DNA from: a bacterium
Lineage (GTDB): Bacteria > Zixibacteria > MSB-5A5 > WJJR01
Reading direction: 5' to 3'
Length of the DNA: 40,046 bases
Assembly (NCBI GenBank): GCA_035559435.1
Contig: DATMBC010000020.1
Coordinates: forward strand, 1-40,046
Of this stretch, positions 1-40,046 are shown one piece after another. Under the pieces are notes generated by a model, which saw only the letters and a program-made list of their open reading frames with translations, searched no databases and had not been told where the DNA came from. The position numbers were made by a program, and so were the translations under genes. How positions within the stretch are numbered: the stretch's first letter is position 1; each line of letters begins with the position of its first letter.

Positions 1-129
1 GGGGTCTCCCCCGCCGGCACGCGCCGCGACCGTGATTTCCTTGATCAGTTTGGTGAAAATGCGCCCGCGGGCGGCGTCGATCGCGCCCTTCTTGCGCTTA
101 ATGGTTGACCATTTGGAGTGACCCGACAT
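1..129 (-). CDS. yebC: YebC/PmpR-family regulator, 5' part only
   Basis: Reading leftwards from an ATG at 129, the first 43 codons give a protein starting [20 protein letters not shown] and continuing through [19 protein letters not shown]. This is the highly conserved N-terminus of the YebC/PmpR family, DNA-binding proteins that in some bacteria act as translation factors at polyproline stalls. The gene runs off the left edge, so about 80% of the protein is missing. An AGGAG ribosome site lies about 10 bases upstream of the ATG. It follows three outer-membrane protein genes on the same strand. The family call is secure; the precise role in this organism is not. Confidence 0.93.
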
Positions 130-217
130 AGCCCTTTATCTCCTGCGCAAATCGCCAGACAGACGCCAAAGATACGTCATCCGGCCGCGCCGGGCAAGGC
201 CGCGGGAGCGGCGACGG

Positions 218-910
218 TCACTCCGGTGTGACGCTGAAGATCAGGCCCGCCGACGCCGACAGGTAGCGCACGTTGCGTTCGGCGGTGAAGACATTGTTGA
301 AGGTCGCCTCCAACGACAGCCGCACGGTTGGGGAGACACGCACCAGCACTCCGGGGCCGATGGACACGCCGAGATCGGTGAACGATTCCGAGCGGGCATA
401 GTCGTTGGTGGTGCCGCTGCTGCGGAGCTGGCGAAATTCCGCCTTGAGCTTGCTGACATACAGCCCGGCGCCCCCCTGCAGGAACGGATTGATGCCGCGT
501 TCCGGCTGGAGGAAGTAACGCGCCCGCGCGCCGAAGTGCACCGTGCGCCAGGTCAGCTCGGCCTCGTCGAGGCCCTCGTAAGGGGCCGAGTGGAAATCGA
601 GGAAGTCCTGCAGGACCGACTCATCGAAGCTGCCGAAGTAGACTTTGAACTCGCCGCCGACCGAGAGACGGTCGGTGAGCATCCGGTCGATGGCGCCGGC
701 CAGGCCGGGGCCGGGCTCGATGTCGGAGCCCACGTCGACATACGGGACATCGTCCATCACCGGCGACGGGTAATCGTCGGTGGGCAGGTAGAAGAGCCCA
801 TACGGCCCGAACATGATCTCGCCCTTCTTGACTTCGGCCTGCGCCACGGCGGCGCAGGCAGTGCCCGCAATCACCGCGACCAACAGAATGACCAGAAACT
901 GTCTGTTCAC
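218..910 (-). CDS. Outer-membrane beta-barrel protein
   Basis: A 230-residue protein starting at GTG (908-910) behind a GGGAGGG ribosome site. Residues 1 to about 25 are a classical signal peptide (MNRQFL, hydrophobic core, AVAQAE cleavage region). The rest has alternating polar/hydrophobic strands typical of small porin-like barrels, for example GAGLYVSKLKAEF and VRVSPTVRLSLEATFNNVF. It resembles the 'outer membrane protein beta-barrel domain' families; no enzymatic motif is visible. It is expected in the outer membrane with a structural or unknown role. It is one of three such genes in a row and lies 88 bases upstream of yebC. The family call is by style, not by a specific motif. Confidence 0.8.
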   Translation of the reverse strand: MNRQFLVILLVAVIAGTACAAVAQAEVKKGEIMFGPYGLFYLPTDDYPSPVMDDVPYVDVGSDIEPGPGLAGAIDRMLTDRLSVGGEFKVYFGSFDESVLQDFLDFHSAPYEGLDEAELTWRTVHFGARARYFLQPERGINPFLQGGAGLYVSKLKAEFRQLRSSGTTNDYARSESFTDLGVSIGPGVLVRVSPTVRLSLEATFNNVFTAERNVRYLSASAGLIFSVTPE

Positions 911-1020
911 CGGACCCTCCCCATCACAATCGTCGCTGCATCGCCCGCGCCGCGATCTGGCGCGTATCGCTTACTACCGACCAGCGGCGCAATTATTCGC
1001 CGGAATGCGGCCGCAATCCA

Positions 1021-1057
1021 GAAAAAGAAATGCCCGCCTCCGACCGGAGGCGGGCAT
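1021..1057 (-). terminator. Rho-independent terminator of the 1081-1650 gene
   Basis: A perfect 12-bp stem (1030-1041 with 1046-1057) closes on a 4-base loop. On the minus strand it is followed by a T-rich run (TTTCTTTTT, 1030 down to 1022). It starts 24 bases after the stop codon of the minus-strand barrel gene, the classical position for an intrinsic terminator. Confidence 0.92.
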
Positions 1058-1080
1058 TGGACTGCCAAGTTCAGGTGAAG

Positions 1081-1650
1081 TTACCAGATCCAGAACCGCA
1101 GCGACAGATTCGCAGTCGAGCCGATGTTGGTCGCGGACTCCTGCAGGACAATCTCGTCATCATCGGCGGCTTTGATTTCGCCAAAGGAAGTTATCGTCGG
1201 TCCCCAAGTGCCAACCAGGTCGACACCCTCGGCCAACGGCGCCGAGGCTCCGACGTAGACGCCAAACGAGAAGTTGGTCCAGCTGTCAATCTCATCGCTC
1301 AGGTCTCCGCCCGGCGACCAGAGGTCGATCATCGCCATCCCGCCAAAGACGGGCGTGATGCCGTCCATCTTCATTTGCTTCTCGACTCGAACGCCAGCGC
1401 GAATGTTCGTAATGCTAAGATCGAAATCCGCGGGCACCTCGTCCTCGTCGATATACGGAATGTCCGTCTCGCTCTTGTCGAAGCCGAGAATCGGCTCAAT
1501 CACCAACCCGGAGGCCATCTTGATGGGCAACACCATGTTCGGAACGATCCCATTGCCCGACCAGACGACTCCAACACCCATCTCAGCATTGGCCGTCCCG
1601 GCCACGCTGAGTAGAGTCAGCGCGAATAGAGCGATTGCAAACTTCTTCAT
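1081..1650 (-). CDS. Small outer-membrane beta-barrel protein
   Basis: A 189-residue protein. The ATG at 1650 is chosen over an upstream in-frame start because it has a GGGAGG ribosome site and begins a textbook signal peptide (MKKFAIALFALTLLSVAGTANA, cleavage after about residue 22). The mature part has amphipathic strands and ends in the aromatic residues FWIW, like the C-terminal signature recognised by the barrel-assembly machinery. Function is unknown; it is probably an outer-membrane protein. The gene is a single transcription unit, with its own promoter at 1729-1757 and a strong terminator just after the stop. Confidence 0.82.
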   Translation of the reverse strand: MKKFAIALFALTLLSVAGTANAEMGVGVVWSGNGIVPNMVLPIKMASGLVIEPILGFDKSETDIPYIDEDEVPADFDLSITNIRAGVRVEKQMKMDGITPVFGGMAMIDLWSPGGDLSDEIDSWTNFSFGVYVGASAPLAEGVDLVGTWGPTITSFGEIKAADDDEIVLQESATNIGSTANLSLRFWIW

Positions 1651-1728
1651 TTCCGACCCTCCCTTTGAAAGGTTGTTGACTTGCAATTGACTCCAAATCC
1701 ACCCGACCCCCACCCGGGAGTCGGCGAG

Positions 1729-1757
1729 AGTAAATCACCGGGGCAGAATTCTGTCAA
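1729..1757 (-). promoter_or_regulatory. Sigma70-type promoter for the barrel gene at 1650
   Basis: On the minus strand a perfect TTGACA (1757-1752) is separated by exactly 17 bases from TTTACT (1734-1729). Transcription would start near 1722, giving a leader of about 70 bases before the ATG. Spacing and the -35 match are ideal; the -10 matches only moderately. Confidence 0.65.
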
Positions 1758-1796
1758 GAGTATAATTCTCAACCATTTAGAAAAATTTCCGCGGTC

Positions 1797-1833
1797 GATA
1801 AAAAGTGCGCGGCAGTCAAGTGATTGCCGCGCA
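1797..1833 (-). terminator. Rho-independent terminator of the 1865-2686 gene
   Basis: A 9-bp stem, TGCGCGGCA (1806-1814) pairing with TGCCGCGCA (1825-1833), with a 10-base loop. On the minus strand it is followed by CTTTTTATC. It lies 32 bases beyond the stop codon of the minus-strand barrel gene. Confidence 0.85.
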
Positions 1834-1864
1834 ATGTCTTGCGAGATACGATTTTGCGAGGTTT

Positions 1865-2686
1865 CTACCTTAGCATAAAAACCACGCCAAACCGCAATTC
1901 CCACCAGTTGGTGTTGGACTTGGCTTTGAGGCGATTCCCGTCAGGGTCTTCTTTAACCTCGGCTTGGGAGCCATCGGACAGGGAGAACAGATCGGTCCGG
2001 GCGGTCCCTTTGGCGTGGACAACCACGTATCGCGGCTCAAAAGATAAGGCCAGCCGCCGGGAGGCGGGTACCAGGACGCCGATGCCGCCGGCAATCGATG
2101 AGGTCATATCGACGGTGCTCTCCAGTTCTTCGGTGGGCGCCGGCAGACCGGAAAACTGCACCGGGGGATCATACGCGATCGTTCCCTTGGGACGCCCCAC
2201 TCCGGCGGCCGCGAAGAGATACGGCTGCCAGTGTGAGTAGCCGCCGGGCAGAAAGAAGCGGCCCCAGGCCTGAAGGGTGTAGGCCGATGTGTTCCCCTCG
2301 CGTCCGCCGTTGCCGACCAGATCGAGATCGAAGCGGGCGTAGTTGTAACTGACCCCGACGCAGGCGAAGTCGCTGACAAAGTAGCCCAGATCAAGTCCGG
2401 CATCGAAGCCGGTCTTGTGCCCATCTTTCGGCGGGTTGGCCTCCTCGTCCTTTTCCCCGAACCGCCCGGTGGGAAAGGCCACGGCGCCACTGGGCCAGAC
2501 CACCCAGGCGCGGGCATTGGACTCCGGTTGGGCCTGCGCGGGCACGGCCGGACAGACCACCAGCACGGTGAGCATCGCAATCGTCATCCCGGCGCAAGCG
2601 GTAATCCAGCCCCGGCTGTCTTGCTCCAGACGGCCGCCCTGGCGCGAATCATGGTCGATCCCAGTTTGCTTTGTCATAGCGCGCAT
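1865..2686 (-). CDS. Outer-membrane beta-barrel protein with an extended N-terminus
   Basis: A 273-residue protein. The ATG at 2686 is chosen because a strong AGGAGGGGAG ribosome site sits just upstream; a second ATG at 2677 is possible. The hydrophobic signal core (MLTVLVVCPAVPAQAQ) begins only near residue 38, so the n-region is unusually long. Part of it, GWITACAGMT, is the translation of a dispersed repeat (2583-2609). The mature part reads as a porin-like barrel, with strands such as DLGYFVSDFACVGVSYNYAR and LRFGVVFML. The function is presumably outer-membrane structural or transport, otherwise unknown. If translation began at the ATG at 2587, the peptide would lack a positive n-region, so the longer form is preferred. 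Confidence 0.78.
   Translation of the reverse strand: MRAMTKQTGIDHDSRQGGRLEQDSRGWITACAGMTIAMLTVLVVCPAVPAQAQPESNARAWVVWPSGAVAFPTGRFGEKDEEANPPKDGHKTGFDAGLDLGYFVSDFACVGVSYNYARFDLDLVGNGGREGNTSAYTLQAWGRFFLPGGYSHWQPYLFAAAGVGRPKGTIAYDPPVQFSGLPAPTEELESTVDMTSSIAGGIGVLVPASRRLALSFEPRYVVVHAKGTARTDLFSLSDGSQAEVKEDPDGNRLKAKSNTNWWELRFGVVFMLR
2583..2609. repeat. Dispersed palindromic repeat of the GTCATCCCGGCG type
   Basis: The bases read GTCATCCCGGCGCAAGC followed by GGTAATCCAG. This matches the short imperfect palindrome whose translation (WIPAFAGMT/WITACAGMT) recurs in spurious and real proteins of many bacteria. It is inserted in frame in the signal-peptide n-region of the barrel gene 1865-2686. Only one copy is visible in this window, so its identity rests on recognition of the motif. 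Confidence 0.6.
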
Positions 2687-2712
2687 CTCTCCCCTCCTGG
2701 CGCAAATGATAA

Positions 2713-2731
2713 GGGCCGGAGAATCCGGCCC
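2713..2731 (-). terminator. Hairpin after the EF-G-like gene
   Basis: GGGCCGGA (2713-2720) pairs with TCCGGCCC (2724-2731) around a GAA loop, 26 bases past the minus-strand stop codon. The minus strand continues TTATCATTTG, a weak T-rich tail. It may be a terminator or a copy of a dispersed GGGGCCGGA-type hairpin. Confidence 0.55.
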
Positions 2732-2757
2732 CTACACAAATCGCGCTTCCGTCGTCA

Positions 2758-4848
2758 TCAGGCCTCGGCGGCCTTCTTGGCGGCCTTCGCCTCCTCGATC
2801 ACCTTTCCGGCCACTTCGCGCGGCACCTCCTCGTAGTGAGAGAATTTGCGCGCGTAGGTGCCGCGTCCCTGGGTGAGCGAACGCAAAGTGGTTGAGTATT
2901 TGTACAGTTCGGCCAACGGCGCCTGGGCGCGGATGCGCTGCCATTTGCCCAACGGTTCCATGCCGAGGATCTTGCCGCGCCGCGAGGACATATCGCCCAT
3001 GACATCGCCGGTGTAGTCATCGGGCACGGTGATTTCGACTTCGTAGATGGGCTCAAGCATCACCGGATGGCACTTCAGGAATCCCTCCTTGAAGCCCATC
3101 ATGCCGGCGATCTTGAAGGCCATGTCCGACGAATCGACATCGTGGTAGGATCCGTAGAAGACCGCCACACGGACATCGACAACCGGGTGGCCGGAGAGGC
3201 CGCCTTCCAGCATGGCCTCGACCACGCCCTTTTCCACCGAGGGGATGAACTTCGAGGGGATGACGCCGCCGGTGATCTCATCGACGAACTCGAATCCCTC
3301 GCCGCGCTTGAGCGGCTCCAGGCGCAGGAGCACGTGGCCATACTGGCCGCGTCCGCCGGTCTGCTTTTTGTGTTTGTATTCAACTTCGGCCTTGGTGGTG
3401 ATGGTCTCGCGATACGGGATGCGCGGCTTTTCCAGCGTGACTTCGACCCCGAAGCGTTTCTTCAGTTTGCTCACCACAACGTCGAACTGCAGCTCGCCCT
3501 GGCCGTTGATGATGGTCTGATGGATGTCGGGCATCACCTTGTGCGAGAAGGTCGGATCCTCCTCGTGCAGCCGGGCCAGCGCCTGCCCGACTTTTTCCTC
3601 GTCGCCCTTGGAGGCGGCTTTGATGGCCATGTCGAGGATCGGTTCGGGGAAGGCGATCGGCGGCAGGACGATCTTCGCCTTGCGATCGCAGAGGGTGTCG
3701 CCGGTGTGGGTGTTTTTCAGTTTCACGATCGCGCCGATGTCGCCGGCGGTCAGCACGCCGATTTCGGCGCGGTTCTTGCCGTTGAGGACATAGATCTGCC
3801 CGATGCGTTCATCGTGGCCGCGGGTCGAGTTGTTGACATCGTCGCCATGCTTCAACTGGCCGGAATACACACGGACCAGCGAGAGATCGCCCAGATGGGC
3901 TTCGGAGACGGTCTTGAAGACCAGCGCCGAGAACGGCTCATCGGGAGAGCATTTGCGTTCGACGGTGGCATCGCCATGGTCGGGATCGGTCCCGGTGACC
4001 GGCGGACGCTGCGCCGGCGAGGGGCAATACTGGTCGATGAACTCCAGGAGCGGACGCACTCCGGCCGCGGTGATGGCCACGCCGCAGAGAATCGGGAAGA
4101 CCTTCCCTTGCGCGATGCCCGAGGCCAGGCCATCATGGATTTCCTGCTCGGAGAGTTCGCCGGAGCCGAAGAACTTTTCCATCAGCTCATCCGAGGCCTC
4201 GGCGGCCGCCTCGGTGATCTTGCCGCGCCACTCGGCGACGGTCGCTTTCAACTCATCGGGGAACGGCATTTCCAAGGCCTCCCCCTTGGCGTCGAACTTG
4301 TAGGCCTTCTGGCGGATCAAATCGACAATGCCCTTGAAGCCGGCGGCCTCGCCGATGGGCCACTGCACGGGCACGGCGCGCACGCCATAGCGCTCGATTA
4401 AGGCATCGACGCACTTCTGGAAGCTGGCATGCTCCTTGTCCATTTTGTTGATGAAGAAAAGCCGCGGGAGCGTCGTTTCATCGAGCATCTGCATGGTGTG
4501 CTCGGCGCCGACTTCGACGCCGGAGGGGGCATTGAGCAGCACCACGACGGTGTCGACCACGCGCAGGGCGCCGACGACCTCGCCATGGAAGTCGGCGTAG
4601 CCGGGGGTGTCGACGATGTTGAACTTCTTGCCCTTCATGTCGATGTGCGCCAACGCCAGCGACAGCGACATCTTGCGGGCAATTTCCTCGTCGGAGTAGT
4701 CGGTGGTGGTGTTCCCTTCTTCGACGCGGCCCATCCGGCTGACGGCACCCATGGTGAAAAGCATCGCCTCGGCCAGGGAGGTCTTACCGGTGCCGCCGTG
4801 CGCGACGAGGCCGAGGTTGCGAATGTTGTCGGTGGTAAACTCCCTCAC
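2758..4848 (-). CDS. Elongation factor G-like GTPase (EF-G2 type)
   Basis: A 696-residue translation-factor GTPase. The start is taken as GTG at 4848, because AAGGAGAG lies just upstream and homology begins at REFTTDNIRNLGLVAHGGTGKT; the longer open frame upstream lacks similarity. The P-loop reads AHGGTGKTS rather than the AHIDAGKTT of canonical EF-G. DTPGYADF (G3) and NKMD (G4) are intact, followed by EF-G domains II-V. This matches the EF-G-like paralogue group (EF-G2), whose role is not settled; ribosome-related GTPase activity is likely. The gene stands alone, with its own promoter and no rpsL/rpsG/tuf neighbours, which also argues against it being the main fusA. Confidence 0.9.
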   Translation of the reverse strand: MREFTTDNIRNLGLVAHGGTGKTSLAEAMLFTMGAVSRMGRVEEGNTTTDYSDEEIARKMSLSLALAHIDMKGKKFNIVDTPGYADFHGEVVGALRVVDTVVVLLNAPSGVEVGAEHTMQMLDETTLPRLFFINKMDKEHASFQKCVDALIERYGVRAVPVQWPIGEAAGFKGIVDLIRQKAYKFDAKGEALEMPFPDELKATVAEWRGKITEAAAEASDELMEKFFGSGELSEQEIHDGLASGIAQGKVFPILCGVAITAAGVRPLLEFIDQYCPSPAQRPPVTGTDPDHGDATVERKCSPDEPFSALVFKTVSEAHLGDLSLVRVYSGQLKHGDDVNNSTRGHDERIGQIYVLNGKNRAEIGVLTAGDIGAIVKLKNTHTGDTLCDRKAKIVLPPIAFPEPILDMAIKAASKGDEEKVGQALARLHEEDPTFSHKVMPDIHQTIINGQGELQFDVVVSKLKKRFGVEVTLEKPRIPYRETITTKAEVEYKHKKQTGGRGQYGHVLLRLEPLKRGEGFEFVDEITGGVIPSKFIPSVEKGVVEAMLEGGLSGHPVVDVRVAVFYGSYHDVDSSDMAFKIAGMMGFKEGFLKCHPVMLEPIYEVEITVPDDYTGDVMGDMSSRRGKILGMEPLGKWQRIRAQAPLAELYKYSTTLRSLTQGRGTYARKFSHYEEVPREVAGKVIEEAKAAKKAAEA

Positions 4849-4888
4849 GTTTCTCTCCTTGGCTGGCCCCCAAATGGACAGAAAACCG

Positions 4889-4917
4889 AAGATATTTCTC
4901 CACTTAGGGGGAGTCAA
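4889..4917 (-). promoter_or_regulatory. Sigma70-type promoter for the EF-G-like gene
   Basis: On the minus strand TTGACT (4917-4912) is 17 bases from TATCTT (4894-4889). The predicted start near 4882 gives a 34-base leader containing the AAGGAGAG ribosome site. It lies in the 98-base gap after the WYL regulator gene, so the EF-G-like gene can be transcribed independently. Confidence 0.7.
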
Positions 4918-4946
4918 CCCCGCCTTGTCAGATTCGCGGCAAAGAC

Positions 4947-5885
4947 TCAGACCGAGCGGTAGGCGGCCAGGATGCCGCGGGCGTGGCGCTTGACCCAACG
5001 CGCCAGCGAATCGGGAGCAAGGACTCGCGCCTCGCCGCCGAAGCCCAGCACCCAGCGGCCAAACTCCTCGATCGAGTTGACGGTGACCGAATAGATCAAA
5101 GTCCGCGGGTCCTTCTGCACGAATCGCTCGGAGGGGTGACGTCGCGCGCCGGCAACAATCCGCGCGGCATTGCCGGTCAGCCGCACGGTCGCCTCAAACG
5201 GGGCGCCGAGGTAGACTTCCCAACTGTCGCGGAAGAGCCGCTCGGCCGACAGGGCCGGGTCGCGGACAAAGGACTCCGCAGTGACCTTCAGGGAGCGGAT
5301 GCGTCCGACGCGGAACAGACGGACCGCGTTCTTGCTATGGCACCAGCCGACCAGATAGAAGGCGCGTCCGCGAAAGACCAACAGGTACGGATCGACCCGC
5401 CGGGTGCTCAGGCCGGAGGTGATGGCGTCATACTTCATCTCCACCCGCTGCGAGGCGGCAATCGCCTGTTCGAGCGCGGTGAACAGGCGCGGGTCGGTGA
5501 CCCGGTCCTGCGAGGTGCGCGGACGGACATGGAGAATGGGGCGGGCCGGCTTCGGCGATGCCTCCTGCCAGCTTTCGATTTTGGCCTGGATGCGCCGGAG
5601 CGTTGCCCGGTAGGCCGGGGTGTTGGCCAGAGGCCAGCTGTCCAGCGCCGACTGCAGGAGCGATTGCTCCTCGGGGGTAAACTGCGGCGGCGGCAGCGCC
5701 GCGGTCGGCAGCAGCCGGTAACCGCCGTCGAAGTAGATCGGGTAATTCGCGCTCGAGATGGTGTCGATGTCGCGGTAGATCGTGCGCGTGGTGACTTCGC
5801 ACTCGCGCGCCAGTTCGGACACGGTGACCACGCGCCGTGTCTTCAGGAGCGAGAGGATGTGCAGCAGACGGTCGTGACGGGCCAT
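4947..5885 (-). CDS. WYL-domain transcriptional regulator
   Basis: A 312-residue protein. Residues 1-60 are a DeoR-like winged helix-turn-helix (LLHILSLLKTRRVVTVSELA, then EVTTRTIYRDIDTI). Residues about 140-230 form the WYL domain (RVDPYLLVFRGRAFYLVGWCHSKNAVRLFRVGRI), followed by the usual C-terminal extension. WYL proteins sense small molecules or nucleic acids and regulate metabolism or defence. It begins 18 bases after the end of etfB on the same strand, so the two are probably co-transcribed from the promoter at 6725-6753. Its targets are unknown; autoregulation of this pair is the simplest idea. Confidence 0.9.
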   Translation of the reverse strand: MARHDRLLHILSLLKTRRVVTVSELARECEVTTRTIYRDIDTISSANYPIYFDGGYRLLPTAALPPPQFTPEEQSLLQSALDSWPLANTPAYRATLRRIQAKIESWQEASPKPARPILHVRPRTSQDRVTDPRLFTALEQAIAASQRVEMKYDAITSGLSTRRVDPYLLVFRGRAFYLVGWCHSKNAVRLFRVGRIRSLKVTAESFVRDPALSAERLFRDSWEVYLGAPFEATVRLTGNAARIVAGARRHPSERFVQKDPRTLIYSVTVNSIEEFGRWVLGFGGEARVLAPDSLARWVKRHARGILAAYRSV

Positions 5886-5903
5886 GCGCGCACTCCGGGC
5901 GTC

Positions 5904-6683
5904 TCAGATCACCTTGGCCTCGCGCAGGCGCTGGAAGAGCGTCTCGGCCACCTGCGCCGGTTCCCCTTCGAGAAACTCACAGCCGGAGCGCGACGGCGGC
6001 GCATGCATCGCGACTACCCGGGTGGCGGAATTGGCGCCGACGGTGGAAGGATCGATGCCGATGTCGGCGGCTCCCCACTTCTCCACCGGCGCGCTTTTGG
6101 CCTTGATCTTGCCCTTCAGCGAGGGCAGACGCGGCTCGTTGATCTCCTTGACCACGCTGAGCACCGCCGGCAGCGCCAGTTGCACCCGGTCAAAACCGTC
6201 CTCGGTCATACGCAGGGCGGTGAGGGTCTTCCCTTCCAGTGTCTCGATCTTCTTGACGAAGAGCGCCTGCGGCCAGTCGAGGAATCCGGCGGCGGCGCCG
6301 GGGACGATCGAACGGTCGGTATCGACCGCGTTCTTGCCGAAGAGCACCAGATCGGCGTCGCCGATTTTGCGGATGCCGGCGGCGAGGATGCGGGCAATGG
6401 CGACTCCGTCGGAGCCGGCGAAGGCGGCATCGTGCAGGAGCACGGCACGGTCGGCGCCCAGCGCGATCGCGTCGCGCAACGCGTTGACCGCCGTCTCCTC
6501 GCCGCAACTGAGCACGGTCACCGTGCCGCCGTGTTTCTCCTTGAGACGGATCCCCTCCTCGACGGCGTATTCATCGAAGGGATTGATCGCCCCCGGCCCC
6601 GGCGGCAACACCACTCCACCCTTGCCATCCAGGGTCACCAGCGCAATCTCCGGAACCTGTTTAATGCAGACGACGATATGCAT
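5904..6683 (-). CDS. etfB: Electron transfer flavoprotein, beta subunit
   Basis: A 259-residue protein. The ATG at 6683 follows AGGAGAG and begins MHIVVCIKQVPE, the typical ETF-beta N-terminus. NPFDEYAVEEGIRLKE, DRAVLLHDAAFAGSD and the C-terminal nucleotide-binding pattern GKNAVDTDRS all fit. ETF carries electrons between acyl-CoA or other dehydrogenases and the quinone pool as an alpha-beta heterodimer. The usual partner etfA is not next to it: upstream is a repeat array and downstream a WYL regulator. A separate etfA elsewhere in the genome must be assumed for function. Confidence 0.95.
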   Translation of the reverse strand: MHIVVCIKQVPEIALVTLDGKGGVVLPPGPGAINPFDEYAVEEGIRLKEKHGGTVTVLSCGEETAVNALRDAIALGADRAVLLHDAAFAGSDGVAIARILAAGIRKIGDADLVLFGKNAVDTDRSIVPGAAAGFLDWPQALFVKKIETLEGKTLTALRMTEDGFDRVQLALPAVLSVVKEINEPRLPSLKGKIKAKSAPVEKWGAADIGIDPSTVGANSATRVVAMHAPPSRSGCEFLEGEPAQVAETLFQRLREAKVI

Positions 6684-6724
6684 GTTCGATCTCTCCTGTC
6701 GCTCAGTCAGTCCAATACATGCCA

Positions 6725-6753
6725 AGTGTACTGTCATTTGTATCGATCATCAA
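6725..6753 (-). promoter_or_regulatory. Sigma70-type promoter for etfB and the WYL gene
   Basis: On the minus strand TTGATG (6753-6748) is 17 bases from TACACT (6730-6725). The predicted start is near 6718, with a leader of about 35 bases. The -10 hexamer is identical to that of the promoter at 26751-26779. Confidence 0.65.
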
Positions 6754-6820
6754 CAGGCTCGTAGCGCCCGACACATTCTGTGACAGATCGTCCACACACT
6801 ACCGACGCACCACGCCGCCC

Positions 6821-7292
6821 CGGGAGGGCGAGCCTCCTGACGAGCCGCCGCAGCATGATTGCCTCGCTGCATCCATGTCTATTGCCTTCCCCTTGACGGA
6901 TTCGCGAATCGGTGACCAACGCGCCCACTATCCACGACGGCTCGGCGGGAGCCTCGCCCTCCCTAAACGATTCCGTAAGATCTTCGCGCATGCGATTCGG
7001 GAGGGCGAGCGGCCGCAGCATGATTGCCTCGCTGCATCCATGTCTATTGCCTTCCCCTTGACAGATTCGCGAATTTGTAACCAACGCGCCCACTATCCAC
7101 GACGGCTCGGCAGGAGCCTCGCCCTCCCTAAACGATTCCGTAAGATCTTCGCGCATGCGATTCGGGGGGACGAGCGGCCGCAGCACGATTGCCTCGCTGC
7201 ATCCACGTCCGTTGCCTTCCCCTTGACGGATTCGCGAATCGGTGACCAACACTCCCTCCATCCATGGCGGCTCGGCGGGAGCCTCGCCCTCC
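6821..7292. repeat. 165-bp tandem repeat array, about 2.8 copies
   Basis: The phrase CAGCATGATTGCCTCGCTGC recurs at 6851, 7016 and (one change within it) 7181, a period of exactly 165 bases. Copies 1 and 2 differ at only about 7 of 165 positions; the third is more diverged and truncated at its right end. Each junction carries an inverted pair, CTCGCCCTCCC and GGGAGGGCGAG, flanking about 45 bases. The array fills the 653-base gap between rnc and etfB. The period is a multiple of three, so long frames stay open across it on both strands (55-residue repeats such as GEAPAEPSW on the minus strand). I treat these as non-coding by-products. Confidence 0.9.
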
Positions 7293-7336
7293 ACAAGATC
7301 GGCTTGTCGAGATTCGGTTCGCCGGCGTGGATGCTT

Positions 7337-8098
7337 TTACGTCGTCACCGACTCGCCGTTGACGTGGACGCCGAGGGTCTGCAGGGCCTCGCGGGCGGCC
7401 AGTTGTTCGGCGTCCTTTTTGTTGGAGCCGACGCCGCGTCCGGCAATCTGGCCGTGGGCATGCACGACCACGGTGAAGACCTTTTGGTGGTCGGGGCCGG
7501 ACTCGTCGATGACCTCGTAGCGCGGCATGCCCAATCCGCGGCCCTGCAGGTACTCGAGCAGATCGCCCTTGTAGTTGACCTCCACCAGTTCGGGGGCATC
7601 CTCCGCCAACGGCACCAGGAGGATGCGCTCGACGACCGCCGCGGCGGCATCGAGGCCGCCGTCGAGGTAGATCGCGCCGAGCACCGACTCGAAGACATCA
7701 GACAGAATCGAGCCGCGGCGCCGTCCGCCGGCCTTGTCCTCCTCCGGCGACAGACGGATCCACTGGCCGATGCCCTCGCGCTTGGCCACCTGGGTCAGGG
7801 TCTTGAGATTGACCAGCGAGGCCTTGCGTTTGGTCAACTGCCCCTCGGTCTGCTCCGGATATTTCAGGAACAGGTGCTTGGCGACGATCAGCCCGAGGAC
7901 CGAGTCGCCGAGGAACTCCAGACGCTCATAGGTCGGATGATCGGAGACCGAGTTGGCGTAGGAGCGGTGGGTGAGCGCCTCGCGCAGCAGATCGGTGTTG
8001 CGAAAACGGTACCCGAGGATGGTGTCGGGCAGATCGCCGCTCGCGGCGCGGGGCCGCCGCGCGAACAGCGACGTGATGCGGGAGAAAAAGTCCGCCAT
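7337..8098 (-). CDS. rnc: Ribonuclease III
   Basis: A 253-residue double-stranded-RNA endonuclease of rRNA processing and mRNA turnover. The catalytic signature ERLEFLGDSVLGL is near residue 60, the second metal-binding segment (DVFESVLGAIYLDGG) follows, and a double-stranded RNA-binding domain occupies about residues 180-250 (NYKGDLLEYLQGRGL through GSNKKDAEQLAAREAL). Length is normal. The ATG at 8098 has only a distant GGGAG. It is the last gene of the fatty-acid run, 202 bases after fabF; rnc next to acpP-fabF is a common bacterial arrangement. The leader has two inverted repeats that could be targets for self-cleavage. Confidence 0.97.
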   Translation of the reverse strand: MADFFSRITSLFARRPRAASGDLPDTILGYRFRNTDLLREALTHRSYANSVSDHPTYERLEFLGDSVLGLIVAKHLFLKYPEQTEGQLTKRKASLVNLKTLTQVAKREGIGQWIRLSPEEDKAGGRRRGSILSDVFESVLGAIYLDGGLDAAAAVVERILLVPLAEDAPELVEVNYKGDLLEYLQGRGLGMPRYEVIDESGPDHQKVFTVVVHAHGQIAGRGVGSNKKDAEQLAAREALQTLGVHVNGESVTT

Positions 8099-8125
8099 GG
8101 TCCGTCAACTCCCGGTTGCGGAAGT

Positions 8126-8143
8126 GGCGCGTGGCCACGCGCC
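8126..8143. promoter_or_regulatory. 18-bp perfect palindrome upstream of rnc
   Basis: GGCGCGTGGCCACGCGCC is its own reverse complement and lies 28 bases before the rnc start codon. It could be an operator for a dimeric regulator or part of a folded leader; nothing in the sequence decides this. Confidence 0.4.
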
Positions 8144-8175
8144 GGGGCGGGACGGCATCGGTGCGGCGGGGAAGT

Positions 8176-8214
8176 CCTATCGGCAGCCCCTCCCGTCGGG
8201 GAGATGCGGATAGG
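8176..8214 (-). promoter_or_regulatory. Interrupted stem-loop in the fabF-rnc gap
   Basis: CCTATC (8176-8181) pairs with GATAGG (8209-8214), and within it CCCC pairs with GGGG, separated by internal loops. It sits about 80 bases before the rnc start in the predicted fabF-rnc transcript. In other bacteria RNase III cleaves a stem in its own leader; the same here is only an inference. Confidence 0.3.
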
Positions 8215-8300
8215 GCTTTGGTCCTCGTGGACGCGGAATACCGGTCCCGTGTGCCTTGAGTGTTACGTCTGGCGACAAGCGATCGCGATACGGATCGTTG

Positions 8301-9584
8301 CTACCCTCCGTTGTGCCGATAGGCCCCGACGACCAGCGTGACGTTGTGGCCGCCGAAGCCGAACGAATTCGAAATCGCCACCTTGACCGGCCGTTGGACC
8401 GGCTTCAAGGGAGCATAGTTCAGATCGCATTTGGGATCCGGGGTCTCGAGATTGATGGTCGGGTGGATGGTCCCGGTTTCGATCGATTTGACGCAGGCGA
8501 TCAGTTCGACGCCGCCGGCGGCCCCGAGCAGGTGGCCGATCATCGACTTGGTCGAGTTGCAGACAACCTCGCCGGCATGATCGCCGAGGACCGAGCGGAT
8601 CGCCTCGGTCTCGCAGATGTCGCCCAGATCGGTGGCTGTGCCGTGCGTGTTGACGTAGTCGACCTGGTCGGGACGGATGTCGGCGTCGCGGAGCGCCGCC
8701 TTCATCGCGCGCGCCGCGCCTTCGCCGTGCGGCGACGGCGCGGTCAGGTGATAGGCATCACCCGACATGCCGGTGCCCAGCAGTTCGGCGAGGATGCGCG
8801 CGCCGCGGCGGGTGGCATGTTCGAGCGACTCCAAAACAAGAATCCCGGCGCCTTCGCCCATAACGAAACCGTCGCGGTCGGCGTCGAAGGGCCGCGAGGC
8901 GCGTTCGGGCTGGTCGTTGCGCGTCGACATGGCGCGCGCCGAGCAGAACCCGGCCAGCGCGACCGGGGTGATCGTCGCCTCGGCGCCGCCGGTGACCATC
9001 AGATCGGCGTCGCCGCGCTCGATTAAGTGCATCGCATCGCTGATCGCATGGCCGGCGGTGGCGCAGGCCGACACGGTCGCGTAATTGGGGCCCTTGAACC
9101 CGTAGCGCATCGACACCAGCCCGGAACTCATGTCGATAATCATCATCGGAATGAGAAACGGCGAGACGCGTCCCGGGCCCTGATTGAGCAGGGTCTGATG
9201 CTGCTTTTCGAAGGTGTCGATGCCGCCGATGCCGGAGCCGATCACCACGCCGCAACGGTCGCGGTCGAGTTTCTCCATCTCAAGGCCGGCCATCTTGACC
9301 GCCTCGTCGGCGGCACCCAGCGCGAACAGCAGCGCGCGGTCCAGCCGCCGGGCTTCCTTTTTGTCGGCGACGGTGTTTGGGTCGAAATTCTTCACCTCGC
9401 AGGCGATCTGCGTCGGATAGGGCGAGACATCGAAGGCGCTGATGCGCGCCGCTCCCGAGGTCCCGGCCAAAAGCGCATTCCAATAGGCATCGACGCCGAT
9501 TCCGATCGGCGTGATCGCCCCCATGCCGGTGATGACCACCCGGTGGCGGGGCTGCGGCTTGCGATGGAAGGAGTTTTCTGTCAT
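8301..9584 (-). CDS. fabF: 3-oxoacyl-ACP synthase II
   Basis: A 427-residue condensing enzyme that elongates acyl-ACP with malonyl-ACP. The Cys-His-His triad is visible: the nucleophile in VSACATAGH, the first His in NTHGTATDLGD and the second in KSMIGHLLGAAGG. The N-terminus, VVITGMGAITPIG, is typical after a short 14-residue lead. It lies 46 bases downstream of acpP in the fatty-acid run and is followed by rnc. Length is close to the usual 410-420. Confidence 0.97.
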   Translation of the reverse strand: MTENSFHRKPQPRHRVVITGMGAITPIGIGVDAYWNALLAGTSGAARISAFDVSPYPTQIACEVKNFDPNTVADKKEARRLDRALLFALGAADEAVKMAGLEMEKLDRDRCGVVIGSGIGGIDTFEKQHQTLLNQGPGRVSPFLIPMMIIDMSSGLVSMRYGFKGPNYATVSACATAGHAISDAMHLIERGDADLMVTGGAEATITPVALAGFCSARAMSTRNDQPERASRPFDADRDGFVMGEGAGILVLESLEHATRRGARILAELLGTGMSGDAYHLTAPSPHGEGAARAMKAALRDADIRPDQVDYVNTHGTATDLGDICETEAIRSVLGDHAGEVVCNSTKSMIGHLLGAAGGVELIACVKSIETGTIHPTINLETPDPKCDLNYAPLKPVQRPVKVAISNSFGFGGHNVTLVVGAYRHNGG

Positions 9585-9630
9585 AGAGAAGCCGGCGGAC
9601 GTGTTGCACCGTCACGCCGGCGCATCAGCG

Positions 9631-9870
9631 TCACTTGGGGGACTTGGCGTTGATATAATCGATGGCCGCCTGGACGGTCCCGATCTTCTGCGCTTCCTCG
9701 TCGGGAATCTCCAGCCCGAATTCCTCTTCCAGCGCCATCACCAGCTCCACGGTGTCCAGCGAATCGGCGCCCAGATCGTCGATGAAGGACGCTTTCGGGG
9801 TGACCTGCTCGGCGTTGACGCCAAGCTGCTCGACGATGATCTTCTTTACCCGTTCCTCAACGGACGACAT
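9631..9870 (-). CDS. acpP: Acyl carrier protein
   Basis: A 79-residue acidic four-helix carrier. The phosphopantetheine attachment serine is Ser37 in [20 protein letters not shown], the canonical motif. It carries growing acyl chains for FabD, FabF, FabG, FabH and PlsX, all encoded beside it. Its position between fabG and fabF matches the common fab cluster order. A 107-base gap separates it from fabG; no clear separate promoter was found there. Confidence 0.98.
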
Positions 9871-9977
9871 TCAAGACCCTCCTGCTTATCGATACGTTCA
9901 TTGCCATCCTGTTCACAACCCTTTGAACCATGGGAGTTAACCAAAATTGCGACGCCATCGCAACCACAATATCGGGG

Positions 9978-10739
9978 TCAGGACATCACCATGCCGCCGT
10001 CGATACGCAGGACCTGCCCGGTGATATACGACGCTTCTTCTCCGGCCAGGAAGGCGACCGCCCCGGCGACGTCCTCGGGAGCGCCGAAGCGTCCAAGCGG
10101 AATTCGCGACATGTACTGGGCGGCGATGTTTTCGGGAAGGGCGGCGGTCATCTCGGTGGCGATGAAGCCGGGGGCGATGGCGTTGACGGTGATGTTGCGC
10201 GGTGCCAGCTCGACCGCCAGCGCCTTGGTAAGCCCGATCAATCCGGCCTTCGATGAGATGTAATTCGCCTGGCCGGCGTTGCCCATGACCGCCACGATCG
10301 AACTGATGTTGATGATGCGTCCCCAGCGCGCCTTCATCATCGGACGAGCGCAACGGCGCGCCAGCGCAAAGGCCGACACGAGATTGACCTGCAGGATCGA
10401 GAGGAAATCCTCCTCCGACATGCGCACCGCCAGTCCATCGCGGGTGACGCCGGCGTTGTTGATAAGGATCTCGACCGGTCCGAGCGCGGCTTCGACTTCG
10501 GCCAGGATGCGGTCGGGAGCGTCGGCGGCGCGCAAGTCGGCGGTGACGGTGGCGGCGGCCGCGCCCAGCGCGGCCAGATGACCGGCCTGGCGCTTCAGCG
10601 CCTCCTCGTCGCGTCCGCAAATGGCGATTTTGTGTCCGGCGACGGCCAGACGTCGGGCGATGGCCGCGCCGATTCCCTTGGCGCCGCCGGTGACCAGCGC
10701 GACGCGGGCGACCGGAGTGGATTGCGCGGATGTTGTCAT
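9978..10739 (-). CDS. fabG: 3-oxoacyl-ACP reductase
   Basis: A short-chain dehydrogenase of about 253 residues that reduces 3-oxoacyl-ACP with NADPH. The cofactor motif TGGAKGIGAA, the NNAG motif and the catalytic Ser...Tyr-x3-Lys (NISS, then NYISSKAG) are all present, and GMVMS ends the protein as usual. The ATG at 10739 is preferred; an in-frame GTG two codons upstream (10745) is also possible. It lies between fabD and acpP, in canonical order. Confidence 0.96.
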   Translation of the reverse strand: MTTSAQSTPVARVALVTGGAKGIGAAIARRLAVAGHKIAICGRDEEALKRQAGHLAALGAAAATVTADLRAADAPDRILAEVEAALGPVEILINNAGVTRDGLAVRMSEEDFLSILQVNLVSAFALARRCARPMMKARWGRIINISSIVAVMGNAGQANYISSKAGLIGLTKALAVELAPRNITVNAIAPGFIATEMTAALPENIAAQYMSRIPLGRFGAPEDVAGAVAFLAGEEASYITGQVLRIDGGMVMS

Positions 10740-10773
10740 GGGCACCTGATCCGTGGTGAGGTGATCAATCCGT

Positions 10774-11712
10774 TTACGCCGTCACCGGCGTGGCGGCCCA
10801 GTTCTCCAAATCGGCGGCGGTGTCCAGCGAGACCAATTGCGCCGATTCGAGCACCGACTTGGCCAAGCCGAGCAACACTTTCTTCGGACCGACTTCGATT
10901 AAGGTGGCGACACCGTCTTTCTGCATCCGCTGCAACGTCGGATACCAGAGCACCGGGGCGGTCAACTGCTCGATCAGTTTGGCCTTGATCACGGCGGCGT
11001 CGGTGGTCGGCTCGGCGGTCACATTGAGGAGGACCGGGCGGGCGGCGTTCTTGAAAGTCAGACGGTCGAGCACCGGCGCCAGTTGCGTCGGCGAGGGCAG
11101 CATCAGCGGCGAATGAAAGGCGCCGCCGACGGCCAGCGGGATGACGCGCTTGGCGCCGTGCTCGGAGGCGAATTTGGCGGCGGCATCGACGCCTTCCTTC
11201 GAGCCGGAGATGACGATTTGTTTTTCGCCGTTGAAGTTGGCGGCAACGACCACGCCGCTTGTCTGGGCGTGACGGCACACCTCGACCACTTTGTCCCAAC
11301 TCATGCCGAGAATGGCGGCCATGGTGCCGGGATGGGCCTCGCAGGCCTGCTGCATGAAGCGGGCGCGTTCGCGCACCGCGATCAGGCCGTCCTCGAACGA
11401 GAGCACGCCGCAGGCGACCAGGGCCGAATACTCGCCGAGCGAGTGTCCGGCGGCCATGTCGAACGTCAGGCCGCGCTCGCAGGCCAGCGCATGCATGATG
11501 CACGAGTGAATGAAGATCGCCGGCTGCGTGTTGACGGTCTGCACCAGTTCATCGGCGGGGCCTTCGAAGGACAGCGAGGCGATGTCCCAGCCGAGCGCTT
11601 CGTTGGCGCGCTGGTACATCCGCCGCGCGGTCGGGTAGGTATCGGACAGGTCGCGTCCCATGCCAACATACTGGGAGGCCTGTCCGGGAAAGAGGAGGGC
11701 GGTTTTCATCAT
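10774..11712 (-). CDS. fabD: Malonyl-CoA:ACP transacylase
   Basis: A 312-residue transacylase that loads malonate onto ACP. The open frame extends further upstream, but homology starts at MKTALLFPGQASQYVGMG, so one of the two adjacent ATGs at 11712/11709 is the start. The nucleophile elbow GHSLGEYSALVACG is intact, and QQACEAHPGTMAAILG also fits the family. The gene is 95 bases downstream of fabH. The ribosome site is weak (GAGACC), so the exact start is less certain than the identity. Confidence 0.95.
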   Translation of the reverse strand: MMKTALLFPGQASQYVGMGRDLSDTYPTARRMYQRANEALGWDIASLSFEGPADELVQTVNTQPAIFIHSCIMHALACERGLTFDMAAGHSLGEYSALVACGVLSFEDGLIAVRERARFMQQACEAHPGTMAAILGMSWDKVVEVCRHAQTSGVVVAANFNGEKQIVISGSKEGVDAAAKFASEHGAKRVIPLAVGGAFHSPLMLPSPTQLAPVLDRLTFKNAARPVLLNVTAEPTTDAAVIKAKLIEQLTAPVLWYPTLQRMQKDGVATLIEVGPKKVLLGLAKSVLESAQLVSLDTAADLENWAATPVTA

Positions 11713-11807
11713 GTGGTCTCGTGTGCCCGATCGGGCGCCGGGGCCCGTGTTGAGAATGTGGGAGGTGCAGGATGGGCCGGGTCCCGGCGCCCGCCCATGG
11801 ACGTTCA

Positions 11808-12806
11808 TCAGAGACGGTAGAGCGCCGCGCCCCAGACCAACCCGCCGCCGAAGGCCACCGACAGCACCAGCGAGCCGGGGCCGATCAATCCGGCGCGACG
11901 GGCCTCGTCGAGCGCGATCGGCACCGAGGCCGAAGATGTGTTGCCGAGACGTTCGATATTGCGGTAGACCCGCTCCGGCGCAACCCCGAGGCGCTTGGTC
12001 AGCGCCTCGATGATGCGGGCGTTGGCCTGGTGCGGGATCACCATGTCGATATCCCTGGGTTCCACTTTGGCATCGGCCAGCACCCGGTCGCAGGCGTCTT
12101 CCATTTCACGCACGGCGAGCTTGAAGACCTCACGGCCATCCATCTGGATGTAGCGCAGCGGATCGTTGACGGACGCGGGGGTGAGCGGCGAGCGGCTCCC
12201 GCCGATCGGGATGTGCAACAGTTCGCGATACTGCCCGTCGCCCGACAGAAACGTGGAGAGAATCCCGCGTCCCTCCTCGCCCGGACGGCTGGCGCTGACG
12301 ACCGCTGCGCCGGCGCCGTCGCCGAAGAGGACGCAGGTGTTGCGATCCTTGTAATTGGTGATCGAGGAGAGATGTTCGGCGCCGATGACCAGCACGTTGC
12401 GGCTGACGCCGGTCAGGATGAACGCGCGCGCCACGGTCAGTCCATAGATGAAGCCGGCGCAGGCGGCGACCACATCCATGACCGCGGCGCGTCCGGCGCC
12501 CAGTTTCTCCTGCACCACGGTGGCGGTGGCCGGTAGCGGGTAATCGGGAGTTACGGTGCCGACGATGATGCCGTCGATGTCGGCGGGAGTGAGGCCCGCG
12601 TCGGCGATCGCGGCGCGTCCGGCGACGGTGGCCATGTCGGAACAGGTGCGCACGTCGCCGGCGCCGTTGAGCACGCGCCGTTCGCGGATGCCGGTGCGCT
12701 CCACGATCCACTCGTCGGAAGTGTCGACGATCTTTTCGAAATCCTGGTTGGTCAGAACCTTGGCCGGCGTGTAGTGTCCGGTCCCGCGAATGATGGCGCT
12801 CGTCAT
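11808..12806 (-). CDS. fabH: 3-oxoacyl-ACP synthase III
   Basis: A 332-residue enzyme that condenses an acyl-CoA primer with malonyl-ACP to start fatty-acid synthesis. The Cys-His-Asn triad is seen as VAACAGF, IPHQANARI and GNTSSAS. The N-terminus (GTGHYTPAKVLTNQDFE) and C-terminus (SVAFGGGLVWGAALYRL) are typical and length is normal. It begins 12 bases after the plsX stop codon, so the two are translated as neighbours in one message. Confidence 0.97.
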   Translation of the reverse strand: MTSAIIRGTGHYTPAKVLTNQDFEKIVDTSDEWIVERTGIRERRVLNGAGDVRTCSDMATVAGRAAIADAGLTPADIDGIIVGTVTPDYPLPATATVVQEKLGAGRAAVMDVVAACAGFIYGLTVARAFILTGVSRNVLVIGAEHLSSITNYKDRNTCVLFGDGAGAAVVSASRPGEEGRGILSTFLSGDGQYRELLHIPIGGSRSPLTPASVNDPLRYIQMDGREVFKLAVREMEDACDRVLADAKVEPRDIDMVIPHQANARIIEALTKRLGVAPERVYRNIERLGNTSSASVPIALDEARRAGLIGPGSLVLSVAFGGGLVWGAALYRL

Positions 12807-12818
12807 GATCCGCCCCCG

Positions 12819-13877
12819 TCAGGCCTGGTGAGCCGTGACGCCGTTGGGCGCCGGCTTGTACGACGCCAGCGCGTCGATGATGTGCTGGTTGACATGATGC
12901 TCGGCGCCGTTGGCGGCCGACCAGATGGCGTTCTTGATCGCCTTGGCGCTGGAGGAGCCATGGCAGATCACAACCAGCCCGTTGAGGCCAAGCAGCGGCG
13001 CGCCGCCGTACTCGGCATAGTCGAAGGTCCGGCGCATGCGCCGCAAAAACGGCCCCATCAGAATCGCGCCGGCGTGGGAGAAATAGTTCCGCTTGATCTG
13101 CCGGCGCACGGCGTTGGTGAGAAATCCCTGCAGCGACTCGGCGAATTTGAGGAGGATGTTGCCGACGAAGCCGTCGCAGACGACGACATCGGCCTTGCCG
13201 GAGAGGATGTCGCGTCCCTCGATGTTGCCGATGAATTTGAAATCGAAGCCCGATTCGGCCAGGAGCTTGTGGGTGGCCACGGTCAATTCGGTGCCCTTGC
13301 TGGGTTCCTCGCCGATGGACAAAAGGCCGACCCGCGGCAGCGTCTTGCTGTAGGCCGCCTGCATGTAGCAGGCCCCCATGATGGCAAACTCGACCAAATG
13401 CTGCGGCTTGCACATCGAGTTGGCGCCCACATCGAGGATGAGCGTGCTCTCCTGCTGGGTCGGGAAGACGGTGGCGATGGCCGGGCGCGAGACGCCGCCA
13501 AGCCGTCCGAGATCGGCCAGCCCCGCCGCCATCACCGCGCCGGTGTTGCCGGTGGAGACGAAGGCGTCGCCGCGGCCGTCCTTGAGCAACCGCAGGCCGA
13601 TGCGGATCGAGGTGTCCTTGCGCTTGAGCGAGTCGGTCGGGGATTCATCCATGCGCACGAAGTCGGGCGCGTCGACGACGTCGATACATTCCGATTTGTG
13701 GTGCAGGCGCTGGCGGATGTGGTGGTGGAGCGAAGCGTCGATCTGCTCTTTGTCGCCGACGATCGTCACGCGCAACGGCATGGGAGATTCGACGATGGCA
13801 TCGACCGCGCCGTCCACACAGACGGAGGGGCCGTGGTCGCCCCCCATGGCATCGAGCAATATGGTCCGCACCGACAT
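12819..13877 (-). CDS. plsX: Phosphate acyltransferase PlsX
   Basis: A 352-residue enzyme converting acyl-ACP to acyl-phosphate, linking fatty-acid to phospholipid synthesis at the inner face of the membrane. The family N-terminus (ILLDAMGGDHGPSVCVDGA), FVSTGNTGAVMAAG, DVGANSMCKP and VVCDGFVGNILLKF are all present. It lies between rpmF and fabH, the classical rpmF-plsX-fabH order. A ribosome site, GGAAAG, lies ahead of the ATG at 13877. Confidence 0.97.
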   Translation of the reverse strand: MSVRTILLDAMGGDHGPSVCVDGAVDAIVESPMPLRVTIVGDKEQIDASLHHHIRQRLHHKSECIDVVDAPDFVRMDESPTDSLKRKDTSIRIGLRLLKDGRGDAFVSTGNTGAVMAAGLADLGRLGGVSRPAIATVFPTQQESTLILDVGANSMCKPQHLVEFAIMGACYMQAAYSKTLPRVGLLSIGEEPSKGTELTVATHKLLAESGFDFKFIGNIEGRDILSGKADVVVCDGFVGNILLKFAESLQGFLTNAVRRQIKRNYFSHAGAILMGPFLRRMRRTFDYAEYGGAPLLGLNGLVVICHGSSSAKAIKNAIWSAANGAEHHVNQHIIDALASYKPAPNGVTAHQA

Positions 13878-13934
13878 CGGGATGACTTTCCGCGCGCGGC
13901 GCTTGCGCGCGCCGCGTCCGCTGACAGGCCGCCG

Positions 13935-14117
13935 TTACGACGTTTTCGGCGGGATCACTTCCTGGCCATCATAGAATCCGCACTGCGGGCAGACATGATG
14001 CGGGCGGCGCAGGGTGGCGCACTGCGGACAGGGCGACAACGTCGGCGTCTGCAACTTCCAATGCGTGCGGCGCTTGGCGCCCCGCGTGTGTGAGTGACGT
14101 CTCTTGGGCAGCGGCAT
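13935..14117 (-). CDS. rpmF: Ribosomal protein L32
   Basis: A 60-residue basic protein beginning MPLPKRRHSHTRGAKRRTHW, the usual L32 start. Four cysteines in two CPQC pairs would bind zinc. GAAGGAG precedes the ATG. It lies between the DUF177 gene and plsX, the conserved bacterial arrangement coupling a ribosomal protein to lipid synthesis. Confidence 0.97.
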   Translation of the reverse strand: MPLPKRRHSHTRGAKRRTHWKLQTPTLSPCPQCATLRRPHHVCPQCGFYDGQEVIPPKTS

Positions 14118-14149
14118 GGTGCGAAAACACTCCTTCGTTTGCTTTTACA

Positions 14150-14707
14150 CTACGTCCCGGTCGAGCGACGCCCGCGTTTCGGCGGACGCTGTTGCGCTTG
14201 CTGAATCAGATCACCCAGCTGCGCCAGCGCGCCGCCGGACTTGCGATCAGTACAGACGCAGGACTCCAGATTGAGATTTCGTCCGCATCCCGGGCAGAGC
14301 CCCTGGCAATCCTCGCGGCAGAGCGGATTGTCCGGCACCGCCAGAAGGATCAACTGCCGCACCACTTCTCCCAGATCCCAGACCGGCTCGGTCGCCGGAA
14401 TCAGGAAGAAATCGTCGTCGCCGGTGTCGGCGGCCACCTCGGCGGGCGGCACAATCCGAACCACGGCGCGAAAGGCCTCATCGACCGGAATATCGAACTC
14501 TTCCAGGCAACGGACGCAGGTGGCCCGGGCGACGGTCCTGGCCTGCCCGGCCACCACCACCTGCTCTTCGGCCTTCTGGACTGTGGCCCAAACGGCCACA
14601 GGACCGGGAAAGATGCAGGTATCCGACGCCAAATGCAACTCGTTTGCCGTGGCGGCAAACTCGCGCGTCTGATCCCCATCCGGCCAGTTGAAAAAGTCTA
14701 ACTTCAT
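14150..14707 (-). CDS. yceD: YceD/DUF177 family protein
   Basis: About 185 residues. The start at 14707 (MKLDFFNWPDG) is chosen because the longer frame would overlap hemH and has no family resemblance. The family pattern is visible: a one-Cys-pair segment (ATCVRCLEEFDIPV), an acidic stretch, then a Cys-rich C-terminal part (CREDCQGLCPGCGRNLN). YceD proteins are linked to 23S rRNA accumulation and nearly always precede rpmF, as here. No strong ribosome site is seen, so the start is a judgement. Confidence 0.9.
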   Translation of the reverse strand: MKLDFFNWPDGDQTREFAATANELHLASDTCIFPGPVAVWATVQKAEEQVVVAGQARTVARATCVRCLEEFDIPVDEAFRAVVRIVPPAEVAADTGDDDFFLIPATEPVWDLGEVVRQLILLAVPDNPLCREDCQGLCPGCGRNLNLESCVCTDRKSGGALAQLGDLIQQAQQRPPKRGRRSTGT

Positions 14708-14814
14708 GTGCGCCAACCAATCCACTTGCGCGGGAATGTCAAGCCAATTCTCCCCGACCGCTGCGTTGATGCTCTGTGGAACGCCACCCGACCGCGGAAG
14801 TTCCGTCGGCGCCA

Positions 14815-15831
14815 TCATGCACGGCACCAGTTCGCCAGGACCTCGATCCAGCGTGGATGGTCATTCAGGCAGGGCACCAGCACATACTCGGCGCCGCCAT
14901 GGCTGAGGAACTCCTCTTTCCCTTCCTGGCCGATCTCTTCAAGAGTCTCGAGGCAATCGGCAACGAAACTGGGGCAGAGCACAACCAGGCGCCGGACACC
15001 GGATGCGGCCAGCCGCTTGAGCGTTTCATCGGTGTAGGGCCGCAACCAGGGGTCGCGTCCGAGGCGCGATTGGAAAGCGATGGAGTGCTTCTCCCTGGGA
15101 ATGCCGGCGCGCGCTGTGAACGCCTCGGTGGTGGCATAGACCTGATGGCGGTAACAGGTCTTGTGCGCCTCCGATGGTACCTGGCAGCAATCGGGCGAAG
15201 CGAGGCAGTGCGAATGGGTCGGATCGGATTTGCGCAGATGCCGTTCGGGCAGGCCATGGTAACTGAACAGCACATGGTCGTACCCCGCGGAGAGATGCGA
15301 CTCCGCCGAGGCGACCAGCGCATCGATGTAGTCGTCGTCCTTGTAGAAGGGCGGCTTGGTGATCAGTCGCACCCCGGGCGCCATTTTGGCCAGCGTCTTT
15401 TCCACCGCCACGACGACGGTCTCGTATGTCGACATGGCATAGTGCGGGTACATTGGGATCAGCAGGATTTCGGTTAACCCTCTCCCCTGTCCGAGCAGTT
15501 CGGCGACCGCGGCATCGATGGAGGGCCTGCCATAGCTCATCCCCAGCGCCAGCGGCATCCGGACGCGCTCGCGCAGGAGTTTTTCGACCTTCCGCGAGAT
15601 CACGATCAACGGCGAGCCCTCGGGCGTCCAGATCGACGCATACGCGGCCGCCGAGCGTTTGGGACGGGTCGGGAGGATGAACAGCCCGACCACCAGCCGG
15701 CGGATGATCCAGGGCGAGTCGATCACGCGCGGATCCATCAGGAACTGATTGAGATAGCGACGCACATCGGGGACCGACGGCGAATCGGGCGAGCCGAGGT
15801 TGACCAGCAGGATGCCGCGTTGTGAACTCAT
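14815..15831 (-). CDS. hemH: Ferrochelatase
   Basis: A 338-residue enzyme inserting iron into a porphyrin for heme synthesis. The ATG at 15831 overlaps the trmB stop as ATGA and begins GILLVNLGSPDSPSV, the family start. The catalytic His lies in FSYHGLPERH, and SFVADCLETLEEIG, near the C-terminus, carries the conserved acidic residue. A short Cys-rich stretch (SHCLASPDCCQVP) sits in mid-protein; whether it binds anything is unknown. It could be a coproporphyrin or protoporphyrin type. Its place in a lipid/tRNA operon is unusual and hints that it is the only copy. Confidence 0.94.
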   Translation of the reverse strand: MSSQRGILLVNLGSPDSPSVPDVRRYLNQFLMDPRVIDSPWIIRRLVVGLFILPTRPKRSAAAYASIWTPEGSPLIVISRKVEKLLRERVRMPLALGMSYGRPSIDAAVAELLGQGRGLTEILLIPMYPHYAMSTYETVVVAVEKTLAKMAPGVRLITKPPFYKDDDYIDALVASAESHLSAGYDHVLFSYHGLPERHLRKSDPTHSHCLASPDCCQVPSEAHKTCYRHQVYATTEAFTARAGIPREKHSIAFQSRLGRDPWLRPYTDETLKRLAASGVRRLVVLCPSFVADCLETLEEIGQEGKEEFLSHGGAEYVLVPCLNDHPRWIEVLANWCRA

Positions 15832-16523
15832 GAGCGCTCCGGTGCCGCGCCTGAGGGCACACGTTCGAGGCAGAGTGAATGAATGCCGTAGCCGAGCGCG
15901 CTTTGGCGTTCGGCAAAAAGCGAGAGGGTCTTGCCGTCCTGCCCGCGCACCGGGCCCCAGGGCCAGCGATCGTCCACGATGCGGAATTCGGAAATGCCGA
16001 CGACTTGACGCGCCACCCACTCGACATACTCGGCGACATCGCTTTTGAGATACATATGTCCGCCCGGGGTCAGGACACGCGCCAGTTCCCGCAGGAAGTC
16101 CGGCTGCAGCAGTCGGTGGAACGCATGCCGGCGTTTCGGCCAGGGGTCGGGAAAGAGCACCACCACCGCGGGGAACGATCGATCGGGCAGATGGCGCGGG
16201 ATCACCAGCCGGGCATCGCCGCAGATCAGCAGCACATTGCACAACTCGCGGCGCTCAATCCGGCGAATCAGGCGCAGGTGCCGTTTGCGGCCAATCTCGA
16301 TGGCGACAAAGCGGCGTTCGGGATGCGCCGCGGCCTCGGCCAAGAGAAAATCGCCGCGACCCGGGCCGATTTCCAGCAAGTCGCCGGTGACGGTCGCCGG
16401 AAGCGCGGGATAGAACTCGAAAGGCTTGCGCTCACGGTGCGCGGTCGGGAATTGCCGCTGCAGCGCGAGATCGGGAACGGTGCCGAAGGTGCGCGGCGGC
16501 GGAATCGGCGTGTCGGCGTCCAT
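15828..16523 (-). CDS. trmB: tRNA (guanine-N7-)-methyltransferase
   Basis: A 231-residue Rossmann-fold methyltransferase that makes m7G46 in tRNA. The SAM-binding motif LLEIGPGRGDFLL, the acidic VAIEIG and the family hallmark VVLFPDPWPKRRH are visible, followed by LTPGGHMYLKSD. It overlaps hemH by four bases, and its start directly abuts the stop of the DUF554 gene, indicating tight co-translation. Confidence 0.95.
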   Translation of the reverse strand: MDADTPIPPPRTFGTVPDLALQRQFPTAHRERKPFEFYPALPATVTGDLLEIGPGRGDFLLAEAAAHPERRFVAIEIGRKRHLRLIRRIERRELCNVLLICGDARLVIPRHLPDRSFPAVVVLFPDPWPKRRHAFHRLLQPDFLRELARVLTPGGHMYLKSDVAEYVEWVARQVVGISEFRIVDDRWPWGPVRGQDGKTLSLFAERQSALGYGIHSLCLERVPSGAAPERS

Positions 16524-17198
16524 CTACACGAATACGACAAGCAGGGCCACAATGACGAGGGCGGGCAGCAGATTGGCAACCTTGATATCCTTGATTTCCA
16601 GCATGCGGATCGCCAGCGCCATGATCAACAGCCCGCCCACGCCGGTCAGCTGATCCAACGCCGCCGGTTCGGTCAGAACGGCCAGCGAACGGCCCAACAG
16701 CGACAGTCCTCCCTGCACGATCAGTACGGTCAGCGCGGCGAACAGGACTCCGATTCCCATGGTGGCCGCCAGCGCCAGCGACGCGAATCCATCCATGATC
16801 GCCTTGGTGATGAGGATCGTGGCATCGCCTGAGAGGCCATCCTGAATCGAGCCCACCACCGTCATCGGGCCGACGCAGAAAAGCAGCGAGGCGGTGACAA
16901 AGCCGCGCACAAACTGCCCGCCCCCGACCCTCACCCGCGCCTGCAGCCAGACGGCGAACCGCTCCAGTTGTCTTTCGATGTCGATCAGTTCGCCGAGAAC
17001 GGCGCCGAGCACGATCGAGGTGATGATGATGAGGGGACGTGTGCCGCGGATCACCATCGAGACCCCGATGCCGAGCGTCATCAAGGCCAGTCCGGTGAAG
17101 ACGATCTTTCGCAGCCGCTCGGGCAGACGGTCGCCGATCAACATCCCGGCCAGGGAGCCGGCCAGAACGGTGGCGGTGTTGATCCAGGTGCCCAGCAT
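16524..17198 (-). CDS. DUF554 membrane protein
   Basis: A 224-residue polytopic inner-membrane protein. The start at 17198 (MLGTWINTATVLAGSLAGMLIGDRLPERL) is the family's N-terminus and falls 7 bases after the preceding lipoprotein stop; the longer open frame would overlap that gene. Seven or so hydrophobic segments are visible, with motifs GPMTVVGSIQDGLSGD and DGFASLALAATMGIG typical of the YdfK/DUF554 family. Its function is unknown, possibly small-molecule transport. It sits between a lipoprotein and trmB in a co-directional run. Confidence 0.92.
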   Translation of the reverse strand: MLGTWINTATVLAGSLAGMLIGDRLPERLRKIVFTGLALMTLGIGVSMVIRGTRPLIIITSIVLGAVLGELIDIERQLERFAVWLQARVRVGGGQFVRGFVTASLLFCVGPMTVVGSIQDGLSGDATILITKAIMDGFASLALAATMGIGVLFAALTVLIVQGGLSLLGRSLAVLTEPAALDQLTGVGGLLIMALAIRMLEIKDIKVANLLPALVIVALLVVFV

Positions 17199-17205
17199 GC
17201 GGAAG

Positions 17206-17661
17206 TTATTGCGCCTGGTTGGTCGAGTCGCGCAGGTGACGGACCCGGTCGGCGAGGGCCTTGAAGCGGGCCATGCGCTGTTCGACGCCGGCGCTGTCGC
17301 CGCGCAGATCATCCCAGGTCACCCCCTGCGTGTGCAGGTCGGTGAGCATCAGCACCAGGAACTTGGCGCGCACATCATTCAGCGGGATGGTGTCCAACGA
17401 CGCTTCCGCGTCGGCGATCAGGGAATCGGTGAGCGCATAGGCGCGCACGGTGTCGCCGGTGTCGTACTTGAGGCGCGATTGCCCCATGGCATCGACGAAA
17501 TGCCGCGACCACGCATAGTGCTCCGAGCCCACCGGCATGCCAACAATCGCCTCGACCGACGCGGTGTCGGCCTCCACGCCCTGCTTCTGGTACTTGTCCG
17601 GCGATCCGCAGGCAACCAGGCCCACCAATGCCGCTCCGACGATCCCCAACCGGCGACTCAT
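17206..17661 (-). CDS. Predicted lipoprotein of unknown function
   Basis: A 151-residue protein with a lipobox: MSRRLGIVGAALVGLVAC, with Cys18 as the acylation site, so it should be membrane-anchored outside the cytoplasm. The rest is mainly helical and charged, with many Asp/Glu/Arg residues and no motif that I recognise. Its ATG overlaps the stop of the tryptophanase-family gene by four bases, so it is translationally coupled to it. No function is claimed. Confidence 0.85.
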   Translation of the reverse strand: MSRRLGIVGAALVGLVACGSPDKYQKQGVEADTASVEAIVGMPVGSEHYAWSRHFVDAMGQSRLKYDTGDTVRAYALTDSLIADAEASLDTIPLNDVRAKFLVLMLTDLHTQGVTWDDLRGDSAGVEQRMARFKALADRVRHLRDSTNQAQ

Positions 17662-19061
17662 GCGACGGCTCCCGCGAGCGTGTCGGCGGTGATCTCCCGC
17701 AGACGCGCGGTGAAGTGCCGCAGGTGCGGCACCTGATACTCGATCACCATGCCGCGCGCGCGGGCGCGGTTGCGGTGGATGGCGGCAAAAGTCTCGGCTA
17801 CATGTTTCAGATGCGAGACGGTGTAAACCCGGCGCGGCACCGCCAGACGGACCAGTTCAAACGGGGGCGTATAGGGCTTGCCGGTCTCGGGATCGACGCC
17901 GCCGAACATGAGCGAGCCGATCTCAACGGTGCGCACTCCCCCCTCGCGGTAGAAGTCGACGGCGAGTTGCTGACCCGGAAAGGCCTCGGGCGGAATCTGC
18001 GGATAGAGCGCGCCGGCATCGATGAAGACCGCATGGCCGCCGACCGGCTGGACCACACGCGCCCCGGCCGCCTGCAGCGCCTCGCCCAGCCACTGCACCT
18101 GTCCGATCCGGTAGCCGAGGTAGTCGGGGTCGGTCACTTCCTCCAACCCCAGCGCCATCGCTTCGATGTCGCGTCCGGCCAGTCCGCCATAGGTGGGAAA
18201 CCCTTCGACCACAACCATCAATTCCTTCAGGTGCTGCACGAGGACCTTGTCGCGGAAGGCGAAGAAGCCACCGATCGACACCAGCCCGTCCTTCTTGGCC
18301 GAAACCAGACAGCCATCGGCCAGATCGAACATCCTGCGGGCGATCTCACGCACGGTCAGCCCCGCCATCGCCGGCTCACGCTGCTGCAGAAACCAGGCGT
18401 TTTCGGCGAACCGGGCGGCGTCGTAGAACATCGGCACGCCGTATTTGTTGCAGACGGCGCGCGCGGCGCGGGCGTTGTCGAAACTGAGCGGGTGCCCGCC
18501 GACGGTGTTGTTGGTGATGGTCAGGATGCAGCACTTGACCCGTCCCTTGTGACGCGCCAGCGCCTCCTCCAGCCCGGCGAGGTCGATGTTGCCCTTGAAG
18601 GGGAAGGGATCATCGACATCGGCGCAATGCGGATCGGGCAGATCGATCGGGATGCCGCCCTTTTCCATCACATTGGCGCGCGTGGTGTCGAAGTGCGAGT
18701 TGGCGACGACATAGTCGCCGCGTGTCAGGAGCGCCGAGAACAACAAGTGTTCGGCGGCGCGTCCCTGGTGGGTGGGAATCACATAGGGGTAGCCGGTCAG
18801 TTCGCGCACGGTCTGTTCGAGGTGCAGGAAGTTGCGCGAGCCCGCGTACGATTCATCGCCGCGCAGGATCCCGGCCCACTGCCGGTCGGACATGGCGCCG
18901 GTGCCGGAGTCGGTCAACAGATCGATGTAGACATCCTCGGCGCGCAGGTTGAACAAATTGAAGCCCGCGTCGCGCAGGGCGGCCTCGCGCTCGGCGCGTT
19001 CCAACAGACGGATCGGCTCAATGGCTTTGATCCGGAAGGGTTCGATCGGATGCTCGTGCAT
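17658..19061 (-). CDS. tnaA: Tryptophanase / tyrosine phenol-lyase family enzyme
   Basis: A 467-residue PLP-dependent beta-eliminating lyase, the length typical of the family. The PLP lysine lies in LVSAKKDGLVSIGGFF (Lys256/257), and the family motifs TDSGTGAMSDRQWAG, GDESYAGSRNF and PTHQGRAAEHLLF are clear. Tryptophanase yields indole, pyruvate and ammonia; tyrosine phenol-lyase yields phenol. The active-site segment mixes features of both (SAKKD as in TnaA, IGGF as in TPL), so the substrate cannot be settled by eye and the symbol is provisional. It follows asparaginase by 28 bases, suggesting an amino-acid catabolic pair. Confidence 0.9.
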   Translation of the reverse strand: MHEHPIEPFRIKAIEPIRLLERAEREAALRDAGFNLFNLRAEDVYIDLLTDSGTGAMSDRQWAGILRGDESYAGSRNFLHLEQTVRELTGYPYVIPTHQGRAAEHLLFSALLTRGDYVVANSHFDTTRANVMEKGGIPIDLPDPHCADVDDPFPFKGNIDLAGLEEALARHKGRVKCCILTITNNTVGGHPLSFDNARAARAVCNKYGVPMFYDAARFAENAWFLQQREPAMAGLTVREIARRMFDLADGCLVSAKKDGLVSIGGFFAFRDKVLVQHLKELMVVVEGFPTYGGLAGRDIEAMALGLEEVTDPDYLGYRIGQVQWLGEALQAAGARVVQPVGGHAVFIDAGALYPQIPPEAFPGQQLAVDFYREGGVRTVEIGSLMFGGVDPETGKPYTPPFELVRLAVPRRVYTVSHLKHVAETFAAIHRNRARARGMVIEYQVPHLRHFTARLREITADTLAGAVA

Positions 19062-19089
19062 CGGGGGTCCGTCCTTTCCTCGCCGTGCG

Positions 19090-20187
19090 CTACAGCCACT
19101 CCACCCGGGCGACGCAACGGGCGGCGCCGACCTCCAGGCCGCGCAGGTTCTTCAACCGCGGCGCGCCGACCGATTCCAACCGGGCGCGGGCGGCATCGTC
19201 AAGCACACCCAGTTGATCTAGCAACGACACCATGAGCGGCGGCAGGCCGCGTCCGGCGCCATCGCCGATCTTGATCACCACGCCCCAACCCTTCGACGGG
19301 ATGCCGACGCCCTGAATCGCCTCGGCGCCGGACTTGGCGAAGATGGCGCGATCCAGCGCGTTGGAGAGCGTGAGATCGAAGCGTCCGGTGCCCGAGACCA
19401 TCTCGGGATGGGCCATCATCGCGCGCGCGATCGTGGCGGCGGCGCGATCGGTGGCATCCAACTCGGACTCGGGCCGCGCCACGGCGCGGGCATAACGGGC
19501 AAACCCGGTGGCCAGCGCCGCCAGCGGCATGGCATAATTGGGGGCCGAGCAACCATCAATCCCCCAGGCCGCGCGCGCCACATCGCATCCGGTCGCGGCC
19601 GTGATCGCTTCACGGATCGCGACCTGGACCGGATGGCCATAGTCGAGATAGCCGGCCAGCGGCGCATCGAGCAGACGCGCCAGCGCCAGCATCGTGCTGT
19701 GCTTGCCGGAGCAATTGTTGTGGATGGCGGAGAACTCGCTTCTAGGCGGGATGCCGCCCTCGTCGGCTTTCAGGTGAAGCGGAATGTGCACGCCGCAATG
19801 CAGATCGGCGATGCCTGCGCCGATGGCATCGAGGATTTCCTGCGCCGTCTGAATGTGCTGCGGTTCGCCCGAGTGGGAGGCGCAGCCCAGCGCCAGATGG
19901 CGCGCGGCCAGCCCGAAGCGTTCGGGATAGCCGCGCAACACCGCCGCCAGCGCCTGAAAGGGCTTCAACGATGAGCGGGTGAGCGTGACCCGCTGCGGAT
20001 CGCCGATGCGCGCGAGGACCCGTCCGCTGTGGTCGACCACCGCGGCGGCGGCGTGGTGGATGCTCTCCACCGATCCGCCGCGGGTGAACTCAACGGCCGG
20101 CACCAGTCCGGCGGACGGGGGATGCGACTCGGTCATGGTCCGATTCTGCGGCGCGTGCGGCTGATTCCTGGTCAAAGACGTCGTCAT
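19090..20187 (-). CDS. Rhizobial-type (class 3) L-asparaginase
   Basis: A 365-residue enzyme hydrolysing asparagine to aspartate and ammonia, of the Rhizobium etli ReAII type, unrelated to AnsA/AnsB. The two Ser-Lys-containing catalytic segments (TRSSLKPFQA) and the metal-site cysteines/lysine (NNCSGKH and DGCSAPNY) are all present. The start at 20187 has a strong GAGGAGG; homology begins around residue 27 (LVPAVEFTRGG), so the first 25 residues are an extra lead. This is the first gene of the long minus-strand run; a TATATT hexamer lies upstream at 20216-20211 without a good -35. Confidence 0.93.
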   Translation of the reverse strand: MTTSLTRNQPHAPQNRTMTESHPPSAGLVPAVEFTRGGSVESIHHAAAAVVDHSGRVLARIGDPQRVTLTRSSLKPFQALAAVLRGYPERFGLAARHLALGCASHSGEPQHIQTAQEILDAIGAGIADLHCGVHIPLHLKADEGGIPPRSEFSAIHNNCSGKHSTMLALARLLDAPLAGYLDYGHPVQVAIREAITAATGCDVARAAWGIDGCSAPNYAMPLAALATGFARYARAVARPESELDATDRAAATIARAMMAHPEMVSGTGRFDLTLSNALDRAIFAKSGAEAIQGVGIPSKGWGVVIKIGDGAGRGLPPLMVSLLDQLGVLDDAARARLESVGAPRLKNLRGLEVGAARCVARVEWL

Positions 20188-20291
20188 CGGGCCTCCTCAC
20201 GGCGCGGGTTAATATAGTCATTACGCCCCCGGCGACACAGAAACCTGACAAGACCCGTGGGCGCTGTCAAAATCGCCGGCGCGCACAGCAA

Positions 20292-20315
20292 CAGGGGCGG
20301 GTGGCCCCGCCCCTG
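20292..20315 (-). terminator. GC-rich hairpin after the aminotransferase gene
   Basis: CAGGGGCGGG (20292-20301) pairs perfectly with CCCGCCCCTG (20306-20315) around a TGGC loop, 21 bases past the minus-strand stop. The following tract is not T-rich, so it may be a dispersed GC hairpin that stalls or stabilises transcripts rather than a classical terminator. Confidence 0.5.
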
Positions 20316-20336
20316 CGCGGCTTACGGTCCGACGGA

Positions 20337-21686
20337 TCAGCCGATCTTGTGCTTGCGCTCGGCTTCGCCGATCACGTCATCGAGAATCTCGATGGCGACC
20401 TGGCACTGCTCGCGGGTGATGACCAACGGCGGCACCAGACGGATGCCGTTGGGGCCGCAGGTGAGCAGCATCATCCCCTTGCGGCAGGCCATCTGTTCGA
20501 CATCGGCGGCGACTTCCTTTGCCGGGACCTTGGTGACTTTGTCGCGGACGAATTCGATGCCGATCATCAGGCCGATGCCGCGGACATCGCCCATCGACGG
20601 GTGCTTCGCCTGCAACTTTTTCAGTTCGGTCATCAGGAACTCGCCCTGGACACGGGCGTTGTCGATCAGGCCGCCTTCGAGCAGGTCGAGGGTGGCATGG
20701 GCGGCGGCGCAGGCGATCGGATTGCCGCCGAAGGTGGTCGAGTGCGCGCCCGGCGGCCAGTCCATGACGTCGGCGGGCGCGACGCAGGCGCCCAACGGCA
20801 CCCCCGAGGCGATCGCCTTGGCGATGGTGATGATGTCGGGCACGACGTTGAAATGCTGAATGGCGAACATCTTGCCGGTCTTGCCCATCCCCGACTGCAC
20901 CTCATCGACCATCAGCATGATGCTGTACTTTTTGGCCAGCGCATGCAGCGCCTGGAAATAATCGGGCGGCGGGACGATGTATCCGCCTTCACCCTGGATC
21001 GGCTCCACCACAATGGCGGCGACGTCATCAGCGGGCGCGACGCGGGCGAAGATCTGTTCCTCGATGAAACTGACGCAGGCCAGTTTGCAGTCGGGATACT
21101 TGAGGTTGAACGGGCAGCGGTAGCAGTAGGCGTACGGGACATGCGTCACCTCGGGCAAAAGCGGCGAGAACCGTTCGCGCTGGGCGATCTTCGAGCAGGT
21201 GAGCGAGAGCGCGCCCATCGAGCGGCCGTGGAAGGCGCCGATGAAGGCGATCATGCGCGGGCGGCGGCGTTTGTAGCGCGCCAGTTTCAGCCCACACTCG
21301 ACCGACTCGGTGCCGGAGTTGGTGAAGAACACGCGCTTGGGCTTATCGCCCGGGGCGTGCTTGCCGATCCGTTCCGCCAGCGAGCCGACCAGCTCATGGT
21401 AGAAATCGGCGCTGGAAAAGTGCACCGACTTGCGCGCCTGCGCGACGATGGCCTCCACCACCTTTGGGTGGGTGTTGCCGGTCGAGCAGACGCCGATGCC
21501 GGAGTGGAAATCGAGATACTTGTTGCCGTCGACATCCCAGATCCAGGCGCCTTCGGCGCGGTCGAGCACCACCGGGTAGGCGCGGGTGTACGACGGCGAG
21601 ACAAACTTCTCGTCGTACTCAATCAGCGCCTTGCTCTTCGGGCCCGGCAGCGGAGTCTTGACAGACGGGCGATCCATGACAGTCAT
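20337..21686 (-). CDS. Class III aminotransferase (acetylornithine/4-aminobutyrate family)
   Basis: A 449-residue PLP enzyme. Lys290 in ITIAKAIASGVPLG is the PLP lysine; VFFTNSGTESVECG, GAFHGRS and MVDEVQSGMGKTG are the expected cofactor-contact motifs. An insert with four cysteines (CYRCPFNLKYPDCKLAC) resembles that in broad-specificity archaeal and thermophile members, and could bind a metal. Substrate cannot be fixed; GABA, ornithine or another omega-amine is possible. GAGGAG lies upstream. It is probably transcribed alone: it precedes the asparaginase run on the same strand, but a hairpin lies between. Confidence 0.93.
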   Translation of the reverse strand: MTVMDRPSVKTPLPGPKSKALIEYDEKFVSPSYTRAYPVVLDRAEGAWIWDVDGNKYLDFHSGIGVCSTGNTHPKVVEAIVAQARKSVHFSSADFYHELVGSLAERIGKHAPGDKPKRVFFTNSGTESVECGLKLARYKRRRPRMIAFIGAFHGRSMGALSLTCSKIAQRERFSPLLPEVTHVPYAYCYRCPFNLKYPDCKLACVSFIEEQIFARVAPADDVAAIVVEPIQGEGGYIVPPPDYFQALHALAKKYSIMLMVDEVQSGMGKTGKMFAIQHFNVVPDIITIAKAIASGVPLGACVAPADVMDWPPGAHSTTFGGNPIACAAAHATLDLLEGGLIDNARVQGEFLMTELKKLQAKHPSMGDVRGIGLMIGIEFVRDKVTKVPAKEVAADVEQMACRKGMMLLTCGPNGIRLVPPLVITREQCQVAIEILDDVIGEAERKHKIG

Positions 21687-21964
21687 ATGCGGTCTCCTCG
21701 AAGGGTCCGCATCCGGTGCGGCCTTCGTCGTTGAGAGTTAACGGTGACAAGGGACGGACACGCCGTCAGGAGGCGGCTCAGGTGGCGCCGAAGAGATAGA
21801 TGCGATGCAGCAGACCGCGCGTCTTGCGGTGAAACAGGGCGCGGGCCATCAGAAGCGTTTGGAGAGCCGAAATGGGCACGATCATCTCCCGCCGGCCGCG
21901 TGGCCGGACCGTCGCCTAAAATACAGCCCTTTTGGTCTCAAAGTAAGGACGATCGCAATCGGTT

Positions 21965-21993
21965 TTGACAATCCGGGGCCGAAAAACTAAGAT
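21965..21993 (+). promoter_or_regulatory. Sigma70-type promoter for the endonuclease V-like gene
   Basis: TTGACA (21965-21970), exactly 17 bases, then TAAGAT (21988-21993). Transcription would begin near 22000, about 90 bases before the preferred ATG. The -35 is a perfect consensus. Confidence 0.65.
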
Positions 21994-22088
21994 ATTGCCG
22001 TCCCGACGCTTACCAGCGACGCCTCCGAGCGCAGGGCAGCGCGGCCGACACATTGCCAAAAGCGCGGACCTTTTTCACACTGGCAACC

Positions 22089-22790
22089 ATGACACGACGC
22101 GCGGAACTGCACTCGCTTCTGAATCACCCTTGGAATGTGCCGGTCAAACGGGCGGCGATCATCCAGTCGCGCCTCTCCGAGCACGTGCGTCTGACACCGC
22201 TGACCTCCGCGCTGCAGACCGTAGCCGGGATCGACTATGCCCGCGACGGCAATCACATGTTCCTGGCAGTGGTGGTGATGGATGTGGTGGCCTGGAAGGT
22301 GATCGAGATTCAGTACGCCGAGGGGATCACGTCGTTTCCGGACATGCCCGGCTACCTGGGGTTTCGTCTGGGGCCGTTCATCCTGCAGGCGGTGAGGAGT
22401 CTCTATCATCCGGCGCAACTGTACTTCATCAATGGATCGGGGGTTTGCCATCCGCGGATGTGCGGGATCGCCAGCCACATTGGACTGCGGATCAACCGTC
22501 CGACGATCGGCTGCACCAACGAACGGATGCACGGGCACTTTGATCCTCCCGGCCCCAACGCCGGACAGTACTCGACTGTGCGTTTCTCGCCGCAGGCGCC
22601 GGCGGTGGTCCTGCGCACCCGTGACAATCTCAAGCCGGTCTTTGTCTCGCCCGGTCATCTGATCGACCTGATTGGCGCGATCGAGCAGACGATGCGGGTC
22701 TGTCGCGGGTTCCGTGTCCCGGAACCCCTGCGCCGCGCGCACATCGAAGCCGGCAAATTCATGCGCCAACGCCTGGCATCGCCAAAGTGA
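22089..22790 (+). CDS. Endonuclease V homologue, probably catalytically inactive
   Basis: A 233-residue protein with the endonuclease V fold signatures: AGIDYARDGNHMFLAVVVMD, DMPGYLGFRLGPF, GSGVCHPRMCGIASHIGL and RPTIGC. In active Nfi enzymes the conserved metal-binding and catalytic residues are Asp, Glu, Asp and Lys. At the same positions and almost identical spacing this protein has Asp49, Leu94, Asn115 and Asn144, so three of four are replaced. It probably no longer cuts DNA at deaminated bases, but may still bind DNA or RNA. The ATG at 22089 is preferred over a TTG at 22053; neither has a strong ribosome site. It has its own promoter and stands alone. Confidence 0.85.
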   Translation: MTRRAELHSLLNHPWNVPVKRAAIIQSRLSEHVRLTPLTSALQTVAGIDYARDGNHMFLAVVVMDVVAWKVIEIQYAEGITSFPDMPGYLGFRLGPFILQAVRSLYHPAQLYFINGSGVCHPRMCGIASHIGLRINRPTIGCTNERMHGHFDPPGPNAGQYSTVRFSPQAPAVVLRTRDNLKPVFVSPGHLIDLIGAIEQTMRVCRGFRVPEPLRRAHIEAGKFMRQRLASPK

Positions 22791-22829
22791 GCGGCCCCCG
22801 ATCAGCCTTCGGGAGGGCGACGCTTTGCG

Positions 22830-22868
22830 GAGCCTGCTCTTGATCGCGACCGGAGAAAGAGCAGGCTC
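22830..22868. repeat. 12-bp inverted repeat in a convergent gap
   Basis: GAGCCTGCTCTT (22830-22841) pairs perfectly with AAGAGCAGGCTC (22857-22868), with a 15-base loop and no T-run on either side. Just upstream, GGGAGGGCGACG (22811-22822) resembles the GGGAGGGCGAG arms in the 165-bp array. This looks like a copy of a dispersed REP-like element. Confidence 0.6.
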
Positions 22869-22899
22869 GGCCCCTACGGGCCTCGGCCTCCACAAAAGA

Positions 22900-22926
22900 A
22901 CGGGGCGGATCACCGATCCGCCCCGT
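22900..22926 (-). terminator. Terminator of the GAF/pseudo-receiver gene
   Basis: ACGGGGCGGATC (22900-22911) pairs with GATCCGCCCCGT (22915-22926) around a 3-base loop, 29 bases past the minus-strand stop, followed on that strand by TCTTTTGTGG. It is a near-ideal intrinsic terminator. Confidence 0.85.
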
Positions 22927-22955
22927 CAAAGATGTCGCGTGGCGCCATTCCCTGG

Positions 22956-25811
22956 CTACTCGTCGCCGGTCTCGTCGAACTCGCTGACCGAGACATGCTG
23001 AGAAAACTCGTCGTCGGTCAACGCCAGCAGGCATTCGTGCAGTTGTTCAATCGCAAACGGCTTGACCAGGACCGCATCGACCGGCTCGGCCATCTCGCGC
23101 GCCCCCGCGTCGGCCATCATGATGACCGGCATCTCGGCGCGGTGCGACTTGATCCACTGCACCAGCGCGAAGCCCTCCTCCTGCGGCAGCTCGGCGCTGA
23201 TCAGGACGGCGTCGTAGTGGCCGCCGATGTAGCGGGCGTATCCTTCCTGCGCCGCGGCCGCCACGGTCGCTTCATGCCCCAGACTGGCGAGCATGCCGGT
23301 GACCACATCCTGCATTTCCGGCTGATCCTCCACCACCAGGACGGACAGTGTGCCGGGAACGGGCTCGGCGACTTCCTCCTCATCGTCCGCCATCGGCTCG
23401 GGGGCGGCGACGGGGGCCGTCACCCCGAGCGTGATCTGCATGCCGACACGGTCATCGCCGTCATAGAGCCAGCGGGCGACGTTGCCTTCCACGGGAATCT
23501 CTTCGCCGTCGGCCTCGGCCTCTTCGAAGCCGGCGGAGAGGCGGGTCATCTGGACCACGGTCCCCGATTCGCGCGAGAGGGTCTTGATGGCAAATCCCAT
23601 CGACTCAGCGATGATCCGTCCCCGGCAGGTGCGGCGGGCCTCATCGAGGCGTTCGCCGAGCCAGAGGGTGTCGACCGTCGGGGTGTCATGCGCGGAGAGT
23701 TCGAGATGCCACTCGTCCTGATCCTGCTGCGCCACCCACTCGAGCAACGCGGTGTGCAGTTCGCGCTGGTGGGGCTTTGAGCCATTGTCCTGGACCGGGG
23801 CGGGGAGCGCAGCGGCTTCGGCCTGCGCGGCTTCCTCCTCGGGCGAGAACCCGGCGGGGGGCGCCATCAGCGCCTCTTCCAGCATCGCCACCTGATCCTG
23901 CAGGGAAGAGAGCCGTTCCTCGTACTCATCGCGGATGCGTTCGGCTTCGTTGTGGGCGCGCGCCAACGCCATCCCCTGTTCGAAGCGGGTGTTTTCCAGT
24001 TCGAGTTTCAGGTCCAGGAGCAGTTGTTCGCCGGCGTCATGGGTGGCCTCCCATTCTTCCCGGGCGCGGGCGTGGGCGTCGCGCTCGGCCTCCAGCAATT
24101 GCACATAGCGCGATTCGGTTTGACGCAATTCCTGCCGCAGGTTGTCGCGTTCAGCGTCAAAGTGCGCCTGCTGGTCGGCCAGCGTCAGCCGCATCGACTG
24201 GATTTCCTGCTTGAGCACGCGCTGCTCATCGACGGCGGCGCGGCGTTCCTCGTCGGCCCGCGCTCGCAATTCGCTCATCTGCCGGTTATGCTCCTGCTCG
24301 ATGGCGGCAATCTGCGTTTCCAGTTCGCCGATGCGCGCCTGGAGCGTTTCGGCCTCGCGCCGCCGCTCGACGGCCAGTGTCTGCCGCTCGCGCGCCATCT
24401 GCGCCTCGGCCGCTTCGAGCTTGCGGGCGTGTGTGCCGCGTTCTTCCTCGCGCGCGCGCTGTTCGGCCTCCAGCTCACGGGAGAGCGTGTGGACACTGGC
24501 TTCCAGCGCGCGAATCTGCGCGATCGCCTGATCGTGGCGGATCCGTTCGGCGGACAGCTGCTGCTGGTGTTCGTCGGCCATGCGCCGCTTTTCCTCGTCG
24601 GTGGCGCGGCGCAGTTCTTCCAGACGGGCGACTATGACATCGACCTCATGGCGCGCGGTCTGCCGGGCCTCCTGCGCGGCGGCGCGGGCGGCGTCGAGCT
24701 GCGCGCCCAGATCACGACGCAAAACGGCGACTTCCTGCGCGTGGGACGCGGCCGCGGCCGCGGCGGCGGATTCCAGACGCGCGATGTCTTCGGCGGCTTT
24801 GCGACGCGCTTCGTCGAGCTCCATCGTCAGACGCCCGGTGCGGGAGTTCAGCTCGGTCTCCCAGGCGCGGCGCTCGTCGGCCATTCGCCGGTCGGCGGCG
24901 CGCACCTGCTCGCGCACCGCGTCCAGTTCGCGTTCCTGCGCCGCCTTCTGCGCTTCGAGTTGCTGCGCGGCCGATTCCAGTTGACGTTGGAGCCGTCCCT
25001 CGGCAATCACCGCGGCGACATAGTCGGCGGCGGCATGCAGACGGCGCGCGCGGTCATCATCGAAACGCGATTCCGACGAGTCGGCGAGGATGATGATGCC
25101 CAGCAGGCGCTTTTCGGATGAACCGGGAGTCCCGGTGACCAGCGGCAACCCGAGCACCGACTGGATGCCTTCGGCTTCCCATTCGGGGAAAAACAGACGG
25201 ATCTCTTCGGCACGGGAGAAGACATGCGCTTTGTGCAAGCGCGCCAGACGGTCGAAGCCTGTGCCGGTGCCGCGCACGGTCTCGACCTGGCGGCGGAAGT
25301 TCTGGCTCATGTTCGCAGCGCCGGTCAGAATCCATTCACGGCCAGTCGGATTGTAGAGCCAGAGTCCGCCGGTGGTGACGCCAGCGGCACGGACCATTTC
25401 CTTCAAGGCGAACTCTAAGACTTCAAGGAAAGTGTATGGGCCGCTGACGACTTCGCGCAAGGTATCGTACAAATCGAAACCGGCGCGAATCTCCTCCAAC
25501 CGCCGGCGCTCCTCGGCCAGGTCGCGCAGACGCTCCATCGAACCGGACACCACCAGTCCGAGCCCGCCGGCAAGCAACACACCGGAAATGATCGGAAGCG
25601 CCACGCCCAACCCGGGATTGGCGGTGGCGGTCGCCAGCCATCCCCCGATGGCCCAGCCAATCGAACCGGCCAGCGCAATGCCGAGGCCAGTGTAGACCTT
25701 GCGCCAACCGAGGAAGCCCAGGGACCAGTGCCTTTCATGCGAGCGGAAAGCGTAGACGAGTAAAACAACGCAGGCGAGGGCCAGAAAAAGGCCCGGGAGA
25801 AAAGCGACCAT
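22956..25811 (-). CDS. Membrane GAF / long coiled-coil / pseudo-receiver protein
   Basis: A 951-residue protein. Three membrane segments lie at about 5-22, 38-60 and 66-88. A GAF sensor domain (about 115-270) is followed by a very long, Glu/Arg/Ala/Gln-rich coiled coil (about 270-650), then an unrecognised segment (about 680-800), then a receiver domain (about 822-935). The receiver keeps the acidic pair (Glu828-Asp829) and Lys917, but the phosphoacceptor Asp is Ser872 (AVLISAELP) and the Thr/Ser switch position is Ala900. No histidine-kinase DHp or ATPase domain is visible. It is therefore a likely scaffold or signalling adaptor that does not use Asp phosphorylation. Confidence 0.82.
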   Translation of the reverse strand: MVAFLPGLFLALACVVLLVYAFRSHERHWSLGFLGWRKVYTGLGIALAGSIGWAIGGWLATATANPGLGVALPIISGVLLAGGLGLVVSGSMERLRDLAEERRRLEEIRAGFDLYDTLREVVSGPYTFLEVLEFALKEMVRAAGVTTGGLWLYNPTGREWILTGAANMSQNFRRQVETVRGTGTGFDRLARLHKAHVFSRAEEIRLFFPEWEAEGIQSVLGLPLVTGTPGSSEKRLLGIIILADSSESRFDDDRARRLHAAADYVAAVIAEGRLQRQLESAAQQLEAQKAAQERELDAVREQVRAADRRMADERRAWETELNSRTGRLTMELDEARRKAAEDIARLESAAAAAAASHAQEVAVLRRDLGAQLDAARAAAQEARQTARHEVDVIVARLEELRRATDEEKRRMADEHQQQLSAERIRHDQAIAQIRALEASVHTLSRELEAEQRAREEERGTHARKLEAAEAQMARERQTLAVERRREAETLQARIGELETQIAAIEQEHNRQMSELRARADEERRAAVDEQRVLKQEIQSMRLTLADQQAHFDAERDNLRQELRQTESRYVQLLEAERDAHARAREEWEATHDAGEQLLLDLKLELENTRFEQGMALARAHNEAERIRDEYEERLSSLQDQVAMLEEALMAPPAGFSPEEEAAQAEAAALPAPVQDNGSKPHQRELHTALLEWVAQQDQDEWHLELSAHDTPTVDTLWLGERLDEARRTCRGRIIAESMGFAIKTLSRESGTVVQMTRLSAGFEEAEADGEEIPVEGNVARWLYDGDDRVGMQITLGVTAPVAAPEPMADDEEEVAEPVPGTLSVLVVEDQPEMQDVVTGMLASLGHEATVAAAAQEGYARYIGGHYDAVLISAELPQEEGFALVQWIKSHRAEMPVIMMADAGAREMAEPVDAVLVKPFAIEQLHECLLALTDDEFSQHVSVSEFDETGDE

Positions 25812-26137
25812 CGCGCACCCCTAAGAAGTAAGAAAGCTCAACGTTCTCTTGGTGGGTACCTGCCCCCAAGGACATCGACAACGGAACCCGAAGTAATCTC
25901 AGATGTTAGTTGTGTCAAGGGAAATGAATCCTCGCTTTGAAAATCTCGATTACATCCGGGACATAAAGATCATATTGTCGGAGGGGTAGTTAGGGGAACA
26001 TCCGATTGCGCTCACTTCGTCGTCGTCGAAAAGTTTCGCGTCAGAATGGGATCATTTTGGAATCCCGGCGGCGTTTTGCGCGTCTTACTTTATAGCGTGC
26101 GCGCGGGATAGAACGCCGGCGTCGGAGGAAGAACCAA
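25812..26137. other. Divergent intergenic region, 326 bases
   Basis: This separates the minus-strand GAF/pseudo-receiver gene from the plus-strand small membrane protein gene. It is visibly more AT-rich than its surroundings. On the minus strand a perfect TTGACA (25918-25913) could be a -35 for the GAF gene, but the best -10 at 16-17 bases (TTACTT/TACTTC) is poor. On the plus strand GGAGGAAG serves the gene at 26138. No convincing ORF or RNA gene is seen. Confidence 0.5.
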
Positions 26138-26392
26138 ATGGCAGAAGAACAGAGCAAAAAGGGAAATCATTCAAAAGGTTCTCTGACGGCCGGGTTTATT
26201 CTCGTCGGGGTCGGACTGGTGTTTCTGCTGTCCAACCTCAACGTGATACCCGACTTGGGCGAGACCTGGCCGCTGTTCCTGATCATCATCGGCGCCTCAC
26301 TTGTGCTGGGAGCGCTGAGGGATCGTCGCTCATCCGACACACAAGACCCGAATCCACCGACTGAGCCCACCCCCCCTCCGCCCATTCTCTGA
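26138..26392 (+). CDS. Small two-helix membrane protein (LiaF/DUF5668-like N-domain)
   Basis: An 84-residue protein: a basic N-terminus, a hydrophobic helix (TAGFILVGVGLVFLLSNLNV), a short turn (IPDLGETW), a second helix (PLFLIIIGASLVLGALRD) and a Pro-rich tail. The two-helix hairpin resembles the LiaI/LiaF-type transmembrane region found in cell-envelope stress proteins. Without the remaining LiaF domain, a role cannot be claimed. GGAGGAAG precedes the ATG. It is a lone gene between the GAF protein and the 446-base gap. Confidence 0.8.
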   Translation: MAEEQSKKGNHSKGSLTAGFILVGVGLVFLLSNLNVIPDLGETWPLFLIIIGASLVLGALRDRRSSDTQDPNPPTEPTPPPPIL

Positions 26393-26838
26393 GCTCGCTC
26401 CAACGGCCGAGCGCGCAATGGGAAGTAGACAGCGAAATCGTCATTCGCACTGCGACCACGGCGATTGCCAACATCCTCTGACGTCTCTTCACTGACGTCG
26501 AGGGCATTCGCTGTTCACGTGTTTACGATACGCACTATCCCCCGTGGACTCGCGCCACACCTGCAATAGAATGAATCCGAGACCCATCGTTGATCGGGCT
26601 TCCGGCGACCTGAGGCCGCCAGTCGATTTGAATCGATCGGGCCGCTTCGGCAGCGCCGTCTGATGACACAAATGCGCTGCGGTAGCGGCGCGAGGCACCC
26701 CGTCGATGAGGGTCCTTGATTAAATGGCACGAGAAAGCCTGACTATAATGTTGACAAGTCTCGACCCCAATAATACACTTCCGAAAGCGACAGTCGTCGT
26801 CCAATAGTGGGGGACGAGCGAGAAAAACGAGACAAGCG
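26393..26838. other. 446-base gap before the HTH-EIIA/Ehr operon
   Basis: I see no convincing gene in it; the frames on the minus strand have no recognisable family. Its right end holds the operon promoter (26751-26779) and, in the leader, a small hairpin with TCGTCC pairing to GGACGA (about 26797-26816). An isolated TATAAT at 26744-26749 overlaps the -35 and could be a second start, with TTAAAT 18 bases upstream. Confidence 0.5.
26751..26779 (+). promoter_or_regulatory. Sigma70-type promoter of the HTH-EIIA/Ehr operon
   Basis: A perfect TTGACA (26751-26756), 17 bases, then TACACT (26774-26779). The start near 26786 gives a leader of about 53 bases. This is the only good promoter found ahead of the seven-gene operon, and no terminator was found inside it. 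Confidence 0.72.
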
Positions 26839-27543
26839 ATGACACTCACGGTACGGGATGTCGCCAGACTGCTAAGTGTATCCGAAAAAACGGTTTACCG
26901 GTGGATCAGCAAGGGCGAAGTTCCCGCCTACCAGGTCCACGAGCAGTATCGTTTCAACCGGGCGGAAATTCTCCAGTGGGCGACTTCGAGAAAGATGGCG
27001 GTCTCTCCCGAGATTTTTGCGGAGCCGGAATCGCATGGCATCGCACTGCCCTCGCTGGCGGAGGCGATTGAGAACGGCGGCGTCTACTATCGCGTGGTCG
27101 GCGTGGATCGCTGGGCCGTGCTGAAGAACATCGTCGGATTGCTGCGCCTGCCCGAGGAAGTTGATCGCGACTTCCTGCTTCGTGTCCTCATCGCGCGTGA
27201 GGAACTCTCATCCACCGGCATCGGGGACGGTATTGCCATCCCGCACGTGCGTAACCCGGTGGTTCTCCACGTTGACAAGCCGTTGGTGGCGCTGTTTTTC
27301 CTGGAGCGGCCGGTCGACTTCGGCGCGATTGACGGCCAGCCGGTGTACGCGCTGTTCATGCTGATCAGCCCCACTGTCCGGGCGCACCTCCACCTCATCT
27401 CGCGCCTGGCGTATGCGCTGCGCGATCCGGCCTTTCATGCGGTCATCGAAAAGCAGGGGCTGCGCGAAGAGATCCTCGACGCCGTGCTCGCCGTTGAAGC
27501 GCGACTCAACCCGCCCGGGCCGGCACCGTCGACGGTCGGTTGA
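26839..27543 (+). CDS. HTH/PTS EIIA fusion regulator
   Basis: A 234-residue protein. Residues 1-55 are an excisionase/MerR-like helix-turn-helix (VRDVARLLSVSEKTVYRWIS, QYRFNRAEILQWA). Residues about 75-225 form a PTS EIIA domain of the PtsN/fructose type, with the phospho-accepting histidine at His136 (GIAIPHVRNP), followed by DFGAIDGQPVYALFMLISP and HLHLISRLAYALRDP. EIIA domains receive phosphate from HPr-type carriers, so DNA binding could respond to the phosphotransfer state. It is the first gene after the promoter and ends one base before hyfB begins. That it regulates this operon is an inference from position. No HPr or EI gene is in the window. Confidence 0.87.
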   Translation: MTLTVRDVARLLSVSEKTVYRWISKGEVPAYQVHEQYRFNRAEILQWATSRKMAVSPEIFAEPESHGIALPSLAEAIENGGVYYRVVGVDRWAVLKNIVGLLRLPEEVDRDFLLRVLIAREELSSTGIGDGIAIPHVRNPVVLHVDKPLVALFFLERPVDFGAIDGQPVYALFMLISPTVRAHLHLISRLAYALRDPAFHAVIEKQGLREEILDAVLAVEARLNPPGPAPSTVG

Positions 27544-27544
27544 A

Positions 27545-29521
27545 ATGATGACAGCGCTGATCTCGAGTATAGGTTTGATCCTGCTGGCGGGGGTCCTCGC
27601 GTTGGCGCTGGGACGTTACAGCCGGGCGGCCGCGATCACCGCGGCCACCGGCATTGTCACCGGCGCGGCGCTGGGGCTCATTCCGGTTATCGCCACCCTG
27701 GTGAGTCTGCAATCGGATTCGGTCCGATGGTCATGGACCGTACCGGGCGGCAGTCTCTGGCTGGGGATCGATCCTCTCTCCGCGGTCTTTCTGCTGATCG
27801 TTTTCCTGTTGAGCATTCCCGTCTGTCTATACGGGGTGCCGTATCTCTCACACCATCACGACTACCCCAGGGGTTTTGTGTGGTTCGCGTCGTCGGTGTT
27901 GATCGCCGCGATGGCGGTGGTTGTGACGGCGCGCAACGCGGTGCTGTTCCTGGTGGCCTGGGAAGCGATGTCGGTGAGTTCGTACTTTCTTGTCTCGCTT
28001 GATCACACCCGGCGGTCGGTGCGTCGCGCCGGGATCACCTACCTCGTTGCGGCCCACATCGGCGTCGCCTTCCTGATCGCGTTCTTTCTTCTGCTGGGAC
28101 GTCCGGCGACATCTCTGGATTTCGAGGATCTCCGCAACGCTACCGGGGGGTCGGCGCTGCTTTTCATCCTTGCGCTCGTCGGGTTTGGCTCGAAGGCGGG
28201 GTTGGTGCCGTTTCATGTCTGGCTGCCCGAGGCGCATCCGGTGGCCCCCAGCCACATCTCCGCGCTGATGTCCGGCGTGATGATCAAGATGGGCATTTAC
28301 GGGCTGTTGCGAGCGATGCTGTTGCTCGGACCGCCGTCCTACTGGTGGGGGGTGACGCTGATCGCGGTGGGGATGATCTCCGCCATCGTCGGCATCCTGT
28401 CCGCCTTGTCGCAATCGAACATCAAGCGATTGCTGGCATACTCGAGCGTTGAGAATGTCGGGATCATCACGATCGGACTGGGGATTGGCGCGCTCGGCTG
28501 GGTGACGCGTTCGTATGGCATCGCGATCCTCGGATTGTCCGGCGCCATTCTGCATGTCGTCAATCACGCGATCTTCAAGGGCGCGCTGTTTCTCGCCGCC
28601 GGGTCCATCCTGCAACGCACCGGGACGCTCGAGCTTGATCGCCTGGGCGGGCTCCTCCGACGGATGCGACGCACCGGACTGGTGATCGTGATCGGCTCGG
28701 TGGCGATTGCCGGCCTGCCGCTCGGAAACGGATTTTTGAGCGAGTTTCTGATTTACCTCGGCGCGTTTCGCGGCGCACTGGTTGACCGCACGGATTTCGC
28801 GGCGCTGGCTTTCGCCGTGGTCATCGGTTTGGCGCTCGTCGGAGGATTGGCCATTATCGGATTCGCCAAACTGACCGGCATCGGCCTGCTGGGCCAACCG
28901 CGGACGCCGACGGCCGCGCAGGCGACGGAGTCCTCTCCCCTGATGACTTACCCCATGCTCGCCATGGGGATTCTCTGTCTCGTCATCGGATTAAACGCCC
29001 ACATGATTCCGGGCGTGCTGGTCCCGTTGAGCGGTTCCATTCTCAACATTCCCGCCGCGGAGGTCTCCGCGGCGCGGGCAGCGATTGCGCCGACGATGCG
29101 GACGCTCAGTCTGGGCATCGGGGCGCTGGCCGTCGTGACCATGATGGCGGCCCTGGCGCGATACGCCGTCCTCCGCGGCCGGACAATCCGCGTGGCGGGA
29201 ACCTGGGATTGCGGCTACGCCGCCCCCGGCCCGCGCATGCAGTACAGCGGATTCTCCTTCGTGCAGATGACCGTCGGGCTGTTTCGGCGTCTGGTGCCCC
29301 TGCAGCGGCGCTCAATGCCGCCGGCCGGATTGTTCCCGCGGCAGGGGTCGTTCGGGATTCGACTCCACGACGGTCTGCTTCACGCGTTTTACATCCCGTT
29401 GTTTGGCAGGGCGGACTGGGCGCTCGGGCGGCTGCGGTGGCTTCAGCACGGCAACATTCATTTGTACATTCTTTACATCCTGGTGACCACGATGGTCCTG
29501 TTGTTCTGGGGGCTGCGATGA
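27545..29521 (+). CDS. hyfB: Hyf-like antiporter subunit HyfB
   Basis: A 658-residue, about 14-16-helix membrane protein of the NuoL/Mrp family, the length expected for HyfB (E. coli about 670). The start is the ATG at 27545, one base after the upstream stop; a longer frame exists but overlaps the EIIA gene. Conserved proton-path signatures are visible: LVAWEAMSVSSYFLVSLDH with its glutamate, and FHVWLPEAHPVAPSHISALM followed by MSGVMIKMGIYG with its lysine. It would be a membrane ion-translocating arm of the complex. It overlaps hyfC by four bases. Confidence 0.93.
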   Translation: MMTALISSIGLILLAGVLALALGRYSRAAAITAATGIVTGAALGLIPVIATLVSLQSDSVRWSWTVPGGSLWLGIDPLSAVFLLIVFLLSIPVCLYGVPYLSHHHDYPRGFVWFASSVLIAAMAVVVTARNAVLFLVAWEAMSVSSYFLVSLDHTRRSVRRAGITYLVAAHIGVAFLIAFFLLLGRPATSLDFEDLRNATGGSALLFILALVGFGSKAGLVPFHVWLPEAHPVAPSHISALMSGVMIKMGIYGLLRAMLLLGPPSYWWGVTLIAVGMISAIVGILSALSQSNIKRLLAYSSVENVGIITIGLGIGALGWVTRSYGIAILGLSGAILHVVNHAIFKGALFLAAGSILQRTGTLELDRLGGLLRRMRRTGLVIVIGSVAIAGLPLGNGFLSEFLIYLGAFRGALVDRTDFAALAFAVVIGLALVGGLAIIGFAKLTGIGLLGQPRTPTAAQATESSPLMTYPMLAMGILCLVIGLNAHMIPGVLVPLSGSILNIPAAEVSAARAAIAPTMRTLSLGIGALAVVTMMAALARYAVLRGRTIRVAGTWDCGYAAPGPRMQYSGFSFVQMTVGLFRRLVPLQRRSMPPAGLFPRQGSFGIRLHDGLLHAFYIPLFGRADWALGRLRWLQHGNIHLYILYILVTTMVLLFWGLR

Positions 29522-30432
29522 GCGCAACCCTCCTGGCCATCGGCCACATTGTCCTGGCGCTGGTCGGCGCCCCATTGCTTCTGGGAATCATCAATCGCAC
29601 CAAAGCGGTCTTCGCCGGACGGCGCGGCCAGCCGGTCCTGCAGCCGTACTTTGACATTCTCAAACTCATGCGCAAAGGCGCCGTGTACAGCAGCACAACC
29701 ACCTGGATATTTCGCGCCGGGCCGGCCGTGACGCTGGCGGCCGTGTTGACCGGCCTCTGCATCGTCCCGTTCGCCGGCGCCAAGCCATTGTTGGCCTTTC
29801 AAGGCGATCTGATCCTGATCGCGTATCTGCTGGCGCTGTCGCGCCTGATGACGGTTCTGGCGGCGATCGACACGGGATCGAGCTTCGAGGGCATGGGGGC
29901 CAGCCGCGAGCTCACGTTTTCCATGCTCGCCGAACCGGCCCTCTTTGTCGGCCTGCTCGCGCTGGCGCGCGTCACGCACAGTCTCTCGCTCGATGGAATC
30001 CTTTACAAGACCGGAGTGACCGGTTGGAGCATCGGCGCGCCAGCGCTGGTCGCCGCCGCATTGTTCGTGGTGTTCCTCACGGAGAACGCGCGCCTGCCCA
30101 TCGACGATCCCGACACGCACCTTGAATTGACGATGATTCACGAAGTCATGGTCCTGGACCATGGGGGACCCGACCTCGGGCTGGTGCAGTGCGGCAGCGC
30201 GCTCAAACTCTGGCTGTTGGGCATTCTGATCGTGGGCGTGGCGTCGCCGAATCTTGCGGACGCAAGTCTCTGGCTGCGGGAAGGCTTCGCGGTGGCCGGT
30301 CTGGCGGCTCTGGCCGTCCTGGTGGGCATCGTGGAGTCGTTCATGGCGCGCATGCGGCTGATGAAGGTGCCGCAACTGCTGATCGGCGCCGGCGCGCTGT
30401 CGGTGCTCGCGGCGATTCTGGTCCTGGGGTGA
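29518..30432 (+). CDS. hyfC: Hyf-like membrane subunit HyfC (NuoH-like)
   Basis: A 304-residue membrane protein homologous to NuoH and HycD, the subunit that joins the catalytic arm to the membrane pump. The ATG at 29518 overlaps the hyfB stop. Signatures are QPYFDILKLMRKG, GSSFEGMGASREL and the acidic loop DDPDTHLELTMIHEVMVLDH, with eight or so hydrophobic helices. Length is normal for HyfC (about 315). Confidence 0.93.
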   Translation: MSATLLAIGHIVLALVGAPLLLGIINRTKAVFAGRRGQPVLQPYFDILKLMRKGAVYSSTTTWIFRAGPAVTLAAVLTGLCIVPFAGAKPLLAFQGDLILIAYLLALSRLMTVLAAIDTGSSFEGMGASRELTFSMLAEPALFVGLLALARVTHSLSLDGILYKTGVTGWSIGAPALVAAALFVVFLTENARLPIDDPDTHLELTMIHEVMVLDHGGPDLGLVQCGSALKLWLLGILIVGVASPNLADASLWLREGFAVAGLAALAVLVGIVESFMARMRLMKVPQLLIGAGALSVLAAILVLG

Positions 30433-30436
30433 GCGT

Positions 30437-31129
30437 ATGAATGACCTGATCAGCATCCTGGTGGTGGTCATCATCATGAGCGATTTCCTGCTGCTGGCGG
30501 CCGGATCGTTGCGTGCCGCCGTGCGCATCATCGGCTTTCAGGGGCTGGCGCTCGGGGTGTTGCCACTGTGCGCGCATCAGAACGGGTTGACGCTGCGTCT
30601 GGTGGCCATCGCGATCCTGGTGATCATTCTGAAAGCCGTGGTCTTCCCGCGTCTGCTCCTCCGGAGTCTGCGTGAGTCGGGCGCGCCCAGGACCATCACG
30701 TTCTTTGTCGGCCCGGTCTCCTCGCTCCTGCTGGGAATCTTTGTCCTGGGCAGTTCGCTTTGGTGGGGGTATCTCCTGCCGCTTCCCGAGCGGTCGCCGT
30801 ACACGCTGGCCGTTCCGATGGTCTTTTTCACGATCGTCACCGGACTCCTGCTGCTGGTGAGCCGAAGGCAGGCGCTGATGCAAGTCATCGGGTATCTGGC
30901 GCTGGAAAACGGGATCTACGCGTTCGGCGTCTTCTTCGCGCAATCCGAGTCGATGCTGATTGAGCTGGGGATCCTGCTGGATGTGTTTGTGGGCGTGTTC
31001 ATCATGGGGATCATGGTGTTCCATATCAGCCGCGAATTCGACAACATCGAATCGAGCCAGCTGAGCACGCTGCGCGACTGGTTTCGCGGCAGTCGCCGCC
31101 CGGCGGGTGGAGGCGGGACGTTGCGATGA
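30437..31129 (+). CDS. hyfE: Hyf-like membrane subunit HyfE (NuoK-like)
   Basis: A 230-residue, six- or seven-helix protein with HyfE motifs: GFQGLALGVLPL, KAVVFPRLLLRSL, GYLALENGIYAFG and LDVFVGVFIMGIMVFHISREFD. It is a membrane component of the ion path. It begins four bases after hyfC and overlaps hyfF by four. Confidence 0.9.
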   Translation: MNDLISILVVVIIMSDFLLLAAGSLRAAVRIIGFQGLALGVLPLCAHQNGLTLRLVAIAILVIILKAVVFPRLLLRSLRESGAPRTITFFVGPVSSLLLGIFVLGSSLWWGYLLPLPERSPYTLAVPMVFFTIVTGLLLLVSRRQALMQVIGYLALENGIYAFGVFFAQSESMLIELGILLDVFVGVFIMGIMVFHISREFDNIESSQLSTLRDWFRGSRRPAGGGGTLR

Positions 31130-32601
31130 TTCTGCTGGTGGTGATCGTGCCCGTTCTGGCCAGCCTGGCGGCGATGGCAGTGCGCCACACCCGTGCGCGC
31201 CGGGCGCTGTTGATTCTGGTGGCCACGGCGCACGCCGCGCTCACCGCCGGCGCCTGGGTCGTCCGCCCGGAGCCGGCGCTGGGCGGGTGGATGCAATTGG
31301 ACGCCCTGGGACTGATCTTCCTTTCCATTATCAGTGCGTTGTTCCTTGCGGCGGCGGTTTACGCCGCGGCCTACCTCGCTCGCGAGCAGGTCGGCACGCG
31401 TCAAGACTTCGAGGAGTCGTTCCTGTTTGTCAATGAGCCGGAGGCGGTGTTTGTCGGCTGCCTGCTTCTGTTTCTCGGCACGATGTCGCTGGTCACCGTG
31501 AGCCATAACTTTGGAATGCTGTGGGTGGCCATCGAGGCCACGACGCTCAGCAGCGCGCCGCTCATCTATTTTCACCGTCACCACCGCTCGCTGGAAGCGA
31601 CCTGGAAATACCTGTTGATCTGCTCGGTGGGCATTGCGCTCGCGCTGCTGGGGACGTTTTTCCTGGCTTCCGCCGCCAGCGCCTCCCCGGAGCGCGGCAT
31701 CCCGCTGGTGCTGGGCGAATTGCTGGCCCATTCCGGCGCGCTCGACCTCCCCTGGTTGAAAGTCGCGTTTCTGTTCATGCTGGTGGGGTACGGCACCAAG
31801 ATGGGATTGGCACCCCTGCACAGCTGGCTGCCCGATGCGCACAGCGAGGCGCCGTCGGTGGTGTCGGCCCTGCTCTCCGGCGCGCTGCTCAATTGCGCTT
31901 TCCTGGGGATCCTGCGTATCGGCCAGGTGCTGAATGCCGCCGGCGCCGCCGAGTTCGGCCAGGGACTGCTGCTGGTCTTTGGCGTGATCTCCGTCGTTTT
32001 CGCCACGGTGTTCATCGTTTCCCAGTTGGACTTCAAGCGCATGCTCGCCTATTCAAGCATCGAGCACATGGGCATCATGGCCATCGGCGTGGGCGTCGGC
32101 GGGCTGGGCACATTCGGCTCGCTGTTGCATGCGGTTAATCACTCCCTGACGAAGGCGATGCTGTTTCTGGTCGCCGGCAATATTCTGGCGCGTTATCGAA
32201 CGAAATCGACCAAACTTGTCAACGGGGTCCTCGCCGAGCTGCCGGGCTCGGGGGTCCTGTGGATGGCGGGCCTGCTGGCGATCACCGGCACGCCACCGTT
32301 TGGCCTGTTCCAGAGCGAATTGACAATCCTTCGTGCCGCGTTTGGGTCGGGTCGGTACGTCGTGGCGGTCCTGCTGCTGCTTGCCCTTGTTGCCATCTTC
32401 GTGGCGATGGCGGCGATTATGACACGGATGCTCTACGGCCAGGCGCGCGAAGGGTCGGCACCGTCTCCCGGCGAGGCGGCGGCCGCGGTCGTGCCGCCGG
32501 CCGTGCTGTGTATGGCCGTGCTGATACTGGGCCTCTACCTCCCCCCCGCGCTGAACGGACTGCTGAGGGAAGCGGCCAATCTGCTGGATGTGCGTCTATG
32601 A
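31126..32601 (+). CDS. hyfF: Hyf-like antiporter subunit HyfF (NuoN/L-like)
   Basis: A 491-residue polytopic protein of the antiporter family. LWVAIEATTLSSAPLIYFH, LHSWLPDAHSEAPSVVSALL and LLNCAFLGILR are the HyfF signatures, and LKAYSSIEHM-like text is present as RMLAYSSIEHMGIMAIG. It overlaps hyfG by four bases (ATGA). There is no additional HyfD-type gene, so the complex has two antiporter-like subunits rather than the three of E. coli Hyf. Confidence 0.92.
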   Translation: MILLVVIVPVLASLAAMAVRHTRARRALLILVATAHAALTAGAWVVRPEPALGGWMQLDALGLIFLSIISALFLAAAVYAAAYLAREQVGTRQDFEESFLFVNEPEAVFVGCLLLFLGTMSLVTVSHNFGMLWVAIEATTLSSAPLIYFHRHHRSLEATWKYLLICSVGIALALLGTFFLASAASASPERGIPLVLGELLAHSGALDLPWLKVAFLFMLVGYGTKMGLAPLHSWLPDAHSEAPSVVSALLSGALLNCAFLGILRIGQVLNAAGAAEFGQGLLLVFGVISVVFATVFIVSQLDFKRMLAYSSIEHMGIMAIGVGVGGLGTFGSLLHAVNHSLTKAMLFLVAGNILARYRTKSTKLVNGVLAELPGSGVLWMAGLLAITGTPPFGLFQSELTILRAAFGSGRYVVAVLLLLALVAIFVAMAAIMTRMLYGQAREGSAPSPGEAAAAVVPPAVLCMAVLILGLYLPPALNGLLREAANLLDVRL

Positions 32602-34070
32602 GCGCGTCGGATTTCCATGTCTGTCAACCCGGGACCGTTATCGATCGGCGCGACATCGCGCCCGTCGTATTCGACGTGTTCGCTGAGACGATCACCAGCG
32701 GGGTCCGCGATGGCGATCGGTTGCTGGCGCTTGTCGCGCAACCGTCGGGAACCGGCCACCGGCTCTATGGCGTGCTGACGCTGCGCGATCAGGGCGCGTT
32801 GGGAGTCATCGCGACGGACGTGGCCGACTCGTTTCCTTCGCTGACTCGACAGTGTGCGTCGGCGCACCTGTTTGAACGCGAGATCGCCGAGACCTCGGGG
32901 CTTCGACCCGACGGACATCCATGGCTCAAACCCGTTCGTTTCCTGCGTTCGCCGGTCGGCGTCACAGAGTTCTTTGCGATGTCCGGGGCCGATGTGCATG
33001 AGGTCGCGGTCGGACCGGTGCACGCGGGCGTGATCGAGCCGGGTCACTTTCGCTTTGCCTGCGTGGGTGAGACGGTGCTCCATCTGGAGATTGCCCTGGG
33101 TTACCAGCATCGGGGCATCGAGCCGGCGCTGGTCGGCGGCCCGGGGCTCCGGACGATCCACTACATGGAGACGCTGGCCGGCGACACATCGGTGGGCCAT
33201 GCCACGGCCTATTGCCAGAATCTCGAAACCCTGGCGCACCGCCCGGCGCCGCCGCGCGGCATGATGCTGCGCAGCGTTGCGCTCGAACTGGAGCGCCTGG
33301 CCAATCATGTGGGTGATCTGGGCGCGCTCGCCGGTGATGTCGGCTTTCTCCCGGTGGCATCGCATTGCGGACGAATTCGCGGCGAATTCCTGAACCTGAC
33401 GTCGCTGATTTGCGGCAACCGCCTCGGGCGCGGCATCGCGCGGCCTGGCGGCGTCGGCTTCGATCTGGATGACGGCCAGATTGAAACACTCTTGCGCAAC
33501 CTGAAGCGCGCCTCCGAGGAGGCGAGGGACGCGCTTCAACTGCTCTGGGATTCGCCGTCGGCGATGGACCGCTTCGAAACCACCGGCTCACTGACCGCGC
33601 CGCTTTGTCGCGAACTGGGAATCGTCGGACCGCCGGCGCGCGCGGCGGGGCTGGAACGGGACGCGCGTCTGGAATTCCCCTCCGACCTGTTCCGCTTCGC
33701 GCAGATTCCCGTGTCGCTTTGGCAGTCCGGCGACGTGTTCGCGCGTGCCTACGTGCGCTGGTTGGAGATTATTCGTTCCAGTGAGTTCATAGCCGCCCAG
33801 CTGGCGGCGGCTCCGCCGGGCCCCTGCCGGGCGCCGGTCGGTCAACTGGCGCCCAATGCGTTGACGGTTTCCCTCGTCGAAGGCTGGCGCGGCGAAATCT
33901 GTCACGTGGCGTGCACGGACGACGATGGACGATTTGCCTGGTACAAGGTCGTTGATCCGTCGTTCCACAATTGGCAGGGCCTGGCCATGGCCATGCGCAA
34001 CCAGCCGATATCGGATTTCCCGCTCTGTAACAAGAGTTTCAACCTGTCGTATTGCGGCCATGACCTGTAG
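32598..34070 (+). CDS. hyfG: Ehr/HyfG-like large subunit without nickel ligands
   Basis: A 490-residue NuoC-NuoD fusion, like E. coli HyfG. The N-terminal 120 residues are the 30-kDa (NuoC) domain; residues about 125-490 the large subunit. In [NiFe] hydrogenases two CxxC pairs hold nickel. Here the first site is ETLAGDTSVGH, with Ala194 and Thr197 in place of the two Cys, and the last is VDPSFHNW, with Ser455 and Asn458. All four ligands are absent, so no [NiFe] centre can form. LELERLANHVGDLG and the tail CNKSFNLSYCGHDL are family-typical. This identifies the Ehr (energy-converting hydrogenase-related) group. What the site binds is unknown. Confidence 0.92.
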   Translation: MSASDFHVCQPGTVIDRRDIAPVVFDVFAETITSGVRDGDRLLALVAQPSGTGHRLYGVLTLRDQGALGVIATDVADSFPSLTRQCASAHLFEREIAETSGLRPDGHPWLKPVRFLRSPVGVTEFFAMSGADVHEVAVGPVHAGVIEPGHFRFACVGETVLHLEIALGYQHRGIEPALVGGPGLRTIHYMETLAGDTSVGHATAYCQNLETLAHRPAPPRGMMLRSVALELERLANHVGDLGALAGDVGFLPVASHCGRIRGEFLNLTSLICGNRLGRGIARPGGVGFDLDDGQIETLLRNLKRASEEARDALQLLWDSPSAMDRFETTGSLTAPLCRELGIVGPPARAAGLERDARLEFPSDLFRFAQIPVSLWQSGDVFARAYVRWLEIIRSSEFIAAQLAAAPPGPCRAPVGQLAPNALTVSLVEGWRGEICHVACTDDDGRFAWYKVVDPSFHNWQGLAMAMRNQPISDFPLCNKSFNLSYCGHDL

Positions 34071-34133
34071 CAGCGACCGCCGGCCACTTCCATTCCGATG
34101 CCCTCCGGCGTGCGGTCCCGGGGACACCTGCCC

Positions 34134-34913
34134 ATGCTGAAGACTCTGCTCACTCGTATGAGATTCGGAAATCGCACGATCGCGTTTCCCGCGGAAGCGC
34201 CGTCCTTGCCCGATCGTTATCTCGGGCGCCCGGTCATCGGTCCGCAGCCGTGCGCGGCCGGCTGCCGCGAGTGTGTCGACGTCTGCCCGACGACGGCGAT
34301 CTCCGTTGCGGACCTTCATCCGGCGCTGGATCTGGGGCGGTGCATCTTCTGCGCGGACTGCCTCCGCGCCTGTCCGGAGGGCACGATTCGGTTCTCCCGC
34401 GACCCGGCGATGTCAGCGTCGGCGCGCGGCGATCTGGTCGTCGGGCATAAAGCCGAAGCGGCCATGGTCAGACGCCTCAATCACGAGATGCTGCGATTGT
34501 TCAAACGATCGTTGCGGCTGCGGCAGGTCAGCGCCGGCGGGTGCAACGGCTGCGAAGTTGAGGTGAACGTTCTCGCCACCATCGTCTATGACATTGGCCG
34601 ATTCGGCATTCAATATGTGGCGTCGCCAAGGCACGCCGATGGTCTGCTGATCACCGGCCCGGTGACGGAGAACATGAAGCTGGCGTTGCAGAAAACGTAC
34701 GATGCGGTTCCCGACCCCAAAATCGTGATTGCCGTCGGGGCTTGCGCCATCGCCGGCGGCCCCTTTATCGACCATCCGCAGGTCCATAACGGCGCGGCCG
34801 GCGTCGTTCCGGTCGATCTCTACATTCCTGGTTGTCCGCCGCATCCGATTACGATCCTTGACGGCTTGCTGCGGCTGCTGGGAAGGATGCCGGCACGGAC
34901 ACCGGGTGTCTGA
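34134..34913 (+). CDS. Fused HyfH ferredoxin + HyfI small subunit
   Basis: A 259-residue fusion. Residues 35-85 hold two [4Fe-4S] motifs: Cys40/44/47/51 (the first spacing is CxxxC rather than CxxC) and Cys70/73/76/80. Residues about 125-255 are the NuoB/HyfI small subunit, with cluster ligands Cys137 and Cys140 (GGCNGCEVE), GACAIAGG and PGCPPHP all intact. In E. coli these are two genes, hyfH and hyfI. The ATG at 34134 has GGGGA about 10 bases upstream; an in-frame ATG at 34098 is less likely. Electrons would pass through the ferredoxin domain to the site in the large subunit. It ends the operon. Confidence 0.9.
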   Translation: MLKTLLTRMRFGNRTIAFPAEAPSLPDRYLGRPVIGPQPCAAGCRECVDVCPTTAISVADLHPALDLGRCIFCADCLRACPEGTIRFSRDPAMSASARGDLVVGHKAEAAMVRRLNHEMLRLFKRSLRLRQVSAGGCNGCEVEVNVLATIVYDIGRFGIQYVASPRHADGLLITGPVTENMKLALQKTYDAVPDPKIVIAVGACAIAGGPFIDHPQVHNGAAGVVPVDLYIPGCPPHPITILDGLLRLLGRMPARTPGV

Positions 34914-34983
34914 CCGGCCTCGCCACGGGAACCCCCACACTGGCGGGAACGTGACAGACTGGCGCGCCTGCGGCGGAACGACC

Positions 34984-35002
34984 ACCTCTCTGCCTTAGAG
35001 GT
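34984..35002 (+). terminator. Weak hairpin after the Ehr operon
   Basis: ACCTCT (34984-34989) pairs with AGAGGT (34997-35002) around a 7-base loop, about 70 bases past the operon stop, with a modest T content downstream (CATTTCC). It is a weak candidate for the operon end. Confidence 0.3.
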
Positions 35003-35029
35003 CACTGTCATTTCCGGGGAGAAACACGA

Positions 35030-35052
35030 CGGGCGGGTCGGAGACCCGCCCG
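35030..35052 (-). terminator. Hairpin after the E1 gene
   Basis: CGGGCGGGTC (35030-35039) pairs with GACCCGCCCG (35043-35052) around a GGA loop, 24 bases beyond the minus-strand stop, followed on that strand by TCGTGTTTCTCC. It is a likely intrinsic terminator with a short T-run. Confidence 0.65.
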
Positions 35053-35075
35053 CGCTCGTGAGGGTTGATGTCGCG

Positions 35076-37247
35076 TTAATACGCCAGCAGATCGCGGACG
35101 GCCTTCTCGATGTCGTCGTTCTGCGGCAGGATGGCGTCCTCGACCTCGGGGCCATATGACACCGGGCAGTCGAGCGCGCCGACGCGGCGCACCGGGGCAT
35201 CGAGATGCTCAAAGCAGTTCTCGGTGATCCAGGCGGCGATCTCGGCGCCGAAGCCGACGAACTTTACGTCTTCATGCACCACCAGCACGCGGTTGGTCTT
35301 CTTTACCGAGGCGGCGACAATCTCCTGATCCCACGGCACGATGGTGCGCAGGTCGATGACCTCGAGGCTGATTCCTTCGGCCTCGAGTTTTTGCGCGGTC
35401 TGCTGGGACTTCAGCACGGTGGCGCCATAGGTGACGATGGTCATGTCGGCGCCTTCGCGCACGATGCGTCCGCGTCCGAAGGGAATTGTAAACTCCGGGC
35501 CGGGGTACTTCGACTTGAGAATCGGCTGACGGTAGAGGCGCTTGTGCTCCAGGTAGAGCACCGGGTCCTCGCAGCGCAACGCGGTGCGCAAGAGGCCGAC
35601 GGCATCGAGCGCATTCGACGGGAAGGCGATGAGCAGCCCGGGGAAATGCGCGAAGGTGCCTTCGATGGATTGCGAATGATAGGGCGCGCCGGAGCCGCCG
35701 AGATAGCCGCCGACGGCGACGCGGATGACCGCCGGGGCCGACCAGGTGTTGTTGGAGCGCCAGCGGATCTTGGCCAGCTCGTTGACGATCTGCATCGTGG
35801 CCGGCCAGATGTAGTCGCCGAACTGAATCTCGGCGACCGGCTTGAGGCCATGCGCCGCCATGCCGACGGAGGTGCCGACGATGGTCGCTTCGGCCAGCTG
35901 CGAATTGTAGACGCGCAGCGAGCCATACGCCTTCTGCAGTCCGATGGTCGCCTTGAACACGCCCCCCTTGCCGGGGACCTTCTGCATCAGCTCTTCCAGA
36001 CCGACATCGGCGACATCCTCGCCGAAGACGACGATGCGCGGGTCGCGCTTCATCTCATCGTGGAGGGTCTTGTTGACGCCCTGAATCAGCGTCACTTCGG
36101 CCTCCTCGAATTGCGGCTCGCTCAGGAAGCGGTCGGAGCGGACATCAACGTCGGGCGAAGTGACATACAGGAGCGCCGTATCCTTCGCCGGACGGCGCGC
36201 GGTCAGCGCCGCCTCGGCGGCGGCGTTGATCTCGGCATCCACCTCATCGCGCAGTTTCTGCAGCTGCTCCTCGGTGGCCACGCCCTCGCGGACGAGATAG
36301 GCGGGGAACTTCTTGAGCGGATCGCGCGCGGCCTCGGCCTCGCGCATCTCGGGCGTCTTGTACAACTTGTCGTCGTCGGATTCGGAGTGCGAATACGGAC
36401 GCACCACATGCGCGTGAACCAGGCAGGGCTTGTGCTCGACGCGCAGCCGGTGCTCCAGCCCCTTGAAGACGTTGTAGCACTCGACCGGATCGGTGCCGTC
36501 GACTTCGACAATCTCCAGCAGCCCGCGCTCGACAAACCCATTCAGCAGCTTGGAGGCCGAGCCGCCGGCGGTCTGCTGCACCTTCGGCACTGAGATGGCG
36601 TAGCCGTTGTCCTCGATCAGGAACAGGACACCCAGCTGGCCATACTTGGTTTCCAGACAGGCGGCGTTGAGGGCCTCCCAGAACTCGCCCTGCGAAGTGG
36701 TGCCATCGCCGGTGGAGGTGTAGACAAATTCATCGGGGTGAAACTTCGCGACGGCCTTGGCCGCGTCGGGGTTGTTGCGCAGATAACGAGAGGCCTGCGC
36801 ACAGCCGACCGCCTCGAGAAACTGCGTGCCGGTGCAGGAGGAACGGCTGACGAAATTCGCCTTGGGGATTGACCAGTGCGAGGGCATCGATCGTCCGCCG
36901 CTTGTGCCATCGGCGGCGCCCACTGAGTCGAGAAGCATCTCGGCCGGGGTCAACCCCAGCGCCAGCGCCAGCGCGCGGTCGCGATAGTAGCCCCAGAACC
37001 AGTCGACGCCGGGACGCGCCACGAGCCCGAGCGCCGCCAGCACCGCCTCATGGCCGGCGCCCGAAATCTGGAAGTAGACACGCGACTGCGTCTTCAGTTT
37101 GCGCTCCATGTCGTCGACACGGCGCGATGTATAGATCCAGCGGTACAACTGCAGCAGTTGTTCGACCGATAGCGTATCGGTCCCCGAGGCGGACTTTCCG
37201 CCGGGGGCGCGTTTCGGCTTGGACATTGGTGCGGTGACTTCGCTCAT
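35076..37247 (-). CDS. Fused 2-oxoacid dehydrogenase E1 alpha-beta
   Basis: A 723-residue fusion of the two E1 subunits. Residues about 30-360 are the alpha part, with the thiamine-diphosphate motif (GDGTTSQGEFWEALNAA, then EDNGYAISVP). Residues about 380-723 are the beta part (VFGEDVADVG, GLKPVAEIQFGDYIW, SQSIEGTFAHFPGL). E1 decarboxylates a 2-oxoacid (branched-chain keto acid or pyruvate) and passes the acyl group to E2. It most resembles branched-chain or 2-oxoisovalerate type E1; the substrate is not certain. E2 and E3 are not in the window. It is a single gene with its own terminator. Confidence 0.94.
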   Translation of the reverse strand: MSEVTAPMSKPKRAPGGKSASGTDTLSVEQLLQLYRWIYTSRRVDDMERKLKTQSRVYFQISGAGHEAVLAALGLVARPGVDWFWGYYRDRALALALGLTPAEMLLDSVGAADGTSGGRSMPSHWSIPKANFVSRSSCTGTQFLEAVGCAQASRYLRNNPDAAKAVAKFHPDEFVYTSTGDGTTSQGEFWEALNAACLETKYGQLGVLFLIEDNGYAISVPKVQQTAGGSASKLLNGFVERGLLEIVEVDGTDPVECYNVFKGLEHRLRVEHKPCLVHAHVVRPYSHSESDDDKLYKTPEMREAEAARDPLKKFPAYLVREGVATEEQLQKLRDEVDAEINAAAEAALTARRPAKDTALLYVTSPDVDVRSDRFLSEPQFEEAEVTLIQGVNKTLHDEMKRDPRIVVFGEDVADVGLEELMQKVPGKGGVFKATIGLQKAYGSLRVYNSQLAEATIVGTSVGMAAHGLKPVAEIQFGDYIWPATMQIVNELAKIRWRSNNTWSAPAVIRVAVGGYLGGSGAPYHSQSIEGTFAHFPGLLIAFPSNALDAVGLLRTALRCEDPVLYLEHKRLYRQPILKSKYPGPEFTIPFGRGRIVREGADMTIVTYGATVLKSQQTAQKLEAEGISLEVIDLRTIVPWDQEIVAASVKKTNRVLVVHEDVKFVGFGAEIAAWITENCFEHLDAPVRRVGALDCPVSYGPEVEDAILPQNDDIEKAVRDLLAY

Positions 37248-37301
37248 CAGATGGACGCTGCCTTGGTGTGGGTTTTCTGCTTCGGGCCCCTGCCCCGTTT
37301 C

Positions 37302-37341
37302 ACAAGTTAGTTAGGTTACCCATACTTGTCTGGATTCGCAA
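37302..37341 (-). promoter_or_regulatory. Possible promoter with an overlapping inverted repeat, E1 gene
   Basis: On the minus strand TTGCGA (37341-37336) lies 17 bases from TAACCT (37318-37313). An inverted pair, ACAAGT (37302-37307) and ACTTGT (37324-37329), brackets the -10. A repressor bound there could block transcription. Both the promoter match and the 6-base arms are modest. Confidence 0.3.
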
Positions 37342-37384
37342 GACGATTTTCCCAAATACGTATCGGCACCCAAGTCGTTGGCGT

Positions 37385-37498
37385 TTAAGCGCCCGCTTCA
37401 TCGGATCGGTGGTCGTCCCGTGAGAGAATCCACCAGACAACGAAGGCCAGCACACCCGCCGCCAATAACCAGTAAATCCAACGACGCTTTACGGCCAT
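37385..37498 (-). CDS. 37-residue single-helix membrane protein
   Basis: This short gene lies in the gap between the GTPase and E1 genes. The minus strand from an ATG at 37498 encodes MAVKRRWIYWLLAAGVLAF, then a continuing helix (VVWWILSRDD) and a charged tail ending DEAGA. A strong GGAGGG lies six bases upstream of the ATG, and a TAA ends it. The protein has a basic N-terminus, one helix (about residues 7-26) and a Trp-rich core, so an inner-membrane anchor is likely. It starts 33 bases after the GTPase gene and is probably co-transcribed. I do not recognise a family. Confidence 0.7.
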   Translation of the reverse strand: MAVKRRWIYWLLAAGVLAFVVWWILSRDDHRSDEAGA

Positions 37499-37530
37499 CG
37501 GTTCCCTCCGATTTGTGAGCGCCCGTCGGC

Positions 37531-38532
37531 TCAAAAGTGAAACTCGAGGATGTCGCCATCCTCTACATGATGATCGGCCGGAACGCGTGTGCCATCCAGC
37601 GCCGGTTTCACGCGGCTCCAGATGCGCGCGAATTGCAGCCGTTCGGCGATGTCCTTGTGAATCGCGCGCGCGGCATCGGCCACCATCGCCTGATGCGGCA
37701 ACAGGATCGGATCCTCAAGATCGGGCTTCTGCCCGGGCGCCTTGGTGTAGACACGCATCAATTCCAGGAGCGCAAACGCGCGCGCCAGAAAATCATCCAG
37801 CCCGGCGCGGGTCGGGATCGCGATCGGGACAATTGCCGCGCGGTTGCCAATGGTATCGCGCAACAGATCGAGCCGTGTCGCGGCATCGGGCAGATCCATG
37901 CCGGTGGCGGCAATCAGGGTCTTCTTCTCCAGCGCGGTCGGAAAGCGCGGATCGGGCGCGACCAGCCCGGCCAGGCGCACCTTGCCCTCATGCACACGGT
38001 GGATCACATATTCGTAACGCTCCAGCAGGTCATCGTCGCCCAGCGACAGCACCAGCACGCCGGCATCGGCGGTGCGGATCAGATTGAAGACATAGCTCTC
38101 GCAGTATTCCGGCGCGATCGAAGGCGTGTCGATCAACTGCAATTTCACATTCTCCCAACGGGCCATGCCCGGCGACGGCTTGCGCGTGGCAAAGGGCCAC
38201 TCGGTGATCTCAACATGGGCGTTGGTCAACGCGCCAATGATACTCGACTTGCCGCCATTGGGCGGTCCAAAGAGGACAAACTGCCCGGCTCCTTCGCGCG
38301 GGATATGATCCGGGGCGGCATGTTTGGCGCCGCTGGGTTTCTTCGCGCCTTCAAGCTGGGCCTTCAGCTTTGAAATCTTTGCTTTCAGCTCTCCTTGCAG
38401 GTGATTGGTGCCCTTGTGCTTGGGGATCTCCCGCAACATCTCCTGCAGGAGTTCCAGGCGCCGTCCGAGGTCTTTTTCCTGACGGTACTCCTCCTCGAGT
38501 TTCTGGTACTGGGGCGGAAGATTCGCCGGCAT
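37531..38532 (-). CDS. TGS-domain GTPase (DRG/Obg-related) with altered G4
   Basis: A 333-residue protein. Residues about 5-62 form a charged helical/coiled region, followed by G1 (GPPNGGKSS, near 88-96), G3 (DTPS) and a C-terminal TGS domain (about 255-333, ending DGDILEFHF). It resembles archaeal/eukaryotic DRG GTPases more than bacterial ObgE. The guanine-specificity motif G4, normally NKxD, appears as ATGMDLPD, with Asn and Lys replaced, so nucleotide preference may be changed. The start is ATG at 38532, close to a TATAAT box. The role is unknown; DRG proteins associate with ribosomes in other organisms. Confidence 0.87.
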   Translation of the reverse strand: MPANLPPQYQKLEEEYRQEKDLGRRLELLQEMLREIPKHKGTNHLQGELKAKISKLKAQLEGAKKPSGAKHAAPDHIPREGAGQFVLFGPPNGGKSSIIGALTNAHVEITEWPFATRKPSPGMARWENVKLQLIDTPSIAPEYCESYVFNLIRTADAGVLVLSLGDDDLLERYEYVIHRVHEGKVRLAGLVAPDPRFPTALEKKTLIAATGMDLPDAATRLDLLRDTIGNRAAIVPIAIPTRAGLDDFLARAFALLELMRVYTKAPGQKPDLEDPILLPHQAMVADAARAIHKDIAERLQFARIWSRVKPALDGTRVPADHHVEDGDILEFHF

Positions 38533-38540
38533 GACACTCC

Positions 38541-38569
38541 ATTATACGAACGAGAACGGGCCGACCCAA
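38541..38569 (-). promoter_or_regulatory. Promoter abutting the TGS-GTPase start codon
   Basis: On the minus strand TTGGGT (38569-38564), 17 bases, then a perfect TATAAT (38546-38541), with the ATG only 8 bases further on. Transcription would start at or next to the ATG, implying a leaderless or nearly leaderless message. A GGAG within those 8 bases could instead serve an upstream transcript. Confidence 0.45.
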
Positions 38570-38607
38570 GGGCCGACCCGTGCGGGGATTTCAAGATTTC
38601 GGAGGCA

Positions 38608-39099
38608 TCAACGTGGCTCGTCGGGCGGCGGACCATCGGAACCGGGGCCTTCCGGCGGCGGGCCATCGAAGCGGCTGGAGTCGAAGGGGCGACGCAAGCC
38701 ACCCCAGAGGAGTCGTTGCCGCGGCTTCAACCGCTCGTACTTGGCCCGTTGTTCGGGAGTGAGCACCGCCACAATCTGCGCCTCTGCGCTGTCACGCAGG
38801 GCGCGGATCTGCGGCATCGTCGCCGACAGAAGCGAGTCGATCATCGGGCGGTGCGCATCGAAGATCGCGCGGATCTGCGCGTCCTGTTCGGCGGTCAGGG
38901 CAAGGTCCTGGAAGAAGCGCGGCATCTCACCGGGGCGGTCGATCCGCTTCTCCATCCGGTCAAACCGCGGACGATGTCCGCGCCAGGACCCGGCCCGGTC
39001 GATCATGATTCCGGCCACGCCGCCGATCACAAAGGCGGCGACCAACAGCAGGATGCCCTGCAAGCGCACCCGTCCCAGCGACTCCACATGTTCCTTCAT
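38608..39099 (-). CDS. Spy/CpxP-like periplasmic stress protein, membrane-anchored
   Basis: A 163-residue protein. A membrane helix lies at about 13-32 (GILLLVAAFVIGGVAGIMID). The helical domain follows with two LTxxQ motifs, LTAEQ and LTPEQ, the hallmark of the Spy/CpxP/heavy-metal-sensor (ZraP-like) family. The tail is Pro/Gly/Asp-rich. It is likely a periplasmic chaperone or metal-responsive sensor, tethered to the inner membrane. It overlaps the anti-sigma gene by four bases and is the last gene of the sigma/anti-sigma operon, so it may be both target and modulator. Confidence 0.86.
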   Translation of the reverse strand: MKEHVESLGRVRLQGILLLVAAFVIGGVAGIMIDRAGSWRGHRPRFDRMEKRIDRPGEMPRFFQDLALTAEQDAQIRAIFDAHRPMIDSLLSATMPQIRALRDSAEAQIVAVLTPEQRAKYERLKPRQRLLWGGLRRPFDSSRFDGPPPEGPGSDGPPPDEPR

Positions 39100-39449
39100 T
39101 GTTCGTCTCCCGGATAGAGAACCTGCGCGGCGGTGAGCACGGTGTCGGCGGTCAGCCAGTCGGAGACGGTCGCCGGCACACCGAGCGCCAGCGACAGGTC
39201 ATCGGCGGCGATCGTCTCTTCGGCCGAGCCGGTGTAGCGGGTGACGCCAAAGAGGACCAGCGCGCCGGCTACTCCGAGGGCGAGCACCGGACGGCGCCAG
39301 CGCGACAGTTCCCACCAAACCGACCCGCGCAGGCGGCGACGCTCCAGTTCCGGCGCGGCGGCGGCGCGCAAACGCGCCATCCGTTGCTCGAATGCCGCAC
39401 GGTCGGCCGTGGGGTCCAATGGGGAAAAATCGATCGGGTCATCCGTCAT
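39096..39449 (-). CDS. Probable anti-sigma factor, single-pass membrane protein
   Basis: A 117-residue protein with a cytoplasmic N-terminus (about 1-50), one membrane helix (PVLALGVAGALVLFGVTRY, about 53-71) and a short outer domain. Its place directly after an ECF sigma gene, with four-base overlaps on both sides, is the main evidence for an anti-sigma role. The classical zinc-binding HxxxCxxC motif is absent, and there are no cysteines, so it would be a non-zinc type. No sequence family is recognised with confidence. Confidence 0.6.
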   Translation of the reverse strand: MTDDPIDFSPLDPTADRAAFEQRMARLRAAAAPELERRRLRGSVWWELSRWRRPVLALGVAGALVLFGVTRYTGSAEETIAADDLSLALGVPATVSDWLTADTVLTAAQVLYPGDEQ

Positions 39450-40027
39450 GAGAGATTCTCCTGTGCTTTCACGTCGTCAAGCAACGCCCGCAGGGCGCGT
39501 CGCGCGGTAAACAGCAACTGCCGCGACATCACTTCGCTGGTGCCGATCATCCGGCTGATTGCGCGATGATTCCAGCCGTCGAGATCATGCAGGACCACCA
39601 CTTCGCGCTCGCGCGGCGACAAAGTGGCCAGCGCGCGTTCCAGGCGCCCGGCCAGTTCGCGCCGTTCGAGATTCCGGTCGGGGGTGCGCTCATCGGCGCC
39701 GCTGTCATCCTCCAGCGGATCGGCGCGCCGCACACGCGCATGATCGAGCGCGTTGAGCGCATGATTGCGAACGATCTCCGACAGCCACGGCCCGAACCGG
39801 TCGGGCGCGCGGCAGCTGTCGAGCTTTTCCAGCGCCTTGATGATCGCATCCTGACAGACATCCTCGGCATCGGCGCGCGACCCGCAGATGGCCAGCGCCA
39901 CGGCAAACGCGGTGCGATAGTGCCGCCGCACCAATTGCTCAAAGGCGGCGGCGTTGCCCGCGCGCGATTGCGCCACCAACGCGGCGTCGTTGTCCGGCTC
40001 AGGGGTCTGCGCCATCACTCCATGCAA
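39446..40027 (-). CDS. ECF-type RNA polymerase sigma factor
   Basis: A 193-residue sigma factor. Region 2 is clear (AALVAQSRAGNAAAFEQLV, DAEDVCQDAIIKALEKLD, WLSEIVRNHALNALD), as is region 4 (LATLSPREREVVVLHDLDGW, then a helix-turn-helix ending SRQLLFTARRALR). The recognition helix has SEVMSRQ instead of the more usual EGTVKSR. Two ATGs, at 40027 and 40015, are possible and neither has a well-placed ribosome site. It overlaps the anti-sigma gene by four bases and would direct transcription of an envelope-stress regulon; its promoter lies beyond the window edge. Confidence 0.93.
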   Translation of the reverse strand: MHGVMAQTPEPDNDAALVAQSRAGNAAAFEQLVRRHYRTAFAVALAICGSRADAEDVCQDAIIKALEKLDSCRAPDRFGPWLSEIVRNHALNALDHARVRRADPLEDDSGADERTPDRNLERRELAGRLERALATLSPREREVVVLHDLDGWNHRAISRMIGTSEVMSRQLLFTARRALRALLDDVKAQENLS

Positions 40028-40046
40028 GATGACAGCGAAACGGCGG

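Follow-up and report, generated by a model that had tools for sequence, protein, structure and literature searches.

An HTH_17-EIIA fusion gene recurs beside nickel-less Ehr operons in about 20 phyla and is a candidate phosphotransfer-controlled regulator

Introduction

Why should an operon for a membrane energy-converting complex begin with a gene that joins a DNA-binding domain to an EIIA domain of the phosphotransferase system (PTS)? We met this arrangement in a 40,046-nucleotide stretch of DNA (the window), which is contig C20 of a 3.0-Mb Candidatus Zixiibacteriota genome. The genes that follow encode one of the complexes called energy-converting hydrogenase-related, or Ehr (Marreiros 2013, as cited in PMC6349859). 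A first-pass annotation, made from the letters of the window, had proposed that phosphotransfer state, as a measure of carbon or nitrogen status, controls the complex, and that the linkage of the two may define a conserved module. Ehr complexes, of which Mbx is a relative, are widespread, and we know of no substrate or physiological trigger for them.

Results

The fusion gene heads an Ehr operon

The features of the locus are as follows.

26751..26779, plus strand: predicted sigma-70-like promoter TTGACA-N17-TACACT, 5' of the operon (consensus scan)
26839..27543, plus strand: gene for the HTH_17-EIIA fusion, a putative regulator of 234 aa (ORF translation, Pfam; conserved in 80 loci)
26845..26991, plus strand: HTH_17 DNA-binding domain, residues 3-51 (Pfam, E = 8.6e-16)
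27115..27483, plus strand: PTS_EIIA_2 domain, residues 93-215 (Pfam, E = 1.9e-23; PDB PtsN chains, E = 1e-13)
27196..27198, plus strand: codon of Arg120, the active-site Arg of EIIA-Ntr by alignment spacing (invariant)
27244..27246, plus strand: codon of His136, the predicted phosphorylation site (invariant)
27385..27387, plus strand: codon of His183, the second active-site His, 47 residues C-terminal to His136, which is the EIIA-Ntr spacing (invariant)
27545..29521, plus strand: HyfB-like antiporter/NuoL-M-N-type subunit (Proton_antipo_M, hydrogenase 4 subunit B)
29518..30432, plus strand: HyfC/NuoH-like membrane anchor, its start overlapping the hyfB stop (NADHdh)
30437..31129, plus strand: HyfE-like membrane subunit (hydrogenase 4 membrane subunit)
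31126..32601, plus strand: HyfF-like antiporter-type subunit (profile matches)
32598..34070, plus strand: HyfG-like (NuoC+D) large subunit that lacks the nickel cysteines (profile matches, motif check)
34134..34913, plus strand: fused ferredoxin (2 x 4Fe-4S) and HyfI/NuoB-like subunit (Pfam)

As had been claimed, the fusion is the first gene after a putative promoter and ends one base before hyfB: its TGA occupies 27541-27543, and the hyfB ATG begins at 27545. The promoter candidate is 59 bases from the fusion start codon, and the scanned region held 2 sigma-70-like sites compared with 0.2 expected from shuffles. Several stop and start codons overlap in the genes downstream. For the ferredoxin-HyfI gene an alternative upstream ATG at 34098 is possible; its homologues begin at residue 13.

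The subunit set (HyfB, C, E, F, G and HI) is of the group-4 hydrogenase/complex I type with antiporter-like subunits. Both CxxC nickel motifs are missing from HyfG and its relatives (58-60 sequences), in which the N-terminal site reads GDT[ST][IV]GH and the C-terminal site DFPLCNKSFNLSYCGHDL. The label of nickel-less, Ehr-type cluster given in the first-pass annotation is therefore right, and a true [NiFe] hydrogenase is ruled out. The complex is a nickel-free and probably ion-pumping membrane complex. The C-terminal DFPLCNKSFNLSYCGHDL (window positions 34017-34070) hardly varies among the large subunits of this clade's Ehr complexes and includes two conserved cysteines. Many Ehr clusters have two hyfB-like antiporter genes, mostly in tandem (L047, L049, L065, L068, L087, L088, L090, L096-L098, L102 and L116).

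The EIIA domain has an intact and invariant active site

Profile searches agree with the earlier description of the protein as a fusion of a helix-turn-helix (HTH) domain and a PTS EIIA domain with an intact His136, which lies within a GDGIAIPH motif. The PTS EIIA family of the fructose/mannitol/Ntr class (PF00359) scores 83.5 bits against a cut-off of 27, HTH_17 (PF12728) scores 58.4 bits against 27, and the excisionase-type HTH (TIGR01764) scores 52.1 bits against 28.8. HTH_17 and PTS_EIIA_2 are the only domains found; PRD and EIIB domains are absent, which rules out a PRD-type regulator. The protein is not a PtsN equivalog either, scoring 58.5 bits with TIGR01419 where the equivalog cut-off is 138.7. 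The best solved relatives of its EIIA domain are nevertheless PtsN chains, with which the columns of the Arg and the first His match, and we take the spacing of Arg120, His136 and His183 to be that of R57, H73 and H120 in Escherichia coli PtsN.

In an alignment of 45 sequences, R120, H136, H183 and the HTH tryptophan W22 are all invariant. Our scan of the collection for relatives used GDGIAIPH-type seeds, but among 20 relatives outside the seed pattern the His is present in 19 and the remaining sequence is masked at this point, so the choice of seed does not account for the conserved histidine. Every locus retains the HTH domain, in which E46-W47-A48 is nearly invariant.

Fusion genes and Ehr operons occur together

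We measured the linkage in three sets of genomes or loci. The full-length fusion is present in 7 of 132 genomes of the phylum, and the Ehr form of HyfG (E below 1e-60) is present in the same 7. In six of these carriers a single contig shows the fusion and HyfB side by side. The seventh (G130) has an intact fusion at the end of a contig and a second contig that opens with the C-terminal half followed by HyfB, so that, counting this genome across its two contigs, the fusion adjoins Ehr in all seven. The second set comprised 195 genomes of Desulfuromonadia, the class of Geobacter sp. AOG1: 122 have the fusion and 134 have Ehr, with 113 having both, 9 only the fusion, 21 only Ehr and 52 neither (Fisher P = 5e-21, a value that ignores kinship between genomes). 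Within this class, 100 of 125 fusion genes are less than 20 kb from HyfG, and for most of the others HyfG is on a different contig or has no match above threshold. Ehr can evidently do without the fusion, since 21 of the 134 Ehr carriers have none.

The third set consisted of 80 loci from a species-level collection, picked by similarity to Ehr-linked proteins; because of this choice, the phylum and Desulfuromonadia sets carry more weight. HyfB lies directly 3' of the fusion on the same strand at 73 of the 80 loci. The exceptions are three loci that stop at a contig edge (L075, L104 and L110), one with a divergent Ehr operon (L115), one with Ehr elsewhere in the genome (L103) and two without Ehr (L058 and L122). 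The loci carry 20 phylum labels, and their tree mixes phyla (40 changes, where the least possible is 19), which suggests transfer. Distances between HTH-EIIA proteins correlate with those between the corresponding HyfG proteins (r = 0.46 over 53 loci; matched in 0 of 2000 permutations).

The linkage is thus far beyond chance. It could still be argued that a widespread HTH-EIIA family merely happens to lie beside Ehr in the window, and HTH_17-EIIA fusions away from Ehr or of another subfamily do exist (L096:3999-4691, L122:10001-10672 and, on the minus strand, L126:8162-9328); the architecture looks like a broad and little-described class of regulator, wider than Ehr. But the 7 genomes of 132 that carry the fusion are also the 7 that carry Ehr, 113 of 122 fusion carriers in the second group have Ehr, and 73 of the 80 loci, spread over about 20 phyla, show the adjacency. 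An accidental neighbour is so improbable on these figures that we reject it in practice. The search of other genomes that the first-pass annotation had suggested therefore finds the linkage again, and its proposal of a conserved module holds.

Beyond the Ehr genes themselves, the flanks of the 80 loci contain no recurring partner gene such as formate dehydrogenase or maturation factors. Other recurrent flank clusters are mostly out-of-frame ORFs, except for a PemK-like gene (9 loci) and, about 7.7 kb off, an ABC-type ATPase-like ORF (5 loci). Viral contigs yielded no relative. At some Ehr loci the fusion gene is doubled or tripled (L054, L066, L099, L105 and L076): the HTH-EIIA genes are paired, in tandem or divergently, at the first four and in genomes G160 and G244, and at L076 a weakly scoring HTH-EIIA-like gene stands between two copies of hyfB. 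In Geobacter-type loci (L107, L108, L112, L113, L115 and L120, at about 9600-10000) a PemK/MazF-like toxin gene and an antitoxin-like gene lie directly 5' of HTH-EIIA, and the three genes are divergent from Ehr, with a conserved AT-rich block between. A palindrome between these divergent operons was set aside, because it could belong to the neighbouring toxin-antitoxin pair.

Most carriers have EI and HPr, and almost none a PF02378 permease

In the window genome the genes for HPr (with the motif GVHARP) and a 590-residue EI are side by side, and there are three more EIIA_2 proteins (PtsN-like, one alone, one CBS-fused). A search for PTS_EIIC (PF02378) found none in this genome. The CBS fusion (L044:6167-7075, contig C50) joins EIIA_2 to two CBS domains, a further EIIA output in a permease-less genome.

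Among 41 carriers of the fusion, 39 have both EI and HPr; the remaining two (G344 and G365) match neither, and may be incomplete bins. PTS_EIIC exceeds its cut-off in 1 of the 41, in a search confined to the PF02378 class of permease. Since EI and HPr are common and this permease is nearly absent, the relay in these genomes is probably regulatory. Its likeliest input would be the supply of phosphoenolpyruvate (PEP) or a signal acting on EI; the near absence of this permease argues against direct sensing of sugar uptake. Between the carbon and nitrogen status named in the first-pass annotation, sequence alone cannot choose.

That two carriers have neither an EI nor an HPr match speaks for another reading, in which the EIIA fold senses a ligand or redox state, or mediates dimerisation, and phosphotransfer goes unused. 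Such a role would not explain an invariant Arg/His/His active site in genomes of which 39 of 41 have both upstream proteins, and we regard it as distinctly unlikely.

A conserved repeat overlaps the promoter in Geomonas-type genomes

We compared the 150 bases 5' of the fusion in 14 Geomonas-type genomes. A block of ~45 bases just before the gene has 71-94% identity, compared with 27-35% in flanking sequence. It reads ATTAACGGCG-TTGCAT-CTTCATC-TTAACGGTG-C-TATACC and contains a -35/-10 pair with 17-base spacing. A direct repeat of TTAACG, its copies 22 bases apart, has one copy before the -35 element and the other within the spacer. In the 4 genomes searched whole the block occurs once per genome, always at the fusion promoter, and the control gave 0. 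Zixibacterial promoters, including that of the window, have no clear copy of the TTAACG repeat.

These features are compatible with sequence-specific DNA binding by HTH_17. Two helical turns between the half-sites would suit a dimer on one face of the DNA, and a copy within the spacer would suit repression or a MerR-like distortion; repression appears the likelier sign of control at promoters whose -35/-10 spacer is overlapped by the repeat.

Discussion

We favour, with somewhat better than even confidence, the reading that the fusion is a one-component transcription factor under phosphotransfer control, setting the expression of its own Ehr operon. The N-terminal HTH_17 domain would bind an operator at the fusion's own promoter, and HPr~P would phosphorylate the C-terminal EIIA domain on His136. 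With EI and HPr present and (almost) no sugar permease, the protein would report the state of PEP and the phosphorelay. Phosphorylation of His136 would alter DNA binding, most likely through the placement of two protomers on the tandem operator, and the change in binding would set the level of transcription of the co-transcribed Ehr genes. We infer phosphorylation, DNA binding, autoregulation, sign and signal from sequence. Phosphotransfer state as a control on Ehr expression is the best-supported reading, if indirectly so, because the Arg/His/His site is invariant, EI and HPr are nearly always present, and the Geomonas-type promoter has its conserved repeat. Weighing against this reading are the two carriers that match neither EI nor HPr, the 21 Ehr carriers among Desulfuromonadia that lack the fusion, a window promoter with no clear copy of the repeat, and several Geobacter loci in which the fusion follows a toxin-antitoxin-like pair and is divergent from Ehr.

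Control might instead be post-translational: the EIIA domain would contact an Ehr subunit or a partner depending on phosphorylation, as EIIA-Ntr does with KdpD, and the HTH would be secondary, serving autoregulation only. There is precedent in that EIIA-Ntr steers ion transport by binding a partner protein, KdpD being bound by PtsN1 in its unphosphorylated form (PMC9239096), and the fusion is co-encoded with a membrane subunit whose gene begins one base further on. However, the HTH domain, with its invariant W22, has been kept at every locus, and the fusion that lies away from its Ehr genes (L103) fits a DNA binder acting in trans at least equally well. We consider direct contact rather unlikely as the main mode of action.

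Transcriptional control by the fusion could form part of a longer signalling route, conserved in about 20 phyla: a PTS that lacks sugar permeases would phosphorylate a minimal HTH-EIIA factor, which would set the expression of a nickel-free energy-converting complex and so tie PEP or energy state directly to ion pumping. The chances that this whole route is correct seem to us evenly balanced. A dedicated, phosphotransfer-domain regulator that accompanies Ehr in many phyla offers a way to find out when cells need the complex. If the favoured reading is true, the fusion represents a minimal, PRD-free class of PTS-controlled transcription factor and gives a role to the PTS that many bacteria have without permeases and for which few outputs are known. 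The regulator is amenable to testing in cultured Geobacter and Geomonas.

Comparison with known systems

We found no published description of the fusion or of its linkage to Ehr in a literature search whose scope excluded key subscription papers. The operon resembles those of Ehr complexes in its group-4 hydrogenase/complex I subunit set, its antiporter-like subunits and its lack of Ni ligands; the passages of PMC6349859 on Ehr mention no EIIA regulator, whereas the window's operon is headed by one. EIIA-Ntr, or PtsN (PDB 3urr, 4gqx, 1a6j and 2a0j), shares with the fusion the EIIA_2 fold, the same Arg-His-His spacing and a relay without a sugar permease, and it controls ion transport by way of KdpD (PMC9239096). 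Unlike the fusion, with its HTH_17, PtsN lacks a DNA-binding domain and works through contact with other proteins. The PRD regulators MtlR, LicR and CelR also combine an HTH with an EIIA-mtl-type domain in one transcription factor, the phosphorylatable EIIA His of CelR being H577 (PMC3478281). They regulate sugar operons, contain two PRDs plus an EIIB domain, and have an HTH of another kind, whereas the fusion consists only of HTH_17 and EIIA and belongs to the operon of an energy complex.

Follow-up and report, generated by a model that had tools for sequence, protein, structure and literature searches.

Introduction

Complexes of the Ehr/Hyq family are intermediate between hydrogenases and complex I, and members are found in about 14 phyla, as counted from record titles, many of them those of MAGs. 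Ehr has been reported in Geobacter (PMC7894505) and in Margulisbacteria and Saganbacteria (PMC6349859), and the loss of the CxxC motifs has been stated for the Ehr of comammox Nitrospira (PMC10284858). In Azorhizobium caulinodans, Hyq was called an endo-hydrogenase on the basis of deletion phenotypes (PMC2650096), and R. leguminosarum is among the hyq carriers named by its authors. We found in the open literature neither a biochemical assay of any Ehr complex nor a member with an established reaction.

Here we describe a complex encoded in a stretch of 40,046 nucleotides from a bacterium of the Zixibacteria (hereafter the window), which is a new member of this already known family. We set out the evidence for its ancestry, for the loss of its metal and for what may have taken the metal's place, and we weigh the acceptors that the complex might serve.

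Results

The Ehr locus consists of seven tightly packed genes on the + strand, several with 4-bp overlaps, in the order regulator-B-C-E-F-G-I. Downstream of the regulator lie B (27545..29521), a HyfB/NuoL-like antiporter-type subunit of 658 aa whose start was set by comparison with relatives; C (29518..30432), a HyfC/NuoH-like membrane anchor of 304 aa (Pfam, relatives); E (30437..31129), a HyfE-like membrane subunit with a NuoK-type domain (Pfam); and F (31126..32601), a HyfF/NuoM-N-like antiporter-type subunit (Pfam). Conserved charged residues are found in B (E140, K217, H224, K248, H337, H341, K345, E400) and in F (E137, K161, K225, H232, K343), and those of the antiporter-type subunits are mostly common to HyfB and HyfF, as would be expected of an ion-pumping arm. 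Ehr-specific invariant residues occur in C (E134, D207, H211, H218 and D258). The seven-gene unit is present in three further genomes of the class and partly in a fourth. A survey of neighbouring genes for a donor or acceptor defined the conserved unit as the six subunits plus the regulator, with no dedicated donor gene in it. A glycerol-3-phosphate-dehydrogenase-like cluster adjoins the Ehr locus in Elusimicrobia only.

The regulator (26839..27543, + strand) joins an HTH_17 DNA-binding domain to a PTS EIIA (PtsN-like) domain (Pfam) and retains the phospho-acceptor His in the motif AIPHVR. An HTH_17-EIIA gene was found in 22 other Ehr loci, with the His motif in 19 of them, and it usually abuts an antiporter-type gene; we did not find this pairing described in the open literature searched. 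The pairing hints that PTS-type signalling sets Ehr expression. A sigma-54/NifA-type promoter as in hyq was also considered and rejected, pattern matches being below the chance level with none upstream of the operon, and a comparison of the upstream regions of relatives revealed nothing clear in common.

The large subunit, G (32598..34070, + strand), is of the EhrL/HyqG type and NuoC-NuoD/HycE-like, as judged by Pfam, alignments, a tree and a structural model. The coordinates, frame and length (490 aa plus stop) given in a first-pass annotation of the DNA proved correct, and there is a 4-bp overlap between its start and the stop of the gene before it. G contains Complex1_49kDa and Complex1_30kDa domains (Pfam), its top match in the PDB was E. 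coli HycE (phmmer, E = 3e-38), and an AlphaFold2 model built from 28 family members (pLDDT 87.5, pTM 0.90) found its best structural match in HycE as well (7z0s_E, TM 0.88).

The first-pass annotation had also claimed that all four nickel cysteines are lost. Indeed they are, the replacements being Ala194, Thr197, Ser484 and Gly487. The first former nickel motif had been correctly recognised: A194-G195-D196-T197 (33177..33188, + strand) occupies the position of CGIC in HycE, HyfG and MbhL, as seen in alignments and across 88 sequences. The second had been placed wrongly, at DPSFHN, which aligns with AATYAN of HycE and HyfG. The whole loop, DPSFHNW (453-459; 33954..33974, + strand), matches AATYANW of these two proteins and the Glu343-Pro-Thr345 loop of MbhL, which belongs to the second coordination sphere and contributes no metal ligands (residue list, PMC11228991). 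The true second motif is N482-L-S484-Y-C486-G487, aligned to DPCYSC of HycE (Cys374/Cys377 of MbhL). It lies in the C-terminal tail (N478-L490; 34029..34067, + strand), which ends where mature hydrogenases end; that this tail is conserved had been noted rightly, but it is more than conserved, since the real former nickel motif, S484-Y-C-G487, sits inside it. L490, the last residue of G, aligns with R537 of HycE, the site of the maturation protease cut, so no maturation protease should be needed. C477 and C486 were considered as a new metal site and rejected: C486 is one residue off the motif position and is Cys in only 61 of the 88 sequences (A, S or P in 27), and is therefore no conserved ligand. 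In the R. leguminosarum homologue a Cys stands three residues before the C486 position instead.

HypC and HypD were both absent from the window's genome, which is rated 100% complete, an E. coli control being positive in both searches. The [NiFe] cofactor therefore cannot be made in this organism, and the earlier judgement that no NiFe centre is possible is supported on two counts, by the missing ligands and by the missing maturation proteins.

What has replaced the metal site is strongly conserved. Among 88 distinct sequences from independent assemblies and about 14 phyla, the window's G included, G195, R431, D453, P454, S455 and W459, at or near the former metal, were invariant, as were N478, K479, S480, S484, Y485, G487, D489 and L490 in the tail; D196 was kept in 87. 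At positions 196, 453, 478, 479, 484, 487 and 490 the Ehr residue occurred in none of 19 hydrogenases and none of 14 complex I sequences, and at position 485 Tyr was also present in 5 of the hydrogenases. By homology to MbhL, these conserved residues would belong to the pocket. Two residues of the hydrogenase proton route are retained: E147 (33036..33038, + strand), which corresponds to the proton donor Glu21 of MbhL, is present in 77 of the 88 aligned sequences and is Gly in 9 relatives, and H201, the counterpart of MbhL His75, is present in 83. The notion of a purposeful replacement rather than decay is thus borne out by new residues that are nearly invariant. Chance, decay and sequencing error were each rejected as the cause of the lost cysteines because the replacements recur in so many independently assembled sequences.

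To place G, we built a tree of 70 large subunits rooted on complex I, with 37 Ehr rows that included those from the genus Geobacter. All 37 group in a single clade (100/100) borne on a long stem; its sister group is HycE/HyfG (91/91), and it is nested within [NiFe] group 4 and separate from functional hydrogenases and complex I. The simplest reading of this topology is that the metal was lost once, at the base of the Ehr family. The clade also takes in plasmid-borne relatives from Rhizobium, Variovorax, Rhodococcus and Meiothermus. The proposed assignment to Ehr, a group with no established reaction, is hence supported by the clade, by the operon make-up and by the loss of CxxC. Within the class a clear Ehr match, judged by a gap in E-values, occurred in only 7 of 133 genomes, and Ehr was absent from the two other members of the window's genus, which suggests horizontal transfer or frequent loss.

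The small subunit, I (34098..34913, + strand), is a two-cluster ferredoxin fused to a NuoB/HyfI domain (Pfam), 271 aa as listed, with a likelier start at 34134 according to comparison with relatives. All eight ferredoxin cysteines are present (C52, C56, C59, C63 and C82, C85, C88, C92; 34251..34373, + strand), two [4Fe-4S] clusters being expected, and the unusual CxxxC first spacing is common to near relatives. The predicted ligands of the proximal [4Fe-4S] cluster, C149, C152, C216 and C246 (34542..34835, + strand), have the hydrogenase-type CxxC spacing, and these four Cys keep it in all relatives. The ferredoxin domain is more variable: among 80 relatives it has all eight cysteines in 27, is absent in 16 and shows partial losses in 37. 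In 36 of these 37 sequences, many of them related (Elusimicrobia, Geobacter) and so not 36 independent events, the lost cysteines all fall within C1, C2, C3 and C8, with C4-C7 intact. We take these two sets to be the ligands of two different clusters, as in two-cluster ferredoxins and NuoI, and the retained C4-C7 cluster presumably corresponds to N6b of complex I, the one nearer the proximal cluster. The loss of one cluster and protection of the other is as expected of a working electron path from a soluble donor. The window's genome has four loci of the 2-oxoacid:ferredoxin oxidoreductase family, one of them classed by its score as a 2-oxoacid:acceptor oxidoreductase alpha subunit. Judged by the ferredoxin domain, which 16 of the 80 relatives lack, the input side looks ferredoxin-type.

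The first-pass annotation had asked whether the pump is linked to ferredoxin or to quinone; the question can be narrowed, with ferredoxin probable at the input and quinone unlikely as the general acceptor. In a quinone-linked version the complex would be a ferredoxin:menaquinone oxidoreductase, like complex I without its NADH module, or would work in reverse, from quinol to ferredoxin, driven by the ion gradient. The window's genome has MenD and UbiA-family genes and so makes menaquinone by the MenD route, which would allow a quinone here, and the fold, the C subunit and the position of the proximal cluster are as in complex I. In addition, the quinone-linked His38 of complex I occupies the position of Glu21 in MBH (PMC11228991), and the Hyq authors inferred a quinone site (PMC3357923). 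However, Tyr87 and His38 of Nqo4 are both replaced in G, by G195 and by a hydrogenase-type loop with E147, respectively. Moreover, Synergistota strain L-13 carries a full Ehr operon and lacks UbiA, MqnA and MenD. We know of no prenylquinone route that does without the UbiA family, which is missing from L-13 only among 54 Ehr genomes. Half of these genomes (27) lack both menaquinone markers; MqnA/D exceeds its cut-off in 23, and MenD does so in 4 more, including the window's. Most of the genomes are MAGs of unknown completeness. For that reason we rely on L-13, published as a complete chromosome (CP074691), whose Ehr falls in the window's own 11-row subclade (90/87). The missing complex I quinone residues and this relative without a known prenylquinone route, together with pocket residues that are the same in carriers with and without quinone markers, leave a quinone-linked reaction unlikely, though still worth serious thought.

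Formate has been linked to Ehr in other bacteria, and a formate dehydrogenase could feed the complex in the manner of a formate hydrogenlyase without its hydrogenase. Formate raises all detected Ehr subunits of Geobacter sulfurreducens (PMC7894505), an FDH-Ehr was proposed for Margulisbacteria (PMC6349859), and in the nearest relative (G014) the operon is followed by FdhD, MobB and MobA, with a Sec-type FDH-N close by. Against this, the window's genome has no FdhD, and the operon contains neither a HycB/HyfA-type linker nor an FDH. FdhD was found in 12 of 42 Ehr genomes versus 6 of 38 Ehr-free genomes of the class, too weak a difference to retain it as a general Ehr partner. We therefore regard a formate-linked complex as quite improbable. 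An 852-aa molybdoenzyme encoded on C34, which also counts against this reading, was discarded as a formate dehydrogenase, as it scores better as a NasC-type nitrate reductase.

A nickel-free hydrogenase, whose pocket handles H2/H+ in some other way, would agree with the claim made for the Azorhizobium Hyq. Deletion of hyqRBCEFGI raised H2 loss tenfold or more at 20 uM O2 and lowered H2 output below 1 uM O2, effects that were, by comparison, also present in a nitrogenase-minus background (PMC3357923, PMC2650096). A homologue in R. leguminosarum shares 38% identity, and the motifs, with the window's G. The group behind the Hyq work later pointed out, however, that neither CxxC motif is present in HyqG and that they had no cell-free assay available (PMC3357923). 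Deletion of a whole operon may also act indirectly. To our knowledge, every hydrogenase so far described relies on a NiFe, FeFe or Fe-guanylylpyridinol site, and we hold a hydrogenase of this kind to be most improbable.

Several Ehr carriers belong to what we take to be sulfur-reducing groups, and an MBS-like sulfane sulfur reductase, in which the proximal cluster would catalyse electron transfer from ferredoxin to polysulfide, was also weighed. MBS is indeed a relative without a NiFe centre that uses the proximal cluster itself, but it does so with a three-cysteine cluster, a hydrophobic pocket and no Glu (PMC7684303). The complex of the window has four cluster cysteines with CxxC spacing, keeps the Glu (E147) and has polar new pocket residues, so that this chemistry seems very unlikely.

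Discussion

Our preferred reading, to which we give even chances, is that the Ehr complex derives from a HycE/HyfG-type ancestor, has lost its metal and acts as a ferredoxin-linked ion pump that reduces a small acceptor, probably one other than quinone. Electrons would enter at the ferredoxin domain of subunit I from a soluble donor of low potential, most probably reduced ferredoxin, and would pass from there through the hydrogenase-type proximal [4Fe-4S] cluster to a small molecule in the former NiFe pocket, marked by D196, D453, S455, K479, S484 and Y485. Protons could arrive by the retained hydrogenase route (E147, H201), and subunits B and F, both of the antiporter type and connected through C and E, would be driven by the reaction to translocate ions. 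Because the pocket residues stay invariant whether or not the bacterium has quinones, a quinone is probably not the general acceptor. The subunit types, the missing ligands, the single clade, the retained cluster and proton-route residues and the lack of NiFe maturation are seen directly in the sequences; the donor, the direction of flow, the pumping and the nature of the acceptor we infer, and the Ehr complex could also run in the reverse direction. More tentatively, and with some doubt, all Ehr/Hyq complexes may share one undescribed reaction across bacteria with and without quinones: a ferredoxin-driven, proton-coupled and ion-pumping reduction, in the vacated NiFe pocket, of an acceptor that is neither quinone nor proton.

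To what the open literature says of this known family we add a quinone-free carrier and the one-sided loss of a ferredoxin cluster, as well as the absence of Hyp proteins and FdhD from a carrier genome, the pairing with the regulator and the placement of Hyq-type proteins inside Ehr. The search for the reaction is thereby narrowed by several constraints: nickel is absent, neither quinone nor formate dehydrogenase is obligatory, the proximal cluster is of the hydrogenase type and the new pocket residues are invariant. The same constraints are relevant to whether Hyq is a hydrogenase, as claimed, and a quinone-free organism and specific residues can now be named for testing the reaction.

Among described systems, the Ehr of Geobacter (GSU0739-0745; EhrA, C, L, S), comammox Nitrospira, Margulisbacteria and Saganbacteria is alike in having six hydrogenase-4-type subunits and, as in the window's G, large subunits without CxxC motifs. 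Large subunits of the Ehr family from the genus Geobacter are 52-56% identical to G, the comparison with GSU0739-0745 itself being by description. The Geobacter loci differ in an extra antiporter-type gene adjoining the regulator and in a ferredoxin domain that mostly has only one cluster. Another likely member, judged by gene order, is Rv0082-Rv0087 of Mycobacterium tuberculosis, which is presumably annotated as formate hydrogenlyase; the Rhodococcus plasmid loci show the gene order attributed to it. Hyq of A. caulinodans (hyqRBCEFGI) has the same gene order as the window, regulator first, and likewise lacks both CxxC motifs (PMC3357923, PMC2650096), the R. leguminosarum homologue inside the Ehr clade standing in for the Azorhizobium protein in our sequence comparison. 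Unlike the window's locus, Hyq-type loci encode a small XRE-type regulator instead of HTH_17-EIIA and a small subunit without a ferredoxin domain, and Hyq is NifA-controlled and claimed to handle H2.

In both tree and fold, the functional hydrogenases nearest to the window's G are E. coli hydrogenases 4 and 3 (HyfG, HycE), which are alike in subunit types but have CGIC and DPCYSC, a C-terminal extension that is cleaved and HyfA/HycB-type linkers, and need Hyp proteins. In complex I, NuoB has adjacent cysteines in the proximal-cluster motif, whereas subunit I of the window has the CxxC spacing. The MBH and MBS of Pyrococcus furiosus are ferredoxin-driven members of the complex I superfamily. 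MBS resembles the window's complex in having no NiFe and differs in its three-Cys proximal cluster and the lack of Glu21 (PMC7684303), whereas MBH differs in having NiFe and shares Glu21 and His75, both of which are kept in the window's G.

The small subunit of the Ehr (energy-converting hydrogenase-related) complex carries a ferredoxin domain fused to its NuoB/HyfI part, and many of the Ehr small subunits that we compared (among them those of loci L015, L017, L018 and L020) have lost precisely the ligands of one [4Fe-4S] cluster in this domain, the ligand set of the other cluster being complete in the same proteins. Intermediates of this one-cluster ligand loss are also present among the small subunits compared.

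The window encodes a fusion of an HTH_17 domain with a PtsN-like PTS EIIA domain (26839-27543), and a regulator of this architecture adjoins the Ehr operons of distant bacteria, at 22 loci besides that of the window. At one of these, L022, the phospho-acceptor His position is occupied by Gln. In Geobacter-type Ehr loci (L012, L020, L023, L033, L045 and L047) a second antiporter-type gene, often divergent from the main operon, abuts the regulator.

Other neighbours were found in relatives. In the closest relative, G014 (L156:10877-12771 and L168:823-4643), the Ehr operon is followed by FdhD, MobB and MobA, and a nearby formate dehydrogenase-N alpha gene is divided in two by a stop codon that coincides with the selenocysteine position. 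Many Elusimicrobia have a conserved glycerol-3-phosphate-dehydrogenase-like cluster immediately upstream of Ehr (for example L041:886-3801), containing FAD oxidoreductases and a DUF1667-like protein, with gene names assigned by eye and not from a profile search.

Elsewhere in the window's own genome, contig C24 (stretches L150 and L151) carries two nuoB-like genes and two distinct nuoD genes separated by about 9 kb. Together these point either to a pair of complex I cores or to a single complex I with an unusual duplication.

Within the window, a gene upstream of the Ehr operon on the opposite strand (22956-25811, minus strand) encodes a protein of 951 aa that contains a GAF domain and ends in a receiver domain. 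Directly downstream of the operon is a gene for a 2-oxoacid dehydrogenase E1 whose alpha and beta parts are fused into one 723-aa protein (35076-37247, minus strand). The gene at 37531-38532 (minus strand) encodes a GTPase of 333 aa whose MMR_HSR1 and TGS domains recall the archaeal and eukaryotic DRG family.
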